The notes below the pieces were generated by a model that saw only the letters and a program-made list of their open reading frames with translations, was not told where the DNA came from and ran no database searches. A DNA stretch of 64,000 bases from positions 1 through 64,000 of the forward strand of contig CASGAM010000037.1 of NCBI GenBank assembly GCA_949299545.1. The letters are read 5' to 3'. Source of the stretch: an uncultured Prevotellaceae bacterium (GTDB lineage Bacteria > Bacteroidota > Bacteroidia > Bacteroidales > Bacteroidaceae). Position 1 is the stretch's first letter. Each line of letters begins with the position of its first letter. Position numbers and translations under genes: made by a program. This document shows positions 1 through 64,000 of this stretch, piece after piece.

Positions 1-231
1 AGTGCCGCGCCTAAAACTGTTTTTGTCAACTGTCTCATAACTGATAATATTTATATTAAATTCAATTAGTATATTGCATGTGTTTTGACACGATACATGT
101 ACAAAAGTAACAACAAGATGGCGGCCATAGTACTTCAAAACCACCATTTTTGCTATCTTTTAACATAGAATACGAACGGATTAACAGCGATTAAAAAGAG
201 TTGCTGACATTTTTACATTCATTCACCAGCA
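1..231. other. Left-edge intergenic region, no gene seen
   Basis: I see no coding sequence here on either strand. On the minus strand, positions 109 to 102 read TACTTTTG, a fit to the Bacteroidetes -7 consensus TAnnTTTG. A gene transcribed leftward out of the window is therefore plausible. I found no matching -33 TTTG at the usual distance, so this is weak. The rest is AT-rich and featureless to my reading. Confidence 0.4.
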
Positions 232-232
232 T

Positions 233-263
233 TTTGTCAGTACAAAAAAAAAACGTACTTTTG
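233..263 (+). promoter_or_regulatory. Bacteroidetes-type promoter for rnpB
   Basis: TTTG at 233-236 is followed after 19 bp by TACTTTTG at 256-263, an exact match to the -33 / -7 layout of the Bacteroidetes primary sigma factor. The RNase P RNA begins a few bases downstream, where a start site would be expected. Confidence 0.8.
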
Positions 264-269
264 CTGGTG

Positions 270-626
270 AAAGCAGCCGACCGGCTTGCCGCTGCCAGTT
301 TCTGGGAGAGGAAAGTCCGGGCAACACAGGGCATTCCGCTTCCTAACGGGAAGTAGTTCGTGAGAGTTAGACCATGTAGAAGAAAATAACCGCCTTGCTT
401 CGGTAAGGTAAGGGTGAGAAGGCGGGGTAAGAGCCCACCAGCCGGGCGGTGACGTCCGGGCTGTACATTCCGGAAGTTGAAAGTTCGCGTAAACCGGCGT
501 ATTGTGAAGAGTTGCCCGCTCAAGCCGGAGGGTAGAACGATTGAGCCTTGTGGCGACACAAGGTTTAGATAAATGGCAAGCGTCCTGAAAAGGATACAGA
601 ACCCGGCTTACAGGCCGACTGCTTTT
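270..626 (+). ncRNA. rnpB: RNase P RNA (rnpB), bacterial type A
   Basis: This is the catalytic RNA of ribonuclease P, which removes 5' leaders from pre-tRNAs. The 5' P4 strand GAGGAAAGTCCGGGC is at 308-322, and the universal 3' element ACAGAACCCGGCTTACA is at about 596-612. Helix P1 closes the molecule: AAGCAG at 271-276 pairs with CTGCTT at 619-624 and is followed by a T-run to 629 that would end transcription. Length of about 355 nt is usual. It has its own promoter immediately upstream. An open frame across it on the minus strand is an artefact of the RNA gene. Confidence 0.96.
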
Positions 627-649
627 TTTACCTTTAAATCCATTCCGAA

Positions 650-1957
650 ATGCTGAACATTCACCAATTTGAATATTATTTCACGCACAAGATATGGACG
701 ATTGACGATGGGAATTTCCCGGCGTGGAAAAGGTATTTCCTCAACATGTTGAAGAAACTGGTCATCACCGTTGAATGTTTTATCAATAAAAATATCAACA
801 GCTATGCTTCGGCCTTGACTTACTCCACGCTTTTTGCCACGGTTCCCATTCTGGCCATCATCTTTGCCATTGGCAGAGGCTTCGGTTATGGCTCCGTAGT
901 AGAAAACGAAATCAGGAACAACTTGCGTGTCAACCAGGAATTTGCCGATTTGCTTTTCAATTTCATCGGCTCATATCTTGATCACACAAAAAGCGGCATT
1001 TTCATCGGTTTCGGTCTTATCCTGCTTCTTTATACCATTATTCAGCTGACCAGCAACATTGAACTGGCCATGAACAAGATATGGCAGGTCAAAAGCCAAC
1101 GTTCCGTCTACCGGCAAATCACCGACTATATCAGTGTATTCCTGCTCTTGCCCATCCTGATGATCATCAGCAGCGGCCTTTCCATCTTCATGGCAACCAT
1201 CGCCGAGCATTTCCCGAATTTTATCGTTCTTAGCAAAACCGTCAGACTGACCATAACGCTCTCGCCATACGTCCTGAGCAGTCTGCTTTTTATCGGTCTT
1301 TACATGTACATGCCAAATACCAATGTACAGTTGCGCAACGCTTTCCTTCCGGGAGTGATTGCAGGCATTGGATTCCAGGCCCTGCAATACCTATACATAC
1401 ACTCGCAAATATGGGTATCGACGTATAATGCCATTTACGGTTCTTTCGCCGCCCTGCCGCTTTTCATGATATGGATAAACTTCTCGTGGCTCATCTGCCT
1501 GTTCTGCGCCCAGCTTTCTTTTGCCAACCAGAACATCAAAAGCTATTTTTACATCAAAGACATGCAAAAGATAAGCCGCAACTACCATGATATGCTTGCC
1601 ATGCTTGTCATGTCTAAAATATGCAAACGCTTTGAAAAAGGGATGAAGCCCTATTCAGTCTACGGGCTTGGCGTCGAAACAGGACTACCCATCGGGGTAC
1701 TCAGCAAGTTGACACATGAGCTGAAACGCATGAATTTGCTCGTGTCGGAACAAGCAGACAACGGTGGCGAAAGATTCTCGCCCGCATCTGACATCAATAC
1801 GCTTACCGTGAGCAAATTCCTTGAAAGGATAGATAACAGCGGCATCGCTTACACCCCTTCCGCATTCAACGTCCATTCACAGGAATGGGAGACATTGTTC
1901 AAGATAAGGTCGCAACATATCAACGACCGTCTTTCATGCCTGATAAAAGACCTTTAA
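650..1957 (+). CDS. YihY/BrkB family inner membrane protein
   Basis: A 435-residue protein of the YihY/virulence-factor-BrkB family, integral membrane proteins of uncertain molecular function (some were once called RNase BN). Six hydrophobic segments are visible, at about residues 55-75, 115-135, 160-185, 205-225, 235-255 and 268-290, beginning with the family-typical stretch SALTYSTLFATVPILAI. After the last segment comes a soluble tail of about 110 residues that looks like a winged-helix domain (KICKRFEKGMKPYSVYGLG... LSKLTHELKRMNLL). This is longer than the E. coli protein but usual in Bacteroidetes. The start is 24 nt past the rnpB terminator, so expression may depend on read-through from rnpB. 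No separate promoter is evident. Confidence 0.88.
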   Translation: MLNIHQFEYYFTHKIWTIDDGNFPAWKRYFLNMLKKLVITVECFINKNINSYASALTYSTLFATVPILAIIFAIGRGFGYGSVVENEIRNNLRVNQEFADLLFNFIGSYLDHTKSGIFIGFGLILLLYTIIQLTSNIELAMNKIWQVKSQRSVYRQITDYISVFLLLPILMIISSGLSIFMATIAEHFPNFIVLSKTVRLTITLSPYVLSSLLFIGLYMYMPNTNVQLRNAFLPGVIAGIGFQALQYLYIHSQIWVSTYNAIYGSFAALPLFMIWINFSWLICLFCAQLSFANQNIKSYFYIKDMQKISRNYHDMLAMLVMSKICKRFEKGMKPYSVYGLGVETGLPIGVLSKLTHELKRMNLLVSEQADNGGERFSPASDINTLTVSKFLERIDNSGIAYTPSAFNVHSQEWETLFKIRSQHINDRLSCLIKDL

Positions 1958-2039
1958 CATATTTCAGCAGGGAAGCGTTTCCGGCTCGGAAAACTACTTT
2001 TTCCATAAAAAAAACACAGTAACTTTTCTCCCTTAAAAT

Positions 2040-2116
2040 ACGTGCGGTCGCAACAAAATTTGCAACCTGTCGCTTCTGCAAGGCGACCGCTCGCAGCAAA
2101 AAAAGCAAGCGGTCGC
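2040..2116. repeat. Four-word palindromic array, copy 1
   Basis: Four 12-bp words start at 2040, 2062, 2083 and 2105 (steps of 22, 21, 22 bp): ACGTGCGGTCGC, GCAACCTGTCGC, GCGACCGCTCGC, GCAAGCGGTCGC. Spacers are 10, 9 and 10 bp and are A/T-rich or TTCTGCAAG. Words 3 and 4 are complementary apart from one G-U pair and could form a hairpin. The element sits between the convergent yihY-like and nucleotidase-like genes. The same architecture occurs at 21404, 37362 and 57262. I do not recognise a named repeat family. Confidence 0.85.
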
Positions 2117-2126
2117 AGCAAAAGAG

Positions 2127-2168
2127 ATTAAAGTCTTTATCCAACAGGCTTGGAATAAAGGCTTTAAT
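2127..2168. terminator. Hairpin between convergent genes
   Basis: ATTAAAGTCTTTATCCAA at 2127-2144 is nearly complementary to the segment at 2150-2168, with a 5-nt loop CAGGC and a one-base bulge. It lies between the 3' ends of two convergent genes. The U-tract is weak on both strands, so its strength as a terminator is uncertain. Confidence 0.5.
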
Positions 2169-2217
2169 TGTATGGCAAAGTCACTGCTAATCAACGTAAT
2201 GCAGACGTCTGCATCTA

Positions 2218-3966
2218 TTATTTCTTTATACGGCTTTTTTTCCGGCCTTCAGAAGCTACAGCCGTTTTCCTTTTTCCGCCAAACAAAGCTTCCCTATCCC
2301 GTTTACAAGCGGGTACAGCCCACTCCTCGGGGACGAAACGCCAATGGCCCAGTGGACGGGCATCAACAACTTCGTTTGCAGAAATATAGTCGATAAGATA
2401 ACTGCGAAGGTCTTTCGTGGTACTGGAAACCAGACGGCTGCTCAATGCCTCCTGTTGAATGCCGGCTCCTTTGGTGAACAGTTCTCCGCCTCCATTGGCA
2501 CGATAGGAATTTGTTGCCACACGGTACTCTTTTTGTAAGATAAAAGGTGTTCCGTCTGCCATTGAAAGAATGCGGATTTTCTCCCCGGCCGGCCGGGTAA
2601 TGTCTACTTCATATCTGATGCCGGCAGCCGAATCGAAATTATACGCTAAATTAACAAATCCCAAACGGCGTCCCTCATCAAGCAAATAATCAACATTCAT
2701 GATATGGTCGTCCGGTGAAGTCATCCGGGCAGTCCACATGGCATAACTCATCTCAAGGATGTTCTTTATCTCCTCACCGGTAAGCCGCATAACATAAAGG
2801 ATGTTTTCGTATCGGTACAGGTTGAACATATCTTTTATATATACGTCACCCGCCTTGATAGTGGCATCAAACGACAAAGGCGCCGCAAAGGAAACATCCG
2901 CCCCGGTGACCTGTAACTGTACCGTATGCACCAAATCGACAAATGCCGACGATCCGAAATAAGCATCTTCACACGTAATTTCGTTTTTGAAAGTGCCTAT
3001 TTTCTGACTGACATAATATGCCGTATTCTTTATTTCACGCTTGAAGTACTGCTGCAAATAAAATGCCTCTTGCGTGTTGTAATACGTTAAATCCGTAATC
3101 CTACCGGAAACTTTCTTATCTTCTACCTTGTCATCTTTGAGCGTCAGCGTAACGTCCACCTCTACGACAGCTGTGGCCAAACTGGGGGGCGCACAACAGA
3201 GTACCTCTTTACCATCGCGACCAACGACAGTTTCACTGTTACGGGCATGGTCGTGCCCGTAACAAATGATGTCAAAACCCGGAACCTGCCGCGCCACGTC
3301 AAACGACGCATTTTCTGCATAGCCGGAAGTCACAATGCCGTCCTGCTTGCCGGAATGGAAAAGCCCGATGACAAGATGGGGATGCTCTTTCTCACGTATG
3401 ACCGGTATCCATTTGGCTGCGCAACTGACCATTTCCTCAAAACACAGCCCACTCCACAATGAAGGCGGAAGCCAGTTTGGTATGGCCGGAGAGGTCATCC
3501 CCAAAACGGCAATGCGTAACCCTGCACGTTGGATAACGGTATATGGTTTAAGGTATGGAGCGCCAGTCTCCTTACACAATACATTGGCACCCAATATAGG
3601 GAAATTGCAAGAGGAAATCCAACGGTCGTATACTTCATGCCCGGTTTCAATGTCATGGTTCCCGATAACTCCCACGTCGTAACGCATGTAATTCATCAAC
3701 TCCGCCCCCAAATGACGGCTATCCTTGGCATAGAAGTTGTTGTAATATACGGCAGGACTGCCCTGAAGCATGTCACCACCATCCAACAGGAGCAAACGCT
3801 CGGCATACTTTTCACGCAACGACTGCACATAAGCATACACACGCGCCAGACCGCCTCTGATAGAACGTCCTGAAACAGAATCGCGTATAAAAAAATTACC
3901 GTGTACATCACTGGTTTGTATCAACTTCAGGGTTACGGTACGACTTTCTGGCATGCTTCCTGTCAT
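2218..3966 (-). CDS. 5'-nucleotidase / metallophosphatase family protein
   Basis: A 582-residue two-domain phosphohydrolase of the UshA/5'-nucleotidase family. The N-terminal calcineurin-like domain carries the dimetal motifs in order: TSDVHGN, DGGDMLQGSP, GNHDIETG, HSGKQDG and YGHDHARN. The C-terminal substrate domain ends with the conserved stretch YRVATNSYRANGGG. The likely reaction is hydrolysis of nucleotide or nucleotide-sugar phosphates. The frame is open to 4080 and that longer version would add a hydrophobic stretch, but a good promoter at 3994-4024 lies inside it. I therefore place the start at 3966, which leaves no signal peptide. That is odd for this usually periplasmic family, so an upstream start (4035) remains possible. 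Confidence 0.83.
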   Translation of the reverse strand: MTGSMPESRTVTLKLIQTSDVHGNFFIRDSVSGRSIRGGLARVYAYVQSLREKYAERLLLLDGGDMLQGSPAVYYNNFYAKDSRHLGAELMNYMRYDVGVIGNHDIETGHEVYDRWISSCNFPILGANVLCKETGAPYLKPYTVIQRAGLRIAVLGMTSPAIPNWLPPSLWSGLCFEEMVSCAAKWIPVIREKEHPHLVIGLFHSGKQDGIVTSGYAENASFDVARQVPGFDIICYGHDHARNSETVVGRDGKEVLCCAPPSLATAVVEVDVTLTLKDDKVEDKKVSGRITDLTYYNTQEAFYLQQYFKREIKNTAYYVSQKIGTFKNEITCEDAYFGSSAFVDLVHTVQLQVTGADVSFAAPLSFDATIKAGDVYIKDMFNLYRYENILYVMRLTGEEIKNILEMSYAMWTARMTSPDDHIMNVDYLLDEGRRLGFVNLAYNFDSAAGIRYEVDITRPAGEKIRILSMADGTPFILQKEYRVATNSYRANGGGELFTKGAGIQQEALSSRLVSSTTKDLRSYLIDYISANEVVDARPLGHWRFVPEEWAVPACKRDREALFGGKRKTAVASEGRKKSRIKK

Positions 3967-3993
3967 AATATTGTGTTGACATATAAATATCTG

Positions 3994-4024
3994 CAAAAAT
4001 ACAAATAAAGGGCGGCCGAACAAA
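3994..4024 (-). promoter_or_regulatory. Promoter for the nucleotidase gene
   Basis: Read on the minus strand, TTTG (4024-4021) is followed after 19 bp by TATTTTTG (4001-3994), an exact consensus match. It decides between two starts of the downstream gene, because it lies inside the longer reading frame and favours the ATG at 3966. Confidence 0.7.
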
Positions 4025-4073
4025 CAGATTGGCATCTTATTTGTTGTATAAAAAACAGAAAGGAGATTAAAAT

Positions 4074-4781
4074 ATGGCATTTATTGATTACTACAAAATT
4101 ATGGGAATCCCAAAGGATACCCCACAAAAGGACATCAAGACGGCATATAAGAAAAGAGCGAAACAGTTCCACCCGGATTTGCATCCGGACGACCCCAAAG
4201 CCAAAGCAAAATTTCAGGCTTTGAACGAGGCGTACGATGTGCTGAACGATCCGGAGAAGCGCGCCAAATACGACCAATATGGTGAACACTGGAAAAATAT
4301 GGGAGACTTCGGGAACGGCGCACAAGGCGGCAGCGGTTTTGAAGGTTTCGACTTCAGCCAGTTTGGCGGAGGCGGATTCTCGGACTTTTTCCAGGAAATG
4401 TTTGGCGGACGACGGACAGCATCAGGCCGTCACGGATTCAGCAGTTTCGGAGGTTTTGACGGTAGACATGTAAACGGGTACAGCGAAAGTTTCAACCCTT
4501 TCGGCACGCAATCCGGGTATGCCGACAGCGAATACCATGTAAAAATCGATATGTATACAGCGCTGCTTGGCGGCGAGATTATCGTACAGACGCCGCAAGA
4601 GAAACTGAAACTGAAAGTCAAAGCCGGAACGCAACCCGGAACAAAAGTAAGATTGAAGGGCAAAGGCAATATCCTGCCCGACGGCTCACGTGGCAACATC
4701 ATTCTGACGTATGACGTGGAATTACCGTCAAAACTCAATGACCGACAGAAAGAACTGTTGCAGGAAATGCGCGTCAGTTAA
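4074..4781 (+). CDS. CbpA/DnaJ-like co-chaperone, short form
   Basis: A 235-residue J-domain protein that should stimulate the DnaK ATPase; CbpA-type proteins also bind curved DNA. The J domain covers residues 4-70 with the HPD motif at 33-35, followed by a Gly/Phe-rich linker (about 80-150) and one C-terminal beta domain (about 152-230, ...VKAGTQPGTKVRLKGKGN...). There is no zinc finger, as in CbpA. Only one C-terminal domain is present, whereas CbpA normally has two and about 300 residues, so this copy is shortened. No CbpM-like partner is adjacent. Unusually for this phylum, the start has a Shine-Dalgarno-like AAAGGAG at 4059-4065, 8 nt before the ATG. Confidence 0.88.
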   Translation: MAFIDYYKIMGIPKDTPQKDIKTAYKKRAKQFHPDLHPDDPKAKAKFQALNEAYDVLNDPEKRAKYDQYGEHWKNMGDFGNGAQGGSGFEGFDFSQFGGGGFSDFFQEMFGGRRTASGRHGFSSFGGFDGRHVNGYSESFNPFGTQSGYADSEYHVKIDMYTALLGGEIIVQTPQEKLKLKVKAGTQPGTKVRLKGKGNILPDGSRGNIILTYDVELPSKLNDRQKELLQEMRVS

Positions 4782-4856
4782 TAAGCATGCATCAGCCCCG
4801 ATTCCCTTCAGGAAATAGACATTAATCTATGATTTTCAGACTTTGAACAAATAAGA

Positions 4857-4884
4857 AGGGCCGTTTCAATACGGCTCTTTTTTG
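4857..4884 (+). terminator. Intrinsic terminator after the J-protein gene
   Basis: AGGGCCGT (4857-4864) pairs with ACGGCTCT (4871-4878) with one G-U pair, and is followed by six T residues. It separates the co-chaperone gene from fprA. Confidence 0.8.
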
Positions 4885-4939
4885 TATTTCATGTGCAAAG
4901 TAACTCAACTGCATTTTTCTATATATCACTTTTTATTAG

Positions 4940-4947
4940 TAACTTTG
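4940..4947 (+). promoter_or_regulatory. -7 box of the fprA promoter
   Basis: TAACTTTG matches TAnnTTTG exactly. A TTTTTC at about 4914-4919 sits at the right distance for a degenerate -33 element. The box lies inside a longer open frame that begins at 4893, so it supports the internal ATG at 4986 as the real start. Confidence 0.6.
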
Positions 4948-4985
4948 CAACGCATAAACTTATACAAAAAAACTCTGATATAATT

Positions 4986-6152
4986 ATGATCACCAACATT
5001 ACTCCACAGGTTGTTTATATCGGCGCTGACGATACAGACCTGGATCTTTTTGAAGGACAATATCTCGTGCCGCAAGGCATTTCCTACAACTCTTATGTTA
5101 TCCTCGACGACAAGATAGCTGTAGTAGATACTATCGACAGCCGTAAAACTACCGAATGGCTTGACAATCTCAATGAGGTATTGGACGGTCGCCGGCCTGA
5201 TTATCTCATCGTACAGCACATGGAGCCGGATCACTCCGCCTCAATCAGTGCTTTTGCTGAAAAATATCCTGATGCCATTATCGTTGCCAGTGCAAAAGCC
5301 ATCCAAATGTTGCCTCAATTTTTTGAAAAAACAGATTTCAGCGGAAAGACACGCAGTGTAAAAGAAGGCGAAACACTGGAGTTAGGCAAACATACGCTTA
5401 AATTTTTCATGGCTCCGATGGTTCACTGGCCCGAAGTGATGGTATCATACGAAGAAAGTGAAAAAATTCTTTTTGCCGCCGACGCATTTGGAAAATTCGG
5501 TGCCTTATGCAACGGTGGTGAATGGATTGACGAAGCACGCCGTTATTACATCAACATCTGTGGGAAATATGGCGTACAGGTACAGACTTTACTGAAAAAA
5601 GCAGCCACTCTCGACATTCAAATGATTTGTCCGCTGCACGGCCCGGTATTGAAAGAGAACTTAGGTTATTACATAGGTTTGTATGACACGTGGAGCAAGT
5701 ATGAACCTGAAGAAGAGGGGGTTTTGGTAGCATACGCTTCCATCCACGGACATACCGCAGAGGCTGCAAAAAAAATGGCAGATATACTGCTGGAAAAAGG
5801 TGCAAAACGCGTTGTGCTGACAGACCTGAGTCGGAACGACCTGTCGGAGGCTGTCGAGAATGCATTCCGCTTCAGTACATTGGTTGTAGCCGCAGCTTCA
5901 TACGATGCCGGCGTTTTCCCTCCCATGCATGATTTCCTTTACCATCTGCAAATCAAAAACTACCAAAAACGTCGTGTAGGTATTATTGAAAATGGTTCAT
6001 GGGCCCCAACCGCAGGCCGTGTCATGTCGTGCATGCTGTCTGACATGAAGAATGTGGAAGTGGCAGAAAAGATGGTCACAATAAAGAGTGCCATGAAGCA
6101 AGCTGATATAGCTGAAATGGAAGAATTGGCAGAATCACTGCTTGCAAAATAA
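4986..6152 (+). CDS. fprA: Flavodiiron protein (FprA-type oxygen/NO reductase)
   Basis: A 388-residue flavodiiron protein, a cytoplasmic enzyme that reduces O2 to water (or NO to N2O) and protects anaerobes. The N-terminal metallo-beta-lactamase-like domain has the diiron ligands H78, E80, D82 and H83 (HMEPDHS), then VHWPE (about 146), a central Asp (AADAFG) and CPLHGPV (about 226). The C-terminal flavodoxin domain starts near residue 253 (VLVAYASIHGHTAEAA) and binds FMN. No rubredoxin domain is fused. The start at 4986 follows the -7 box and matches the family N-terminus MITNITPQV-YIG. It is convergent with nudC with only 5 bp between the stop codons. Confidence 0.95.
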   Translation: MITNITPQVVYIGADDTDLDLFEGQYLVPQGISYNSYVILDDKIAVVDTIDSRKTTEWLDNLNEVLDGRRPDYLIVQHMEPDHSASISAFAEKYPDAIIVASAKAIQMLPQFFEKTDFSGKTRSVKEGETLELGKHTLKFFMAPMVHWPEVMVSYEESEKILFAADAFGKFGALCNGGEWIDEARRYYINICGKYGVQVQTLLKKAATLDIQMICPLHGPVLKENLGYYIGLYDTWSKYEPEEEGVLVAYASIHGHTAEAAKKMADILLEKGAKRVVLTDLSRNDLSEAVENAFRFSTLVVAAASYDAGVFPPMHDFLYHLQIKNYQKRRVGIIENGSWAPTAGRVMSCMLSDMKNVEVAEKMVTIKSAMKQADIAEMEELAESLLAK

Positions 6153-6157
6153 AAAAA

Positions 6158-6976
6158 CTATTTTGGCCATCGGCCTTCATACCACTCATCTATCAACATA
6201 CGCGCCATGGAAAGTTTGGCCGGGATTGCCGGCAAATCGTCCCGGCCAAACCAACCGCCGTATGCCAGCTCACTGCTTTGAAGATGCAAGTCGCCTTCAA
6301 CATAGTCTGCAAAGAACCCTACCATTAACCCACAAGGATAGGGCCACGGCTGACTGGCAAAGTAACGGATATTGGCAACCGTTATACCCGTTTCCTCCAT
6401 TACTTCACGCTGCACACACTCTTCAAGTGTTTCGCCGGTCTCTACAAATCCGGCAACCAATCCATAATAGTTACCTTTGAGATTATGTGCATGAACCAAT
6501 AAGATTTTATCATCAGGACGCTTGACCAATACAATGATGGCAGTAGCCAGTAATGGCCAAACTTCTTTCCCACAATTCGTACACCGTTTGCTGATATCTG
6601 TATGTAACTGCATAGGCGAACCGCAAACACCGCAAAAACGTGTATTCCTGTCCCAATACAAAATTTCGGCAGCTTTCCCGGCTTTTTGATAAACGTCATA
6701 ACTTAAAAGGTTGAATGTTGAACGCAAACCGGCCATTTTATAATGCTCGTTTTCAACTACAGGAGAATCAATACTGACCGCCTTACATAACATGCCATCC
6801 TGCATGGGGGGCAACCGATGCACGGTATTCCATTCCTTCAACTGTACTGGTGGGACATCCCCTACTGGCACATGGAAACTATTCTCATCACCCTCCCCTT
6901 TTTCAAGCAACAAGTCATCTTTGCAGAAGATAAACCACATTGCAAGTCCGCAATCTTCTTTTACCTTTGTATTCAT
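6158..6976 (-). CDS. nudC: NADH pyrophosphatase / NAD-RNA decapping hydrolase NudC
   Basis: A 272-residue Nudix hydrolase of the NudC family, which splits NAD(H) to NMN and AMP and removes NAD caps from RNA. The zinc ribbon is clear (CGVCG ... CTNCG), followed by the Nudix box G-FVETG-E-TLEECVQ-REVMEETGI, and then the NudC-specific SQPWPYP stretch that reads the nicotinamide side. I chose the ATG at 6976; an in-frame ATG at 6994 adds six residues (MYKKKS) and is equally open. Between this gene and the mutase upstream, GGGCTGTA (7002-7009) and TACAGCCC (7029-7036) form a perfect hairpin without a good U-tract. Confidence 0.92.
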   Translation of the reverse strand: MNTKVKEDCGLAMWFIFCKDDLLLEKGEGDENSFHVPVGDVPPVQLKEWNTVHRLPPMQDGMLCKAVSIDSPVVENEHYKMAGLRSTFNLLSYDVYQKAGKAAEILYWDRNTRFCGVCGSPMQLHTDISKRCTNCGKEVWPLLATAIIVLVKRPDDKILLVHAHNLKGNYYGLVAGFVETGETLEECVQREVMEETGITVANIRYFASQPWPYPCGLMVGFFADYVEGDLHLQSSELAYGGWFGRDDLPAIPAKLSMARMLIDEWYEGRWPK

Positions 6977-7089
6977 ACTTTTCTTTTTATACATAAGCCA
7001 TGGGCTGTAAACATCGGTCAGGATGAATACAGCCCAAACTATATAGTATTAATAATTATGTTTCGCTTTTTTTAAAAGCCAATATGGAA

Positions 7090-8847
7090 TTATAAGTTCA
7101 GAGACTTCTTGACAGCTTCAACTTTTGCCATGGCATCAGCTTCTGCTTTCTTATAGCAGCCTGCACACTTCATCGTACCGCTGACTTCAACATAGAACTT
7201 AATCTTAGGTTCTGTTCCAGAAGGACGCACACTCACTTTCGTACCGTCAGCAGTGTACCACTGCAAAACATTTGATGGTTCCGGTTGATCAATATCAGTC
7301 TTGACGCCATTGGCATCCGTAGCTTTCAAAGTTTGATAATCTTTCACAAGCACAACAGCAGAACCCGCAAGCTCTTTAGGAGGACATGCACGGAAATCTG
7401 ACATCATTTTCTTGATCTCGTCAGCTCCGGTCTTACCTGGTTTTACGACATTAATAGTGCTGTTGAGTGAGAATCCATATTCCAAATAGATATCCATCAG
7501 TACGTCAAAGAGCGTCTTACCCTGATCTTTTGCCCATGCACATATCTCAGCCAAAAGTGTACAAGCTGAAACTGCATCCTTGTCACGGACAAAATCTTGA
7601 GCCAAGAAGCCGTAAGACTCCTCACCACCACCGATATACTGTTTGATACCTTCGTTCAGACGGATTTGGCGGGCAATCCACTTGAAGCCTGTATAACAAT
7701 CATACATCTCAACATTGTTCTTATCAGCAATGCTCTTGATAAGTTCCGTGGTAACAATGGTTTTCACAACGAACTCATTTCCTTTCATCTTGCCCATAGC
7801 AATACGGTTCTTGATGATATAGTAAAGGAAAATCATACAAGTCTGGTTTCCGTTAACAAGCACCCATTCACCTTCGCTGTTTTTACAAGCCATACCTACG
7901 CGGTCTGCATCAGGATCTGACGCCATCACAATATCAGCATCGATACTCTTTGCTAAATTGATGGCCATGCTTAAAGCTTCGGCATTTTCCGGATTTGGAG
8001 AAATTACAGTCGGGAAGTTACCGTCTTTAATCATTTGTTCAGGTACGGTATGAACATTCTCAAAGCCCCACATTTTCAATGCGTCAGGTATCAGCATCAT
8101 ACCGGTTCCATGAATCGGAGTATATACAATTTTCATGTCTTTTTGACGCTTGATAACTTCCGGATCAATGGAAATGGTCTTTATTTTCTCCAAATAAACG
8201 CGGTCAATATCTTTTCCGATAATTTCAATCAGTCCTGTTTTCGTATCGAGAGTTGTTTTCAAACCTTTGATATCCTCTGCCTTGACTTTGTTCACTTCAT
8301 CAATAATGCCCTTGTCATGCGGAGCCAGAACTTGTGCACCGTCATCCCAATATGCCTTGTAACCATTATATTCTTTCGGATTATGTGAAGCTGTCAGGAT
8401 TATACCACTTTGACAACCTAAATGCCGTATAGCAAATGACATTTCTGGTGTGGGACGCATGTCGTCAAACAGATAAACCTTAATACCGTTGGCAGCAAAA
8501 ATATTGGCAGATACTTCTGCAAAGAGGCGGCTATTGTTTCGGCAGTCATGCCCAACTACCACAGCAATTTGCTTCAAATTGCTAAAGTTTTTGTTTAAGT
8601 AATTTGAAAGGCCCTGAGTAGCTGCGCCGACAGTGTATATATTCATTCTATTCGTTCCTACTCCCATTATGCCGCGTAAACCGCCCGTGCCAAACTCAAG
8701 ATTTTGGTAGAAACACTCCACCAACTCTGTTTTGTCGTCACATTCAAGCATCTTGCGGACAGCCGCTTGCGTTGTGGCATCATATACCGGAGAAGCCAAC
8801 CATGATTTAGCTTTCTCCTCACAAGATTTAATCAAATCATTATCCAT
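7090..8847 (-). CDS. Phosphoglucomutase/phosphomannomutase (alpha-D-phosphohexomutase)
   Basis: A 585-residue phosphohexomutase that interconverts hexose 1- and 6-phosphates (glucose or mannose) for glycogen, nucleotide sugar and central metabolism. All four family motifs are visible: the phosphoserine loop TASHNPKEYNG (Ser at about 154), the Mg-binding DPDADRVG, the sugar-binding GGEESYGF, and the phosphate-binding VRPSGTEPKIKFY near the C-terminus. Length fits the PGM2-like clade of about 580 residues. A TATTTTTG -7 box on the minus strand at 8901-8894 lies upstream. Substrate preference cannot be decided from sequence. The neighbours are unrelated, so it is probably a single-gene unit. Confidence 0.93.
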   Translation of the reverse strand: MDNDLIKSCEEKAKSWLASPVYDATTQAAVRKMLECDDKTELVECFYQNLEFGTGGLRGIMGVGTNRMNIYTVGAATQGLSNYLNKNFSNLKQIAVVVGHDCRNNSRLFAEVSANIFAANGIKVYLFDDMRPTPEMSFAIRHLGCQSGIILTASHNPKEYNGYKAYWDDGAQVLAPHDKGIIDEVNKVKAEDIKGLKTTLDTKTGLIEIIGKDIDRVYLEKIKTISIDPEVIKRQKDMKIVYTPIHGTGMMLIPDALKMWGFENVHTVPEQMIKDGNFPTVISPNPENAEALSMAINLAKSIDADIVMASDPDADRVGMACKNSEGEWVLVNGNQTCMIFLYYIIKNRIAMGKMKGNEFVVKTIVTTELIKSIADKNNVEMYDCYTGFKWIARQIRLNEGIKQYIGGGEESYGFLAQDFVRDKDAVSACTLLAEICAWAKDQGKTLFDVLMDIYLEYGFSLNSTINVVKPGKTGADEIKKMMSDFRACPPKELAGSAVVLVKDYQTLKATDANGVKTDIDQPEPSNVLQWYTADGTKVSVRPSGTEPKIKFYVEVSGTMKCAGCYKKAEADAMAKVEAVKKSLNL

Positions 8848-8959
8848 AAATTTATTGTTTTTATAAGTGATACTTTACTTAGTTGTTGTCAGACAAAAAT
8901 ACAGATTTACTTTTAAATAACCTAATGTAAACGATATTTATTTAACCAAACAGTTGTCA

Positions 8960-10621
8960 TTATTTCAACTCATATTTCGTCTGAGTCTCACGTACAATCT
9001 CACGTCTGTAACGTTCAGGGTATCCAGGACGCTCCACAGCCACGCCATAACCGCCTGGCGTTCGTTGGAAACGCCCGTCTTTCTCAGGACGTCGTATGCC
9101 ATCATTATATTTCACAATTAGATATTGTCCCAATTCCATCCACTGCACCATCATGTTTTCGGCCGCACGGTTGGTATATGCATTGAGGTATGACCGGGCA
9201 TCTCCTTCGTTTCCATCATTTGCAAGTGCTAATGCTTCTTTTTCCGTTTTCTCTTGCAATCCATTATAATCTTGTTCCAAACGGTCACGTACAGCACGCA
9301 AATCGTCAAACAACTGACAATAACGTGGATATACCATGTTGCTCACCCAGTTACATAACCAAAAAGCACTTTTAAAAGAGAAATTCAGTTCATCGGCTAC
9401 TCGATTGGAATAACAATCAGGAACGAATGTAGTGCAACAATATACCGGAGTAAAAGCAATCATATTAGCATCATCACAACCAAACCAAAGCAAACCGCCA
9501 ACGTAGTCTGGTAACCATGACCGCATTTGTGCCACAAGAACAAACGCAGACTGTTGCGTTCCTATAGGTCGTTCGTTGAAGTATTGCTTACCATCTACTT
9601 CAAAAGTAAGTGGCGTCGGACGATAGGGTGCTTCATAGGGTCCCATACCTAAGTCTTTAGTCATTTCAAATGGCGTCCCTTCATAATGATCCCGCATCAT
9701 ATTTTTAATATCTTGTACGGATACTTTCTGTTTAGGACGGATATATAGCGGCATCGGTTCTGCGTTTAAGTCTTCACCTGAAGCATAGGGCAAGTAACGT
9801 TCCATACCATCAGCATACCGGTTAAAATAGCTCCACACACGCGCTTCACAAAAGCGCAAGGCACTGAAGTCTGCGGGAGCGTATGCCTCACTGAAAGAAA
9901 AATCACGGTCTTTACCACTAAAATAACCTTTCTCCCGAGCAAAGTCTATCACGTCCTTTGAATAAATACAATTATCTTTATCTTTCAATGGGAAACGCCG
10001 TATGCGACTATGGTTGGCATGACCTGAAATGCAATCATCCGGAATGCGGACAGCGACCCACACTGCGCCTTTCCTTCCGGGACCTTTACCTATAAGTTCC
10101 ATAATCCACGCCTCATTTTTATCTGCAATGGTGAAGCTCTCACCACTACTACGATAACCATATTTATCTATCAATGAAGTCATCACTTTGATTGCTTCTC
10201 GAGGTGTACGTGAACGCTGGAGGGCAATATAGATAAGACTGCCATAATCTAAAAGACCTGTCGTATCTACAAGTTCTGGCCGACCGCCGAAAGTCGTTTC
10301 GGTAATAGTCAGTTGGAATTCATTCATGTTTCCTATCACATTATAAGTCTCGGGTGCTTCTTCTATCTCGCCCATATAATCATTGTTCTCCCAATCGTAG
10401 ATGGAACGTGTAGCCCCCTTAGCATGGCATGCAGCCGGATAATGACAAAGGAAACCAAAACTTCCAAAATCATCGGCACTGTAAGACACAATCACCGAAC
10501 CATCTACAGAAGCATTCTTCCCTACAATCAGATTAGTACAGGCTGGAACCGGCCGAATGGCTACCAGCATCAAAATGGCCCAAGCGACCAGAATTCTCAT
10601 ATAAGTCATTTGATGTCTCAT
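8960..10621 (-). CDS. C69 family dipeptidase (PepD-like), secreted
   Basis: A 553-residue N-terminal-nucleophile hydrolase of peptidase family C69. An N-terminal hydrophobic segment (about residues 8-24, MRILVAWAILMLVAIRPV) ends at AC-TNLIVGKNASVDGS. Cys28 should become the new N-terminus and nucleophile after cleavage, the rule for this family. Further family hallmarks are EAWIMELIGKG and WLPDYVGGLLWFG. It is therefore predicted to act in the periplasm on short peptides. Internal ATGs at residues 5 and 8 are alternative starts. The M23 peptidase gene lies 61 bp upstream on the same strand, so the two may form one transcript dealing with peptide or cell-wall turnover. Confidence 0.9.
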   Translation of the reverse strand: MRHQMTYMRILVAWAILMLVAIRPVPACTNLIVGKNASVDGSVIVSYSADDFGSFGFLCHYPAACHAKGATRSIYDWENNDYMGEIEEAPETYNVIGNMNEFQLTITETTFGGRPELVDTTGLLDYGSLIYIALQRSRTPREAIKVMTSLIDKYGYRSSGESFTIADKNEAWIMELIGKGPGRKGAVWVAVRIPDDCISGHANHSRIRRFPLKDKDNCIYSKDVIDFAREKGYFSGKDRDFSFSEAYAPADFSALRFCEARVWSYFNRYADGMERYLPYASGEDLNAEPMPLYIRPKQKVSVQDIKNMMRDHYEGTPFEMTKDLGMGPYEAPYRPTPLTFEVDGKQYFNERPIGTQQSAFVLVAQMRSWLPDYVGGLLWFGCDDANMIAFTPVYCCTTFVPDCYSNRVADELNFSFKSAFWLCNWVSNMVYPRYCQLFDDLRAVRDRLEQDYNGLQEKTEKEALALANDGNEGDARSYLNAYTNRAAENMMVQWMELGQYLIVKYNDGIRRPEKDGRFQRTPGGYGVAVERPGYPERYRREIVRETQTKYELK

Positions 10622-10681
10622 TTGTGTATTTGATTTCGTATAATTATAAATAAAAACGTAGTAGTATTCGCCATCAGTTCG

Positions 10682-12391
10682 TCAATATATAAAAGTCTGT
10701 TGGTATTTTCTGATATTTCCGCAATGATCTTCAACCACAACATTAAGCTGACGACGTTTACCTTCAGCTTTGAATGGAGCGTATTTCAACCGGCAAGTCC
10801 ATGTTTGACCATTACGGACAAACAAAACGAATGTACCGTCTACATCGGCCTTCAGATTTTTTACGCCACTGCCACTGTCATTTGTTTTTAGCCGAAGTAT
10901 GGATGTTCTCCTACCTGTCCATTTTCCTAATGGAGTTACAGAAGGTGGCAACGTATCGCACATTAATTCATAAGCCTCCGCCAACTCACGTATTTGTGCG
11001 GAATACCACCCGTCATCATATTTCCCACCAACATAACCTTTTGAGGAACATATATAAAGTTTCTCGGGATTTGCAAAAGGTACTGATGGCGCCAACAAAA
11101 GTGTTGCTCGGCTTAATAATGGGACATATTCATCGTTTAACCTGAACGTATTAGAAAAAACCTGCTCATTTTTACGTGATATACTGACATTAATAAGTAC
11201 GTCTTCTGTCAACGCACCTGCCGGTATGTGTAATTCCATGCCAGGCTGTTGAATAATATGTGCCTCTTCACATCGCAAGAACTCAGGTCTATTGCAAAGT
11301 GCTTCATACTGAAGCCGCATAGTTTTGACAGCGTCCTCATCGGGTTTACCCATTACACAAAAACGATATACAGAACGGTTGCCGTACAAGTCTTCTAATG
11401 TATACACAAAATGGTAAGGACGTTCCTCACAAATGTCAACCCATCCGTCATTTTCATCCGTTTCGATAAAATCTAATTTGTTGCCGGGTATGCGAAACGA
11501 CTTAAGATACCAATGCCGTGTCTTCTTATAATGAGCATAATCACCCCACGCATTTACCATCGGATTTTCTCCATAATGGAATTTTGACATATTACTACTG
11601 AATACTTCACGGCCATCGACTGATAGCGACATGTAACGGATTCCATACTTATTATATGTTCCATCCATATAATCATCCGCCCAAATGGCTGCTCCAATAC
11701 GTCCCCAGGCTGTCCCTATATGTTTCTCTATTTTTTCTGGGGCAAAAATCAGCGGTTTTCCTGTACCGTTAACGACTCCGGCACCAGGAGCCGGATAAAG
11801 TTTAATCCCGTGAGCCACTGGCGCACGTTTGTCTTTGACACATTCTGTGTAGTACGAGAGTGGATCTATCAACTCAAAACTGCCATCTTGCAATGGCCGT
11901 TGAAATTCAAGATGTAGATGCGGTCCCGCCGATGCTCCGGTATTACCACTATAAGCAATCCACGAGCCTGCTTTTACAGGGTAAACTCCCGGCTCAAGCC
12001 GCAAATCTACCACATCACTCTGTAAAGCATACTGTTCGTTTAGCAATAATTGCTGAAGTGATGGTTCAAAATCATTTAAATGGCAATATACAGAAACGAT
12101 GCTGTCAGGATGTGTTATATAAATGGCATTGCCAAATCCGTTCTTTCCAACTGTAAGACGGGAAACATAACCGTCTGCTACTGCAAAAATACGTTTATTC
12201 TCCACGCCTTGCGTTTTAATATCTATTCCACAATGGAAATGGTTAGGACGTGGCTCACCAAAGTTACCTGACATCAGGATGGGGATCTCAACAGGAGAAC
12301 GATATTCAACAGTTTGTCCGATTGCAGCCATGCTAAACGGCAAAAAACAAACAATGTGAAGAAGACGTGTTTTTATGTATTGTACATCCAT
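10682..12391 (-). CDS. M23 family peptidase, LytM domain, exported
   Basis: A 569-residue exported protein with an N-terminal signal peptide (MDVQYIKTRLLHIVCFLPF...AAIG) and an M23/LytM zinc peptidase domain in the first 200 residues. The zinc motifs HCGID (HxxxD) and GPHLHLEF (HxH) are both intact, so an active peptidoglycan endopeptidase is likely. The remaining 370 residues look like beta-rich extracytoplasmic domains that I do not recognise. The frame opens at 12415, but that ATG lies in the stem of the nadC terminator (12405-12464). I therefore prefer the ATG at 12391, which also gives a better signal peptide. A C69 dipeptidase follows 60 bp downstream. Confidence 0.86.
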   Translation of the reverse strand: MDVQYIKTRLLHIVCFLPFSMAAIGQTVEYRSPVEIPILMSGNFGEPRPNHFHCGIDIKTQGVENKRIFAVADGYVSRLTVGKNGFGNAIYITHPDSIVSVYCHLNDFEPSLQQLLLNEQYALQSDVVDLRLEPGVYPVKAGSWIAYSGNTGASAGPHLHLEFQRPLQDGSFELIDPLSYYTECVKDKRAPVAHGIKLYPAPGAGVVNGTGKPLIFAPEKIEKHIGTAWGRIGAAIWADDYMDGTYNKYGIRYMSLSVDGREVFSSNMSKFHYGENPMVNAWGDYAHYKKTRHWYLKSFRIPGNKLDFIETDENDGWVDICEERPYHFVYTLEDLYGNRSVYRFCVMGKPDEDAVKTMRLQYEALCNRPEFLRCEEAHIIQQPGMELHIPAGALTEDVLINVSISRKNEQVFSNTFRLNDEYVPLLSRATLLLAPSVPFANPEKLYICSSKGYVGGKYDDGWYSAQIRELAEAYELMCDTLPPSVTPLGKWTGRRTSILRLKTNDSGSGVKNLKADVDGTFVLFVRNGQTWTCRLKYAPFKAEGKRRQLNVVVEDHCGNIRKYQQTFIY

Positions 12392-12404
12392 TTTTATTTT
12401 ACAT

Positions 12405-12464
12405 AAAAAAGCCACCGTACTGTTCCTGAGTCTTATTCTAAATCAGGAAACAACTTACAGTGGC
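12405..12464 (-). terminator. Terminator of nadC
   Basis: On the minus strand, GCCACTGT and TTCCTGA pair with TCAGGAA and ACAGTACGGTGGC around a loop, followed by six T residues (complement of 12410-12405). The element ends just before the start of the M23 peptidase gene and makes that gene's upstream ATG at 12415 improbable. Confidence 0.8.
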
Positions 12465-12493
12465 CATTATAATAAAAAGTAGCTACACTCTCC

Positions 12494-13342
12494 TTAACAG
12501 GCCTTAAAGCTCATATCAAGCCCTTTGACAGAATGTGTCAATGCACCAACAGAGATGAAGTCTACACCACATTCTGCATAATCACGTAACGTATCAAAAG
12601 TAATGCCGCCACTTGACTCTGTCTCAAAACGTCCACCTATCATCTCCACGGCTTTCTTCGTATCTGCCGGGGTAAAATTGTCAAGCATAATGCGGTCAAC
12701 ACCTCCCATATCGAGGACTTGACGAAGTTCATCAAAGTTGCGCACCTCTATTTCTATCTTCAAATCTTTCCCTTTGGCCTTTAGATACTCATGACAGCGA
12801 TTAATGGCATTAGCTATTCCACCAGCAAAGTCCACATGGTTATCTTTAAGGAGAATCATATCAAACAGCCCAATACGATGGTTCACACCTCCACCTATCT
12901 TCACCGCTGCTTTTTCCAGCATCCTCATTCCAGGTGTTGTCTTTCGGGTATCAAGCACCCGGGTCTTGGTTCCTTTCAAGCGTTCCACATATTTACCTGT
13001 CATTGTGGCAATACCGCTCATGCGCTGCATAATATTCAACATAAGACGCTCTGTCTGTAAAAGGCTTTGTATCTTGCCACTCACAATCATTGCAACATCG
13101 CCAGGCTTCACATGCGCTCCATCTTCTATCAGGACCTCCACCGTCATTGTCGGGTCAAAACGATGAAACACTTGTTTTGCTACTTCTATGCCAGCCAAAA
13201 TACCTTCTTCTTTGATAAGTAATTTTGACTTACCCATGGCATCCGCCGGGATACAACAAAGAGTCGTATGATCACCATCACCGATATCTTCGGCAAATGC
13301 TAAATCTATCAACCGATCATTCAGTTCTTCTACTGTAAGCAT
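12494..13342 (-). CDS. nadC: Nicotinate-nucleotide pyrophosphorylase (quinolinate phosphoribosyltransferase)
   Basis: A 282-residue NadC, which converts quinolinate and PRPP to nicotinate mononucleotide, CO2 and PPi in de novo NAD synthesis. Family features include EDIGDGDHTT near the N-terminus, LNIMQRMSGIAT, RVLDTRKTTPG-R, KIGGG-NHR-GLFDMILLKDNH and the C-terminal SSGGI...GVDFISVGALTHS. Length is standard. Here it has its own promoter (13386-13417) and terminator (12405-12464), so it is a monocistronic unit; nadA and nadB are not in the window. Confidence 0.96.
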   Translation of the reverse strand: MLTVEELNDRLIDLAFAEDIGDGDHTTLCCIPADAMGKSKLLIKEEGILAGIEVAKQVFHRFDPTMTVEVLIEDGAHVKPGDVAMIVSGKIQSLLQTERLMLNIMQRMSGIATMTGKYVERLKGTKTRVLDTRKTTPGMRMLEKAAVKIGGGVNHRIGLFDMILLKDNHVDFAGGIANAINRCHEYLKAKGKDLKIEIEVRNFDELRQVLDMGGVDRIMLDNFTPADTKKAVEMIGGRFETESSGGITFDTLRDYAECGVDFISVGALTHSVKGLDMSFKAC

Positions 13343-13385
13343 AAATCTGATTCGTTTTTAATTTTATATCTTATTTTGACTTTCG

Positions 13386-13417
13386 CAAAGATACAAAAAT
13401 ACCAGCCACAAAACAAA
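13386..13417 (-). promoter_or_regulatory. nadC promoter
   Basis: On the minus strand TTTG (13417-13414), 20 bp, then TATCTTTG (13393-13386). Both boxes match the Bacteroidetes consensus, about 45 bp before the nadC ATG. Confidence 0.75.
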
Positions 13418-13468
13418 GTGTATTAAGCAAAAACCAGTTAATGGCTTCTCGTTTTTGGAAAAACATAT

Positions 13469-13476
13469 TATCTTTG
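13469..13476 (+). promoter_or_regulatory. -7 box for the MATE transporter gene
   Basis: TATCTTTG matches TAnnTTTG. It lies inside the open frame that begins at 13441, which makes the ATG at 13543 the probable translation start. No convincing -33 TTTG is at the expected distance. Confidence 0.5.
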
Positions 13477-13542
13477 CTTTTCAAAAAATATATAAATCTT
13501 GTTGATTTTACCCCATTATATATTCCCCGAAAAACAGAGAAT

Positions 13543-14871
13543 ATGAAGCAATCTCACCATCATAAACAGATATTACAAATAGCATTGCCTTCGATTATCT
13601 CTAATATAACAGTTCCGTTACTGGGACTTGTTGACCTTGCCATAGTCGGTCATCTTGGTTCGCCATCGTATATTGGTGCAATAGCAATAGGAGGCACTAT
13701 TTTCAACATGATTTATTGGATATTCGCCTTTCTTAGAATGGGAACAAGCGGGATGACATCACAAGCATACGGTGCCCAAAATAATGAAGAAATCAACAAC
13801 TTACTTTATCGTTCTTTATCATCATCGTTTATTATCGCCTTCTTTGTCATCTTATTTAAAAATCCGATTCTAACATTATCTATATATGTTCTGTCCCCAC
13901 CCCCTTCTGTTTTGAAATTAGCAACAGATTATTACGATGTTTGTATATGGGGAGCACCTGCCGTATTTGGGCTTTATAGTCTTACGGGGTGGTTCATAGG
14001 ATTACAAAAAGCAAAATTTCCATTGTATGTCGCCATTGTACAAAACATAATAAATATTGCTGCAAGTGTATTTTTGGTTTTTATCATGAATACCAGTATA
14101 AAGGGAGTCGCAACGGGAACTGTCATTGCACAATATTGCGGATTTGCACTATCTGTTTATTTTGCCCATAGATTATACAAAACATTCAAACCGGCAAATG
14201 GCGTTATCTTTAAACAGGTGTTCAATCCGCAGGCAATACGTGTTTTTTTCGGAATAAACCGTGATATTTTTTTACGGACGTTGTGCTTAGTCTGTGTAAC
14301 GCTGTATTTCACATCGGCCGGAGCAAAACAAGGTGAAGTTATTTTAGCCGTCAATACACTACTTATGCAATACTTCACGTTTTATTCTTTTTTTATGGAT
14401 GGACTTGCTTTTGCAGGCGAAGCATTGGCAGGGCAATGTGCCGGAGCTAAAGATGATAAAAAGCTCAAAACAGTTGTCCGTGATTTGTTTATATGGTGTA
14501 GCGCGGTCGCATTAGTTTTCACATCTTTTTATGGCATTGCCGGATATAACTTATTAAGTCTGTTGACAGATGAAATTCAAGTACGTTTACAAGCAAACAA
14601 TTATCTTCCATGGGCTGTTGGAATTCCGTTTGCAGGGCTGGCTGCCTTTACTTGGGACGGTATCTTTATTGGCCTGACCGCCACACGTTATATGTTGTTA
14701 TCCATGTTTGCAGCAACGTTATTATTCTTTATGGTCTTTTATTACACTTCACCATATATGGGAAACCATGCACTATGGTTAGCTTTCTTACTCTATCTGA
14801 TAACACGAGGAACAGTTCAACATATTTTATATTACAACAGAATTATAAACAATAACACTTTACATCATTGA
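13543..14871 (+). CDS. MATE family efflux transporter (DinF-like)
   Basis: A 442-residue membrane protein of the MATE family, cation/drug antiporters with 12 transmembrane helices. The N-terminal repeat begins LQIALPSIISNITVPLLGLVDLAIVG, where the Asp after the Gly-Leu-Val matches the conserved acidic site of DinF-like members. A second half of the same pattern starts near residue 235. The long frame from 13441 adds 34 residues without family similarity and contains a promoter box, so I use 13543. The gene and the next one are visibly richer in A and T than their neighbours. Substrate is unknown. Confidence 0.9.
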   Translation: MKQSHHHKQILQIALPSIISNITVPLLGLVDLAIVGHLGSPSYIGAIAIGGTIFNMIYWIFAFLRMGTSGMTSQAYGAQNNEEINNLLYRSLSSSFIIAFFVILFKNPILTLSIYVLSPPPSVLKLATDYYDVCIWGAPAVFGLYSLTGWFIGLQKAKFPLYVAIVQNIINIAASVFLVFIMNTSIKGVATGTVIAQYCGFALSVYFAHRLYKTFKPANGVIFKQVFNPQAIRVFFGINRDIFLRTLCLVCVTLYFTSAGAKQGEVILAVNTLLMQYFTFYSFFMDGLAFAGEALAGQCAGAKDDKKLKTVVRDLFIWCSAVALVFTSFYGIAGYNLLSLLTDEIQVRLQANNYLPWAVGIPFAGLAAFTWDGIFIGLTATRYMLLSMFAATLLFFMVFYYTSPYMGNHALWLAFLLYLITRGTVQHILYYNRIINNNTLHH

Positions 14872-14875
14872 CAGT

Positions 14876-15166
14876 ATGAATTATACAGGTTTATTCATTG
14901 GGTTAATCACATTTATTATCATTGGGTTATTTCATCCGCTTGTCATTAAAGGCGAATATTATTGGGGCGTTAAATGTTGGTGGGCCTTCCTGCTGCTCGG
15001 AATAGTCTGTGCTATTTTATCCATTTCGACGTCATCAAACAATATAAGCATCATATATGGTGTAATTTCTTTTTCATCATTTTGGTCGATATTAGAGGTA
15101 TTTGAACAGAAAAAACGGGTGGAAAAAGGCTGGTTCCCTAAAAATCCGAAAAGGAAAAAACAATAA
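14876..15166 (+). CDS. DUF4491 family small membrane protein
   Basis: A 96-residue protein with three hydrophobic helices (about residues 5-24, 35-52 and 58-75) and a basic C-terminal tail (FEQKKRVEKGWFPKNPKRKKQ). It matches my memory of the DUF4491 family, which is common in Bacteroidetes and has no known function. It starts 4 bp after the MATE stop codon, so the two are surely cotranscribed. It ends 5 bp before the convergent phosphopantetheinyl transferase stop, leaving no room for a dedicated terminator. Confidence 0.82.
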   Translation: MNYTGLFIGLITFIIIGLFHPLVIKGEYYWGVKCWWAFLLLGIVCAILSISTSSNNISIIYGVISFSSFWSILEVFEQKKRVEKGWFPKNPKRKKQ

Positions 15167-15171
15167 TATTA

Positions 15172-15834
15172 TTACAAACCGGTTTCTAAAGGAAATACAG
15201 CAAATGTAAGTACGAAATCGGGCTCTACTTGAAATCTAACTGAGATATTCGTAGAAATGCGTTTTTGCTCGTAAGAACAATTAACAGTAAACACTCCATC
15301 CATGTCAAATGTTTCACGAACGGGCGAACAGTTGAAATTTTCTACGCGAAGATTCTTTGTAAAATCAAGCCCCTCAACATCTAAAATCTTGAAAGCAGTT
15401 TCTTTCGCCGACCAGTGCAGTAATAAATCAAGTGCAGACACGGCAGATTCATGTGCAGAAACAATTCGTGATTTTAATTTTAGTATTCGTTCTGATATTG
15501 TTTCAATGTCAATACCCACCTCTCCTATTTCAGAAAACAAGACTGCAACATAATTTTTGGTATGAGAAATAGAAAGATTTAACTTTCCATCCGCAAAACG
15601 AGGCTTGCCTGATGGTAAATATATTATTTGTGAGGAACCTGGCAGTAACGTTAACACAAGCACCCTGGCTGTTAAGAATTCCTTCAGACGTTTTTGGTTT
15701 GCAGATAATCGTTCCGACTCTTTCAAATAAGACGAAGACGGGGGCAACATAGCTTTAAGTTCTTCCGAACTCTCTGTCATCTTCCAAATTCCCCCCCATG
15801 CGTTGTCTGTTTCAATCTTCTTATAAAATGGCAT
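15172..15834 (-). CDS. 4'-phosphopantetheinyl transferase superfamily protein
   Basis: A 220-residue Sfp/AcpT-like enzyme that moves the phosphopantetheine arm of CoA to a serine of a carrier protein. The two metal/CoA motifs are present: GVDIE-type GEVGIDIETI and WSAKETAFKIL. An earlier LSISHTKNYV fits the conserved SHT region. Length is typical of Sfp-like rather than AcpS-like enzymes. It is the last gene of the mutY-ssb-gldE-PPTase series on the minus strand. Which carrier protein it serves cannot be told from here. Confidence 0.9.
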   Translation of the reverse strand: MPFYKKIETDNAWGGIWKMTESSEELKAMLPPSSSYLKESERLSANQKRLKEFLTARVLVLTLLPGSSQIIYLPSGKPRFADGKLNLSISHTKNYVAVLFSEIGEVGIDIETISERILKLKSRIVSAHESAVSALDLLLHWSAKETAFKILDVEGLDFTKNLRVENFNCSPVRETFDMDGVFTVNCSYEQKRISTNISVRFQVEPDFVLTFAVFPLETGL

Positions 15835-15857
15835 GGTTATTACCGTTTGTCTTATTC

Positions 15858-17213
15858 TTATTCTGATTCTTTTCCGCGTCGTTTTTCATCTTCCAATATG
15901 ACTTTCACCTTCAGAATGCGACGTTGGTCTACTTCCAGAGCTTCAAATTTGACACCATTATAACTGATAATCTCATGGGCAGCAGGAAACTCTCCCTTTA
16001 TCTCTAACAATAATCCAGCCAAAGTATCAGCTTCACCTTGCACGTCATCAAAGAAATCATCATCCAATTTAACAATCCTGAAAAAGTCAGTTAACAACAC
16101 TTTACCTTCAAAAACGTAAGTATTCTTGTTTAACTTGACATACTGACGCTCTTCCTCATCATACTCATCATTAATCTCACCCACAATTTCCTCGATGATG
16201 TCTTCCATTGTGACAATTCCTGAAGTACCACCAAATTCATCGACAACAATCGCTATATGAACTTTATTGCTCTGAAAATCCCTTAACAAATCATCAATCA
16301 TCTTTGTTTCCGGAACAAAATAAGGAGGCCTGATAAGAGATTGCCATCTGAAATTTGCAGGTTTATTCAAATGAGGGAGTAAATCCTTAATATATAAAAC
16401 GCCCTTTACATTGTCTTTCGACTTTGCATAAACAGGAATACGGGAATAATTATTGTCAACAATACATTGAAGCACTTCCGGATATGGCGTATTTATATCT
16501 AAATCAACAACATCCATCCGTGGAGTCATAATTTCACGTGCCGTTTCACCACCGAAGCGTATGATACCTTCAAGCATGTTCTGTTCCTCTGCAATGTCTT
16601 TCTTGTCCGTAAGTTCGAGTGCCTGCTCAAGTTCATCTACAGAAATGGTTCGCGAGCCATTTGTCTGTACAACTTTTGTTGCCAACGTTTTGGAACGAAC
16701 CAAGAAAGATGAGATCGGCCATAACAACTTTTCTATTATGACAAATGATGACGCAACCATCCTGCAAAATTTCAAGGTATGCTGCGCTGAATAGATCTTT
16801 GGCATGATCTCACCAAAAAGCAACAAAAGGAAAGTCAAAAGAACCGTCATAAACAGAAACTCCAACACTTCACTTCCTCCAAAGTCAATGGTTTCAGCAA
16901 AATAGTAATTCAACAACATGATAATTGCGACATTGACAAAATTGTTGGATATCAATATGGTTGCCAAAAGACGTTCCGAATCGTTTTTTAAATACAATAT
17001 TTTCTGATCTGCCGGATGCTTCTTCTCTTCAATTTTACTCATATCCGTAGGAGAAAGAGAAAAAAAAGCAATTTCTGATGCGGAAACAAAACCGGAACAT
17101 ACTAATAATAAAACAGCCAAAACCAAGGCTGATATAGCGCCAATAGAAGGCGACATCATCGTAATGTTAGCAAAAGTGTCTGTTAACTGCGATAAAAAAT
17201 AATCTGTGTCCAA
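15858..17213 (-). CDS. gldE: GldE-like CNNM/CBS/CorC membrane protein
   Basis: A 451-residue protein with an N-terminal CNNM (DUF21) membrane domain of about four helices (residues 20-200), two CBS domains (about 215-335; GETAREIMTPRMDVV and IVVDEFGGTSGIVTMEDIIEEIVGEI) and a C-terminal CorC/HlyC domain. It belongs to the GldE branch, named for gliding in Flavobacteria but conserved in non-gliding Bacteroidales next to ssb and mutY. Transport of Mg or Co ions is the usual inference for the wider family. ssb lies 21 bp upstream and the PPTase 23 bp downstream, which suggests one operon. Confidence 0.9.
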   Translation of the reverse strand: MDTDYFLSQLTDTFANITMMSPSIGAISALVLAVLLLVCSGFVSASEIAFFSLSPTDMSKIEEKKHPADQKILYLKNDSERLLATILISNNFVNVAIIMLLNYYFAETIDFGGSEVLEFLFMTVLLTFLLLLFGEIMPKIYSAQHTLKFCRMVASSFVIIEKLLWPISSFLVRSKTLATKVVQTNGSRTISVDELEQALELTDKKDIAEEQNMLEGIIRFGGETAREIMTPRMDVVDLDINTPYPEVLQCIVDNNYSRIPVYAKSKDNVKGVLYIKDLLPHLNKPANFRWQSLIRPPYFVPETKMIDDLLRDFQSNKVHIAIVVDEFGGTSGIVTMEDIIEEIVGEINDEYDEEERQYVKLNKNTYVFEGKVLLTDFFRIVKLDDDFFDDVQGEADTLAGLLLEIKGEFPAAHEIISYNGVKFEALEVDQRRILKVKVILEDEKRRGKESE

Positions 17214-17234
17214 GATATAATATTTAAATTAATA

Positions 17235-17657
17235 CTAAAACGGCATTTTCTCATCGCCGTTTGCCGTGTTTGCTGTCACACCGGCATTTTGTGATTGTTG
17301 TCCGTCACTTGCAGATTGCGGACTTCTCGAAACCATCAGTTCCATGTAGTCACCAAAGATTTCTGTAATGTACCGTTTTATGCCATTCTGGTCGTCATAT
17401 GAACGTGACCGGATTTTACCTTCAATGAAAACCTTGTCTCCTTTATGAAGATATTTTTCAACATATTCTGCCCATCCTTTCCACATCACAATATTATGCC
17501 ACTCTGTACGCTCAGGAACTTCCGTCCCGTTTTGTAAGCGGTATGCTCGCTCAGTTGTTGCCACAGTAAAAGTGGCTACGGCAACTCCCGTGTCAAGATA
17601 ACGCACTTCGGGTTCACGACCTACATTGCCAATCAACATGACTTTATTTAATGACAT
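17235..17657 (-). CDS. ssb: Single-stranded DNA-binding protein
   Basis: A 140-residue SSB with the OB fold in residues 1-105 (MSLNKVMLIGNVGREPEVRY... WHNIVMWKGWAEYVEKYLHKGDKVFIEGKIRSRSY), a Gln/Asn/Ser-rich linker, and an acidic tail ending DEKMPF. The tail is the variant of the DDDIPF tip that recruits repair and replication proteins. A strong promoter lies just upstream (17683-17714), and gldE follows closely. Function is protection of single strands in replication and repair. Confidence 0.96.
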   Translation of the reverse strand: MSLNKVMLIGNVGREPEVRYLDTGVAVATFTVATTERAYRLQNGTEVPERTEWHNIVMWKGWAEYVEKYLHKGDKVFIEGKIRSRSYDDQNGIKRYITEIFGDYMELMVSRSPQSASDGQQSQNAGVTANTANGDEKMPF

Positions 17658-17682
17658 ATTTGTCCCTGCTATAATTTGGGTT

Positions 17683-17714
17683 CAAAGTTAACCAATAAAA
17701 CTTTTATTCGCAAA
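17683..17714 (-). promoter_or_regulatory. ssb promoter
   Basis: On the minus strand TTTG (17714-17711), 20 bp, TAACTTTG (17690-17683), about 25 bp before the ssb ATG. Both boxes are consensus. It lets ssb-gldE-PPTase be expressed independently of mutY. Confidence 0.75.
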
Positions 17715-17792
17715 TTACAATCTCATATTTTTAATATCATGGTGCAGGTGGCATCCATTAGTTTTACAATTCCATGAAAAACATCCAAACTT

Positions 17793-18890
17793 TTAAAAAA
17801 ACTTTGCTTTCTCAATAACATTCACTATCAGCTGTGGCATGGCATAGTTATCACTCTCTGACAGTGAAATCCATGTCGGTTGCCGGAGAAACAAGCTACA
17901 ATCAGGTTTCTGTGAAAGTCTTAACAGATAAAAATCACAAATCAGTGTACGATGCGTAAGCTGGTGTCGTATGCCTGTAGCAAGAACGCTTAAATCACCG
18001 TTTCCAAGTATACCTGTTTGTTCTAACACTCCGATAACTTTCGTATAGCTGTCACTTGCTTGACTTGCGGATTTCATTCTTTGTTCCTGTTTTATTCCGG
18101 TCTCGTCATACACCAGATAAGGTTCATACAAGCCATTCCAGATGTCACGCCCGTTTCTTCGGAATAAAGCAGTTTCACCATTTACCATGATAAATATATA
18201 TACCATCCGCCTTGTTGTGACCGCCATTTTTTTTGATTTGCAAGGTAAAGACTTGACTGTTCCGGTATTGAACGCAAGACATGTAGACGCTAACGGACAC
18301 TCTTTACAAGAAGGACGTTGCGGGGTACATACTGTTGCCCCAAAATCCATTATGGCTTGATTGTATGCTTCCACTTTGCCAACCGGCAATAAATTTTGAG
18401 CCAATTCGGCAAACATCTTTTTTCCCTTACCGGTATCAATAGGCTCACTAATACCGAAATAACGGGCCAACACGCGGTATACATTACCATCTACAACTGC
18501 ATGTGGCAGTCCATACGCAAAAGAAGCTATGGCTGCAGCTGTATAGTCACCCACCCCTTTTAATGCTCTTATACTTTTATAGTCTTTCGGAAAACCTCCG
18601 GTATCCACTATTTGTTTTGCCGCGGCATGCAAATTACGTGCCCTTGAATAATATCCCAACCCTTGCCAATAGTTTAAAACCTCATCCTCCGATGCCGACG
18701 CCAGTGAATCAACATCTGGGAAACGTTTTACAAAACGTAAAAAATAATCATAGCCTTGCTTGACCTGAGTTTGTTGCAGAATAACTTCTGACACCCATAT
18801 TATATAAGGATTGTTAGTATTCCTCCACGGCAACGTCCGCCCATGTTCAGAATACCACTCTAATAATATCTTACCCAAAGGTTCGTTCAT
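17793..18890 (-). CDS. mutY: A/G-specific adenine glycosylase
   Basis: A 365-residue MutY, which removes adenine mispaired with 8-oxoguanine. It has the helix-hairpin-helix LKGVGDYTAAAIASFAYG, the catalytic region VDGNVYRVLARYFG, and the iron-sulfur cluster loop CTPQRPSCKECPLASTC. A C-terminal Nudix-like domain for 8-oxoG recognition starts near residue 235. The N-terminus LLEWYSEHGRTLPWR is family-typical. A TAATTTTG box on the minus strand at 18927-18920 gives a promoter divergent from the HU gene. Confidence 0.95.
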   Translation of the reverse strand: MNEPLGKILLEWYSEHGRTLPWRNTNNPYIIWVSEVILQQTQVKQGYDYFLRFVKRFPDVDSLASASEDEVLNYWQGLGYYSRARNLHAAAKQIVDTGGFPKDYKSIRALKGVGDYTAAAIASFAYGLPHAVVDGNVYRVLARYFGISEPIDTGKGKKMFAELAQNLLPVGKVEAYNQAIMDFGATVCTPQRPSCKECPLASTCLAFNTGTVKSLPCKSKKMAVTTRRMVYIFIMVNGETALFRRNGRDIWNGLYEPYLVYDETGIKQEQRMKSASQASDSYTKVIGVLEQTGILGNGDLSVLATGIRHQLTHRTLICDFYLLRLSQKPDCSLFLRQPTWISLSESDNYAMPQLIVNVIEKAKFF

Positions 18891-19003
18891 ATAATTATTT
18901 GATTTTTATCGCTATGATGCAAAATTAGTGTGTTTTGGCCAGTAAAAAACAAAAAAAACTGTTTTTTTTCAGGGATATATTTTATTTCCTTGATAAAAAG
19001 CTA

Positions 19004-19011
19004 TATATTTG
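19004..19011 (+). promoter_or_regulatory. -7 box of the HU gene promoter
   Basis: TATATTTG matches the consensus. It lies inside the open frame from 18930, so the HU start is the downstream ATG at 19065 and the upstream extension is not translated. Confidence 0.55.
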
Positions 19012-19064
19012 CATTCCAAAAAATTAGTTATAAGTCAATTACAAACAATAATTTTAACAAAAAA

Positions 19065-19346
19065 ATGACAAAGGCAGATATTGTAAACGAGATTTCAAAG
19101 AAGACAGGTCTTGATAGGGCTGCTGTACTCGTAGTGGTGGAAGCAATGATGGATACCATCAAGGATTCTTTGATTACAAAGGAAGAAAATGTATATTTGC
19201 GTGGTTTCGGCAGCTTTATATTAAAGAAAAGAGCCCAGAAAACAGCCCGGAATATTTCAAAAAATACAACTATCATCATTGATGCACATAACATTCCGGC
19301 ATTCAAACCCGCAAAAGTTTTTATTGATTCTGTAAAGAACAAATAA
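19065..19346 (+). CDS. HU/IHF family DNA-binding protein
   Basis: A 93-residue histone-like protein that bends and compacts DNA as a dimer. It starts MTKADIVNEISKKTGLDRAAV and has the beta-arm signature GFGSFILKKRAQKTARN followed by IPAFKPAKVFIDSVK. The longer frame from 18930 contains the promoter and has no family match. It is separated by 41 bp from a tiny basic ribosomal-type protein and lies upstream of RNase G, a cluster order common in Bacteroidales. Confidence 0.94.
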   Translation: MTKADIVNEISKKTGLDRAAVLVVVEAMMDTIKDSLITKEENVYLRGFGSFILKKRAQKTARNISKNTTIIIDAHNIPAFKPAKVFIDSVKNK

Positions 19347-19387
19347 ATCCACATACAAATTTATTAACTTCATAAAAAATTAAAGCT

Positions 19388-19477
19388 ATGCCAAGCGGAA
19401 AGAAGAAAAAAAGACACAAAATGGCTACTCACAAGCGTAAAAAAAGATTAAGAAAAAACAGACATAAGAGCAAGTAG
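19388..19477 (+). CDS. AURKAIP1/COX24-domain miniprotein (mS38-like)
   Basis: A 29-residue protein, almost all Lys, Arg and His, beginning MPSGKKKKRHKMATH and ending RHKSK. The motif K-K-R-x-x-K-M-x-x-H-K-x-K-K-R matches the AURKAIP1/COX24 C-terminal domain of mitochondrial ribosomal protein mS38, and short stand-alone versions are annotated in many Bacteroidetes. A role on the small ribosomal subunit is inferred from that similarity. It sits between HU and RNase G and is followed by a long hairpin. Its size makes automatic annotation easy to miss. Confidence 0.85.
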   Translation: MPSGKKKKRHKMATHKRKKRLRKNRHKSK

Positions 19478-19500
19478 CCAAACGCTTCAGTCTGTAATAA

Positions 19501-19558
19501 AGAACAAACTTGTGCTGATTTAGCCCCAAGGCCATTGATGTCAAGTTTGTTCTTTGTT
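19501..19558 (+). terminator. Hairpin after the mS38-like gene
   Basis: AGAACAAACTTG (19501-19512) pairs perfectly with CAAGTTTGTTCT (19542-19553), with an inner small hairpin (GCCCCAAGGC). The T-tract (TTGTTT) is modest. It probably ends most HU / mS38 transcripts before rng. Confidence 0.7.
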
Positions 19559-19599
19559 TAAATGGATGAGAATAAAAATCAATCAAGATAAGAACAAGG

Positions 19600-21174
19600 A
19601 TGACAAGCGAAGTTATTGTTGATGTCCAGCCTAAAGAAATCTCCATCGCGCTGTTGGAAGACAAGCGCCTTGTTGAGTTTCAGAAAGAAGGCCGAACAGC
19701 CTCTTTTGCCGTAGGCAACATTTACTTGGCAAAAATCAAAAAAATAATGCCCGGACTGAACGCATGTTTCGTAAATGTTGGCTATGAACGCGACGCATTT
19801 CTTCATTATCTCGATTTAAGCCCCAACTTCAACTCTTACGCAAAGTATCTCAAGCAAGTATGCAGTGACAAGAAGAAACTCTATCCTATTTCAAAAGCAA
19901 CCCACCAACCTGAATTACCCAAGGACGGTAGTGTGCAAAACGTCATTAAATCCGGTCAAGAGGTTCTGGTTCAAATTGTTAAAGAACCCATATCCACTAA
20001 AGGGCCTCGCCTGACATGCGAAATATCATTTCCCGGCCGGTATCTGGTATTAATACCCTTTCAAGATAAAGTTTCCGTTTCAACAAAAATAAAGTCATCT
20101 GCAGAACGGGCACGCCTGAAACAACTTATTCAAAGTATTAAGCCTCAAAACTTCGGTGTTATTGTAAGAACAGTTGCTGAAGGCAAACGTGTAGCCGAAC
20201 TTGACAATGAACTTAAAGCCCTGCTCAAACGCTGGGACGATACCATTACCAAAGTCCAGAAGGCCAACCAATTGCCCGCTTTGGTTTACGAAGAAACCAG
20301 CCGGACGGTTGCCATGTTACGTGATTTGTTCAATCCCTCCTATGAAAATATCTACATTAATGATACTGATATTTTCAACGAGGTAAAAAATTATGTTTCC
20401 TTGATAGCACCGGAAAGTGTGAAAGTTGTCAAACAATATACTGGTAAGTTACCGATTTTTGACAATTTTGATGTCACCAAACAAATCAAGTCGTCATTTG
20501 GCAGGACCGTATCGTATAAACATGGCGCCTACCTTATTATTGAACATACAGAAGCATTGCATGTAGTAGATGTCAATAGCGGCAATCGTTCCAAATCCGC
20601 CGATGGTCAAGAAGCCAATGCTTTAGATGTAAATCTCGGGGCTGCCGATGAATTGGCAAGACAACTAAGGCTGAGAGATATGGGCGGGATTATTGTTGTC
20701 GACTTTATAGACATGAACTTGGCTGAAGACAGGCAAAAGTTGTACGAACGGATGTGCGAAAACATGAAACATGACAGGGCACGTCATAATATATTGCCTC
20801 TCAGCAAATTCGGACTTATGCAGATTACACGACAGCGCGTACGCCCTGTTATGGATGTAAACGTAGAAGAAGTCTGTCCGACGTGCCTTGGAAAAGGTTC
20901 GGTAAAGTCAAGTTTCTTATTTACAGAAGTTTTGGAACGTAAGATTCATACTTTAGTAGAAAATCTCAAAATCAAAAAGTTCAGCTTGCACGTACATCCG
21001 TATGTTGCAGCGTATATCAACCAAGGCGTTTTCTCCTTAAAAAGGAAATGGCAAATGAAATATGGCCTTGGCGTGAAAATAATACCAAGCCAGAAATTAG
21101 CCTTTTTGCAATACGAGTTTTTCGACCAACATGGGCAAGAAATCGACATGAAAGAAGAAATTGAACTGAATTAA
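19600..21174 (+). CDS. rng: Ribonuclease G/E family endoribonuclease
   Basis: A 524-residue RNase G/E. The S1 domain covers about residues 38-125 (GNIYLAKIKKIMPGLNACFVNVG), followed by the RNase-H-like and DNase-I-like parts. The catalytic Asp residues lie in VVDVNSGNRS and GGIIVVDFIDMN, and the zinc-link cysteines in CPTCLGKG. There is no long C-terminal degradosome scaffold, so it is RNase G-like in size. It processes rRNA and degrades mRNA. It ends at a strong terminator (21178-21216). Confidence 0.94.
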   Translation: MTSEVIVDVQPKEISIALLEDKRLVEFQKEGRTASFAVGNIYLAKIKKIMPGLNACFVNVGYERDAFLHYLDLSPNFNSYAKYLKQVCSDKKKLYPISKATHQPELPKDGSVQNVIKSGQEVLVQIVKEPISTKGPRLTCEISFPGRYLVLIPFQDKVSVSTKIKSSAERARLKQLIQSIKPQNFGVIVRTVAEGKRVAELDNELKALLKRWDDTITKVQKANQLPALVYEETSRTVAMLRDLFNPSYENIYINDTDIFNEVKNYVSLIAPESVKVVKQYTGKLPIFDNFDVTKQIKSSFGRTVSYKHGAYLIIEHTEALHVVDVNSGNRSKSADGQEANALDVNLGAADELARQLRLRDMGGIIVVDFIDMNLAEDRQKLYERMCENMKHDRARHNILPLSKFGLMQITRQRVRPVMDVNVEEVCPTCLGKGSVKSSFLFTEVLERKIHTLVENLKIKKFSLHVHPYVAAYINQGVFSLKRKWQMKYGLGVKIIPSQKLAFLQYEFFDQHGQEIDMKEEIELN

Positions 21175-21177
21175 ATT

Positions 21178-21216
21178 AAATCAGGGGACAGATTACAGAA
21201 ACTGTCCCCTGATTTT
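21178..21216 (+). terminator. Intrinsic terminator of rng
   Basis: AAATCAGGGGACA (21178-21190) and TGTCCCCTGATTT (21203-21215) form a perfect 13-bp stem with a 12-nt loop, starting 3 bp after the rng stop codon, followed by T residues. Confidence 0.88.
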
Positions 21217-21403
21217 GTATTCTACCGATCTTGTAAATTGTTTTCTTATTCCTTCTACTTTCTTTTTCCCGAAGAACAGAACTATCACACATCTTTCCGG
21301 GAAATGTACCAACAGTTTCATCAAGAATATAATTACCTATGAATCATTATATTAAAAAAAAGTAAGCTATATGAATTTTCCACCACCGGTTCCTGCAGAA
21401 AAA

Positions 21404-21479
21404 GCAAGCGGTTGCAAAAAAAATTGCGACCTGTCGCTTCTGCAAGGCGACAGGTCGTGTTACGAAAGCGACAGGTCGC
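21404..21479. repeat. Four-word palindromic array, copy 2
   Basis: Words start at 21404, 21426, 21447 and 21468: GCAAGCGGTTGC, GCGACCTGTCGC, GCGACAGGTCGT, GCGACAGGTCGC. Spacers are AAAAAAAATT, TTCTGCAAG (identical to copy 1) and GTTACGAAA. Words 2 and 3 are complementary and, read on the minus strand, the hairpin is followed by AATTTTTTTT, a terminator layout. The rest of the 21217-21597 gap shows only the terminator at 21526-21560 and no gene. Confidence 0.85.
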
Positions 21480-21525
21480 CTTACAGACAGGTTCCGGTAT
21501 GTCCGGTTTAACGCAACTCATGTAA

Positions 21526-21560
21526 AGAAAAAGGATGCGAATGAAAAACAATCGCATCCT
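21526..21560 (-). terminator. Terminator of the pheT-yebC-TSCPD unit
   Basis: AGGATGCGA (21532-21540) pairs with TCGCATCCT (21552-21560). On the minus strand the stem is followed by TTTTTCTTT. It lies 38 bp beyond the TSCPD gene stop. Confidence 0.82.
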
Positions 21561-21597
21561 CGGTTCATTTATATCAGCCTTTGTCAAATAGATTCTC

Positions 21598-21849
21598 CTA
21601 CTGCTGACTTATCACATCCTCAATGGCACGACACAACTGGTCAGGGCAAGAGGTCGGTTTCATACCACACCGGATACCGTCTAAACGACTGATGACATCA
21701 CCTGCCTTCATATCCTTGACCAAACGTGCTATTCCTTGCAGATTTCCATGACATCCACCGACAAAACGGACATTTTTGACAACATCGCCATCCATTTCAA
21801 TTTCTATTTCACGGCTGCATGTTCCCTTTGTTTGATAATGGTACACCAT
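21598..21849 (-). CDS. TIGR03905-type TSCPD domain protein
   Basis: An 83-residue protein that matches the TSCPD domain family: GGCHGNLQGIARLVKDM, then GIRCG-KPTSCPDQLCRAIED. The motif TSCPD that names the family is present, and Cys residues at GGCHG, IRCG, SCPDQLC suggest metal binding. A related domain occurs in some ribonucleotide reductases, but the function of this stand-alone form is unknown. It lies 7 bp after yebC, at the end of the pheT series, and just before a terminator. Confidence 0.88.
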   Translation of the reverse strand: MVYHYQTKGTCSREIEIEMDGDVVKNVRFVGGCHGNLQGIARLVKDMKAGDVISRLDGIRCGMKPTSCPDQLCRAIEDVISQQ

Positions 21850-21856
21850 CGTTCTA

Positions 21857-22591
21857 TCAGTCCTCCGTTTCGGGTTTCATGTTAGTATACACTGTCTGCA
21901 CATCATCAAACTCTTCCAAACGTTCCACCATTTTATTGATGGTTTCGCGTTCTTCCGGCGTAACGTCCTTCAGGTCATTGGGAATATAAGTAAACTCACC
22001 GCCGACATCCTCGAATCCTTGTTCTTCAAGATGTTTCTGGATGGCACCATAGCTCTTCGGATCACCGTAAATCGTGATTGTACCCTCTTCTTCATCCAAG
22101 TCATAATCCTCTTCTACTCCGTAATCAATCAAGTCAAGAATCAGATCATCCATATCAACATCAGCCTTCTTCTTGAAGGTAAATACACATTTGTGGTCAA
22201 ACAAGTATGCCAATGAACCCATGTTGCCAAGTGTTCCTGAGAATTTATTGAAGATGGAACGAACATCGGCCACCGTACGTGTCGGGTTGTCAGTCAACGT
22301 ATCCACGAATACGGCGATTCCGTGAGGGCCGTAGCCTTCGTAAGTCATTCCTTTATAGTCGCTCTGGTCCTTTCCCATTGCATTCTTGATGGCACGCTCG
22401 ATATTGTCTTTTGGCATGTTCTCACGTTTGCAGGTAGCAATCACCGAACGTAACGTAGGATTATTTTCCGGTTCCGGGCCGCCGGCTTTGACTGCAATAG
22501 CAATTTGTTTGCCAAGTCTTGTAAACGTTTTGGCCATGTGACCCCATCTCTTCAATTTTGCTGCTTTTCTATATTCAAATGCTCTTCCCAT
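21857..22591 (-). CDS. YebC/PmpR family protein
   Basis: A 244-residue member of the YebC/PmpR/TACO1 family. It begins with the Bacteroidetes-type N-terminus MGRAFEYRKAAKLKRWGHMAKTF and shows NPTLR-VI--CKRENMPKDNIERAIK, YEGYGP-GIAV-V--LTDN and the glycine-rich GTLGNMGSLAYLFDHK. The family has been described as transcription regulators, and more recently as factors that help translation of difficult (for example proline-rich) sequences. The position behind pheT and a small membrane protein, 6 bp away, indicates cotranscription. Confidence 0.93.
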   Translation of the reverse strand: MGRAFEYRKAAKLKRWGHMAKTFTRLGKQIAIAVKAGGPEPENNPTLRSVIATCKRENMPKDNIERAIKNAMGKDQSDYKGMTYEGYGPHGIAVFVDTLTDNPTRTVADVRSIFNKFSGTLGNMGSLAYLFDHKCVFTFKKKADVDMDDLILDLIDYGVEEDYDLDEEEGTITIYGDPKSYGAIQKHLEEQGFEDVGGEFTYIPNDLKDVTPEERETINKMVERLEEFDDVQTVYTNMKPETED

Positions 22592-22597
22592 TGGAAA

Positions 22598-22783
22598 TTA
22601 ATTTTTATAGTTGTTATCTTTTGATTGTCTCATTTTATAATTCAGCCATATACCGTAAATTATCAATACGACCGTAGGTGCGATGAGCGCCTTTGTATAA
22701 CCTTGCAAGGTTATTTGCAAAAGCCAACAAAATACCAATATATAATATATGGTTTTGGCAATGGCTAAACCTTTCTGTCTCAT
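22598..22783 (-). CDS. 61-residue two-helix membrane protein
   Basis: A short protein with two hydrophobic segments (about residues 8-27, IAKTIYYILVFCWLLQITLQ, and 31-48, ALIAPTVVLIIYGIWLNY) and a polar, basic tail. It fits tightly between pheT (stop 1 bp before its start) and yebC (6 bp), so it is very probably a real gene in the operon. I do not recognise the family and assign no function. Codon use and hydrophobicity do not look like an accidental frame. Confidence 0.72.
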   Translation of the reverse strand: MRQKGLAIAKTIYYILVFCWLLQITLQGYTKALIAPTVVLIIYGIWLNYKMRQSKDNNYKN

Positions 22784-22784
22784 T

Positions 22785-25292
22785 TTATCTCAATTTTGCA
22801 CCGAGTTTGTTTTCAAAATTAGCTACCAGCTTGCCCATGATGGCGTCAATCTGCTTATCAGTGAGCGTTTTTGTCTCATCTTGTATCAGGAAATTGACAG
22901 CATAGCTTTTTTTGCCGGCCTCTAAATTTTTCCCTTCATATACATCAAAGAGTTTAACTTCTTTCAGCAGCTTTCTTTCTGTGGAATAAGCGATCTGTTC
23001 AATTTCCGCAAACTCGACCTTTTTGTCTACCAACAAAGCCAAATCACGGCTTACCGCAGGATATTTACTGATTTCTGTATAACTTACCACGTTATTTTTA
23101 ACAGCTTTCATGAGCAGTTTCCAATTCAGGTCGGCGAAATAGACCTCATTGTCCACATCAAATGCTTTTTGTATCTTACGGCATACAATACCCATGGAGG
23201 CTACGGTCTTCCCCCCTTTATTATGAATCTCTATGCCTTTGGAATAAATGTCATTGTTTGATTCGGTTATAACCATATTACCGAGGTTCACACCCAACCG
23301 TTGCATGATATTAAGGACATAGGCTTTTATTTCATAAAAACTACTGTTCTCATCGGGATGTATCCATGAACCGCTGATGCGTTTGCCGGTCACCCACAAG
23401 CCGAGATGGTAATCTTCGGAATATGCATCAAGAATATGCTCTATAACCGCCTTGTCACGGCTGCTGCTGACACCGGGAATTATGTCAGGACATTTGTTTT
23501 CTTCATGGAAATAGTAACAGTTACCGAACTCGAAGAACTTCAGATCGGCATTTTTACGGTTGGCATTATGTGCAATACACTCCATACCGCCAAAAAGCAA
23601 TGTCTGGCGCATGGCATTCAAATCCGAACTTAGTGGATTAATCAGTTTTACGAGCTGGCTGTTCAGGTAAGCCTTGAGTTCTTCATAATAAGCTGAACGT
23701 GTCAGCGAATTGTTCAGTATCTCATTGAAGCCGCAACCGACAAGTTGTTCTGCTATGATGTTTTGAAGTTTATGGCTCTTGTCCTCATCGCCTTTAACGT
23801 TTAGGGTGGATTTCACGGATGACGGTATTTCCACATTGTTGTAACCGTAAATGCGGAGAATATCTTCCACGACATCACACGGACGCTGTACATCTACTCT
23901 GTATGCGGGAACTTGCAGCCGGAGTCCTTCCGATGTTTCTTCAATAATCCGCATTTCAAGACTTGTTACAATGCTTTTAATCGTCTCTGCACCAATACGT
24001 TTTCCAATCAGATTATAAGCATACTCATATTCCAGGTCGACAACGAAGTCAGGTATCGGATTTGGATAAACATCCTTTATCTCCATTGCAATCTCGCCAC
24101 CCGACAACTCTTTGCAAAGCATTGCAGCTTGTTTCAGCGCATAAACAGCTCCGTTGGGGTCTATCCCACGTTCAAAACGGAATGAGGCATCCGTACTCAA
24201 ACCATGCCGGCGGGCGCTTTTACGTATCCATGTCGGATTGAAATATGCACTTTCCAATAATACGTTGCGCGTCGTCTCATAGGTTCCGCTGCCTTTTCCA
24301 CCAAACACTCCGGCTATACACATTGGTTCTTCCACATTGCAAATGGCAAGATCTCTGTCACTGAGTTTGTGCTCTACTCCGTCAAGCGTAACAAAAGACG
24401 TTCCTTCGGGCATGGCCTTAACAACAACTTTTTGTCCTTTGATCATATCAGCGTCAAAACAATGCAAAGGCTGGCCGTATGCGAACATGATGTAGTTGGT
24501 TACATCTACTATGTTGTTGATTGGCCGAAGACCTATGATGCGGAGTTTATCCTGAAGCCATTCAGGGCTTTCCTTTACTTCGCAATTCTTGAGCGTCACG
24601 GCACAATAGCGCGGGCATGCCTCTGTGTTCTGCAAATCGATGTCAATCTCCAAATCATGGTTGTCAACGGCAAAGCCCTCACATGTTGGACGGTGCAGAC
24701 TCGTTTTATAGCCGTTCTGTACCAACCAAGCATACAAGTCGCGAGCCACACCGTAATGAGAACATGCGTCAGCACGGTTCGGTGTAATGTCAACCTCGAT
24801 AAGGTAATCGCTTTTTAACTGATAATAATCAGCTGCTGGAGTTCCCGGAACAGCCTCCGATGGCAATACAATGATGCCGTTGTGGTCTGTTCCTATGCCT
24901 ATCTCGTCTTCAGCACAAATCATACCGAAACTTTCTACACCGCGCAGCTTGGACTTTTTGATGGTAAAACATTCATCGCCGTCATAGAGTTTGCATCCTA
25001 ATGTAGCAACCACAACTTTCTGCCCTGCAGCAACATTGGATGCGCCACAGACGATTTGCACGGGTTCAGCCTCGCCGATATTGACCGTACAAACATGCAT
25101 GTGGTCGGAATTAGGATGAGGGGCACAAGTGAGAACCTCGCCTATCACAACGCCCTGCAATCCGCCTTTGATGGGTTGTACTTCTTCCACGCTACCTACT
25201 TCCAATCCTTCTGAAGTCAGCGCGTCGGCCACTTCCTGAGCAGTCAAATCGAAATCAACATACTCTTTCAGCCAATTATAAGAAATATTCAT
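22785..25292 (-). CDS. pheT: Phenylalanyl-tRNA synthetase beta subunit
   Basis: An 835-residue PheT of the alpha2-beta2 synthetase that charges tRNA-Phe. It begins MNISYNWLKEYVDFDLTAQE, followed by the EMAP-like tRNA-binding domain (about 40-150, PHPNSDHMHVCTV), B3/B4 editing, the B5 domain, a catalytic-like core, and the C-terminal anticodon-binding FDX domain (SKYPAVSRDLALLVD ... FLIQDETKTLTDKQI). The frame is open to 25331, but the family start is the ATG at 25292. A TAAATTTG box on the minus strand at 25336-25329 gives a promoter. pheS is not in the window. Confidence 0.96.
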   Translation of the reverse strand: MNISYNWLKEYVDFDLTAQEVADALTSEGLEVGSVEEVQPIKGGLQGVVIGEVLTCAPHPNSDHMHVCTVNIGEAEPVQIVCGASNVAAGQKVVVATLGCKLYDGDECFTIKKSKLRGVESFGMICAEDEIGIGTDHNGIIVLPSEAVPGTPAADYYQLKSDYLIEVDITPNRADACSHYGVARDLYAWLVQNGYKTSLHRPTCEGFAVDNHDLEIDIDLQNTEACPRYCAVTLKNCEVKESPEWLQDKLRIIGLRPINNIVDVTNYIMFAYGQPLHCFDADMIKGQKVVVKAMPEGTSFVTLDGVEHKLSDRDLAICNVEEPMCIAGVFGGKGSGTYETTRNVLLESAYFNPTWIRKSARRHGLSTDASFRFERGIDPNGAVYALKQAAMLCKELSGGEIAMEIKDVYPNPIPDFVVDLEYEYAYNLIGKRIGAETIKSIVTSLEMRIIEETSEGLRLQVPAYRVDVQRPCDVVEDILRIYGYNNVEIPSSVKSTLNVKGDEDKSHKLQNIIAEQLVGCGFNEILNNSLTRSAYYEELKAYLNSQLVKLINPLSSDLNAMRQTLLFGGMECIAHNANRKNADLKFFEFGNCYYFHEENKCPDIIPGVSSSRDKAVIEHILDAYSEDYHLGLWVTGKRISGSWIHPDENSSFYEIKAYVLNIMQRLGVNLGNMVITESNNDIYSKGIEIHNKGGKTVASMGIVCRKIQKAFDVDNEVYFADLNWKLLMKAVKNNVVSYTEISKYPAVSRDLALLVDKKVEFAEIEQIAYSTERKLLKEVKLFDVYEGKNLEAGKKSYAVNFLIQDETKTLTDKQIDAIMGKLVANFENKLGAKLR

Positions 25293-25442
25293 ATTATAAT
25301 AAAATTTATGTATCTCAAAAATATCGTGCAAATTTACACTTTTCCAGCCAATCCAGCAAGTGGAAACGTCACAAAGCGTAGCACCTTCCTATATCGGAGA
25401 ACTTTTCGACAAAACCCTTTCCATGAACGGGAAGGCAGGTTA

Positions 25443-26987
25443 TCAGAACGGCACGCTATTATCCGGCAATGGAACATCGCTATACGAAGAAGTTTCCATG
25501 TGTACAGGCGGAGGCGGCACAGCATTGTCGTTCATCTTTGAACCGTATACGGGGGATTCACCCGGCATAGGAATATAGGCATCCTCGTCCGGATCTTGGA
25601 AACGTGCATATTCACCACGGAATTTCAGCAATACATCTCCGACCGCGCCATTACGGTGCTTTGCAATGATAATTTCTGCCATGCCATGCAGGTCACGGCC
25701 TTTTTCATCCTGATAAATCTTATAATATTCCGGACGATGAATAAAACATACCATGTCGGCATCCTGCTCAATCGCTCCCGACTCGCGAAGGTCACTCAGT
25801 TGCGGGCGTTTCCCTTCAATACCTTCACGGCTTTCCACACCACGATTCAGCTGACTCAAAGCTATGATTGGAATATTAAGTTCCTTGGCCAATCCTTTAA
25901 GCGACCGCGAGATAGTACTTACTTCTTCTTGGCGGCTTCCAAATGACATGCCACTGGCATTCATGAGCTGAAGATAGTCTATCATGATGATTTTCACGCC
26001 ATGCTCACGCACCAAACGGCGGGCTTTTGTACGCAGTTCAAAAACCGAAAGCGACGGCGTATCATCAACATAAAATGGCGCATCATATAATTGTGATATC
26101 TTGCTATCCAACTGCCCCCATTCATAAGGTGCCAACTGTCCGCTTTTTATTTTCTCACCCGGAATCTCACAAACATTAACTATCATACGGTTGACCAACT
26201 GCACGTTACTCATTTCAAGCGAGAACATGGCACAAGGAATTTTCATGTCGACCGCCATCTTTTTTGCCATAGAAAGGACAAAGGCCGTTTTTCCCATGGC
26301 CGGCCGGGCGGCAATGATGACAAGATCGGAATTTTGCCAGCCGGACGTCATCTTATCTAATTTCTCAAAACCGCTACTCAGTCCACTCAATCCGTCTTGT
26401 CGGGCGGCCGCTTTTTGAAGCATTTCATAAGCCTCATGAATAACCGGATTAATTTGCGTGTAATCCTTCTTCATGTTCTGTTGAGAAATCTCAAAGAGCT
26501 TACCTTCTGCTTCCTGCATCAAATCATCAACATCTACCGTACTGTCAAAAGCCTTTGTCTGTACATTGCTCGTAAATGTAATCAACTCCCGTGCCAGAAA
26601 CTTTTGCGCTATTATACGAGCATGATATTCAATATGGGCAGAAGACACCACCTTACCACTCAACTGCGTGATATAGAAAGGGCCACCTACTTCGTCGAGC
26701 TCTCCCATGCTGCTGAGCTGTTCAGTTACAGTCAATATGTCTACCGGTTTTTGCTGTATATTTAAGGTACGAATCGCTTCAAAAATCAACTGATGCCTCC
26801 GGTCATAAAAGCTTTCCGGCCTGAGGATTTCACTCACCAATGAATATGCGTCCTTTTCAATCATCAGGGCACCCAGCACCGCTTCTTCAAAATCCAATGC
26901 CTGCGGTTGCAAATGCCCGTAAGCATCCTCCTGCGGAACGTTACTGCCTTTGCTCTTGCGCCCGGTGGCTTTCCTTTGTTCTGCCAT
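25443..26987 (-). CDS. dnaB: Replicative DNA helicase
   Basis: A 514-residue DnaB, the hexameric 5'-3' helicase of the replication fork. The N-terminal domain (about residues 25-130, PQALDFEEAVLGALMIEKDAY) precedes the RecA-like domain with Walker A AARPAMGKTAFVLS, Walker B IIMIDYLQLM and the H4 region IALSQLNRGVESR. There is no intein. A TATATTTG box on the minus strand at 27021-27014 lies close to the start. The C-terminal tail is Pro/Ser-rich and poorly conserved. Confidence 0.96.
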   Translation of the reverse strand: MAEQRKATGRKSKGSNVPQEDAYGHLQPQALDFEEAVLGALMIEKDAYSLVSEILRPESFYDRRHQLIFEAIRTLNIQQKPVDILTVTEQLSSMGELDEVGGPFYITQLSGKVVSSAHIEYHARIIAQKFLARELITFTSNVQTKAFDSTVDVDDLMQEAEGKLFEISQQNMKKDYTQINPVIHEAYEMLQKAAARQDGLSGLSSGFEKLDKMTSGWQNSDLVIIAARPAMGKTAFVLSMAKKMAVDMKIPCAMFSLEMSNVQLVNRMIVNVCEIPGEKIKSGQLAPYEWGQLDSKISQLYDAPFYVDDTPSLSVFELRTKARRLVREHGVKIIMIDYLQLMNASGMSFGSRQEEVSTISRSLKGLAKELNIPIIALSQLNRGVESREGIEGKRPQLSDLRESGAIEQDADMVCFIHRPEYYKIYQDEKGRDLHGMAEIIIAKHRNGAVGDVLLKFRGEYARFQDPDEDAYIPMPGESPVYGSKMNDNAVPPPPVHMETSSYSDVPLPDNSVPF

Positions 26988-27130
26988 ACTATAATGTTTT
27001 ATTTTAATGAGCGCAAATATACAATAAATCCCTTAAAAACACATGTCCATATCCTTTAAAAAGTCTACAACTACAGCTCTGGCTTTCTCGTACGAACGGT
27101 TTATCCATACTTAACTTTCATTATGATATG

Positions 27131-27173
27131 AAAAAAGCATGGTTTGCTGTCGATCAGGCCACAAACCATGCTT
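27131..27173 (-). terminator. Terminator of carB
   Basis: AGCATGGTTTG (27136-27146) pairs with CAAACCATGCT (27162-27172), and on the minus strand the stem is followed by six T residues. The rest of the 26988-27199 gap holds the dnaB promoter box and nothing else I can name. Confidence 0.87.
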
Positions 27174-27199
27174 CTTTATTTTAAGACAGTATGAAAGAA

Positions 27200-30100
27200 T
27201 CAGTTATATTCTTGCCAACTCTTTATCTGTATATCTTTCTGTCCCATCTGGCAGAACGCTTCAATGAATGCTTTTGCCAAACGCGCGTTGGTCATCAATG
27301 GAATATTATGATCTATCGCAGCTCGGCGAATCCTGTAACCGTTAGTAAGTTCACGATTGGTATGGTTTTTCGGAATATTGACAATCAAATCAAACTTATG
27401 TTCAGAAAGTAACTTCATCACATTATTGTCTGCTGTCGGGTTTTCATCTGGCCAACAAACCGTAATAGCGTCTACTCCATTTTCATTCAAGAAACTTGCC
27501 GTCCCATGAGTCGCATAGATCTCATATCCTTTGGCTTGTAACATTCGGCTGGCGTCAAGCAAATCAACTTTTGATTTGGCAGGACCGGAAGACAACATTA
27601 CAGCTTTTTGAGGTATTTTATATCCCGTTGCAATCAACGCATTAAGCAAAGCCTCGTTAAAATCATCGCCTAAGCAACCGACCTCACCCGTTGATGACAT
27701 ATCAACGCCGAGTACGGGGTCGGCATTTTGCAAACGGGCAAATGAGAATTGAGATGCTTTCACACCAATGCGGTCAATGTCGAATGCCGACTTGTCAGGT
27801 TTGCTGTATGGAGCATCAAGCATGATACGGGTCGCAGTTTCAATGAAATTACGTTTCAGTATTTTGGAAACAAACGGGAAACTGCGTGATGCACGCAAAT
27901 TGCACTCTATCACTTTTACCTGATTGCCTTTCGCAAGGTATTGGATATTAAACGGACCGGAAATATTAAGTTCTTTAGCTATCTGACGGCTGATCTTCTT
28001 GATAGTGCGTGCTGTGGCAAAATAGATCTGTTGAGCCGGGAATACCAGTGTAGCGTCACCCGAATGCACACCTGCGAACTCAATATGTTCAGAAATTGCA
28101 TATTCAACGATTTCTCCGTTCTGTGCCACGGCATCAAACTCTATTTCTTTTGTTTCCTGCATGAACTGTGAAACTACTACCGGATATTCCTTTGATACTT
28201 CTGCTGCCATTTGCAGGAAACGTTTCAGTTCATCTTCATTGTGGCATACGTTCATGGCAGCACCTGAAAGCACGTATGACGGACGAACCAATACCGGATA
28301 ACCCACTTTCTCGATAAACGAGTGCATATCTTCCATACTGGTAAGTTCCTGCCATGCCGGTTGGTCGATACCCAACTGATCAAGCATTGCTGAGAATTTG
28401 TTACGGTTTTCTGCCCGGTCTATGGACACCGGAGATGTACCAAGAATGGGCACAGCCTGACGGTGGAGTTTCATGGCGAGATTATTCGGTATTTGACCAC
28501 CTACCGAAACAATCACCCCACGCGGCTGTTCAAGGTCAATCACATCAAGAACACGCTCAAACGATAATTCATCAAAATACAGGCGGTCGCACATATCATA
28601 ATCCGTTGACACTGTTTCTGGATTATAATTAATCATAATTGATTTATAGCCCAATTTGCGGGCTGTTTGAATCGCATTTACCGAACACCAGTCAAACTCA
28701 ACTGAAGAACCAATACGATAAGCACCTGAACCAAGGACAACTACTGACTTTTCATTCTTGTAATAGTTTACATCATACCCTTCTACAGCATACGTGAAAT
28801 ATAAGTAATTGGTGAGTTCTGGATGCTCAGAAGCAACCGTATTGATTCTCTTCACTGCCGGCAAAATATTCAAATTCTTTCTGTAAGCACGGACTTGTAA
28901 GTTTTCCTTTTCCATATTACCATTTTCCGGTTTCAATACGAAACGGGCAATTTGGAAATCTGAAAAACCTAATATCTTTGCCTGACGCAGCAGATCTGCT
29001 GACAACTCTTCCAGTTTATTGAAGCCCTGTAACTTGTTTTTCATATCGACAATGTTCTTCAACTTGCCTATGAACCAGGGATCTATTTTCGTCAGGTCGT
29101 ATATCTTATCAATACTATAACCTTCCTCCAAAGCTTGGGCAATGGCAAAGATGCGTAAATCAGTCGGATTGGCAAGTTCATCGTCAAGATTGTCAAAATG
29201 CACATTGTCATTACCAACAAATCCGTGCATACCCTGACCTATCATACGCAAACCCTTTTGGATGATTTCTTCAAAAGAGCGGCCTATTGACATGATTTCA
29301 CCCACAGACTTCATACTTGAACCAATATGGCGTGAAACACCGGCAAACTTTGTGAGATCCCAACGTGGAATCTTACAAATAAGATAATCGAGAGACGGAG
29401 CTACATATGCAGAATTGGGGGTGCCCATCTCACCTATTTGGTCAAGCGTATATCCCAAACCGATTTTTGCCGCTACGAAAGCCAGCGGATAACCAGTCGC
29501 TTTAGATGCCAATGCTGATGAACGGCTTAAACGTGCATTCACCTCTATGACGCGGTAGTCATTCGTTTCTGCATTAAAAGCATACTGGATGTTGCATTCA
29601 CCTACAATTCCCAAATGGCGGATACATTTCTTTGAAAGTTCTTGCAACATGGCAACCTGGTCGTCTGTCAAAGAACAAGTAGGTGCCACAACAATAGATT
29701 CTCCTGTATGAATGCCGAGCGGATCAAAATTCTCCATGCTCGCTACCGTAAAACAATGGTCGTTGGCATCACGTATTACCTCAAACTCTATTTCTTTCCA
29801 TCCTTTGAGCGATTCTTCAACAAGAATTTGGGGCGCAAATGTAAAAGCACTTTCAGCTAATTCAACAAATCTTTTTTCGTCGGGACAAATACCACTCCCT
29901 AATCCACCTAACGCATAAGCAGAACGAATCATCACTGGGAAACCTATGCGGCGTGCTGCTGCAAGAGCGTCTTCCATATTCTCTACTGCTTGGCTTACAG
30001 GTGTCTTCATCTCAATCTCGTTAAGTTTCCTAACGAACAAATCACGGTCTTCCGTGTACATGATAGCTTCAACAGAAGTGCCAAGTACTTCAACACCATA

Positions 30101-30421
30101 CTCTTTTAAAACACCGTTAAGGTAAAGTTCTGTTCCGCAGTTTAAGGCAGTTTGACCTCCGAAAGCCAGCAAAATGCCATCGGGACGTTCTTTTTTGATA
30201 ATCTCAGTCACAAAATATGGCGTCACCGGCAAAAAATATACCTGGTCGGCAATACCCTCTGACGTTTGGATGGTTGCGATGTTTGGGTTGACCAATACTG
30301 AGCGGATTCCCTCTTCGCGCAAAGCCTTCAGTGCTTGGGAACCAGAATAGTCAAACTCTCCGGCCTGTCCGATTTTCAGCGCACCCGAACCTAAGACCAA
30401 TACTTTCTTAAACTGTTTCAT
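27200..30421 (-). CDS. carB: Carbamoyl-phosphate synthase large subunit
   Basis: A 1073-residue CarB that makes carbamoyl phosphate from bicarbonate, ammonia and two ATP for arginine and pyrimidine synthesis. The two homologous ATP-grasp halves are present: VLVLGSGALKIGQAGEFDYSG at the start and VVLGSGAYRIGSSVEFDWCSV near residue 560. The C-terminal MGS-like allosteric domain begins near 930 (KAVMLSSGPAKSKVDLLDASR). The small subunit carA is not adjacent on either side. A TATTTTTG box on the minus strand at 30509-30502 gives a likely promoter. Confidence 0.96.
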   Translation of the reverse strand: MKQFKKVLVLGSGALKIGQAGEFDYSGSQALKALREEGIRSVLVNPNIATIQTSEGIADQVYFLPVTPYFVTEIIKKERPDGILLAFGGQTALNCGTELYLNGVLKEYGVEVLGTSVEAIMYTEDRDLFVRKLNEIEMKTPVSQAVENMEDALAAARRIGFPVMIRSAYALGGLGSGICPDEKRFVELAESAFTFAPQILVEESLKGWKEIEFEVIRDANDHCFTVASMENFDPLGIHTGESIVVAPTCSLTDDQVAMLQELSKKCIRHLGIVGECNIQYAFNAETNDYRVIEVNARLSRSSALASKATGYPLAFVAAKIGLGYTLDQIGEMGTPNSAYVAPSLDYLICKIPRWDLTKFAGVSRHIGSSMKSVGEIMSIGRSFEEIIQKGLRMIGQGMHGFVGNDNVHFDNLDDELANPTDLRIFAIAQALEEGYSIDKIYDLTKIDPWFIGKLKNIVDMKNKLQGFNKLEELSADLLRQAKILGFSDFQIARFVLKPENGNMEKENLQVRAYRKNLNILPAVKRINTVASEHPELTNYLYFTYAVEGYDVNYYKNEKSVVVLGSGAYRIGSSVEFDWCSVNAIQTARKLGYKSIMINYNPETVSTDYDMCDRLYFDELSFERVLDVIDLEQPRGVIVSVGGQIPNNLAMKLHRQAVPILGTSPVSIDRAENRNKFSAMLDQLGIDQPAWQELTSMEDMHSFIEKVGYPVLVRPSYVLSGAAMNVCHNEDELKRFLQMAAEVSKEYPVVVSQFMQETKEIEFDAVAQNGEIVEYAISEHIEFAGVHSGDATLVFPAQQIYFATARTIKKISRQIAKELNISGPFNIQYLAKGNQVKVIECNLRASRSFPFVSKILKRNFIETATRIMLDAPYSKPDKSAFDIDRIGVKASQFSFARLQNADPVLGVDMSSTGEVGCLGDDFNEALLNALIATGYKIPQKAVMLSSGPAKSKVDLLDASRMLQAKGYEIYATHGTASFLNENGVDAITVCWPDENPTADNNVMKLLSEHKFDLIVNIPKNHTNRELTNGYRIRRAAIDHNIPLMTNARLAKAFIEAFCQMGQKDIQIKSWQEYN

Positions 30422-30598
30422 ATTGTTGTTTTGATTGATGAATATATAGATAATTCTTTTTGAAATTACCGGATGAAGACCGGCTCTATCGTTTCAAAAT
30501 ACAAAAATAAGCAATTTCGGGCATGTTCCGTTTACAATTAGTCAAAAAAAAGAGATGCAAATAAAAAAAAAGTTTACCGCATCCCTGATTTTATCTTT

Positions 30599-32239
30599 TT
30601 AGAGGTTTTTACGTTCCAATTCTTGAAGATTCTCCATACGTTTGGCTTCCAAGAATTCATATATGCCACAAAGATGTTCACGTACTTTTCCATTTCCAAA
30701 TTCATAAACTTTTGTGACAAGACCATCTAAAAAATCCCGGTCGTGGCTTACAACAATCAAGGTGCCGTCATAAGCTATTAATGCTTGTTTCAGTATATCT
30801 TTGGTTTTCAGATCCAAATGATTGGTCGGTTCATCCAATATCAACAAGTTGACAGGATTAAGCAACAGTTTCAATAATGCCAGTCGCGTACGTTCGCCGC
30901 CGGAAAGCACCTTCACCTTCTTCGTACTTTCTTCACCGCCAAACATGAACGCTCCTAACAAGTCTCGAATTTTGTTGCGGATTTCACCTTTTGCCACTTC
31001 ATCAATAGTCTGAAAAACGGTCAGTTCACCATCAAGCAATGAGGCTTGGTTTTGCGCAAAGTAACCTATTTGCACATTATGTCCCAGCGTAAGTGTTCCT
31101 TCATGGTCAATTTCATTCATGATACATTTTACCAATGTGGATTTTCCTTCGCCATTCCTACCCACAAACGCTATCTTGTTACCGCGTTCCACTGTAAGAT
31201 TCACGTGACTGAAAATACGTTTATCACCATAGCATTTTCCGACGTTGTCCATTATGACCGGATAATTGCCGCTACGGGGCGACGGCGGAAACTTGAGCCT
31301 TAGAGCCGACGTGTCTTCCTCGTCGACTTGTACTATTTCCAACTTTTCGAGCATCTTCACACGGCTTTGCACTTGCAATGTCTTGCTGTATGTTCCTTTG
31401 AAACGTTCGATATAGTCTTTTGTTTCCTGAATCATTTTTTGCTGTTCTTCATATTGTTTCAGCTGCTGTTCACGACGTTCCTTCCGCAACTCAAGATATT
31501 TGCTATAATTGACTTTATAATCATAAATACGTCCCATTGTTACTTCAATGGTACGTGTCGTTATGTTATCCACAAACTTCCGATCGTGACTGATGACAAC
31601 CACAGCCTTGCTGCTTTCCGTCAAGAACTGTTCTAACCACTGAATGCTTTCAATGTCAAGATGATTGGTCGGTTCGTCAAGGAGTAACACATCCGGATCC
31701 TGCAACAAGAGTTTGGCCAGTTCGATGCGCATACGCCAACCACCGCTGAAATCACTGGTTGGCCGGTTGAAATCATCGCGCCGGAAGCCTAATCCTAACA
31801 ATGCTTTTTCAACATCTTCTTCAAAATGTGTAAGGTCAATGGCATAAAACTTTTCACTGGCAGAAGCCACTTTCTCAATCAACGCCATATATTCGTCACT
31901 TTCATAGTCGGTACGCGATGCCAACTCATTATTCATTGCGTCAATCTCTTTTTCCATTTCTTTCAGATGTGAAAAAGCCAACGACGCTTCTTCAAAAACA
32001 GTCCTGCCGTCTTCCGTCATCAAATGTTGGGGCAGATACGCTATCACACATTCTTTTGGTGCCATCACCTTACCTCGAGTCGGCTGCCGTACGCCTGCCA
32101 ATATTTTCAGTAAAGTACTCTTTCCGGCACCATTCTTTCCCATGAGTGCAATGCGGTCTTTTTCATTGATTTGAAAAGAAATGTCACTAAACAAGGTGGT
32201 ACCGCCAAATTCGACGGTAAGGCCTTCTATTGCTACCAT
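30599..32239 (-). CDS. ABC-F family ATPase
   Basis: A 546-residue protein with two ABC ATPase domains in one chain and no membrane segment, the ABC-F layout; members act on the ribosome. Walker A motifs are GKNGAGKSTLLK and GRNGEGKSTLVK; the second signature and Walker B are LSGGERTRLALLKLLLNPVNLLILDEPTNHLD. A charged linker of about 80 residues (KERREQQLKQYEEQQ) separates them, and the C-terminal extension is short. This resembles the YbiT/Uup-type housekeeping subgroup rather than a resistance protein, but that cannot be settled by eye. A TAATTTTG box lies on the minus strand at 32279-32272. Confidence 0.9.
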   Translation of the reverse strand: MVAIEGLTVEFGGTTLFSDISFQINEKDRIALMGKNGAGKSTLLKILAGVRQPTRGKVMAPKECVIAYLPQHLMTEDGRTVFEEASLAFSHLKEMEKEIDAMNNELASRTDYESDEYMALIEKVASASEKFYAIDLTHFEEDVEKALLGLGFRRDDFNRPTSDFSGGWRMRIELAKLLLQDPDVLLLDEPTNHLDIESIQWLEQFLTESSKAVVVISHDRKFVDNITTRTIEVTMGRIYDYKVNYSKYLELRKERREQQLKQYEEQQKMIQETKDYIERFKGTYSKTLQVQSRVKMLEKLEIVQVDEEDTSALRLKFPPSPRSGNYPVIMDNVGKCYGDKRIFSHVNLTVERGNKIAFVGRNGEGKSTLVKCIMNEIDHEGTLTLGHNVQIGYFAQNQASLLDGELTVFQTIDEVAKGEIRNKIRDLLGAFMFGGEESTKKVKVLSGGERTRLALLKLLLNPVNLLILDEPTNHLDLKTKDILKQALIAYDGTLIVVSHDRDFLDGLVTKVYEFGNGKVREHLCGIYEFLEAKRMENLQELERKNL

Positions 32240-32352
32240 ATAAATTTATTAGAGAATTTGATTTGCGATTGCAAAATTACGTTTTTTATTTGAACCCGTA
32301 AACGACAGGACTTGCAAAATGTTTAAGACAAAAGCATCTATACATTCCGTTT

Positions 32353-34251
32353 TTAACAAGACATCAGAATCAATGCTGAACGTGGCATGACTGTCATTCG
32401 CCCTCCGCGACATCTGACAGGTCTGTCAAGTTCAATTTGCCCGTCTTGGCATAAAACAAAATAATTTCCCGCCGGAACCATCACCTGGCATGCTTCAGTC
32501 AAAACATTAAAATAAAGATAAAATACTGACATTCCACAGCTATCATCCTGCAAGGAATATGCAATCATGCCTGGTATGGCAAATAAAAAAGAAAGCCCTT
32601 TTCTGACAGCTTCAGCCGTCCGCATCCTGAATGCGCCGTATAACTTACGCATCCTTACCAGTCCTCGTATATACTGATACAAATCGTCATGGATTTCTTT
32701 GTAGCTCCAGTTGATGGCATTCACGCTGTCGGGACTTTTATATGAATTGCGTACACCTTTTTTTGACCTGAAGAACTCGTCACCCGCAAAAATCAAAGGA
32801 ATTCCTTGGGACGTAAAAAGGAATGTTTCAGCCAGTTTGTATAACCGCAAACGTTCATTAACCGGCTCATCACTGAAAACAGCCTGCAAACGGTCTGCAA
32901 GACAAAGGTCATCATGACAACTCACATAATTGATAATTTGCCAAGGAGCAGTTGCCCACGGAAATTTTGCATAATTTACTTTGGAATAATTTATCTGAGG
33001 ATGCCATACTCCGCCGGCAATTCCGAAACGTACGCTCTCGGCGGCATCTAATTTCGTACCCAAAAAACCACCATCTTTTATATCAATCCAACTTCCACGC
33101 AAGCCGTCGCGCAACTCGTCACCAAAAGCCGCAATACCCGGCAACCACGACATATTGGCCTTTACGGCACAGTCTGTCCGTGGAATTTTTGCCGGCTGTG
33201 CCGACCAGCCTTCACCATACAATAATACAGCCGGGTCACGCCGCGATAACGCAGCCTTGATTTGCCGCATTGTTTCCAAGTCGTGTAGTCCCATCACATC
33301 AAAACGGAACCCGTCGATATGGTATTCTTCCTGCCAAAAAAGCACGCTTTCTACCATGTAACGGCGCATGAATTCACGTTCGCTGGCCGTCTCATTGCCA
33401 CAACCCGACCCATTAGCCCATTCGCCTTTCTCTGTTTTCCGGAAAAAATAGCCGGGTACGAGACATTCAAAGTTACTGTCTTCTACGGAATAAACATGGT
33501 TGTAAACGACGTCCATGACAACCCGCAATCCGGCATCATGGAGCGCCATAACCATTTGCCGAAATTCTCGTATGCGGCATCTCGGATCATAAGGATTGGT
33601 GGAGTAAGAACCCTCTGGTACATTATAGTTCTGCGGGTCATATCCCCAGTTATATTGTCCGGTTCCCTGTTTACTCTCGTCTACCGATGCAAAATCGAAG
33701 GAAGGCAACAAATGGACATGTGTCACTCCCAGCTCAACGAGGTGTGACAATCCGCCTTTTGAACCATAAGCTGTCTTTACATCTTGCTCCGTAAGGGCAA
33801 GAAATTTGCCTTTATTGCGTATGCCCGAGTCGTCTGATACGGAAAAATCACGATGGTGCATTTCATAGATAATGGCATCAGCCGGATGATTGAATTCAGG
33901 GCTCTCTTCTGATTCCCAGCCTTCAGGTTGCAAGTCCCGAAGGTCGATGACAGCAGCCCGCCGTCCGTTTACACCGACTGCCGTCGCGAAAAGTCCGGGC
34001 GCGGGATTCCTCCATCGGCCTCCTATACGGGCGCAAAACACATAAAACAATCCTTTCACGTCGTAAGGTTGAAGGCTCTCCCACCTGCCGTCGTCACGCC
34101 GTTTCATATTGATGGTTTTGAAAGCCTCGCCCACGCTGCCGTCTGAAAATAACAGCAGGTGTACTTCGTCGGCATCCGGCGACCAAACGGAAAACCGTAT
34201 GCCTTCTTCCGTAAAATCCAACTCTTTAAAGAATCTATCGGTCACGCTCAC
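32353..34251 (-). CDS. Type I pullulanase (GH13), cytoplasmic
   Basis: A 632-residue debranching enzyme that cleaves alpha-1,6 bonds in pullulan, glycogen or starch fragments. An N-terminal CBM48-like domain (about 10-100) is followed by the pullulanase signature YNWGYDPQNYNVPEG and the GH13 catalytic motifs VVYNHVY, DGFRFDVMG (nucleophile Asp), LLYGEGW (acid Glu) and NYVSCHDD. There is no signal peptide, so it works on glucans already imported or on stored glycogen. Its start overlaps the malQ stop by 17 bp, which implies cotranscription and translational coupling with the glucanotransferase. Confidence 0.93.
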   Translation of the reverse strand: MSVTDRFFKELDFTEEGIRFSVWSPDADEVHLLLFSDGSVGEAFKTINMKRRDDGRWESLQPYDVKGLFYVFCARIGGRWRNPAPGLFATAVGVNGRRAAVIDLRDLQPEGWESEESPEFNHPADAIIYEMHHRDFSVSDDSGIRNKGKFLALTEQDVKTAYGSKGGLSHLVELGVTHVHLLPSFDFASVDESKQGTGQYNWGYDPQNYNVPEGSYSTNPYDPRCRIREFRQMVMALHDAGLRVVMDVVYNHVYSVEDSNFECLVPGYFFRKTEKGEWANGSGCGNETASEREFMRRYMVESVLFWQEEYHIDGFRFDVMGLHDLETMRQIKAALSRRDPAVLLYGEGWSAQPAKIPRTDCAVKANMSWLPGIAAFGDELRDGLRGSWIDIKDGGFLGTKLDAAESVRFGIAGGVWHPQINYSKVNYAKFPWATAPWQIINYVSCHDDLCLADRLQAVFSDEPVNERLRLYKLAETFLFTSQGIPLIFAGDEFFRSKKGVRNSYKSPDSVNAINWSYKEIHDDLYQYIRGLVRMRKLYGAFRMRTAEAVRKGLSFLFAIPGMIAYSLQDDSCGMSVFYLYFNVLTEACQVMVPAGNYFVLCQDGQIELDRPVRCRGGRMTVMPRSALILMSC

Positions 34252-36925
34252 TATGCTCTATCAGTAGTTTTATCTTTTCGTTTAACCCGTCGCTTGCCAT
34301 CAACTGTTCAAGCGTAAGATGCATACGGTAATGCCAGTAATTTCTCGGGTTGGCCGGTACATTGATTCGTTCTGACGCTACATCTGGCCGTCGCAACGTT
34401 TCGTCTATCGATAACCAATCCTGCCATGAAATGAGGCAAAGCATGGATGGGGAATACAAATGGCGCGCCACGACCTCTTCACAAAGCCATCCCGGCATGA
34501 CCGCCGGTGCATCGCCATCCTTTTGCAACACTTCATGGTAATAGGCATTGGTCTGTTCATAGTCTTCTTTCCACCACCCCCTCAGCGTCGGCATATCATG
34601 CGTAAAAATAGTGGCGACACTTCGATAAGGATTGTTTTCCAATGCACTGAAACGAATTCCTGACTGCTTCGGCATGGTTTGTATTTCAAGCGACAGGATG
34701 CGCAGATCATTCATGACCCACGGCACACAGTCGGGCACCATACCCAAATCTTCAGCGCAAACCAACATTCGCGTGGCGTCAATCAATACCGGCAGTTTTT
34801 GCATGGCTTGCGCATACCAGAATTCATTGTGACGGCGATAAAAATAATCATTGTAAAGAGCGTTGAACGCGTCACGTTCTGCCCCGCTCAACATTTGGTA
34901 CAGGCAATCCAGCTGCGCGGATATACGCGGATGATATTTTTCGGGATCTTCCCTGTCGGGCACAAATAGCACATTGCTGATGAGTGAATAGAGTCCCTCA
35001 CGCATGGTAACGTCTTCCGGAGAAGTGCAATGCTCAAATGCTTGCTTAATTTTTTTCTGCGTGTCGTATTCCGGCTTCATTTCGTACCAATCGTAGCCTT
35101 TGGGTTGGAGGTATTTTTCCTTTACCTCCTCAGCTCGTTCGCCGAAATATTCTTCAAGCACCCAGTCGGATATGTTGGGACGTGTAAAGAAGTTCTTCCT
35201 GAAACGCAGACCGTAGCTTTCTATTTCCTCTACAGTCATGGGAAGTGCCGGAGAGAATTGCCCCAACAAGCCGTGTACGGCGTCCTCGGGAATTTCCCAA
35301 ATCCGGAAAAAGCCAAGCACATGATCGATACGGTAAGCGTCGAAATATTCCGCCATCTTTTTGAAACGGCGAACCCACCAGCGGCACTGGTCTTTCTGCA
35401 TGGCATCCCAGTTATAAGTGGGGAATCCCCAGTTCTGGCCGTTCACGGAAAAAGCATCGGGCGGCGCACCGGCTTGCGCATTGAGGTTAAAGTAAAACGG
35501 TTCCACCCACGCTTCCACACTATGACGGCTGATGCCGATTGGTATGTCACCTTTCAGAATAATGCCTTTGGAGCGGGCATATTCACAAGCTGACAAGAGC
35601 TGGCAGTGCAAATGATATTGCATGAAATAATAATAGCCTACTGACTCACCGGCCTGTCCGGATGTCTTGCAGAACGCATAGACTTCCTCAACCTTAAACT
35701 CGGAATATTCCGGCCATGTGTTAAAATCTGCGGTTCCGTAACGGTCACGCAAAACGCTGAAAGCTGCATAAGGCATCAGCCATTCTTCGTTTTGCCTATA
35801 GAAGTCTCTAAACGTCTGTGAGGCGAAACAAGCCTCTTTTTCCTGTAAATAAACACGACGGATATATTGCTCCTTCAACTCATAAACTTTCTCATAGTCC
35901 ACCTCCGGCAAAGCATTAAGCGCCTCCCGGCAACGTTCGTACTCTTCGCAAAACATCTCATCGGCTACTCGCGGAAGTTGACGTAAATCCATATATTGCG
36001 GATGAAGAGCATATATGGAGATGCTGTTATAAGGATATGAATCTAACCAACTGCGGTGAATTGTGGTATCATAAACCGGCAACACTTGTATCACACGCAT
36101 GCCGGTCAGTGCCACCCAGTCGGTCAATCGCTTCAGGTCGCCAAAATCACCGACGCCGCAACTGCCCTCGCTCCGCAACGAAAACACAGGTATGACTACC
36201 CCCGCACCTTTCCATTTGTTTTCCTGCACACGAAGCGGAGCGTCGGAAATGACTAAGACATCATCCTTTGTCACGCTGTTGGCCGGCAGCACGCGGTTGT
36301 CACCGCCCTCCCAGTCGACAAAAGCTCCCGTATTCGCATCGACGATCACATATTTGTATTCCATGGGAAAAGTCAGCCCCACTGTACTCAGAGTCACGCA
36401 CCATTCGTGGAGTGCCACTTCCTTCATCATAAAGGCAAAGTCCGGATTCCAGTCACCCAATGCCGGCTGGTTCCCTAAAATAGCCAACGCTTGTCCGTCT
36501 TTCAACTGCGGTGCGTCAACTCTTAACATCAACGTCCCGCTGAAATACGAAAGATTTTCCGTATGTATCTCACGCGGGTAAATACATTTGGTAAAGGCCG
36601 ATGTATATAAATATGACGCCAACGGAACATCACGCCAGGAGTCCGGAAAAATGAAATTTTTAGTGGCGTCGGCTTTGAAATATCGGGGTACGACATTCCA
36701 TTCCGCACGCAACAGGCGTTCACCGGCATAAACGCCATAATGGTAATAAAACGCCTTTACAGTATTCTCGCTTATGCGTGTCTCACCGCGCCATGTATGT
36801 CCGTCCTGGGTCTCTAACATATAAAGTTGCGACTTTTCGCGCCCTTTAATGTCCACCGTGGTCAATACGACTCCAATGTTCTCACCCCAGTGTGTATAGT
36901 ATTCAATCGAAAACTGTAGTTTCAT
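34235..36925 (-). CDS. malQ: 4-alpha-glucanotransferase (GH77) with CBM20 domains
   Basis: An 896-residue amylomaltase with two N-terminal CBM20 starch-binding domains (about residues 1-110 and 120-240; the second includes ILGNQPALGDWNPD) and a GH77 domain from about 260. Catalytic regions are YRIDHVLGFFRIW (nucleophile Asp), VCAEDLGMVPDCV (Glu) and FTHDMPTLRGWW (Asp). The enzyme transfers maltodextrin chains in the cytosol. A tandem CBM20-GH77 arrangement is usual for Bacteroides and plants (DPE2 type). It is first in a two-gene unit with the pullulanase and has a promoter at 36964-36994. Confidence 0.94.
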   Translation of the reverse strand: MKLQFSIEYYTHWGENIGVVLTTVDIKGREKSQLYMLETQDGHTWRGETRISENTVKAFYYHYGVYAGERLLRAEWNVVPRYFKADATKNFIFPDSWRDVPLASYLYTSAFTKCIYPREIHTENLSYFSGTLMLRVDAPQLKDGQALAILGNQPALGDWNPDFAFMMKEVALHEWCVTLSTVGLTFPMEYKYVIVDANTGAFVDWEGGDNRVLPANSVTKDDVLVISDAPLRVQENKWKGAGVVIPVFSLRSEGSCGVGDFGDLKRLTDWVALTGMRVIQVLPVYDTTIHRSWLDSYPYNSISIYALHPQYMDLRQLPRVADEMFCEEYERCREALNALPEVDYEKVYELKEQYIRRVYLQEKEACFASQTFRDFYRQNEEWLMPYAAFSVLRDRYGTADFNTWPEYSEFKVEEVYAFCKTSGQAGESVGYYYFMQYHLHCQLLSACEYARSKGIILKGDIPIGISRHSVEAWVEPFYFNLNAQAGAPPDAFSVNGQNWGFPTYNWDAMQKDQCRWWVRRFKKMAEYFDAYRIDHVLGFFRIWEIPEDAVHGLLGQFSPALPMTVEEIESYGLRFRKNFFTRPNISDWVLEEYFGERAEEVKEKYLQPKGYDWYEMKPEYDTQKKIKQAFEHCTSPEDVTMREGLYSLISNVLFVPDREDPEKYHPRISAQLDCLYQMLSGAERDAFNALYNDYFYRRHNEFWYAQAMQKLPVLIDATRMLVCAEDLGMVPDCVPWVMNDLRILSLEIQTMPKQSGIRFSALENNPYRSVATIFTHDMPTLRGWWKEDYEQTNAYYHEVLQKDGDAPAVMPGWLCEEVVARHLYSPSMLCLISWQDWLSIDETLRRPDVASERINVPANPRNYWHYRMHLTLEQLMASDGLNEKIKLLIEHSERDR

Positions 36926-36963
36926 AAGTCATGTGTCATGATGTGTTTTTGTTAGTATTGATA

Positions 36964-36994
36964 CAAAGTTAATCATTCAGGTGAAACCCGCAAT
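36964..36994 (-). promoter_or_regulatory. malQ-pullulanase promoter
   Basis: On the minus strand TAACTTTG (36971-36964) is an exact -7 box. ATTG (36994-36991), 19 bp away, is a one-mismatch -33 element. The malQ ATG follows about 40 bp later. Confidence 0.6.
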
Positions 36995-37030
36995 CACCCA
37001 TCAAAAAAAAATAAATATTTGTGCAATATA

Positions 37031-37062
37031 TTTGGATATTCAACATCCTTTTCTTATCTTTG
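37031..37062 (+). promoter_or_regulatory. Promoter of an independent small RNA
   Basis: TTTG (37031-37034), 20 bp, TATCTTTG (37055-37062): both boxes match exactly. No open reading frame of note follows; instead a structured sequence runs into an intrinsic terminator 200 bp downstream. Confidence 0.8.
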
Positions 37063-37068
37063 TAATAA

Positions 37069-37289
37069 GAAAAAAAGCCGCATCGGTTAGATTGGGATAC
37101 TCATCAAATTATTCTGAAAGCCGAGAATGCTTCGTCCACCAATGGCGGGCCACGCCTTCGGGTAGCTTAATTGCCGGTGGATTACAAAGGTGGCGGGCGC
37201 TCAAAACTTGTTAGCTCGGAGTTTCATCACATCATCGATGCGGCACATTATACCAAAAAGAGGATTGTTTTCGGGCAGTCCTCTTTTTT
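37069..37289 (+). ncRNA. Structured small RNA of about 220 nt, possibly 6S-like
   Basis: The segment has its own consensus promoter and terminator and no convincing coding frame. A terminal helix closes it: GCCGCATCGGT (37077-37087) pairs with ATCGATGCGGC (37234-37244), 11 pairs with one G-U. Inside, TGAAA/CCGAG (37115-37125) pairs with CTCGG/TTTCA (37215-37226), and TCCACC..GGC (37135-37146) pairs with GCC..GGTGGA (37173-37181). A large asymmetric internal loop separates the first two helices. Size, closing stem and internal loop are what one would expect of a 6S (RNA polymerase-binding) RNA, but I cannot confirm identity by eye. It lies in the 619-bp gap between malQ and the exchanger gene and is convergent with the latter. 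Confidence 0.7.
37255..37289 (+). terminator. Terminator of the small RNA
   Basis: AGAGGATTG (37259-37267) pairs with CAGTCCTCT (37276-37284), 9 pairs with one G-U, followed by T residues to 37289. Confidence 0.88.
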
Positions 37290-37361
37290 CATACCCCAAG
37301 ACAGCAGGCAACCGACATCGGACAATCCCGCCAAATAGCCCCATACAACAGGCCTTTCACA

Positions 37362-37438
37362 GCGACCGCTCGCAGAAAAAATTACAAAGCCAGAAAAAAA
37401 AATTGCAAGCGCTTGCAAATTTTGTTGCAAGCGCTCGC
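37362..37438. repeat. Four-word palindromic array, copy 3
   Basis: Words are at 37362 (GCGACCGCTCGC), 37384 (ACAAAGCCAGAA, strongly degenerate), 37405 (GCAAGCGCTTGC, a perfect palindrome) and 37427 (GCAAGCGCTCGC). Spacers are 10, 9 and 10 bp, again A/T-rich, so the 77-bp layout is kept even though word 2 has decayed. Words 4 and 3 form a hairpin on the minus strand that is followed by AATTTTTTTTTTC, a good terminator for the exchanger gene upstream on that strand. The remaining sequence to 37543 shows nothing recognisable. Confidence 0.82.
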
Positions 37439-37543
37439 AATTTTCACAATGAAATGACGGGATAAAAACGGTTTGGATAGTCGGTATCAGAGCGTGCGAA
37501 TCCGGAAATAAAAGTGCTGTTTTCCTTATGTCATCACTCTAAC

Positions 37544-38524
37544 TTAAAACGCCCCACCCTGTGCTTCGTAAACAAGAAATGAAAGATAGAGAAGATATAC
37601 AATGACCATTGTTATGCCTTCCCACCGCTCAACAGTCCGTTTGGTATAAGAAAAGAACCAAAGCAGCAACATACTCAGCAACATCATGCCCAGGTCAAGA
37701 TAAGAAATCTGTCCGACCTTCATCGGCGAAGTAGCCGCACACACTCCCATCACAAAAAATATATTAAAAATGTTGCTTCCGATAACATTGCCAATCGCAA
37801 TGGCCGAACTGCCTTTACGAGCAGCCACCATGGATGTTGCAAGTTCCGGCAGCGAAGTCCCCGCCGCTACCAACGTAAGACCTACCACTGTTTCGCTCAC
37901 ACCCAAAGACAACGCTATGGCCGAAGCACCATCAACAAAGAAGTTACCGCCAACGACCAAACCGGTCAGTCCGACAACAATCCACACAGCAATCTTCCAA
38001 TACGGCATGGGAGGAATATGTACCTGCTGTTGCATGCCATCTCCAGTCTCCTTTTTGCGTGATATGAAATAGGTATAAGCCATAAAAACGCAAAAATAGC
38101 CCAGCAACAACAAGCCGTCCGTCCGCGACAGCATATTCATACTTCCGGGATCCAAAATACTGTCTGCGGCAATGACAATCAAAACCACTGATGCCAAAAT
38201 GGCAAACGGAATATCCTTTGCCAACGAACTTTTGCTGATGGTGATGGGAGCCAACCATGCAGAACATCCGACAATCATCAATACGTTGAAAATATTACTT
38301 CCTACAATATTACCGATGGAAATGTCACTATTGCCTTTGATGGTGGAAACGAAACTGGTAACAAACTCCGGCAAGGAAGTTCCAAAAGCCACGACAGTCA
38401 AGCCTATGACCAGCTCGGCCACATTGAAACGGCGCGCCAAACCAGTCGCGCCGTCTGTCAGTTTGTCAGCACCGAACAATATCAGAACAATGCCCAAAAT
38501 CAACCATAACAAACTTATCCACAT
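37544..38524 (-). CDS. Calcium/sodium antiporter (CaCA family, YrbG-like)
   Basis: A 326-residue membrane exchanger with ten or so helices arranged as two inverted halves. Each half carries the ion-site motif: AFGTSLPEFVTSFVSTIKGN...IGNIVGSNIFN and AAGTSLPELATSMVAARKG...IGNVIGSNIFN. The acidic residues in these alpha-repeats bind Ca and Na. The N-terminus (LILGIVLILFGADKLTDGA) is typical of prokaryotic YrbG-like proteins. It lies 12 bp after the zinc peptidase gene and is probably cotranscribed with it. Confidence 0.94.
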   Translation of the reverse strand: MWISLLWLILGIVLILFGADKLTDGATGLARRFNVAELVIGLTVVAFGTSLPEFVTSFVSTIKGNSDISIGNIVGSNIFNVLMIVGCSAWLAPITISKSSLAKDIPFAILASVVLIVIAADSILDPGSMNMLSRTDGLLLLGYFCVFMAYTYFISRKKETGDGMQQQVHIPPMPYWKIAVWIVVGLTGLVVGGNFFVDGASAIALSLGVSETVVGLTLVAAGTSLPELATSMVAARKGSSAIAIGNVIGSNIFNIFFVMGVCAATSPMKVGQISYLDLGMMLLSMLLLWFFSYTKRTVERWEGITMVIVYLLYLSFLVYEAQGGAF

Positions 38525-38536
38525 AAAATAACTTCA

Positions 38537-39229
38537 TTAATCCCTGCGCCCTAAGTAAATCATCACATAATACATCAACGTAGCCAAAGAACCTAAGGCA
38601 GCAACAACATATGTATAAGCAGCTGAACGCAAAGCCGATACTGCCGCTGAATGGTTGGTATAGTTCGTAATACCCGACTCACTCAGCCATTGGGTGGCGC
38701 GACGGCTGGCGTCAATCTCAACAGGCAGCGTGATAAAACTGAAAAGAGTGGTCATCGCAAAAAGAACGATACCTGCCAGCAATACCTCGGGAAACATATT
38801 AATGGTAAACATCCCGATGAGGATAATCCATTGCACCCAATTTGAAGCGAAAGAAACAATCGGCACAAGGCTGCTACGCATTTTCAACGGAGCATAAGCC
38901 ACCGCATGCTGAAGAGCATGGCCGCACTCGTGTGCTGCAACCGCCGCAGCCGCTACGCTGCAAGTGTCATATACATCCTCACTCAAATTAACCGTTTTGT
39001 TGGCCGGATTATAGTGATCGGTCAATGAACCGGATGTGCTGATGACTTTTACATCATAAATGCCATTCTCACGCAACATCTTTTCGGCAATTTCCCGCCC
39101 GGTCAGGCCACCTGATACCGGAATCTTTGAATACTTTTTAAACTTACTCTGTAAATTAGCCTGTACAATCCAACTTGCAAGTGCTACTCCAATAAAAATA
39201 ATCCAATAAGACGTATAACTGTCGATCAT
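38537..39229 (-). CDS. Zinc metallopeptidase, YugP family
   Basis: A 230-residue membrane-bound peptidase of the YugP family. The zinc motif AAHECGHALQHA (HExxH type) is near residue 100, and a distal Glu/Asp-containing stretch (LPVEIDASRRATQWL) supplies the third ligand region. Hydrophobic helices occur at residues 8-25, about 130-175 and the C-terminus. The physiological substrate is unknown. A TATTTTTG box on the minus strand at 39294-39287 suggests a promoter for this gene and the downstream exchanger. Confidence 0.9.
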   Translation of the reverse strand: MIDSYTSYWIIFIGVALASWIVQANLQSKFKKYSKIPVSGGLTGREIAEKMLRENGIYDVKVISTSGSLTDHYNPANKTVNLSEDVYDTCSVAAAAVAAHECGHALQHAVAYAPLKMRSSLVPIVSFASNWVQWIILIGMFTINMFPEVLLAGIVLFAMTTLFSFITLPVEIDASRRATQWLSESGITNYTNHSAAVSALRSAAYTYVVAALGSLATLMYYVMIYLGRRD

Positions 39230-39396
39230 ATATTAAAAAATTAATGGTTTTACTGTTTACTCATCAAAAATCATGCCAAAACGATACAAAAATAGACAAG
39301 AAAGCAGAAGTTTCTAAATAAAAAACCATTTATGCACTGTTCTTTTTGTTTTTTTAGTATATTTGTTGAAAGAAACGGTGTAAATCCTACCAAATT

Positions 39397-40032
39397 ATGA
39401 AAATTAATCTGACACGCCAGTTAGCGACAGGCTGCATCCTGTCAATCCTGCTTTCGGGTTGTTTCCACAAACAGGCAGAAAACAAACAAAACGAAAATGA
39501 ATGTGACAGCACCATCATATTGCCGGCAGACAATGCGGTATACGGCCATTTGGGTGAAGGTACAGGCATGAGCGTACTGGAATTCATCACCAATGACGGT
39601 GACACGCTCGCACTAACCAAAACCAACGAAGAAACTGACGAAGATGGTATCATTTTAGGTGAAATCGCCAATTACACCGATCAGTACGCCGTCGTAACGG
39701 CCAACAACAATCAAAGTGTTGCCATAGCCATTAACATCAGTCAACTGGCTAAAAGTTGGAAATCAACGGCAAACAAAGGTAAAGGAATAACATTGATGAT
39801 TGACGGAAAAGCACAAGCCTTACCGGGAAGCGACAGTTGCCAATATGACAGATGGAGACTTTATAACTGCAATCTGATACTCGAAAATACGCGAGAAACG
39901 GACTTAAAAGCAAAATGCGACACACTTGAAATCATTTCGCTGACATTGGACTCACTAACCCTGAGAAAGGTCGCTGACATGACAACAGAAACATTCTATC
40001 CCGTAAACCCGGAAAATCATGGCAGCCGTTAA
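39397..40032 (+). CDS. Small lipoprotein of unknown function
   Basis: A 211-residue protein with a clear lipoprotein signal (MKINLTRQLATGCILSILLSGC, lipobox LSGC). The mature part begins with a Glu/Asn/Lys-rich linker and then contains a mixed domain with the phrase YGHLGEGTGMSVLEFITNDGDTLAL. It has no enzyme motif that I recognise. Its stop overlaps the next gene by 14 bp. TATATTTG at 39358-39365 is a likely -7 box. Similar lipoproteins occur in Bacteroides, to my memory, as hypothetical proteins. Confidence 0.78.
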   Translation: MKINLTRQLATGCILSILLSGCFHKQAENKQNENECDSTIILPADNAVYGHLGEGTGMSVLEFITNDGDTLALTKTNEETDEDGIILGEIANYTDQYAVVTANNNQSVAIAINISQLAKSWKSTANKGKGITLMIDGKAQALPGSDSCQYDRWRLYNCNLILENTRETDLKAKCDTLEIISLTLDSLTLRKVADMTTETFYPVNPENHGSR

Positions 40033-40228
40033 ATCTCAAGAAATGGTACAATGTATCCACTGCAAACATGGACGTTTCATGCAGTGGATGAAAAACCCCG
40101 TCATCTGTGAGTGTACGGCAATGCAAAACGAACGTTTTGTAGCTGAAGCAAAAAAAATATGCCAAGCGTACGAACCGTCGAACATACAAACACCGACCAT
40201 CACGCACTTTGACAGTTACAACGACTGA
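40019..40228 (+). CDS. 69-residue Cys-rich miniprotein overlapping the lipoprotein gene
   Basis: A small protein with the pattern C-I-H-C-K-H-G-x-F-M-Q-W-x-x-x-P-V-I-C-E-C in its first 32 residues, which looks like a four-ligand metal (zinc) site. The C-terminal half is helical and then polar (TPTITHFDSYND). It starts within the last 14 bp of the lipoprotein gene in another frame, a normal coupling arrangement, and is followed by a strong hairpin. I do not recognise a named family, and assign no function. Confidence 0.7.
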   Translation: MAAVKSQEMVQCIHCKHGRFMQWMKNPVICECTAMQNERFVAEAKKICQAYEPSNIQTPTITHFDSYND

Positions 40229-40268
40229 ACCGGAAATTAAAGTCCATTCCCATACGACATTGCATAAA

Positions 40269-40318
40269 AATCCCCGCATTACTTGTTGCTCACATTTGCA
40301 AAAGTAATACGGGGATTA
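40269..40318. terminator. Bidirectional terminator between convergent genes
   Basis: AATCCCCGCATTACTT pairs with AAGTAATACGGGGATT with a single mismatch around a 17-nt loop. On the minus strand it is followed by TTTTT, on the plus strand by TAAAAT. It separates the miniprotein gene from ridA. Confidence 0.88.
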
Positions 40319-40337
40319 AAATACATCCGAGACAAGA

Positions 40338-40712
40338 CTATTTGGCCGCAATGCACTCTATTTCTACCAAAGCACCTTTCGGCAATGCTTTAACAGCTAC
40401 GGCAGAACGTGCCGGATAAGGCTCATTGAAGAATGTTGCATAAACTTCATTCATGGCCGCAAAGTCTGCCATGTCGGATAAATAAACCGTTGTCTTTACA
40501 ACATGGTTCAGATCTGTGCCGGCTTCTTCCATAATATGGGAAGCGTTAACAAGTGCCTGACGAGTCTGCTCTTTAATACCGCCTTCCACAAACTCACCGG
40601 TTGCCGGGTCGATGGGAATCTGACCTGATGCAAAAACAAAACCATTTACTTCAATAGCCTGGCTATATGGCCCGATTGCCGCAGGCGCTAACTTTGTGTG
40701 AACTGCTTTCAT
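40338..40712 (-). CDS. ridA: RidA family enamine/imine deaminase
   Basis: A 124-residue RidA (YjgF/YER057c/UK114) protein. It shows GPYSQAIEVNGFVFASGQIPID at the N-terminus, and the catalytic Arg in PARSAVAVKALPKGALVEIECIA. RidA hydrolyses the reactive 2-aminoacrylate/2-aminocrotonate enamines that PLP dehydratases such as IlvA release. Here it lies 15 bp downstream of ilvA on the same strand, so the producer of the toxic intermediate and its detoxifier share a transcript. Confidence 0.95.
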   Translation of the reverse strand: MKAVHTKLAPAAIGPYSQAIEVNGFVFASGQIPIDPATGEFVEGGIKEQTRQALVNASHIMEEAGTDLNHVVKTTVYLSDMADFAAMNEVYATFFNEPYPARSAVAVKALPKGALVEIECIAAK

Positions 40713-40727
40713 AAAGAATTATATTGA

Positions 40728-41922
40728 TTATAGTAATACCATGCCTTTTTCTTTCAAGGCTGTCTTTATATCCTGAACATGTTCTATGTTCCTCGTTTCA
40801 ACCTGCATGCGCAACACACAGGCTGTAACATTTGCCGTATCATCATTACGCTCATGATGCACACTAATGATATTTGCACCCAACGCAGCCACGACGCGGC
40901 TGACTTCTAACAACTGACCCGGTTTGTCGTCCAACTCGATAACAAACGTACAAATGCGGCCGCTTTTTGAAAGTCCGCGATTGATAACCCGACTCAAGAT
41001 CGTTACATCAATGTTTCCACCGCTGACCAAACAAATGGTTTTTCTTTCCCTTAATCGGCACTTTATTGAACATGGCTGCAGCCACGCTAACAGCTCCTGC
41101 GCCCTCGGCTATCAACTTATGCTGTTCAATCAGTGCCAGAATGGCTGCACATATTTCATCTTCGCTGACAGTTACGACTCCGTCAATATAATGACTGAAA
41201 ATGTCGTACGTCAGTTCGCCCGGTTCCTTTACGGCAATGCCATCAGCAATGGTTGCCACCGAGGTGAGACGTTCTATGTGATGATGTTCCAGACTTCTGA
41301 ACATACTGGGTGCCCCATAGGCCTGCACACCATATATTTTTATGCGCGGATTCAACGTTTTGATAGCATAAGCCACACCGCTGATTAATCCTCCACCTCC
41401 AACCGGAACAATCACTGCGTCCATCTCGGGGAGTTGTTCCAACAATTCTAATCCTATTGTCCCCTGTCCCGCTATTACATTTTCATCATCAAAAGGATGT
41501 ATGAACGTATACCCCATACTGTCGCGAAGTTCAATAGCCTTGCGGTATGCGTCATCATAAACACCTGGCACAAGACAAATGTCTGCGCCAAGACGCCGAG
41601 TGGCTTCAACCTTACTGATGGGTGCCCCTTCCGGCAAACAGATTAACGATTTGATACCATGTTTAGCCGCTCCAAGGGCGACACCCTGGGCATGGTTTCC
41701 GGCCGAACAAGCAATAACGCCTTTCGCCTTTTCGTCTTCGCTCAACTGGGAAATCCTATAACATGCCCCTCTCAGCTTGAATGAACCGGTCACCTGAAGA
41801 TTCTCCGGTTTCAAATAAATTTCACTCTCGGGGTTAATCTTTGGCGCATATATCAAGTCTGTCCGCCGTATTACTTTTGCCAGTTCATAACGGGCTTTAT
41901 AAAAGTTATCTAAATTCAGCAT
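40728..41922 (-). pseudogene. ilvA: Threonine ammonia-lyase ilvA, interrupted by a one-base frameshift
   Basis: Catabolic/biosynthetic threonine deaminase (threonine to 2-oxobutyrate), a PLP enzyme with the Lys motif TGSFKLRGA near residue 47 and the glycine loop VPVGGGGLISG. The first frame runs to FNKVPIKGKK and then goes off into NHLFGQRWKH and a stop at 41008. The family sequence TICLVSGGNIDVTILSRVI and the C-terminal ACT domain continue in the next frame to 40728. Deleting one base of the T5 run at 41039-41043 (A5 on the coding strand) restores a 397-residue protein. It may be a sequencing or assembly error, a recent mutation, or a site of slippage. ridA follows. Confidence 0.88.
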
Positions 41923-42080
41923 GTCTGGTTTTTGGGCAAAAATACAAAAAAGAAAGCAAAAACATAATAAGAGAAGCAGGTATATGTCCCGACATGATTA
42001 TAAAAAACAAAAATTCTAAAAGGGCGGTCGGCATTGATATTTTTTCAACCTAAATAGCACTTTAATCAAATAATATTTTG

Positions 42081-42088
42081 TACTTTTG
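42081..42088 (+). promoter_or_regulatory. -7 box for the TPR protein gene
   Basis: TACTTTTG, followed by GCG, is an exact TAnnTTTG match 68 bp before the start codon. The intergenic region between ilvA and this gene shows nothing else. Confidence 0.55.
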
Positions 42089-42155
42089 CGCCGTTACTAT
42101 TGCAGCATAGTTTCTATAATCCGATTATATAACCCTTAATTTAAATATCATAACA

Positions 42156-43544
42156 ATGAACATCAAAAAAATAATTATTGCATTAGGCTTCGTGGCATGT
42201 ATCATGCCTTCTTTTGCACAATATGAAGGCACGAGCGTATACGACCGTATAGGACATGGAGATGACAGTATCAGAACCTTAGGCAACATTGTGCTTTATA
42301 AAGATTATTATAAAGCCAAAGATTATAAAAGCGCTTTCGAACCTTGGAAAGAAGTATTTGAAAAAGCTCCATGTGCAGAAGTCAGTACATACGCTTACGG
42401 TGCGTTCATCGTAGCAAATGTTTTATGGACAGAAAAAGACATTAATAAAAAGAAAGAATATTTTGACCTGCTCATGAAGGTTTATGACGTCAGGTTAGAA
42501 AACCTTGATGCGCTAAACTCTTTCACAAAGGTAGAGAGCCGAGCAACAAAAGGCGATATACTCGCACGTAAGGCTTTCGACTATGCTTATTACGGCAGTG
42601 GGATTGCTGATAACTATTCTTTGGACAACGTATACAAACGTTTCAGCGAAGCCATTGACCTCATTAACGAAGAAGGAGCAAAAGAAGTTCCGGGATTTGT
42701 GTTGAATAAATTTTTCGAGGTATCTTATCAAATTTACATGAATGACAGCACAACCTACCGCGAACAGTTTTTACAAGACTACATCGAGAGCCGCGAGGTA
42801 TGTGAAAAGATGCTGAGTTTGGCTAATGAAGCTTCCGACCCGGCCGCAGCAAAACAAATCGTAGAACAATATGACCCGACTTTGAATCATATTGAAACGT
42901 TGTTTGCTCAATCAAAAGCAGCTAACCGCGAACAGTTAATAGCTATTTTCGGACCAAAAATCGAGGCAAACAAAGACAACTTGAAATATCTTAAATCTGT
43001 GTTAATACTTCTTTCCGCTAATGACTGCGATGATACGGACATTTATTTCAAAGCTGCTGAATACGCTTATAATATTGAGCCAAGTTATGAATCAGCAATC
43101 GGAACGGCGCAAAAATATTCACAAGAAGGTAAAGTTGCAGAATCCATTCAGTATTATGACAAGGCAATTGAATTGTGTTCTACCGATCAAAACAAGGCTG
43201 CCATTTCCCTGAAAGTTGCCAATGCACTATCAAAAAGCGGCGATTATGAACGTGCTTACAGTTACCTTGACAAGGCCGTTGGTTTCAACTCAGCTATCAG
43301 CGGAAAAGCTAATCTAATACGCGCCCAAATCAAAGCGAAGGAAAAGAAATTCGACGAGGCAATTGCTCTTTGTACACAAGCTGCACAAGAGGATGTCAGC
43401 ATATCTGGTTCTGCAGATCGTCTGAAAGCGGTCATTGTAGATGTCAAGCAAAAGAATGCAGAATATGAGCGGCAGAACGCCGAATATAAGGCTGCTAAAG
43501 CTAAACAAGAAGAATTGGAGAAGTTCTGGAAAGAAGGAGAATAA
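42156..43544 (+). CDS. Exported TPR-repeat protein
   Basis: A 462-residue protein with a signal peptide (MNIKKIIIALGFVACIMPSFAQ). The body is helical. Degenerate tetratricopeptide repeats are visible at about residues 300-420 (SAIGTAQKYSQEGKVAESIQYYDKAIELC; KVANALSKSGDYERAYSYLDKAVGF; IRAQIKAKEKKFDEAIALCTQA), followed by a coiled-coil, charged end (KQKNAEYERQNAEYKAAKAKQ). It is probably periplasmic and scaffolding. It ends at a strong terminator and is not part of the B12 operon. Confidence 0.85.
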   Translation: MNIKKIIIALGFVACIMPSFAQYEGTSVYDRIGHGDDSIRTLGNIVLYKDYYKAKDYKSAFEPWKEVFEKAPCAEVSTYAYGAFIVANVLWTEKDINKKKEYFDLLMKVYDVRLENLDALNSFTKVESRATKGDILARKAFDYAYYGSGIADNYSLDNVYKRFSEAIDLINEEGAKEVPGFVLNKFFEVSYQIYMNDSTTYREQFLQDYIESREVCEKMLSLANEASDPAAAKQIVEQYDPTLNHIETLFAQSKAANREQLIAIFGPKIEANKDNLKYLKSVLILLSANDCDDTDIYFKAAEYAYNIEPSYESAIGTAQKYSQEGKVAESIQYYDKAIELCSTDQNKAAISLKVANALSKSGDYERAYSYLDKAVGFNSAISGKANLIRAQIKAKEKKFDEAIALCTQAAQEDVSISGSADRLKAVIVDVKQKNAEYERQNAEYKAAKAKQEELEKFWKEGE

Positions 43545-43591
43545 AATTTTCATGCATCTCGGTTGTCGAACAGACAACATGCCATAATTTG

Positions 43592-43638
43592 AAAAGAAAG
43601 GAACTGTGTCGTCAAAATGATACAGTTCCTTTCTTTTT
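43592..43638 (+). terminator. Terminator of the TPR protein gene
   Basis: AAAAGAAAGGAACTGT (43592-43607) pairs with ACAGTTCCTTTCTTTT (43622-43637), a 16-bp stem whose 3' arm ends in the T-tract. Confidence 0.9.
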
Positions 43639-43705
43639 ATATTCATCCCGAAACCATATCAATAAAAAATGCACAAATTATGATGGACATATCATCAATA
43701 TTAGT

Positions 43706-43713
43706 TATCTTTG
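43706..43713 (+). promoter_or_regulatory. -7 box of the B12 uptake operon
   Basis: TATCTTTG matches the consensus and lies about 10 bp before the first riboswitch helix. I see no clear -33 TTTG. Confidence 0.55.
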
Positions 43714-43721
43714 CAAAGTTT

Positions 43722-43951
43722 TGTTCCAACGGTCTCCCATGCGAGACCATGGATTAAAAGGGAACCGGGTGAAAGTCCCGGACAGTCCCGCTGCTGTAAT
43801 CTCCATTATGGCGTTCGCTTACAAACCCATGCCACTGTTTTTCATGAAAGAAAATGAAAGCGGGAAGGCCAAGCAACGCGGAGAAAGTCAGAAGACCTGC
43901 AAAACAGAAAGCCATGCTTGCATTCTCGTGGAAAAGAAGGGCAAGATCATG
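43722..43951 (+). promoter_or_regulatory. Cobalamin riboswitch with terminator-like platform
   Basis: The conserved core is clear: GGGAACCGGGTGAAAGTCCCGGACAG-type sequence at 43760-43785 followed by CGCTGCTGTAAT, then GCCACTG at 43831-43837, and the B12 box AGTCAGAAGACCTGC at 43886-43900. An upstream hairpin GGTCTC/GAGACC is at 43731-43747. After the aptamer, CATGCTTGC (43913-43921) pairs with GCAAG-AT-CATG (43941-43951) and is followed by CATTTTTAA, a plausible terminator. Cobalamin binding should therefore switch off the btu operon, by early termination or by blocking translation of btuB. Confidence 0.94.
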
Positions 43952-43976
43952 CATTTTTAAAGAAACAAATTAAGAA

Positions 43977-45995
43977 ATGAGCAAAAGGTACTTAGCCCGT
44001 ATTGTAGGCTTATGCTTGGCTGTCACCTGTTGCGGAATGCCACAAAACATTGTAGCATGCTGGCAAAACAAGACAGGTTACCCTGCACAAGATACAGCGC
44101 AAATTATACCAAGCATCACGGTAAATGCGCGCCGTATCCCACGCAACATGACATCATCCTCGCCCGAACAAACATTGGAGAAGGATGAAATGACACGCAT
44201 GGGCGCTCTCGATGTCGCTGATGCTGTACGCCACTTCTCAGGCGTCAGCGTAAAAGACTACGGAGGAATTGGCGGACTGAAAACCATATCTGTCCGAAGC
44301 ATGGGTGCCCAGCATACAGGCGTAAGTTACGACGGCATCGCTGTAGGTGATTGCCAATCCGGACAAATAGACATTTCACGCTTCTCTTTGGCAAACATCT
44401 CCAAACTAACGATGACTATCGGACAAAGCGACAACATCTACCAAAGTGCGCGTATGTTCGCATCCGCCGGTGTACTGCATATCGAAACGACACCGCCAGA
44501 TTTCTCAAACGGAACATCTCATCTGAACGCAAACATACGAACCGGTTCATATGGTCTGGCAAATCCGTCATTGCTTTACAGTCAACAGATTGGTAAAAAA
44601 CATAGTATCATGCTTTACGGTGATTTTTTGCGTGCAGATGGCAACTACCCTTTCATCTTACAAAATGGTCAAGCTGTCATCGAAGGTAAACGGAACAACA
44701 GCGACATCCGTACATATAGGGCTGAAATTAGTTATCACGCCGCTTTTACCCCCAAACAAACACTGAAAGTAAAAACCTATCTTTTCGATTCGGAGCGTGG
44801 GCTTCCCGGCAGTATTGTTTATGATAACCCTTACGCCGCGGAACGGTTGCACGACAAAAATTATTTCGGCCAATTTTCTTATGAAAACCGCTTTACACAA
44901 CGTCTGAAACTGAATGTTTCTGGTAAGTACAATTACAGCTACACACGTGACACAAATAAACAAGCATCTGGTGATACTGATGATCGATATCGGCAAACCG
45001 AAACTTATCTTTCTGCCATTTTATGGGGAGAACCAGTGCAAGGGTTGCAAATATCCCTTTCTCAAGATATCATTTACAATTACTTAAGCAGCAACCTGAA
45101 AAAATGTCAGTATCCGAAGCGATATACATCATTAAGTGTCTTGGCTGCACATTATCGCTACAAGAATTTGTCACTTACGGCTTCACTTTTAAATACATTC
45201 ATTACTGAAACTGTTAAGTATGGTAAAGCTGCTCCCAACCGCCAACGACTCTCACCCGCTGCCAGCCTTACATGGAAACCCTTTCAGCACATTGGCTTAC
45301 GCTTACGAGCTTCGTATAAGGATATTTTCCGTAATCCGACATTTAACGATTTATATTATTTAATTATAGGAAATTCCAACCTGAAGCCTGAAAGCACACG
45401 ACAAGGGAATTTAGGTCTCACATGGTCAGAAGACTTCTCCTCACCATTAGAATATATAAGTTTCACAGCAGATGTATATTACAATAAGGTAAAAGACAAA
45501 ATCGTGGCTATACCCACCATGTTTATATGGAAAATGTCAAATATAGGCGAAGTTGAAACAATTGGTACCGACATCAACTTGAATACAGCCATACGGCCTA
45601 CAGAATATATAAAGCTGTACATTGATGGAAGTTACAATTTTATGCAAGCGCAAGACGTTACAAGCCCTGACGGAAAAACATACAAACAACAAATAGCTTA
45701 CACACCACGTCATTCAGGCAGTGGAACTGGAACCATAGAAACTCCATGGTTCTGCATAACATACAATTTATTATTCACTTCAGAACGATTCACAAAAACC
45801 CAAAATACACCCGATAACCGCATCCGGCCATACATCGACCACAGCCTGTCATTGTTCCGAATATTCAATTTTGGCAAACACCGCCTGCATATACAAGCAG
45901 ATGCCCTTAATTTGACAAATAAGAACTATGAAGTGATACGCTTCTACCCTATGCCGGGACGTAACTATAAATTAACTATCAATTACCAAATATAA
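43977..45995 (+). CDS. btuB: TonB-dependent cobalamin receptor BtuB-like
   Basis: A 672-residue outer membrane receptor with signal peptide (residues 1 to about 27), a TonB-box-like start (IIPSITVNARRIP), a plug domain (about 60-170; GGLKTISVRSMGAQHTGVSYDGIAVGDCQSGQIDIS) and a beta-barrel with aromatic-ended strands to the C-terminus (YKLTINYQI). It lacks the carboxypeptidase-like N-terminal domain of SusC proteins, so it belongs to the classical BtuB/vitamin type. Specificity for cobalamin or another corrinoid is inferred from the riboswitch and the btuGFCD genes that follow. Confidence 0.92.
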   Translation: MSKRYLARIVGLCLAVTCCGMPQNIVACWQNKTGYPAQDTAQIIPSITVNARRIPRNMTSSSPEQTLEKDEMTRMGALDVADAVRHFSGVSVKDYGGIGGLKTISVRSMGAQHTGVSYDGIAVGDCQSGQIDISRFSLANISKLTMTIGQSDNIYQSARMFASAGVLHIETTPPDFSNGTSHLNANIRTGSYGLANPSLLYSQQIGKKHSIMLYGDFLRADGNYPFILQNGQAVIEGKRNNSDIRTYRAEISYHAAFTPKQTLKVKTYLFDSERGLPGSIVYDNPYAAERLHDKNYFGQFSYENRFTQRLKLNVSGKYNYSYTRDTNKQASGDTDDRYRQTETYLSAILWGEPVQGLQISLSQDIIYNYLSSNLKKCQYPKRYTSLSVLAAHYRYKNLSLTASLLNTFITETVKYGKAAPNRQRLSPAASLTWKPFQHIGLRLRASYKDIFRNPTFNDLYYLIIGNSNLKPESTRQGNLGLTWSEDFSSPLEYISFTADVYYNKVKDKIVAIPTMFIWKMSNIGEVETIGTDINLNTAIRPTEYIKLYIDGSYNFMQAQDVTSPDGKTYKQQIAYTPRHSGSGTGTIETPWFCITYNLLFTSERFTKTQNTPDNRIRPYIDHSLSLFRIFNFGKHRLHIQADALNLTNKNYEVIRFYPMPGRNYKLTINYQI

Positions 45996-46014
45996 ATAAC
46001 TAAAAAACAAGACA

Positions 46015-47121
46015 ATGAGAAAGAATTGGTTTAGAGCAGTCCTTATGGCTGTAGCTGTTTGCTGTTTTACGGCATGTGATGAAGATGAAAACAGCATCAA
46101 TCAGAATGGAAATAATGGACAGGATGGGGACAGTGTAGGGAACATAGAGTATGTCGGTAAATACATAGCCGTCGTTGATGTATCTACTTTCACTAAGACA
46201 AAAGATATAGAAGTAGTTTTAAATCCCTACAATCAAATTCTAACAGGTGCAGATAATAAAGTATATTTTGTTTCCAACGGCAATTATGCAGGTTCGGACT
46301 GGCTGGAAGAGAAAGACTATATTTATCAGACTTTGCAATGTATTGACCCTGTTACCGACGAAGTAACATCACTTTGTAATGCCACTTATATCGCCAACTC
46401 AGATGACAAGATGTATATACTTTATTCTGAGTATTACTTACCACAAACAAAACGTGCTTTTGTATTTAACTTAAGAACAAAGGAGGAATCTGATTTTATC
46501 GATATCAACTCTTTACCCAACCCTCAATTTATAGCTACTGATCCATCTACAGGCAACATTTATATTGGCAATACTTACTATGATGGCTCATTCAACGACA
46601 TATATGTTTATAATGAAAATGGCGAAAAGATAAACGAATTGGAAGCTGGTTACTACACTACTAACATGCGTTTTATGGAATCATCTGGAGCCTATATTAT
46701 CAATACAGGTGGCTGGAACGCCAATAATGGCAGTATCATGTGGTATGACAAAGCAAACAATACGGTCAGTCCAGACCTTTATATGACAGCCAATGGAAAA
46801 GGTATTGGCGATGTTCAAGACTTATGTGTCTACGGAAGCAAAATGTATGTAACCAGCACAACGTCCTCAAAGCTTGTCATTCTTGATCTTCAAGGAAAAG
46901 AATTGAAAAGTATTTCATTAGCTGACGAAAACAGTCAGCCAATCTCTCCCCGTTATATCACACCGGCAAACGGGCATGTGTACTTCACAGCATACGATGG
47001 GACTGTTTCTCGCGTTGATACAACTACAATGGAAATCACAGGAAAATTAAACGTCGGTAAATATCCTGAAGGATTGACCTATGCTAACGGCAAATTATAT
47101 GTATGCCTTTCTAATCAATAA
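46015..47121 (+). CDS. btuG: BtuG-like surface cobalamin-binding lipoprotein
   Basis: A 368-residue lipoprotein (MRKNWFRAVLMAVAVCCFTAC, lipobox FTAC) whose mature part starts with an acidic DEDEN stretch, a typical surface-export signal in Bacteroides. The rest is a YncE/DUF5074-like seven-blade beta-propeller with repeated phrases such as GNIYIGNTYYDGSFNDIYVYN and GSKMYVTSTTSSKLVILDLQGKEL. In Bacteroides thetaiotaomicron, BtuG sits on BtuB and binds B12 with extremely high affinity. The position right after btuB under a cobalamin riboswitch supports the same job here. Confidence 0.87.
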   Translation: MRKNWFRAVLMAVAVCCFTACDEDENSINQNGNNGQDGDSVGNIEYVGKYIAVVDVSTFTKTKDIEVVLNPYNQILTGADNKVYFVSNGNYAGSDWLEEKDYIYQTLQCIDPVTDEVTSLCNATYIANSDDKMYILYSEYYLPQTKRAFVFNLRTKEESDFIDINSLPNPQFIATDPSTGNIYIGNTYYDGSFNDIYVYNENGEKINELEAGYYTTNMRFMESSGAYIINTGGWNANNGSIMWYDKANNTVSPDLYMTANGKGIGDVQDLCVYGSKMYVTSTTSSKLVILDLQGKELKSISLADENSQPISPRYITPANGHVYFTAYDGTVSRVDTTTMEITGKLNVGKYPEGLTYANGKLYVCLSNQ

Positions 47122-47159
47122 AAAATTATCAGTAACAATGATAATTAAAAAATGACGAG

Positions 47160-48305
47160 ATGAGAAGGAATCTTTACTATCTCTCTATACTGTTCGCAGT
47201 CTTGTGTCATACCGCTTGCGGTAGGCATGAGACTGCCTCCCATTTTACCACCGGCGGTGACACAATCACCATGCGTCATGCTGAAAACATCACTTTGGTT
47301 TATTTTGATGGCTATACGGTTGCGACATTAAGAAACCCATGGGACTCGCTCAAAATTCTCCATACATACGTATTAGTTGACAAACAGTTAAACGGCCGAT
47401 TTAAAGCTGAAGATTTTCCACAATCTACAGTTATAAACATACCTATCAAAAAGGCACTCATATTCTCGTCTGTACATTGCGGACTATTCGATGAATTGGG
47501 TGTATCAGACAACATCGCCGGTGTATGCGATTTACAGTATATAAAACTCCCTAAAATCCTTAAAGCCTGCCAAAACGGACGTGTTGCAGACTGCGGCAAC
47601 GGCATGAGCCCAGACATTGAACGTATCATAGAACTTCATCCCGATGCGATGCTAATCTCTCCCTTTGAAAACAGCGGCGGATATGGACGCGTGGAAAAAC
47701 TAAACATTCCTATCATAGAATGTGCCGATTACATGGAAACATCGCCTCTTGGACGAGCAGAGTGGATGCGTTTCTATGGCCGTCTCACCGGATGTCCCGA
47801 AAAAGCAGACAGCCTTTTCAATAAAATAGAAAAAGAATACCTCGGACTTAGCAGAAAAGCGCGCAGCCAGCCACAATATCCTACAGTGTTGGCAGAACTC
47901 AAGAACAGTGGCGCCTGGTACGTTCCTGGCGGTAAAAGTACGACCGGACGTCTCTTTGCCGATGCCGGAGCAAATTACATTTTTTCCAACTTGTCTCAAA
48001 GCGGCTCTGTGCCGCTCGCATTCGAGACAGTCTTCAATGCTGCCAACCATGCTGATTATTGGTTTATAAAATACAACCAGAAAACAGACAAGACATACAG
48101 CGAACTTGAACGCGACTATGCGCCTTACGCTCATTTTGAAGCTTTTAAGCAACGGCGCATTTATGGATGCAATACGGGACACAGACCATTCTACGAAGAA
48201 ACTCCCTATCACCCTGAACGTCTGCTACAAGACATCATAACCATTATTCATCCACAAATTTCAAATAACGACCATACTCGATATTTTAGCAAGTTAAAGG
48301 AATGA
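47160..48305 (+). CDS. btuF: Corrinoid ABC transporter substrate-binding lipoprotein (BtuF-like)
   Basis: A 381-residue lipoprotein (MRRNLYYLSILFAVLCHTAC, lipobox HTAC) with a class III (PF01497-like) binding fold: IFSSVHCGLFDELGVSDNIAGVCD, then VADCGNGMSPDIERIIELHPDAMLISPF and WYVPGGKSTTGRLFADAGANYIF. These proteins hand the ligand to BtuCD at the inner membrane. Context under the cobalamin riboswitch gives the ligand; sequence alone would not distinguish corrinoid from iron-siderophore. Its stop overlaps the permease start in ATGA. Confidence 0.88.
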   Translation: MRRNLYYLSILFAVLCHTACGRHETASHFTTGGDTITMRHAENITLVYFDGYTVATLRNPWDSLKILHTYVLVDKQLNGRFKAEDFPQSTVINIPIKKALIFSSVHCGLFDELGVSDNIAGVCDLQYIKLPKILKACQNGRVADCGNGMSPDIERIIELHPDAMLISPFENSGGYGRVEKLNIPIIECADYMETSPLGRAEWMRFYGRLTGCPEKADSLFNKIEKEYLGLSRKARSQPQYPTVLAELKNSGAWYVPGGKSTTGRLFADAGANYIFSNLSQSGSVPLAFETVFNAANHADYWFIKYNQKTDKTYSELERDYAPYAHFEAFKQRRIYGCNTGHRPFYEETPYHPERLLQDIITIIHPQISNNDHTRYFSKLKE

Positions 48306-49336
48306 AACAGAACAAAGGCGACATTTTTATACTAACAGTGACAATACTCGTCGTGATTCTCATGGCTGCCAACTTAATGTTCGGTTCTGTATATATACCG
48401 GTACGTTCGGTATTCGATATTCTTATCGGTAACACATCGGAACATGCGAGTTGGTCATTCATCATTTGGGAATCACGCGTCCCACAATGTATTGCTGCCA
48501 CACTGTGCGGTGCCGCACTTTCCGTCTCAGGCCTTATGCTCCAAACGGTTTTCAATAATCCGCTGGCCGACGCCTCTATCCTTGGCATCAGTTCAGGTGC
48601 AAGTCTCGGTGTGGCATTGGTTATGCTTGCAGGTGGCGCTACAGCAAGTGCAGGCCTACTTACATTCTCAGGCTTCCTGCCGGTTATCATCGGCGCATTC
48701 GCCGGTGCAGCACTTATTCTCTTTATCATACTGTTCCTTTCAACACTGTTGCGTAACGCCGTAATGTTACTCATTGCCGGTATTATGACCGGCTACATCA
48801 CATCTTCTGTCATCTCATTACTCAATTTCTTTGCTACGGCCGAAGGTGTGCATTCATACATGATATGGGGATTAGGTAATTTCGGTGGAGTAACGCTCAA
48901 CCAATTACCTCTTTTTACTGGTCTGACCATGGCAGGTCTACTGATGGCGCTGCTTTTAGTAAAGCCACTTAACGCGCTTTTGTTGGGACCGCGCTATGCC
49001 GAAAACCTGGGTATCAATACACGCCGTGTACGCAACCTTTTATTAATGGCAACAGGCATACTTACAGCCGTCACGACATCATTTTGCGGTCCAATATCGT
49101 TTATCGGTCTTGCAGTTCCACATATAGCACGCCTTATGTTAGGCACCTCCAACCACAATTATCTCATGCCTGCGACCCTCGTCACAGGCAGTGCCGTAGC
49201 CTTGCTTTGCAACCTAATATGTATCTTGCCGGGCGACAACGGTTTAATCCCGCTCAATGCCGTTACTCCCATACTTGGGGCACCAGTTATCATATATGTC
49301 CTGATTAACCAACGTAAAATCCAATATTTCAACTAA
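48302..49336 (+). CDS. btuC: Corrinoid ABC transporter permease (BtuC/FecCD family)
   Basis: A 344-residue FecCD-family permease with about ten helices. Typical motifs are ESRVPQCIAATLCGAALSVSGLMLQTVFNNPLADASILGISSGASLG in the first half and FCGPISFIGLAVPHIARLMLG in the second. The latter includes the coupling region that contacts the ATPase. It overlaps btuF by 4 bp and the ATPase gene by 1 bp. It works as a homodimer with BtuD. Confidence 0.93.
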   Translation: MKQNKGDIFILTVTILVVILMAANLMFGSVYIPVRSVFDILIGNTSEHASWSFIIWESRVPQCIAATLCGAALSVSGLMLQTVFNNPLADASILGISSGASLGVALVMLAGGATASAGLLTFSGFLPVIIGAFAGAALILFIILFLSTLLRNAVMLLIAGIMTGYITSSVISLLNFFATAEGVHSYMIWGLGNFGGVTLNQLPLFTGLTMAGLLMALLLVKPLNALLLGPRYAENLGINTRRVRNLLLMATGILTAVTTSFCGPISFIGLAVPHIARLMLGTSNHNYLMPATLVTGSAVALLCNLICILPGDNGLIPLNAVTPILGAPVIIYVLINQRKIQYFN

Positions 49337-50385
49337 TGGCAGACAAAGAAACTTTCAAGCAACCGACCGGTAATACCGAAACCGATACCATAATCCGGGC
49401 GGAGGATCTCACAACTGGTTACAGGCACAAAGGCAGCAATACCACAATACATTGCGGACTGTCTTTTTGTCTCAGACGCGGACGGTTGACTTGCCTGCTT
49501 GGTGCCAATGGTGCAGGAAAATCTACCTTGCTACGTACCATTGCCGGCATACAACCTCCTTTGTCTGGCAAGCTTCTGGTAAACGATAAACCTATCAACC
49601 GTTTAAACAACAAGAAACTTTCCCGTACCATTGGCATTGTACTCACGGACAAGACCCATGCCGGAGGACTTACCGTCAAGGAACTGGTAGCGTTGGGGCG
49701 ACAACCTTATACCGGTTTCTTCGGAAAACTCAACGCCTCAGACAATGACATGATAAATAAAGCGCTGTCATCTGTCGGTATGTCGCATAAAGCCGGAACA
49801 TACATAGCGGAACTTTCCGATGGCGAACGGCAAAAAGCCATGATTGCCAAAGTTCTCGTACAAGAATGCCCTCTTATCCTGTTAGATGAACCTACCGCTT
49901 TTCTTGATGCAGCCAGCCGTATTGAAACCATGCACCTGCTTCACCGTTTGGCAGCAGACGAACACAAGGCTATTTTAATATCAACCCATGACGTAGAACT
50001 GGCCCTCATACTTGCAGACAACCTTTGGCTCCTCACCCCTAATAAACTTACTTGCGGCGTTACCGAAGACCTTGTTCTGAATGGCCAAATGGAACATCTC
50101 TTCCCCGACCATCCGCAAATCAATTTTAGTTTGCCAAACGGACATTATTCTCCGTCTCTTCCTGTTAACCGTCAAATCAATGTCGAAACATCCAATGCCA
50201 TTCTGATGCACTGGACAACCAATGCCTTGCGTCGCTTTGGTTTTTGTCCCAGTAACAAACCATCCAACATCCGTATCGAAGCCGAGGCAAATAATTGTCT
50301 CAAATTAAGCATTGGAAACAAAGAACAATTTACATTCAACTCTTTTGAGACTTTATTAGACAAACTCTGCCAGTTGCATTTCTAA
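49336..50385 (+). CDS. btuD: Corrinoid ABC transporter ATPase (BtuD-like) with C-terminal extension
   Basis: A 349-residue ATPase. Walker A LLGANGAGKSTLLR (about 55-66), signature LSDGERQKAMIAK, Walker B PLILLDEPTAFLD and the switch His in LISTHDVEL are intact. After about residue 250 there is an extension of some 100 residues (from NGQMEHLFPDHPQINFSL to the end) beyond the usual 250-260-residue BtuD. I do not recognise it as a named domain; it contains HWTTNALRRFGF and a short beta-rich end. A regulatory role is only a guess. It is the last btu gene before the trp promoter; no terminator is evident between them. Confidence 0.9.
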   Translation: MADKETFKQPTGNTETDTIIRAEDLTTGYRHKGSNTTIHCGLSFCLRRGRLTCLLGANGAGKSTLLRTIAGIQPPLSGKLLVNDKPINRLNNKKLSRTIGIVLTDKTHAGGLTVKELVALGRQPYTGFFGKLNASDNDMINKALSSVGMSHKAGTYIAELSDGERQKAMIAKVLVQECPLILLDEPTAFLDAASRIETMHLLHRLAADEHKAILISTHDVELALILADNLWLLTPNKLTCGVTEDLVLNGQMEHLFPDHPQINFSLPNGHYSPSLPVNRQINVETSNAILMHWTTNALRRFGFCPSNKPSNIRIEAEANNCLKLSIGNKEQFTFNSFETLLDKLCQLHF

Positions 50386-50402
50386 AAAAAACTTCTATTT
50401 TA

Positions 50403-50433
50403 TTTGCATAATAATTTTAAATCCGTACTTTTG
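50403..50433 (+). promoter_or_regulatory. trp operon promoter
   Basis: TTTG (50403-50406), 19 bp, TACTTTTG (50426-50433): exact fit to the Bacteroidetes consensus, 28 bp before the leader peptide. Confidence 0.82.
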
Positions 50434-50460
50434 CGAATAGAAAAAGCAAAAACAACTGTG

Positions 50461-50550
50461 ATGTATACAATTAATAACTCATATTGGTGGTGGCGCTACT
50501 CAAGTCCGACAGGTCGTGAGCAGCTTGCCTTGTATATGTCCATATCATAG
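50461..50550 (+). CDS. trpL: trp operon leader peptide
   Basis: A 29-residue open frame starting MYTINNSYWWWRYS and ending YMSIS. Three consecutive Trp codons (TGG at 50485-50493) stand 8 codons in, the classic sensor of charged tRNA-Trp in attenuation. It lies between the trp promoter and an intrinsic terminator. The codons Gln-Leu-Ala (50521-50529) contain GCTTGCC, the same 7 bases as the 5' arm of the terminator, so this part of the leader can compete for the 3' arm when ribosomes stall upstream at the Trp codons. Confidence 0.9.
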   Translation: MYTINNSYWWWRYSSPTGREQLALYMSIS

Positions 50551-50577
50551 TCATACACTATTCGACACATAGAACTT

Positions 50578-50610
50578 AAAGGCTTGCCGTAATCACGGCA
50601 AGCCTTTTTT
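50578..50610 (+). terminator. trp attenuator terminator
   Basis: GGCTTGCCGT (50581-50590) and ACGGCAAGCC (50595-50604) form a perfect 10-bp stem with a 4-nt loop, flanked by AAA and six T residues. It lies 27 bp after the leader stop and 47 bp before trpB. Confidence 0.93.
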
Positions 50611-50656
50611 CGTATACCCACAAACATAATCCATAAACCCAATAAAACATTTAGTT

Positions 50657-51853
50657 ATGAACAATTATCAAATCACCCCTGACGGTTTTTACGGCGAATT
50701 TGGCGGAGCCTACATTCCGGAGATTCTCTATGGTACTGTGGAACAGCTGCGCACAGCTTACCTCCCCATTCTCGAAAGCGAAAGTTTCAAACACGAGTAT
50801 CGCAAGCTTCTGCGCGACTACGTAGGACGCCCTTCACCGCTTTATTATGCCAAACGCATGAGTGAGAAATATGGTTGCCGCCTATATCTCAAACGGGAAG
50901 ACCTGAACCATACAGGTGCACATAAAATCAACAATGCCTTAGGACAAATACTTCTGGCACGGCAAATGGGCAAGAAACGCATTATTGCCGAAACAGGTGC
51001 CGGACAACACGGCGTCGCAACAGCTACTGTCTGCGCCTTGATGAACATGCCATGCAGGGTATATATGGGAGCTACAGATGTAAAGCGGCAACATGTAAAT
51101 GTTGAACGCATGAAAATGTTAGGAGCTGAGGTTTTCCCTGTTGAAAGCGGTAACATGACGCTCAAAGACGCTACCAATGAAGCCATCCGCGACTGGTGTT
51201 GTCACCCGCAAGACACCTTCTACATTATCGGCTCGACCGTGGGACCGCATCCCTATCCGGACATGGTAGCACGGCTGCAAAGCATTATCAGCGAAGAAAT
51301 CAGATTCCAACTGACCGAACACGAAGGTCGCGACTATCCCGACTATCTCATGGCCTGCATTGGCGGAGGTTCAAATGCAGCAGGCACCATTTATCATTAT
51401 ATTGATCGGCCGGAAGTAAAAATCGTCTTGGGCGAAGCCGGCGGACACGGCATCAACAGCTGTGAGACAGCGGCCACCATCAACTGCGGCTCTGTCGGAA
51501 TCCTGCATGGCAGCCGCACTTTGGTCATGCAAGACGAAGACGGGCAAATAACAGAACCCTACTCTATCTCCGCCGGCTTGGATTACCCGGGTGTCGGCCC
51601 TTTACATGCTCATTTGGCACATGTACAACGTGCCACCGTAATGGCCATCAACGACGACGAAGCGTTACGGGCAGCCTTTGAACTGACCCGTTTGGAAGGT
51701 ATCATTCCTGCATTAGAATCCGCCCATGCACTGGCAATGTTACCCAAAATTAGTTTCAAGTCCGATGATGTCGTAGTACTGACTGTCAGCGGCCGCGGCG
51801 ACAAAGACCTTGACACCTATCTCGCCAACAAAGAATATGCAGAAATCAGTTAA
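50657..51853 (+). CDS. trpB: Tryptophan synthase beta chain
   Basis: A 398-residue TrpB that joins indole and serine to tryptophan with PLP. The PLP lysine lies in HTGAHKINNALGQ (about residue 91), the phosphate loop is GGGSNAAG, and the monovalent-cation region EAGGHGINS is present. This is the common TrpB1 type that partners TrpA; trpA closes the operon about 4.5 kb downstream. It is first in the operon, an order characteristic of Bacteroidetes, and is followed by trpE after 21 bp. Confidence 0.97.
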   Translation: MNNYQITPDGFYGEFGGAYIPEILYGTVEQLRTAYLPILESESFKHEYRKLLRDYVGRPSPLYYAKRMSEKYGCRLYLKREDLNHTGAHKINNALGQILLARQMGKKRIIAETGAGQHGVATATVCALMNMPCRVYMGATDVKRQHVNVERMKMLGAEVFPVESGNMTLKDATNEAIRDWCCHPQDTFYIIGSTVGPHPYPDMVARLQSIISEEIRFQLTEHEGRDYPDYLMACIGGGSNAAGTIYHYIDRPEVKIVLGEAGGHGINSCETAATINCGSVGILHGSRTLVMQDEDGQITEPYSISAGLDYPGVGPLHAHLAHVQRATVMAINDDEALRAAFELTRLEGIIPALESAHALAMLPKISFKSDDVVVLTVSGRGDKDLDTYLANKEYAEIS

Positions 51854-51874
51854 TATCCCCACATCAAAAACATT

Positions 51875-53296
51875 ATGAAAACATTCAGTTATACAACGGC
51901 TACAAGACAAATACTCGGAGACCTTTACACTCCAGTCAGTACCTACCTGAAAGTAAGAGACCTCTATCCACAAAGTGCGCTCATGGAAAGCTCCGATTAC
52001 CACGGGCACGATAACAGCCATTCATTCATTGCTCTCAATCCCATTGCCTCAGTCAGTATCAGCCACGCGAAATCTCTGGCCAAATATCCGGACGGCACTC
52101 AGGAAACCCACAACATCTGCCTTGGAGGACATCCAGCTCCGGATGAAATAACCGCTGCTGACGAGTTGGAAACATTCATAAGAAGTTTCAATGTCAAAGG
52201 CAACTGCAACAATTATTGCGGCCTTTACGGATTTACCTCATTCAACGCCGTACGGTATTTTGAACCGGTTGACATAAAAGACTGCGTCCATGAAAAGGAT
52301 GATGCTCCCGACCTCTTGTACATCTTGTATAAGTATGTCTTAGTATTCGACCATTTCAATAACACGCTTACGCTCATTGAACTGGTAGAAGAAGGCGAAC
52401 CCGACAGTCTTGACGAGTTAGAGCGGATTATCCGTAACCACAATTACGCTACCTACGATTTCCGGGCCGTTGGCGCCATACAAAGCACACTGACTGACGC
52501 TGAACATAAAGCCAATATCCGCCGCGGCATCGCACACTGTCTGCGCGGCGACGTTTTCCAGATTGTACTCAGCCGGCGGTTCGTACAGCATTATGAAGGC
52601 GATGATTTCAAACTCTACCGTGCGCTGCGCAGCATCAATCCGAGCCCTTACCTGTTTTATTTCGACTTTGGCGGCTACCGTATTTTCGGTTCATCGCCCG
52701 AAACCCATTGCCGCATCGACGGCCGTCAAGCCTACATCGACCCTATCGCAGGCACTACACGCCGCACCGGCAACAGCGAACAGGATGCCCGGGCCGCCCT
52801 GTTCCTGAAAAACGACCCAAAAGAAAATGCCGAGCATGTCATGCTCGTCGACCTTGCACGCAACGACCTGAGCCGTAACTGCCGCAACGTAAAAATCGAC
52901 TTTTATAAAGACATGCAATACTACAGCCATGTCATCCATCTGGTAAGCCGTGTAAGCGGGACATTGCCCGAAGGCGCACATCCCATCAAGGCTTTCATCG
53001 ATACCTTCCCGGCCGGCACACTCTCAGGCGCGCCGAAAGTGAAAGCCATGCAACTCATCAGCAAATACGAGCCACACAACCGTGGAGCTTATGGCGGCTG
53101 CATCGGTTTCATCGGACTGGACGGCAATCTGAACCAGGCCATCACCATCCGCACCTTCGTCAGCCGGCACAATGAGTTATGGTTCCAGGCCGGAGGCGGT
53201 ATCGTTGCCAAAAGCGACGAAGATTACGAACTACAAGAAGTCAACAACAAATTAGGTGCGTTGCGCCATGCCATAGAAATAGCGGAAAAAATTTAA
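51875..53296 (+). CDS. trpE: Anthranilate synthase component I
   Basis: A 473-residue TrpE that converts chorismate and ammonia/glutamine to anthranilate with TrpG. The C-terminal chorismate-binding domain has GDVFQIVLSRRF, SSPETHCRIDG, PIAGTTRRTG and FPAGTLSGAPKVKAMQLI. Near the N-terminus, SALMESSDYHG corresponds to the LLES element that binds feedback tryptophan in other TrpE, so allosteric inhibition is likely. trpG begins 12 bp after the stop. Confidence 0.96.
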   Translation: MKTFSYTTATRQILGDLYTPVSTYLKVRDLYPQSALMESSDYHGHDNSHSFIALNPIASVSISHAKSLAKYPDGTQETHNICLGGHPAPDEITAADELETFIRSFNVKGNCNNYCGLYGFTSFNAVRYFEPVDIKDCVHEKDDAPDLLYILYKYVLVFDHFNNTLTLIELVEEGEPDSLDELERIIRNHNYATYDFRAVGAIQSTLTDAEHKANIRRGIAHCLRGDVFQIVLSRRFVQHYEGDDFKLYRALRSINPSPYLFYFDFGGYRIFGSSPETHCRIDGRQAYIDPIAGTTRRTGNSEQDARAALFLKNDPKENAEHVMLVDLARNDLSRNCRNVKIDFYKDMQYYSHVIHLVSRVSGTLPEGAHPIKAFIDTFPAGTLSGAPKVKAMQLISKYEPHNRGAYGGCIGFIGLDGNLNQAITIRTFVSRHNELWFQAGGGIVAKSDEDYELQEVNNKLGALRHAIEIAEKI

Positions 53297-53308
53297 AACT
53301 ACAATCAC

Positions 53309-53890
53309 ATGAAAACAATCATCATTGACAATTATGATTCCTTCACCTACAACTTAGCCCATCTGGCAAGCATGCTCGGTGCGGATGCGGATGTGGTACG
53401 CAACGACCGGTTCGACCTAGGAGTTATAGAACAATACGACAATATCATTCTCTCTCCCGGCCCCGGCATTCCCTCCGAAGCTGGGCGTATGCCGGACGTC
53501 ATCAAACATTACTCAGGCCGAAAGCCCATTCTGGGTGTCTGCTTAGGCCACCAGGCCATTGCCGAAGCCTTCGGTGCAACATTGACCAATCTCACGGAGG
53601 TGTTTCATGGCGTACAGACGGATTGCCGCATAGTAAGGCATGACAAGTTACTGGAAGGATTACCCGAAACCATAAAAGTCGGTCGCTACCATTCCTGGGT
53701 TGTCAATCCAGATAACCTGCCTTCATGCATAGAAGTCACGGCCGTCAGTCCTGAAGGACACATCATGGCGCTGCACCATCGTACAATGGACATTTACGGC
53801 ATACAATTCCATCCTGAATCTGTTCTCACACCTTGTGGCGAACAGATAATGAGAAACTTCCTGAATATCAATACAAACACAAATTTATGA
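53309..53890 (+). CDS. trpG: Anthranilate synthase component II (glutamine amidotransferase)
   Basis: A 193-residue class I glutamine amidotransferase that feeds ammonia to TrpE. The oxyanion region SPGPGIPSEAG, nucleophile Cys in LGVCLGHQAIAEAFG and the His/Glu pair in GIQFHPESVLT are intact. It is not fused to trpD. Its stop overlaps trpD start as ATGA. A PabA role is also possible in organisms with one shared amidotransferase. Confidence 0.95.
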   Translation: MKTIIIDNYDSFTYNLAHLASMLGADADVVRNDRFDLGVIEQYDNIILSPGPGIPSEAGRMPDVIKHYSGRKPILGVCLGHQAIAEAFGATLTNLTEVFHGVQTDCRIVRHDKLLEGLPETIKVGRYHSWVVNPDNLPSCIEVTAVSPEGHIMALHHRTMDIYGIQFHPESVLTPCGEQIMRNFLNINTNTNL

Positions 53891-54894
53891 AACAGATACT
53901 CAATCGAATGGTACAAGGCGAAGTCCTGAACCGGAAAGAAACCTGCGGCATTGTCCACGACATTGTAGAAGGTAAATATAACGACGTACAAGTCAGCGCC
54001 TTATTGGCCATCCTCGCCATGCGCGGCATAAAAGTAGATGAATTACTCGGTTTGCGAGACGGTCTGATAGAAACCGGCAATCCGGTTGATCTGTCATCGT
54101 ACAGAGTCATTGACATCGTGGGAACCGGCGGTGACCATAAAAATACGTTCAACATCTCTACCTGCGCCTGTTTTGTCGTGGCCGGCGCCGGTTATAAAGT
54201 GGCCAAGCATGGGAATTATGCCGCTACATCTACTTCGGGCGCAAGCAATGTCATCGAGAGTCACGGCGTGGCCTTTACCAACGACCGTGACCAAATCATC
54301 CGCAATCTGGATACTTGCAACTTCACTTATCTGCATGCACCGCTTTTCGCCAACGGTATGAAAGCCGTCGCCCCCATACGCCGCATGCTGCAAATAACAA
54401 CTTGTTTCAACCTGCTGGGCCCGTTGGTCAATCCGTGCCGGCCTTCATGCCAACTTTTAGGCGTTGCCGACCTGAACCAGATGCGTCTTTACAGTAGCGT
54501 ATACGAAAAACTGGGCATCAATTACGGCATCGTGACAAGCATTGACGGTTACGACGAAATATCCCTCACGTCCGATTTCAAGGTAAAGACCAACGACATG
54601 GAGAAAATCTTCAGCCCCTCCGACCTCGGCTTCCCCAAGATAGAAGCAGCAGAACTTTATGGCGGCGCAACCGTGAAAGAGGCAGCCGGCATATTTGACA
54701 GCATCCTGCAAAACACGGCCTCTGAAAGTCGGAAACAGGTGGTACTGGCCAACGCGGCATTTGCCATCAAGGTCATTGAAAGGGAGAAACCCGTTGAAGA
54801 ATGTCTCCATATTGCACGCCAATCGTTAGAAAGCGGGAAAGCTCTCGATATGTTCAAACGCTACGTGGAACTTAACAGACAAAAAGCCTTATGA
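53887..54894 (+). CDS. trpD: Anthranilate phosphoribosyltransferase
   Basis: A 335-residue TrpD (anthranilate plus PRPP to phosphoribosyl-anthranilate). The signatures DIVGTGGDHKNTFNIST and KHGNYAATSTSGASNVIESHG are clear. The frame is open from 53833, but that part overlaps trpG out of frame and has no family match. The start at 53887 begins MKQILNRMVQGEVLNRKE and gives a 4-bp ATGA overlap with trpG. It overlaps trpC in the same way at its end. Confidence 0.96.
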   Translation: MKQILNRMVQGEVLNRKETCGIVHDIVEGKYNDVQVSALLAILAMRGIKVDELLGLRDGLIETGNPVDLSSYRVIDIVGTGGDHKNTFNISTCACFVVAGAGYKVAKHGNYAATSTSGASNVIESHGVAFTNDRDQIIRNLDTCNFTYLHAPLFANGMKAVAPIRRMLQITTCFNLLGPLVNPCRPSCQLLGVADLNQMRLYSSVYEKLGINYGIVTSIDGYDEISLTSDFKVKTNDMEKIFSPSDLGFPKIEAAELYGGATVKEAAGIFDSILQNTASESRKQVVLANAAFAIKVIEREKPVEECLHIARQSLESGKALDMFKRYVELNRQKAL

Positions 54895-55691
54895 AAGACA
54901 TTTTAGAAGAAATTATTGCTACAAAACGTATTGAAGTGGAAAGATTACGGAAAACACGTCCACTGGAAACGTTGCGAATCGATGCGGAACAAGTCCTTAA
55001 AAAACGGCATACGTCCCCTGCATCTATGAGCCGCAGCCTTATGGCTTCATCTTCCGGCATCATTGCAGAATTTAAACGGCGCTCCCCTTCCAAGGGCTGG
55101 TTCAAGGAGCATGCACGCGCTGAAAACATATCGCCGGCGTATGCACAGAATGGCGCCGCAGCCCTTTCCATTCTCACCGACACACCTTACTTCGGAGGCG
55201 CCGCGGACGATCTCCGAGCCGTACGTCCACTCACCGACTGCCCTATCCTGCGCAAGGATTTCATCATCGAAGCGTATCAAGTGTACGAGGCAGCCGCCCT
55301 GGGGGCCGATGCCATCCTGCTCATTGCCGCCGCCATCAGAAAAGCAGCCTGTTGCGAACTGGCAAACCTTGCCCATGATTTGGGAATGGAAGTGCTGCTG
55401 GAAATCCACGAAGAACACGAACTGGAATATCTGGCATGCCAGCCTGACATGGTAGGAATCAACAACCGCCATCTCGGCACGTTCAAAACGGATGTGGACA
55501 CCTCGTTCAAAATGTCATCCCTCCTGCCGGATAACATCGTAAAAGTAGCCGAAAGCGGAATATCAAGCCCTACCACGGTCAACGAGCTGCGACGGGTCGG
55601 CTACCGAGGATTCCTTATCGGCGAAACCTTTATGCGCACGCCCAATCCGGCCGTGGCATTGTCTGAATTCATACGTTCTATAAAGTCATGA
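54891..55691 (+). CDS. trpC: Indole-3-glycerol-phosphate synthase
   Basis: A 266-residue TrpC with a TIM-barrel: IIAEFKRRSPSKGWF (catalytic Lys region), RKDFIIEAYQVYEAAALGADAILLI (general acid Lys), LEIHEEHELEYL and VAESGISSPTTVNEL. It converts carboxyphenylaminodeoxyribulose phosphate to indole-glycerol phosphate. Separate from trpF, with which it overlaps by 4 bp. Confidence 0.96.
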   Translation: MKDILEEIIATKRIEVERLRKTRPLETLRIDAEQVLKKRHTSPASMSRSLMASSSGIIAEFKRRSPSKGWFKEHARAENISPAYAQNGAAALSILTDTPYFGGAADDLRAVRPLTDCPILRKDFIIEAYQVYEAAALGADAILLIAAAIRKAACCELANLAHDLGMEVLLEIHEEHELEYLACQPDMVGINNRHLGTFKTDVDTSFKMSSLLPDNIVKVAESGISSPTTVNELRRVGYRGFLIGETFMRTPNPAVALSEFIRSIKS

Positions 55692-56395
55692 AAGCCTTAC
55701 ATCTGAAAATCTGCGGCATGCGCGACGCAGCCAACATTCGGGATGTTGAACAGCTGCGTCCGCACATCATGGGGTTCATCTGCTGGCCGAAGTCACCGCG
55801 TTTTGTCAAAACGGAACCGGCCTACATGCCTGTACACTGCGCCCGTGCCGGCGTGTTTGTCAATCCCTCGGCCAACGACGTCATGGATACGGCAAACCGT
55901 CTCGGTTTGACGCATATCCAACTACACGGAAAAGAACGGCCGTCACTCTGCGAAGCTATCCTCAAACTTAGCGACAACCGCTTAAAAATCATCAAGGCCT
56001 TCAGCATTGCCGACAACGGAACATTTCCTGACACCGCCGATTATGAAGGGCTTTGTGAACAATTCCTTTTTGACACATCTTGCCCTACTGTTGGCGGCAG
56101 CGGACGGTCCTTCGACTGGCAATCACTCGACGCTTATCGCGGTTCGACTCCTTTCTGGCTCAGCGGCGGCATCGGGCCGGAACATGTCAACGAACTGCAA
56201 ATGCTGACGCATCCGCTTTGTTACGGTATCGACCTAAACTCTAAATTTGAGACTGCCCCCGGCATGAAGGACACCCAGAAGTTGGGGCAATTCATCACCG
56301 CCCTGCGTCAAAACGGATGTTTGCTACAGGCCGTTGAATGGCATGAAACACCAGCCGACATGGTTCAAAAAATACTTAAAGTGAAACAATTATAA
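55688..56395 (+). CDS. trpF: Phosphoribosylanthranilate isomerase
   Basis: A 235-residue TrpF with the starting motif LKICGMRDAANI (catalytic Cys), the phosphate/Asp region FLFDTSCPTVGGSGRSFDW and the C-terminal WLSGGIGPEHV...GIDLNSKFETAPGMKD. The sequence has a tail of about 30 residues (QNGCLLQAVEWHETPADMVQKIL) after the expected end of the barrel. trpA follows after 12 bp. Confidence 0.94.
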   Translation: MKALHLKICGMRDAANIRDVEQLRPHIMGFICWPKSPRFVKTEPAYMPVHCARAGVFVNPSANDVMDTANRLGLTHIQLHGKERPSLCEAILKLSDNRLKIIKAFSIADNGTFPDTADYEGLCEQFLFDTSCPTVGGSGRSFDWQSLDAYRGSTPFWLSGGIGPEHVNELQMLTHPLCYGIDLNSKFETAPGMKDTQKLGQFITALRQNGCLLQAVEWHETPADMVQKILKVKQL

Positions 56396-56407
56396 AACAC
56401 AATCATC

Positions 56408-57181
56408 ATGAACAGAATCAATGAATTATTCAATAGGAAAAACAAAAATCTCCTTTCACTCTATTTCTGTGCCGGCCATCCCACGGCAGACAGCACAGCC
56501 GACATTATCCGCACGCTGGCACAAGGCGGTATCGACATGATTGAAATCGGCATCCCTTTCAGCGATCCGATGGCAGACGGCCCGGTCATACAATCTGCCG
56601 CCACAAAAGCGTTGCGCAACGGTATGACACTCCGCCGGCTGTTCTCGCAGTTGGAAAGCATACGCCAGGATGTAAAAATACCTCTCATTCTCATGGGATA
56701 CCAGAACCCGGTCATACAGTTCGGTTTTGAGGATTTCTGTCGCCGTTGCAAGGAATGTGGCATCGACGGCGTGATTCTTCCCGATTTACCATTTAAAGAT
56801 TACTTGCAGGATTACAAACCGGTGGCCGACCGTTATGACGTGAAAATCATTATGCTTATCACACCAGAAACCTCAGAAGAGCGTATACGTTTCATTGACG
56901 GGCACACTGACGGCTTCATATACATGGTTTCTTCCGCGGCCACTACCGGTGTTCAAAAAAGTTTCGACGGTGAAAAAGAAGCCTATTTTAAACGGGTGAA
57001 TGGGATGTATTTACGGAATCCGCGTATGATCGGTTTTGGCATTAGCAACCGACAAACACTCGAAACGGCTTACAATAATGCCAGTGGTGCCATCATCGGC
57101 AGCCGTTTTGTGGAGTTATTGGACAGGCTTGGCAATCCGCACGATGCCCTTCAGGCACTGCGCGAGGCACTCGACCGGTAA
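56408..57181 (+). CDS. trpA: Tryptophan synthase alpha chain
   Basis: A 257-residue TrpA that splits indole-glycerol phosphate and channels indole to TrpB. The catalytic Glu and Asp lie in MIEIGIPFSDPMADGPVIQ, and the phosphate loop GFGISNRQTLE and GAIIGSRFVELL are present. Last gene of the operon. No ordinary terminator follows; the four-word array at 57262-57338 lies about 80 bp downstream. Confidence 0.97.
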   Translation: MNRINELFNRKNKNLLSLYFCAGHPTADSTADIIRTLAQGGIDMIEIGIPFSDPMADGPVIQSAATKALRNGMTLRRLFSQLESIRQDVKIPLILMGYQNPVIQFGFEDFCRRCKECGIDGVILPDLPFKDYLQDYKPVADRYDVKIIMLITPETSEERIRFIDGHTDGFIYMVSSAATTGVQKSFDGEKEAYFKRVNGMYLRNPRMIGFGISNRQTLETAYNNASGAIIGSRFVELLDRLGNPHDALQALREALDR

Positions 57182-57261
57182 ACGGAATCCCCTGCAATTC
57201 CTTTTATAAAAATCGACGTTTTAAAGATGCTGATATTCAGTAATTTGCAATAGCAAAAATT

Positions 57262-57338
57262 ACGAGCGGTCGCAACAAAATTTGCGACCGCTCGCCTTGT
57301 AGAAGCGACAGGTCGCAATCTTGAAAGCGAGCGGTCGC
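57262..57338. repeat. Four-word palindromic array, copy 4
   Basis: Words start at 57262, 57284, 57305 and 57327 (steps of 22, 21, 22): ACGAGCGGTCGC, GCGACCGCTCGC, GCGACAGGTCGC, GCGAGCGGTCGC. Spacers are AACAAAATTT (identical to copy 1), CTTGTAGAA and AATCTTGAAA. Words 1 and 2 form a perfect 10-bp hairpin; words 2 and 4 are also exact complements. On the minus strand, the 1-2 hairpin is followed by a short AATTTTT tract. It lies between the convergent trpA and ribE genes. Confidence 0.87.
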
Positions 57339-57429
57339 TGTAAAAGGTGCATACGGACACGCTCCGGACTGCCTCCAAAAACACCTGCCGGATGAAGGTT
57401 CAGCGGCATTTCCGACAGTCGCGACAGCC

Positions 57430-58041
57430 TTAAAAACGGTTCGTAAGACTCATCATGCGGCTCAGATATTTTCCGATAATGTCAAACTCGATGTTCACTT
57501 TCGTACCGGGCTTGATATTATGGAAATTCGTATTCTCATAAGTATAAGGAATAATGTTGACCTGGAAAGTATCTTGCCCGGGATTGCAAACTGTCAGACT
57601 GACACCGTTGACCGTCACAGAACCTTTGTCGACCGTAAAGTAACCTCGGGAAGCCATCTCCTTGTCAAATGCATAACGGAAAGTGAAAATATAACTGCCG
57701 TTGGCATCTTCAACAGACACACATTCGGCCGTCTGGTCAACGTGCCCCTGCACGATGTGACCGTCGAGACGCCCGTTCATCATCATGGAGCGTTCGACAT
57801 TGACCTCGTCACCCACTTTAAGCAACCCGAGGTTGGAACGTTCGAGCGTTTCCCTCATGGCTGTCACCGTATAGGTATCATCTTTCAGTCGTACAACCGT
57901 CAGGCACACACCGTTATGTGCCACACTCTGGTCTATCTTCAACTCCTGCACAAACGGACATGTCAAAGTAAAATGCACATTATCCTTTTCTTGCTCAACC
58001 TTGACCACACGGGCCATGTCTTCAATAATTCCTGAGAACAT
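57430..58041 (-). CDS. ribE: Riboflavin synthase alpha chain
   Basis: A 203-residue riboflavin synthase made of two similar lumazine-binding halves: MFSGIIEDMARVVKVEQ...DQSVAHNGVCLTVV and DGHIVQGHVDQTAECVSV...KGSVTVNGVSLTVC. It dismutates two 6,7-dimethyl-8-ribityllumazine molecules to riboflavin. The gene stands alone on the minus strand. A TATATTTG box on the minus strand at 58083-58076 gives a likely promoter; there is no FMN riboswitch in the short upstream region. Confidence 0.96.
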   Translation of the reverse strand: MFSGIIEDMARVVKVEQEKDNVHFTLTCPFVQELKIDQSVAHNGVCLTVVRLKDDTYTVTAMRETLERSNLGLLKVGDEVNVERSMMMNGRLDGHIVQGHVDQTAECVSVEDANGSYIFTFRYAFDKEMASRGYFTVDKGSVTVNGVSLTVCNPGQDTFQVNIIPYTYENTNFHNIKPGTKVNIEFDIIGKYLSRMMSLTNRF

Positions 58042-58168
58042 AAACTATAAACAGATTAATAAATGATTCGATTTTCAAATATAACCCATTTTATAGACAT
58101 AAACGGCATGTTTGTCGAACATTTCTTTAAGGCGGTATAACTTTTTTCCATAAAAATGTAAGATTATA

Positions 58169-58176
58169 TAACTTTG
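58169..58176 (+). promoter_or_regulatory. -7 box of the efflux operon
   Basis: TAACTTTG matches the consensus, with TTTTTTCC at about 58142-58149 in the -33 position. It stands only 5 bp before an in-frame ATG at 58181, so the ATG at 58199 is the more likely start of the TolC-like gene. Confidence 0.6.
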
Positions 58177-58198
58177 TAACATGAAATCTAAAACGCAC

Positions 58199-59548
58199 AT
58201 GAGTTACAAACATTATTTGTTGGCATGCGGCCTGCTATGGGGAACTTGCCATTTATCAGCACAAGACGGCCAGGTATGGTCGTTACAAGACTGCCTTGAT
58301 TATGCCATCGAGCATAACATCCAGTTACAAAGAAGCAAGCTGACAGAGGAACAAAACGAACTGGAACTGTCGCAACGGAAAGGGAAACTGTTTCCAAGTC
58401 TGTCATTCAGTACCTCCCAGAATGTGTCTTACAGGCCCTTGCAAGAAACGGCCAGTAACATTGTCACGGACGGTATCGCGACCTCGTCCAACAACAAAGT
58501 AGCCGAAAACGGCAGTTACGGTCTGAATGCCTCATGGACAGTATGGAACGGCGGCTCCAACCAGAAAAGCATCAAAGAACAAAAAATCCAAAACCAGATA
58601 GCAAGTCTCAATACCCAACAAACGGCCAACAGCATACAGGAAGAAATAGCGCAACTGTATGTACAGATACTGTATTCCATCGAAGCCAAGGCTGTCAACG
58701 AGGAGTTGTACAAAACAGCCGTCAGTCAGTTGGAACGAGGCAAGGAAATGCTTAACGAAGGGTTGATGTCAAGCGCAGACGTCGCACAGTTGGAAACACA
58801 AGTCAGCAGCAGCCGCTACGACATTGTTTCCACGCAGTCGCAAATAACGAACTACACCCGCCAGCTAAAGGAACTACTGGAGATAAACAGCACGCAGTCT
58901 TTTGAAATCAGCAGCATTTCCATAGATGATGAAACGGCGCTAGCGCCTGTCCCTGATGAAAATGATGTTTACGAAAAAGCACTGGCGACACGCCCCGAAA
59001 TACAGGCCAGCAAACTCAATATTGAAGCCGCCGCCTTAAACGTGGATATCGCCAAAGCCGGTTATCATCCGACAATCTCCCTTAACGCCGGTATCGGCGA
59101 CAGCCATTATTCTGGCAGCAACAGTTCAATAGGCGAGCAAATGAAACAAAATCTCAATGCCTCCATTGGTCTTAGCATTTCTGTTCCTATCTTTGACAAC
59201 AGAATGAACCGCACCAACGTGAAAAAAGCGAAATTGAGCAAATTGGACAGCGAACTGAGCCTAAGAGACGAAGAAAAGCAACTGTTCAGCACGATAGAGA
59301 CCTATTGGGTCAACGCCATCAGTAACCAGCAGAACTTCATTGCAGCACAAGACAAAGTGAAAAGTGCCACCCTCAGTTATGAGCTGCTGGACGAACAATT
59401 CAAGAACGGATTGAAAAACATCGTCGAACTGTTGACAGGACGCGACCAGCTGCTGACCGCCCAGCAAGACAAGTTGCAAAGCAAATATAACACCATACTC
59501 AACATACAGCTATTAAAATTCTACCAGGGGGAACCCATCAACTTATAA
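58199..59548 (+). CDS. TolC family outer membrane efflux protein
   Basis: A 449-residue TolC-like protein with a signal peptide (MSYKHYLLACGLLWGTCHLSAQ) and two OEP repeats, rich in long helices: VWSLQDCLDYAIEHNIQLQRSKL at the start of the first and YEKALATRPEIQASKLNIEAAALNVDIAKAGYHPTISLNAG in the second. It would form the outer membrane exit duct for the MacA/MacB-type pump encoded next. The ATG at 58181 is open but lies almost on the promoter. macA-like starts 13 bp later. Confidence 0.9.
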   Translation: MSYKHYLLACGLLWGTCHLSAQDGQVWSLQDCLDYAIEHNIQLQRSKLTEEQNELELSQRKGKLFPSLSFSTSQNVSYRPLQETASNIVTDGIATSSNNKVAENGSYGLNASWTVWNGGSNQKSIKEQKIQNQIASLNTQQTANSIQEEIAQLYVQILYSIEAKAVNEELYKTAVSQLERGKEMLNEGLMSSADVAQLETQVSSSRYDIVSTQSQITNYTRQLKELLEINSTQSFEISSISIDDETALAPVPDENDVYEKALATRPEIQASKLNIEAAALNVDIAKAGYHPTISLNAGIGDSHYSGSNSSIGEQMKQNLNASIGLSISVPIFDNRMNRTNVKKAKLSKLDSELSLRDEEKQLFSTIETYWVNAISNQQNFIAAQDKVKSATLSYELLDEQFKNGLKNIVELLTGRDQLLTAQQDKLQSKYNTILNIQLLKFYQGEPINL

Positions 59549-59561
59549 AAAAACAGCCCTT

Positions 59562-60734
59562 ATGAAAAAGAAAACCATCATTTCGGCCATTGTGGCCGTC
59601 GTTATCGCCATCATACTTTACATGGTATTCAGTAAAGAAGACAAGGCCATCAACTGTGAATTTTGCACTGTCGAACTTGACACAATCCGCACGACGGTGA
59701 CAGCGACAGGCACCATCGAACCCGTCACTGAAGTAGAGGTAGGTACACAGGTTTCAGGTATCATCAGTAAAATATATGTAGATTACAACAGTATTGTCAA
59801 AAAAGGGCAAGTCATCGCTGAACTTGACAAAACGAACCTAACGAGCGAACTGAACAGCGCACGTGCAAACCTGGCCAGTGCCCAAAGCGAGCTTGAATAC
59901 CAAAAAACGAACTACGAACGCTATAAAAACCTCAATGAAAAGGGATTGGTGAGCAAGAACGATTATGAAAGCGCTTACCTGTCTTACAAAAAGGCGTTGG
60001 AGTCTTACCGCACAAGTCAGGAAAACGTAAACAAGGCTGAAACAAACATAGGTTATGCCATCATTACCTCACCCATCGACGGTATCGTATTGAGCAAAGA
60101 CGTGGAAGAAGGACAAACCGTGGCTTCCAGCTACAGCACCCCGACCCTCTTCACCATTGCACAGGATTTGACCGACATGCGTGTCATCGCCGATATTGAC
60201 GAAGCCGACATAGGCAACGTAAAAGAAGGACAGAATGTAACGTTCACAGTAGACGCATTCCCGAACGACATATTCCATGGTCAGGTGACACAAGTAAGAC
60301 AGGAAGCAACGACCGAGAACAACGTTGTCACCTATGAGGTCGTCATTTCCGCACCCAACAACGACCTCAAGTTAAAACCCGGACTTACAGCCAATGTCAC
60401 GGTAACGACCCTTGAACGTGCCGACATCCTTTGCGTGAAATCAAAAGCGTTGCGCTTTACACCGGCAACAGATGTCATAGGCGGTACATACAAAGTGGAA
60501 GACTGTTCCGGCAACAACAAGTTGTGGACTCTCGAAGGGCAGACACTGAAAGCACACAGCGTGAAAACAGGTACCACCGACGGCTCGGTGACTGAAATTC
60601 TCTCCGGAATAAAAGCCGGCACAAAAGTTGTGCTTTCCATGACCGAACTGGTGCAAAACGACCCGGAAGAAGAACAAATCGAATCAAACCCCTTCATGCC
60701 CCATCCGGGACAAAAGAAAGACAAGAAGGAATGA
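59562..60734 (+). CDS. Periplasmic adaptor of a tripartite efflux pump (MacA/HlyD family)
   Basis: A 390-residue membrane-fusion protein. One N-terminal helix (residues 4-24, TIISAIVAVVIAIILYMVFS), a split biotinyl-lipoyl domain (ATGTIEPVTEVEVGTQVSG and GYAIITSPIDGIVLSKDVEEGQTV), a helical hairpin between them (about 90-160), a beta-barrel and a membrane-proximal domain follow. It connects MacB in the inner membrane to the TolC duct. The charged end (HPGQKKDKKE) is short. The ATPase gene starts 16 bp later. Confidence 0.92.
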   Translation: MKKKTIISAIVAVVIAIILYMVFSKEDKAINCEFCTVELDTIRTTVTATGTIEPVTEVEVGTQVSGIISKIYVDYNSIVKKGQVIAELDKTNLTSELNSARANLASAQSELEYQKTNYERYKNLNEKGLVSKNDYESAYLSYKKALESYRTSQENVNKAETNIGYAIITSPIDGIVLSKDVEEGQTVASSYSTPTLFTIAQDLTDMRVIADIDEADIGNVKEGQNVTFTVDAFPNDIFHGQVTQVRQEATTENNVVTYEVVISAPNNDLKLKPGLTANVTVTTLERADILCVKSKALRFTPATDVIGGTYKVEDCSGNNKLWTLEGQTLKAHSVKTGTTDGSVTEILSGIKAGTKVVLSMTELVQNDPEEEQIESNPFMPHPGQKKDKKE

Positions 60735-60750
60735 TCGTCCCTAATCCATC

Positions 60751-61518
60751 ATGACCATGCAAGAGAAAGAAGATAAAAAGGTTGTCATAGAACTGCAGAA
60801 TGTCAAACGCAATTTCATCGTAGGCGATGAAACAGTGCATGCCCTTCGCGGCATATCCTTTAAGATATACGAAGGTGAGTTTGTAACCATCATGGGTACA
60901 TCCGGTTCAGGCAAATCAACCCTGCTGAACCAGTTGGGATGCCTTGACACGCCGACAAGCGGGGAATACATCCTTGACGGCACTCCAGTCCGTTCCATGC
61001 GGAAATGGCAACGCGCCGTCCTGCGCAACCGTAAAATCGGATTTGTTTTCCAGAACTATAACCTGTTGGCAAAGACAACTGCCGTTGAGAATGTGGAACT
61101 GCCGTTGATGTACAATTCGGCCGTATCGACACAGGAACGTCGTGAACGCGCTATCGAAGCCCTGAAAATGGTCGGACTCGAAAACAGGCTATACCACAAA
61201 TCCAACCAAATGTCCGGCGGACAGATGCAACGCGTGGCCATTGCACGTGCCCTTGTAAACAATCCGGCCGTCATTTTGGCAGACGAAGCGACAGGAAATC
61301 TGGATACTCGCACGTCGTTCGATATTCTGGTCTTATTCCAGAAGCTGCACGCCGAGGGGCGAACCATCATTTTCGTGACACACAACCCCGAAATAGCACA
61401 ATACAGCAGCCGCAATATCATGTTGCGTGACGGACAAATAAAAGAGGACAAAATAAACCCGCATATTCTTTCCGCGAAAGAAGCCCTCGAAAAATTGCCA
61501 ATACCACAAGACGATTAA
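60751..61518 (+). CDS. MacB-type ABC transporter ATPase
   Basis: A 255-residue ATPase of the MacB/LolD group with Walker A MGTSGSGKSTLLNQLG, Q-loop FVFQNYNLLAKTTAVENVELPL, signature MSGGQMQRVAIARAL and Walker B AVILADEATGNLDT. In E. coli MacB this domain is fused to the permease; here it is a separate gene. An ATG two codons later (60757) is an alternative start. It pairs with the permease 46 bp downstream. Confidence 0.92.
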   Translation: MTMQEKEDKKVVIELQNVKRNFIVGDETVHALRGISFKIYEGEFVTIMGTSGSGKSTLLNQLGCLDTPTSGEYILDGTPVRSMRKWQRAVLRNRKIGFVFQNYNLLAKTTAVENVELPLMYNSAVSTQERRERAIEALKMVGLENRLYHKSNQMSGGQMQRVAIARALVNNPAVILADEATGNLDTRTSFDILVLFQKLHAEGRTIIFVTHNPEIAQYSSRNIMLRDGQIKEDKINPHILSAKEALEKLPIPQDD

Positions 61519-61563
61519 ACAGCCATACCGGCACTGACAACGTGCCAACATAAAACTTACGAT

Positions 61564-62802
61564 ATGAATTTCACGAACCTTTTCAAAATAGCCATCAAGG
61601 CCATCGCCGCCAACAAGCTCCGCTCATTCCTCACCGCATTGGGTATCATCATTGGTGTGGCGTCAGTCATCGCCATGCTTGCCATCGGACAAGGCTCCAA
61701 ACGCAGCATACGGAAACAAATCTCCGAAATGGGGTCGAACATGATCATGATTCATCCGGGCGCTGACATGCGCGGCGGTGTCAGGCAGGATGCCAGTTCC
61801 ATGCAAACATTGAAACTGGAAGACTATGAAAGCATCCGCAATGAAACAAAATATCTGGCGGCCATCAGCCCGTCGGTGAACAGCAGCGGCCAGTTCATTT
61901 ATGGTAATAATAACACGCCCTCGACCGTTTACGGCGTGAATGAGGATTACCTCACCATACGTCAGTTACAAGTAGAGGACGGAGAGTTATTTACCGAGCA
62001 GGACATTAAAACAGCGGCCAAGGTCTGCATACTCGGCAAAACGGTCGTTGAGAACCTGTTTCCTGACGGTGGCGACCCGATAGGACGCGTCGTCCGTTTC
62101 AACTCCATCCCGTTCCGCGTCATCGGTGTCCTGAAATCAAAAGGTTATAACTCAATGGGCATGGACCAGGACGACCTCGCGCTGGTACCTTATACGACGG
62201 TCATGAAACGTATTCTGGCTATCACCTACCTGCAAGGTATCAACTGTTCGGCTATTACAGAGGACGCGACCGACAAAGCGATTGAAGAAATATCTGCCAT
62301 TCTGCGCAAGAACCATAAACTGAAGGAAGCCACCGAAAATATGCCGGCAGACGAAGATGACTTCACCATCCGCAGCCAAGAAGAAATGGCGTCGATGATG
62401 AACTCGACCATGAATCTCCTGACCATCCTTTTGGGAAGTGTGGCCGGCATCTCACTTTTAGTAGGCGGTATCGGTATCATGAACATCATGTACGTGTCAG
62501 TAACAGAGCGCACAAAGGAAATCGGTCTGAGAATGTCCGTCGGCGCAAGGGGTGTCGACATTCTGAGCCAATTCCTGATAGAAGCCGCACTCCTGAGCAT
62601 TGCCGGTGGTTTGATTGGCGTGTTCATGGGTATCGGTGCAGCATACATTATCAAATACGCCGCCAGCATGCCCATCTACATACAGATGTGGAGCATCGTC
62701 ATGAGTTTTGGCGTATGTACATTTATCGGTATATTCTTTGGTTGGTATCCTGCAAAGAAAGCAGCCAAACTTGACCCGATTGAGGCCATCAGATATGAAT
62801 AG
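61564..62802 (+). CDS. MacB-type ABC transporter permease (FtsX fold)
   Basis: A 412-residue permease with the MacB layout: one N-terminal helix (about 18-40, LRSFLTALGIIIGVASVIAMLAIG), a large periplasmic domain (about 45-285) and three C-terminal helices with the FtsX signature (GGIGIMNIMYVSVTERTKEIGLRMSVGA, then two more to PAKKAAKLDPIEAIRYE). It uses ATPase-driven mechanotransmission to push substrates into TolC. The following histidine kinase gene starts 2 bp after its stop. Confidence 0.94.
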   Translation: MNFTNLFKIAIKAIAANKLRSFLTALGIIIGVASVIAMLAIGQGSKRSIRKQISEMGSNMIMIHPGADMRGGVRQDASSMQTLKLEDYESIRNETKYLAAISPSVNSSGQFIYGNNNTPSTVYGVNEDYLTIRQLQVEDGELFTEQDIKTAAKVCILGKTVVENLFPDGGDPIGRVVRFNSIPFRVIGVLKSKGYNSMGMDQDDLALVPYTTVMKRILAITYLQGINCSAITEDATDKAIEEISAILRKNHKLKEATENMPADEDDFTIRSQEEMASMMNSTMNLLTILLGSVAGISLLVGGIGIMNIMYVSVTERTKEIGLRMSVGARGVDILSQFLIEAALLSIAGGLIGVFMGIGAAYIIKYAASMPIYIQMWSIVMSFGVCTFIGIFFGWYPAKKAAKLDPIEAIRYE

Positions 62803-62804
62803 AC

Positions 62805-63881
62805 ATGAGAGCTAACTTTATACATAAATGTTCTAAAGAAGTGTTCATACACTTTTTCGCATGGGTGATTCTTTTTGGAATCACCCCCATGCTTTTGGGA
62901 CACAATAACGAGCTACAGGAAACCGGCGACTATATCCGCATGATGACACAACCGGTCGCGCTCGGTATCATCTTTTATATCAATTACCTTTATTTGGTAC
63001 CACATTATCTTTTGCGGAAAAGATATAATATTTATGTGACAGCAAATGCCTGCCTGTGCTTGGGTATGTTAGCTGCTGTACATATATGGTTTGAACAATG
63101 CAACATCTACTTCCCGGAGCCGGAGAACGTACGCCCCCGTCCTAATTTCGGGTTCTGGTCCTTCTTCTTCTTCCGTATACGCGATTTAATTATCTACGGG
63201 TTCACCGCAGCATTGGGTGCGACGATCCGCATGAGCCAAAAATGGCGGGCTGCGGAAATAGCCAGACAAAAAGCAGAGTTAAAACGGACAGAAGCAGAAT
63301 TGAAAAACTTGCGGAACCAAATCAATCCGCACTTTCTCCTAAACACTTTGAATAATATATATGCCCTGATTGCCTTCGACACACAAAAGGCACAACAAGC
63401 TGTACAAGACCTGAGCCGACTGCTTAGACATGCTCTTTACGACAATAACTTGGATTATATACCAATCCAACGCGAATTGGAATTTCTTAAAAACTATGTG
63501 GCACTCATGCGCATTCGCTTGCCCGAAGACACCGATATCCGCTTTGAAACTAATCTTCCAGAAGATAAGAACATTCTCATTGCACCTCTCATCTATATTT
63601 CTCTCATTGAGAATGCGTTCAAGCACGGTATCAGTCCATTAAGACATAGTTTTATCCACATCAAGCTATACTGGGAAGAACCCGGCCAACTCACACTTCA
63701 TATAGAAAACTCCAATTTTCCCAAAAAAAGCAATGACATCAGCGGCAGCGGTATCGGATTGGAACAAGTAAAACGCAGACTCGAACTACTTTATCCCGGT
63801 AAATACCAATGGCGCAAAGGAACTAATGACGACCAGACGGTCTATTCATCATTACTCACCATAGAAACTAAACTACCATGA
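62805..63881 (+). CDS. LytS/YehU-type sensor histidine kinase
   Basis: A 358-residue kinase of the His_kinase family (PF06580-like). Four hydrophobic segments are in the first 140 residues (about 14-32, 50-70, 78-95 and 117-140), followed by a coiled coil (EIARQKAELKRTEAELKNLRNQ) and the phosphoacceptor His176 in NQINPHFLLNTLNNIYALI. The ATPase part has LIYISLIENAFKHGIS (N box) and GSGIGLEQVKRRLELLYPG (G box). It overlaps the response regulator by 4 bp (ATGA) and is the fifth gene of the efflux operon, so it likely controls the pump or reports on its substrate. Confidence 0.93.
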   Translation: MRANFIHKCSKEVFIHFFAWVILFGITPMLLGHNNELQETGDYIRMMTQPVALGIIFYINYLYLVPHYLLRKRYNIYVTANACLCLGMLAAVHIWFEQCNIYFPEPENVRPRPNFGFWSFFFFRIRDLIIYGFTAALGATIRMSQKWRAAEIARQKAELKRTEAELKNLRNQINPHFLLNTLNNIYALIAFDTQKAQQAVQDLSRLLRHALYDNNLDYIPIQRELEFLKNYVALMRIRLPEDTDIRFETNLPEDKNILIAPLIYISLIENAFKHGISPLRHSFIHIKLYWEEPGQLTLHIENSNFPKKSNDISGSGIGLEQVKRRLELLYPGKYQWRKGTNDDQTVYSSLLTIETKLP

Positions 63882-64000
63882 CTCTCAGATGCGCTATCAT
63901 TGACGATGAGCCTCTTGCGCTCAACTTAATGGAAAGTTACGTCAAAAAAACACCTTTCCTCATTTTATGCGGCAAGTACAACAGTGCGGCAGCCGCCCTC
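63878..64000 (+). CDS. Response regulator, N-terminal part (window edge)
   Basis: The first 41 codons of a receiver domain: MTLRCAIIDDEPLALNLMESYV... with the acidic pair IDDEP that binds Mg in receivers. Sequence stops at the window edge. The partner kinase is of the LytS type, which pairs with LytTR-type response regulators; the DNA-binding domain is expected beyond the window but is not seen. Start overlaps the kinase stop as ATGA. Confidence 0.88.
   Translation, partial: MTLRCAIIDDEPLALNLMESYVKKTPFLILCGKYNSAAAAL

Follow-up and report, generated by a model that had tools for sequence, protein, structure and literature searches.

Four arrays of near-palindromic words in the window

The tryptophan synthase alpha gene trpA (PF00290; 56408–57181, plus strand) and the riboflavin synthase gene ribE (Lum_binding, PF00677; 57430–58041, minus strand) converge in the window, by which we mean the whole 64,000-nt stretch of DNA that was analysed. 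Between them, 80 bp past the end of trpA, lies an array of four near-palindromic 12-bp words (57262–57338; words at 57262–57273, 57284–57295, 57305–57316 and 57327–57338) set at a pitch of 22, 21 and 22 bp. The same pitch is found in an array at 2040–2116 (words at 2040–2051, 2062–2073, 2083–2094 and 2105–2116). Two further arrays lie at 21404–21479 (words at 21404–21415, 21426–21437, 21447–21458 and 21468–21479) and at 37362–37438, where three words are intact (37362–37373, 37405–37416 and 37427–37438) and one is decayed (37384–37395). No strand is assigned to any of the four. The first-pass annotation had described these loci as sharing 12-bp words and spacers of 10, 9 and 10 bp, with length kept even in the copy with the decayed second word; both statements hold, the spacers of the 76-bp copy at 21404 being 10, 9 and 9 bp.

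A search for GCRANNNNTYGC with one mismatch gave nine word pairs and five triples at 21 or 22 bp in the window, whereas 100 dinucleotide shuffles gave on average 0.34 pairs and 0.00 triples, with maxima of 3 and 0. Since no shuffle contained a triple, a chance origin of the arrays in the window is ruled out. A consensus-free scan, which scores four alike 12-mers, direct or reverse-complemented, at 21/22-bp offsets, found just these four arrays above the maximum of five shuffles, with the array at 57262 scoring highest. We also considered a DNA uptake sequence, ACAAGCGGT being similar to a Pasteurellaceae uptake word, and rejected it, as 12 of the 13 unmismatched words in the window fall inside the arrays and one outside. 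Structured RNAs in the window are RNase P RNA (273–626), a 6S-Bacteroidales RNA (37076–37251) that ends about 110 bp ahead of the array at 37362, and a cobalamin riboswitch (43706–43918).

The pitch is fixed across the genome

The genome of the window (G000; 2.32 Mb in 41 contigs, 79% complete), of Bacteroidales type by its 6S-Bacteroidales RNA, contains about 89 array places detectable by BLAST and with a sequence model; two entries, C9:5 and C24:5, are one 141-bp sequence at two contig ends. Among 99 non-identical arrays, 179 of the 221 intervals of up to 60 bp between words are 21 bp (88) or 22 bp (91), and a further 13 are 43 bp, corresponding to one missing word; the reversed sequence, used as a control, gave 2 of 29 intervals at 21/22 bp. 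These arrays come from fetched loci that a homology search with a spaced template had picked out, as do those of two relatives described below (G012 and G014), so the regularity of pitch is partly ascertained in all three genomes. With that reservation, the 21/22-bp pitch recurs genome-wide, and the order seen in four copies is not the accident that the first-pass annotation had allowed for. Its figure of four words per array proved less strict: four is the commonest class (40 arrays), followed by three and two (27 each) and five (5), in a count that tolerates one mismatch per word at most and therefore overlooks decayed words and includes some chance runs of two. Arrays thus mostly have three to five words.

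The G000 word is GCRA-N4-TYGC. Its centre is usually CCTG/CAGG (146) or CCGC/GCGG (102), with GCGC (10), GCTG/CAGC (6) and others (three or fewer each) making up the rest. In the 39 strict four-word arrays the two inner words are of the TG type in 32 and 31 cases, and the two outer words in 19 and 18. Two layouts recur: type A, of 77 bp, is a near-palindrome, W1 AGCAAAATTT W2 TTCTACAAG W3 AAATTTTGCT W4, and type B, of 76 bp, to which the array at 21404 belongs, has a third spacer of 9 bp, GTTGTAGAA, that is near-complementary to the second. At two different places, L061 and L087, 269 bp around the arrays are 91% alike, and a FopS sRNA (RF04319) lies at L061 2211–2282, about 0.2 kb from an array.

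Many G000 arrays double as long imperfect inverted repeats, as would be expected if they acted as hairpins in RNA or single-stranded DNA, that is, as bidirectional terminators, mRNA stabilisers or REP/BIME-like palindromes. Over 28 type A copies, pairing (74.0% versus 71.6%) and covariation (0.164 versus 0.127) were each reached in 1 of 500 shuffles, whereas the measures for pairs in which both partners had changed (67 of 500) and for further pair types (70 of 500) were unexceptional. Within copies there is thus some covariation between the two halves on two of the five measures and on the number of double changes, but not on the other two. This is more than a pure binding array needs, and it counts against the reading that we prefer below. 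On the other side, no Rfam family matched the arrays in the window at the gathering score, and a search of 10 loci at E-values up to 1 gave no credible match, the mir-8186 match at L063 scoring 24 bits against a gathering score of 80.

Related species use other words at the same pitch

BLAST did not detect the G000 core in 100 relatives, nor did the model, under stricter filters, in 392 further genomes of the order. Arrays of the same design are nonetheless present in relatives: the letters of the arrays are species-specific, and their layout is not. In G012 and G014 the word is TTYGGC(TG/GC)AGAW, with 10-bp spacers such as TGAAAAATCR. BLAST gave 43 and 45 matches in the two genomes, many of them to the core only, and 40 candidates were scored in each. 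Within these homology-derived loci, which makes the figures partly ascertained, 95 of 107 intervals in G012 and 88 of 97 in G014 are exactly 22 bp. The inner SC(TG|GC) is common to the G000 and G012/G014 words, whereas the outer half-sites differ. The words of an array share a single orientation in 26 of the 34 strict G012 arrays and in 16 of the 32 from G014; in the remaining 8 and 16, orientation is mixed at an unchanged pitch, as expected of palindromic operators.

A model of the G012/G014 arrays, under stricter filters, matched 4 of 399 genomes of the family, namely G012, G014, G015 (same genus) and G544 (another genus). The words of G544 are of CTCCAATTGGAG type, and both of its loci have four words at 22, 22 and 22 bp. 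Those of G015 are of ATCTSCGCMGAT type in arrays at 22 bp: four of the six loci read include an interval of 22 bp by the word scan (L310, 44 and 22; L314, 22, 22 and 22; L318, 22; L324, 22 and 22), L327 has 44 bp only, and in L321 the word scan gave no regular array, 22-bp units being readable there by eye.

The cleanest case is G002. In a consensus-free scan of 223,551 bp, 14 places at pitch 22 scored higher than anything in five shuffles, and most of the 12 places listed carry TTGCGCAA or a close variant. When 247,540 bp were scanned for TTGCGCAA with one mismatch, 26 of 32 distances of up to 50 bp were exactly 22 bp, against 0 of 2 in the reversed sequence; the word had been learned from arrays found at 22 bp, and the comparison of pitches was not imposed. 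In a contiguous 100 kb, seven arrays appeared at pitch 22 and none at any other pitch between 14 and 35, nor was there one in any of 20 shuffles or in the reversed sequence. The spacers are unrelated from word to word, so that the units are not duplicates and the arrays are not copies of one another. In the same 247,540 bp, TTGCGCAA-like words number 186, compared with 71 in the reversed sequence, and 36 of them are in arrays of three or more. G002 also has a second type of array, built from AT-rich palindromic words similar to ATCTTTAGGCTAAAGAT that are set at 21/22 bp (joined-scan offsets 196336 and 38567).

Other consensus-free scans gave less. No de novo array at pitch 22 was found in a 20-kb piece of G012 or in 24.6 kb of G010, and 120 kb of G001 contained three weaker places, with more than one type of word. 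We considered an origin from viruses, plasmids or phages and rejected it: viral contigs gave no match to the G000 core pattern, nor did BLAST of one G000 core against plasmids or of one G012 array against plasmids and phages. A pattern scan of named genomes, a set that may not include records of the window itself or close to it, gave two matches in unrelated phyla, which we took to be chance hairpins.

The first-pass annotation had offered three readings, a protein-binding array, a modular terminator and a BIME-like element. Unrelated spacers, 26 of 32 distances at 22 bp and the absence of any other pitch in G002 favour a phased binding array over a hairpin, a terminator or a tandem duplication. 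More generally, a constant pitch with free spacers and free orientation of units fits phased sites for dimers, and hairpins or duplicated units fail to explain it. A modular terminator is disfavoured in particular, since words that all point one way in G012 and G014, and unrelated spacers in G002, leave no conserved hairpin. With pairing between arms unconserved in this way, we regard the hairpin readings as a whole as quite improbable.

Some arrays are carried between MITE-like arms

Two outward-facing arms of 85–98 bp surround a centre in 22 of 75 fetched G000 loci, a set in which L152, L168 and L169 are overlapping contig-end copies. Each arm reads TCCTTCACCTGTAA, a variable loop, GGTGAAGGAGTGAAGG, TTTTT, AAACT and TGTATAG, with ends like CYCCCTACAC..AGTTT by eye, and in several elements (L145, L147, L149 and L080) the loop is nearly the reverse complement of that of the partner arm while differing from element to element. 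By the core profile, 21 of the 22 pairs have a core between them; in the remaining pair, L150, we read the core as decayed, and L153 has one arm and no core. Terminal inverted repeats are present for the 22 two-armed loci only. Most cores are without arms, and none were detected around the array at 57262.

An arm model (R2) matched 5 of 17 other genomes of the genus: G012 (20 matches), G002 (14), G014 (13), G010 (4) and G001 (1). The arms in G012 and G014 enclose an array different from that of G000. Single arms in G002 and G001 (L208–L213 and L218) have no detected partner within the fetched stretches of up to 20 kb and border on unrelated DNA at their inner side, whereas at the contig ends L212 and L214–L217 the inner side of single arms is a common GC-rich stretch. 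One of these arms (L213, 491–581) lies 80 bp from a TTGCGCAA array. At one place, a full two-armed element in G012 (L189, 543–855) corresponds in G014 to a mini version (L221, 3179–3301) that consists of one arm hairpin without an array.

These elements raise the possibility that the array is a passenger without binding function: an internal 22-bp minisatellite in a non-autonomous, BrickBuilt-like MITE with inverted-repeat arms, multiplied by transposition and slippage. The two-armed loci, the recurrence of the arms around another array, and the unit-number shifts and the absence of consistent constraint on letters described in the next section are as such an element would have them, and target immunity could yield the even spacing reported further below. 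Against it, cores are mostly armless, neighbouring units in G002 are not duplicates, and neither a target-site duplication nor a clean empty site was found. Comparison with the genus met flanking genes of about 67–77% identity without synteny of the two, and between G012 and G014 sites were shared or complex, so that no clean empty site and no target-site duplication were seen. We consider it unlikely that the arrays are no more than such passengers. A palindromic MITE-like carrier probably helped to multiply some arrays in G000 and in G012/G014, and the BIME-like reading retains its force for these MITE-borne copies and loses it for the remaining arrays. A co-occurring transposase or DNA-binding protein, suggested by the first-pass annotation as a thing to look for, did not emerge from a search limited to one family, Y1_Tnp (PF01797), which had no match in G000 (79% complete) and was positive in 5 of 14 genomes used as a control.

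Arrays change by whole units between close relatives

Identity between G012 and G014 is 95.7% in one gene region of 4.4 kb and about 89–96% across whole array loci, and the two genomes have many array places in common. At L260/L241 exactly one 22-bp unit has been gained or lost, and by eye the same is true of L254/L273. Whole words have been replaced at L290/L268 and L230/L239. At L291/L269, with closely matching flanks, a 12-bp spacer between two inverted words is inverted in place, in a single case. We had expected array letters to be conserved more strongly than their flanks; in 19 pairs, which include six short contig-end matches and two misaligned pairs (L295/L276 and L253/L252), conservation was not consistently stronger. 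When L253/L252 is aligned whole, it is identical over the array. The pitch, by contrast, is kept between the two genomes.

The clean inversion, together with the whole-word replacement at L290/L268, the mixed orientation of units and the two-state TG/GC centre of the word, would be accounted for if a site-specific recombinase acted at the words and the arrays existed for shuffling. However, just one inversion was seen, and template switching during replication at short inverted repeats would account for it too. We regard such a recombinase system as very improbable.

Arrays of two genomes mostly avoid divergent gaps and are evenly spaced

Using a crude ORF method, we could place 62 of 70 G000 arrays, of which 37 are between tandem, 23 between convergent and 2 between divergent genes, the corresponding numbers for the 87 baseline gaps (at least 150 bp) being 47, 17 and 23. 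In G002, 13 of 14 arrays were placeable (tandem 7, convergent 6, divergent 0), the baseline for gaps of at least 70 bp being 18, 6 and 9 of 33. The divergent share is 8 of 31 in each of G012 and G014, indicating that avoidance of promoters is not general. By the same crude method, arrays overlap an ORF of at least 100 aa in 16 of 70 cases in G000, 9 of 40 in G012, 7 of 36 in G014 and 8 of 14 in G002; the ORFs in G002 are mostly short, but the array at L215 is inside one of about 800 aa. Arrays lie at a median of 201 bp (G000), 145 bp (G012) and 88 bp (G014) from the nearest 3′ end. A preference for tandem and convergent gaps in G000 is what a terminator or mRNA stabiliser would show, but 201 bp is far for a terminator.

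Some places are kept between species. An array also follows trpA in G002, starting about 92 bp past the stop codon (80 bp in the window), and each genome has its own words there; trpA was examined because it borders the array at 57262. In G015 a match to model R3 (C257:13978–14033) lies about 90 bp behind the expected end of trpA, going by coordinates only, and no array was detectable behind trpA in G001 or G007. The 3′ end of ribE in G002 is also at an array of G002 words, an array common to the counterpart of the gene that borders the G000 array at 2040. Over 100 kb of G002, picked on a contig already matched in an earlier genus comparison of flanking genes, the G000 orthologue was also arrayed for 2 of 10 genes with a 3′-end array and for 1 of 68 other genes (Fisher 0.042). 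The same test over 100 kb of G001 gave 0 of 2 versus 2 of 79 (P 1.0). Such positional tests are few.

The array places are far more evenly spaced than random in G000. Across 53 gaps on 14 contigs of at least 60 kb, the coefficient of variation (CV) of gap length is 0.56, compared with 0.92 for random placement, and one gap is shorter than 5 kb where 10.0 are expected; neither value was reached in 5000 random placements. The list used leaves aside a copy recognised by its arm pair only (C23, near 60.5 kb), whose addition would divide the largest gap, and single arms at C24:41664 and C37:91511. The mean gap is about 25 kb in G000 and 11 kb in the 100-kb stretch of G002, whose seven arrays have a gap CV of 0.31 versus 0.81 for random placement (P 0.008). 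Spacing is also even when the random sets are drawn from the non-divergent gaps that measure 70 bp or longer, both in G002 (7 of 24 gaps; P 0.016) and in the window (4 of 18 gaps; P 0.015).

Discussion

Of the readings offered at first pass, we favour the protein-binding array, since pitch is constant, spacers in G002 are unrelated and orientation is free. Specifically, we propose, with a probability of about 0.55, that the arrays are phased binding arrays for a putative dimeric protein that fills them cooperatively, and that they serve as chromosomal anchor or landmark sites. Each near-palindromic word of 12 bp would then bind one dimer of a sequence-specific protein. With some four such sites two helical turns apart, four dimers would line up along the same face of the DNA, and such neighbours may fill the array cooperatively. 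The near-absence of arrays between divergent genes and their even spread, in G000 and G002, are as expected of anchor or landmark sites, and it is from even spacing and placement near 3′ ends that we infer a possible role in organising the chromosome. Because the word differs between species while the pitch, the approximate number of words and a few of the places are kept, the array set and its cognate protein presumably co-evolve. Together these features suggest landing sites for a putative fast-evolving DNA-binding protein.

Several known systems resemble the arrays in part. The sites known as parS, matS and Noc sites are near-palindromic, about 12–16 bp long, bound by dimeric proteins and present in several to many copies per chromosome; they are as a rule single sites, and their letters are generally conserved over wide groups. 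The words described here share with them the short, near-palindromic, dimer-type form and the number per chromosome, but are set in phased arrays with letters that vary between related species. Plasmid iterons and the end sites of Tn7 and Mu are phased protein sites with a repeat length of about 22 bp. They share this phased repeat with our arrays, at which binding is putative, but are not known to occur at dozens of evenly spaced points along a chromosome.

The nearest described element is the BrickBuilt MITE of Porphyromonas gingivalis, which has 1 to 22.8 units of 23 nt without spacers and IS5-type terminal inverted repeats (GAGACC...GGTCTC; PMC4596501). Like the arrays, BrickBuilt elements are intergenic, are built of tandem units spanning about two turns of the helix that can be flanked by a leader and a tail, occur in copies with both, one or neither of these parts, and have letters limited to one species and a close relative (PMC4596501). 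The arrays differ in consisting mostly of three to five near-palindromic 12-bp words, separated by spacers at a 21/22 pitch, in the ends of their arms, and in keeping that pitch in relatives that use different words. The two could belong to a wider common phenomenon. Beyond BrickBuilt and its neighbour PgRS, we did not recognise the same layout in the titles and opening lines of abstracts of the open-licence literature.

REP/BIME elements with their RAYT proteins are likewise small palindromic repeats mostly downstream of genes (PMC3733652). The arrays differ from them in lacking a constant GTAG/CGTC foot, in the Y1 transposase not being found, and in their constant 22-bp pitch (PMC3733652). 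Among the commonest spacer types listed, GTAG occurs in at least 39 and GCAG in at least 19 of the 88 9-bp spacers of G000, and GTAG is absent from the 91 10-bp spacers of the types listed, so there is no constant GTAG/CGTC tag.

More tentatively, a family of Bacteroidales may label its chromosomes with phased four-site arrays at even distances, read by a putative nucleoid-organising protein whose word is swapped wholesale between relatives while places, pitch and number of sites are kept; this would be a bacterial counterpart of fast-evolving genome-wide DNA codes. If our reading is right, this would be a chromosome-wide system of sites whose letters turn over between relatives while their geometry is kept, for which reason homology searches miss the arrays and the 22-bp rhythm alone betrays them. 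It would point to a novel architectural protein in a widespread bacterial order, and the co-evolution of a DNA-binding protein with a genome-wide set of sites would become directly testable in cultured species.
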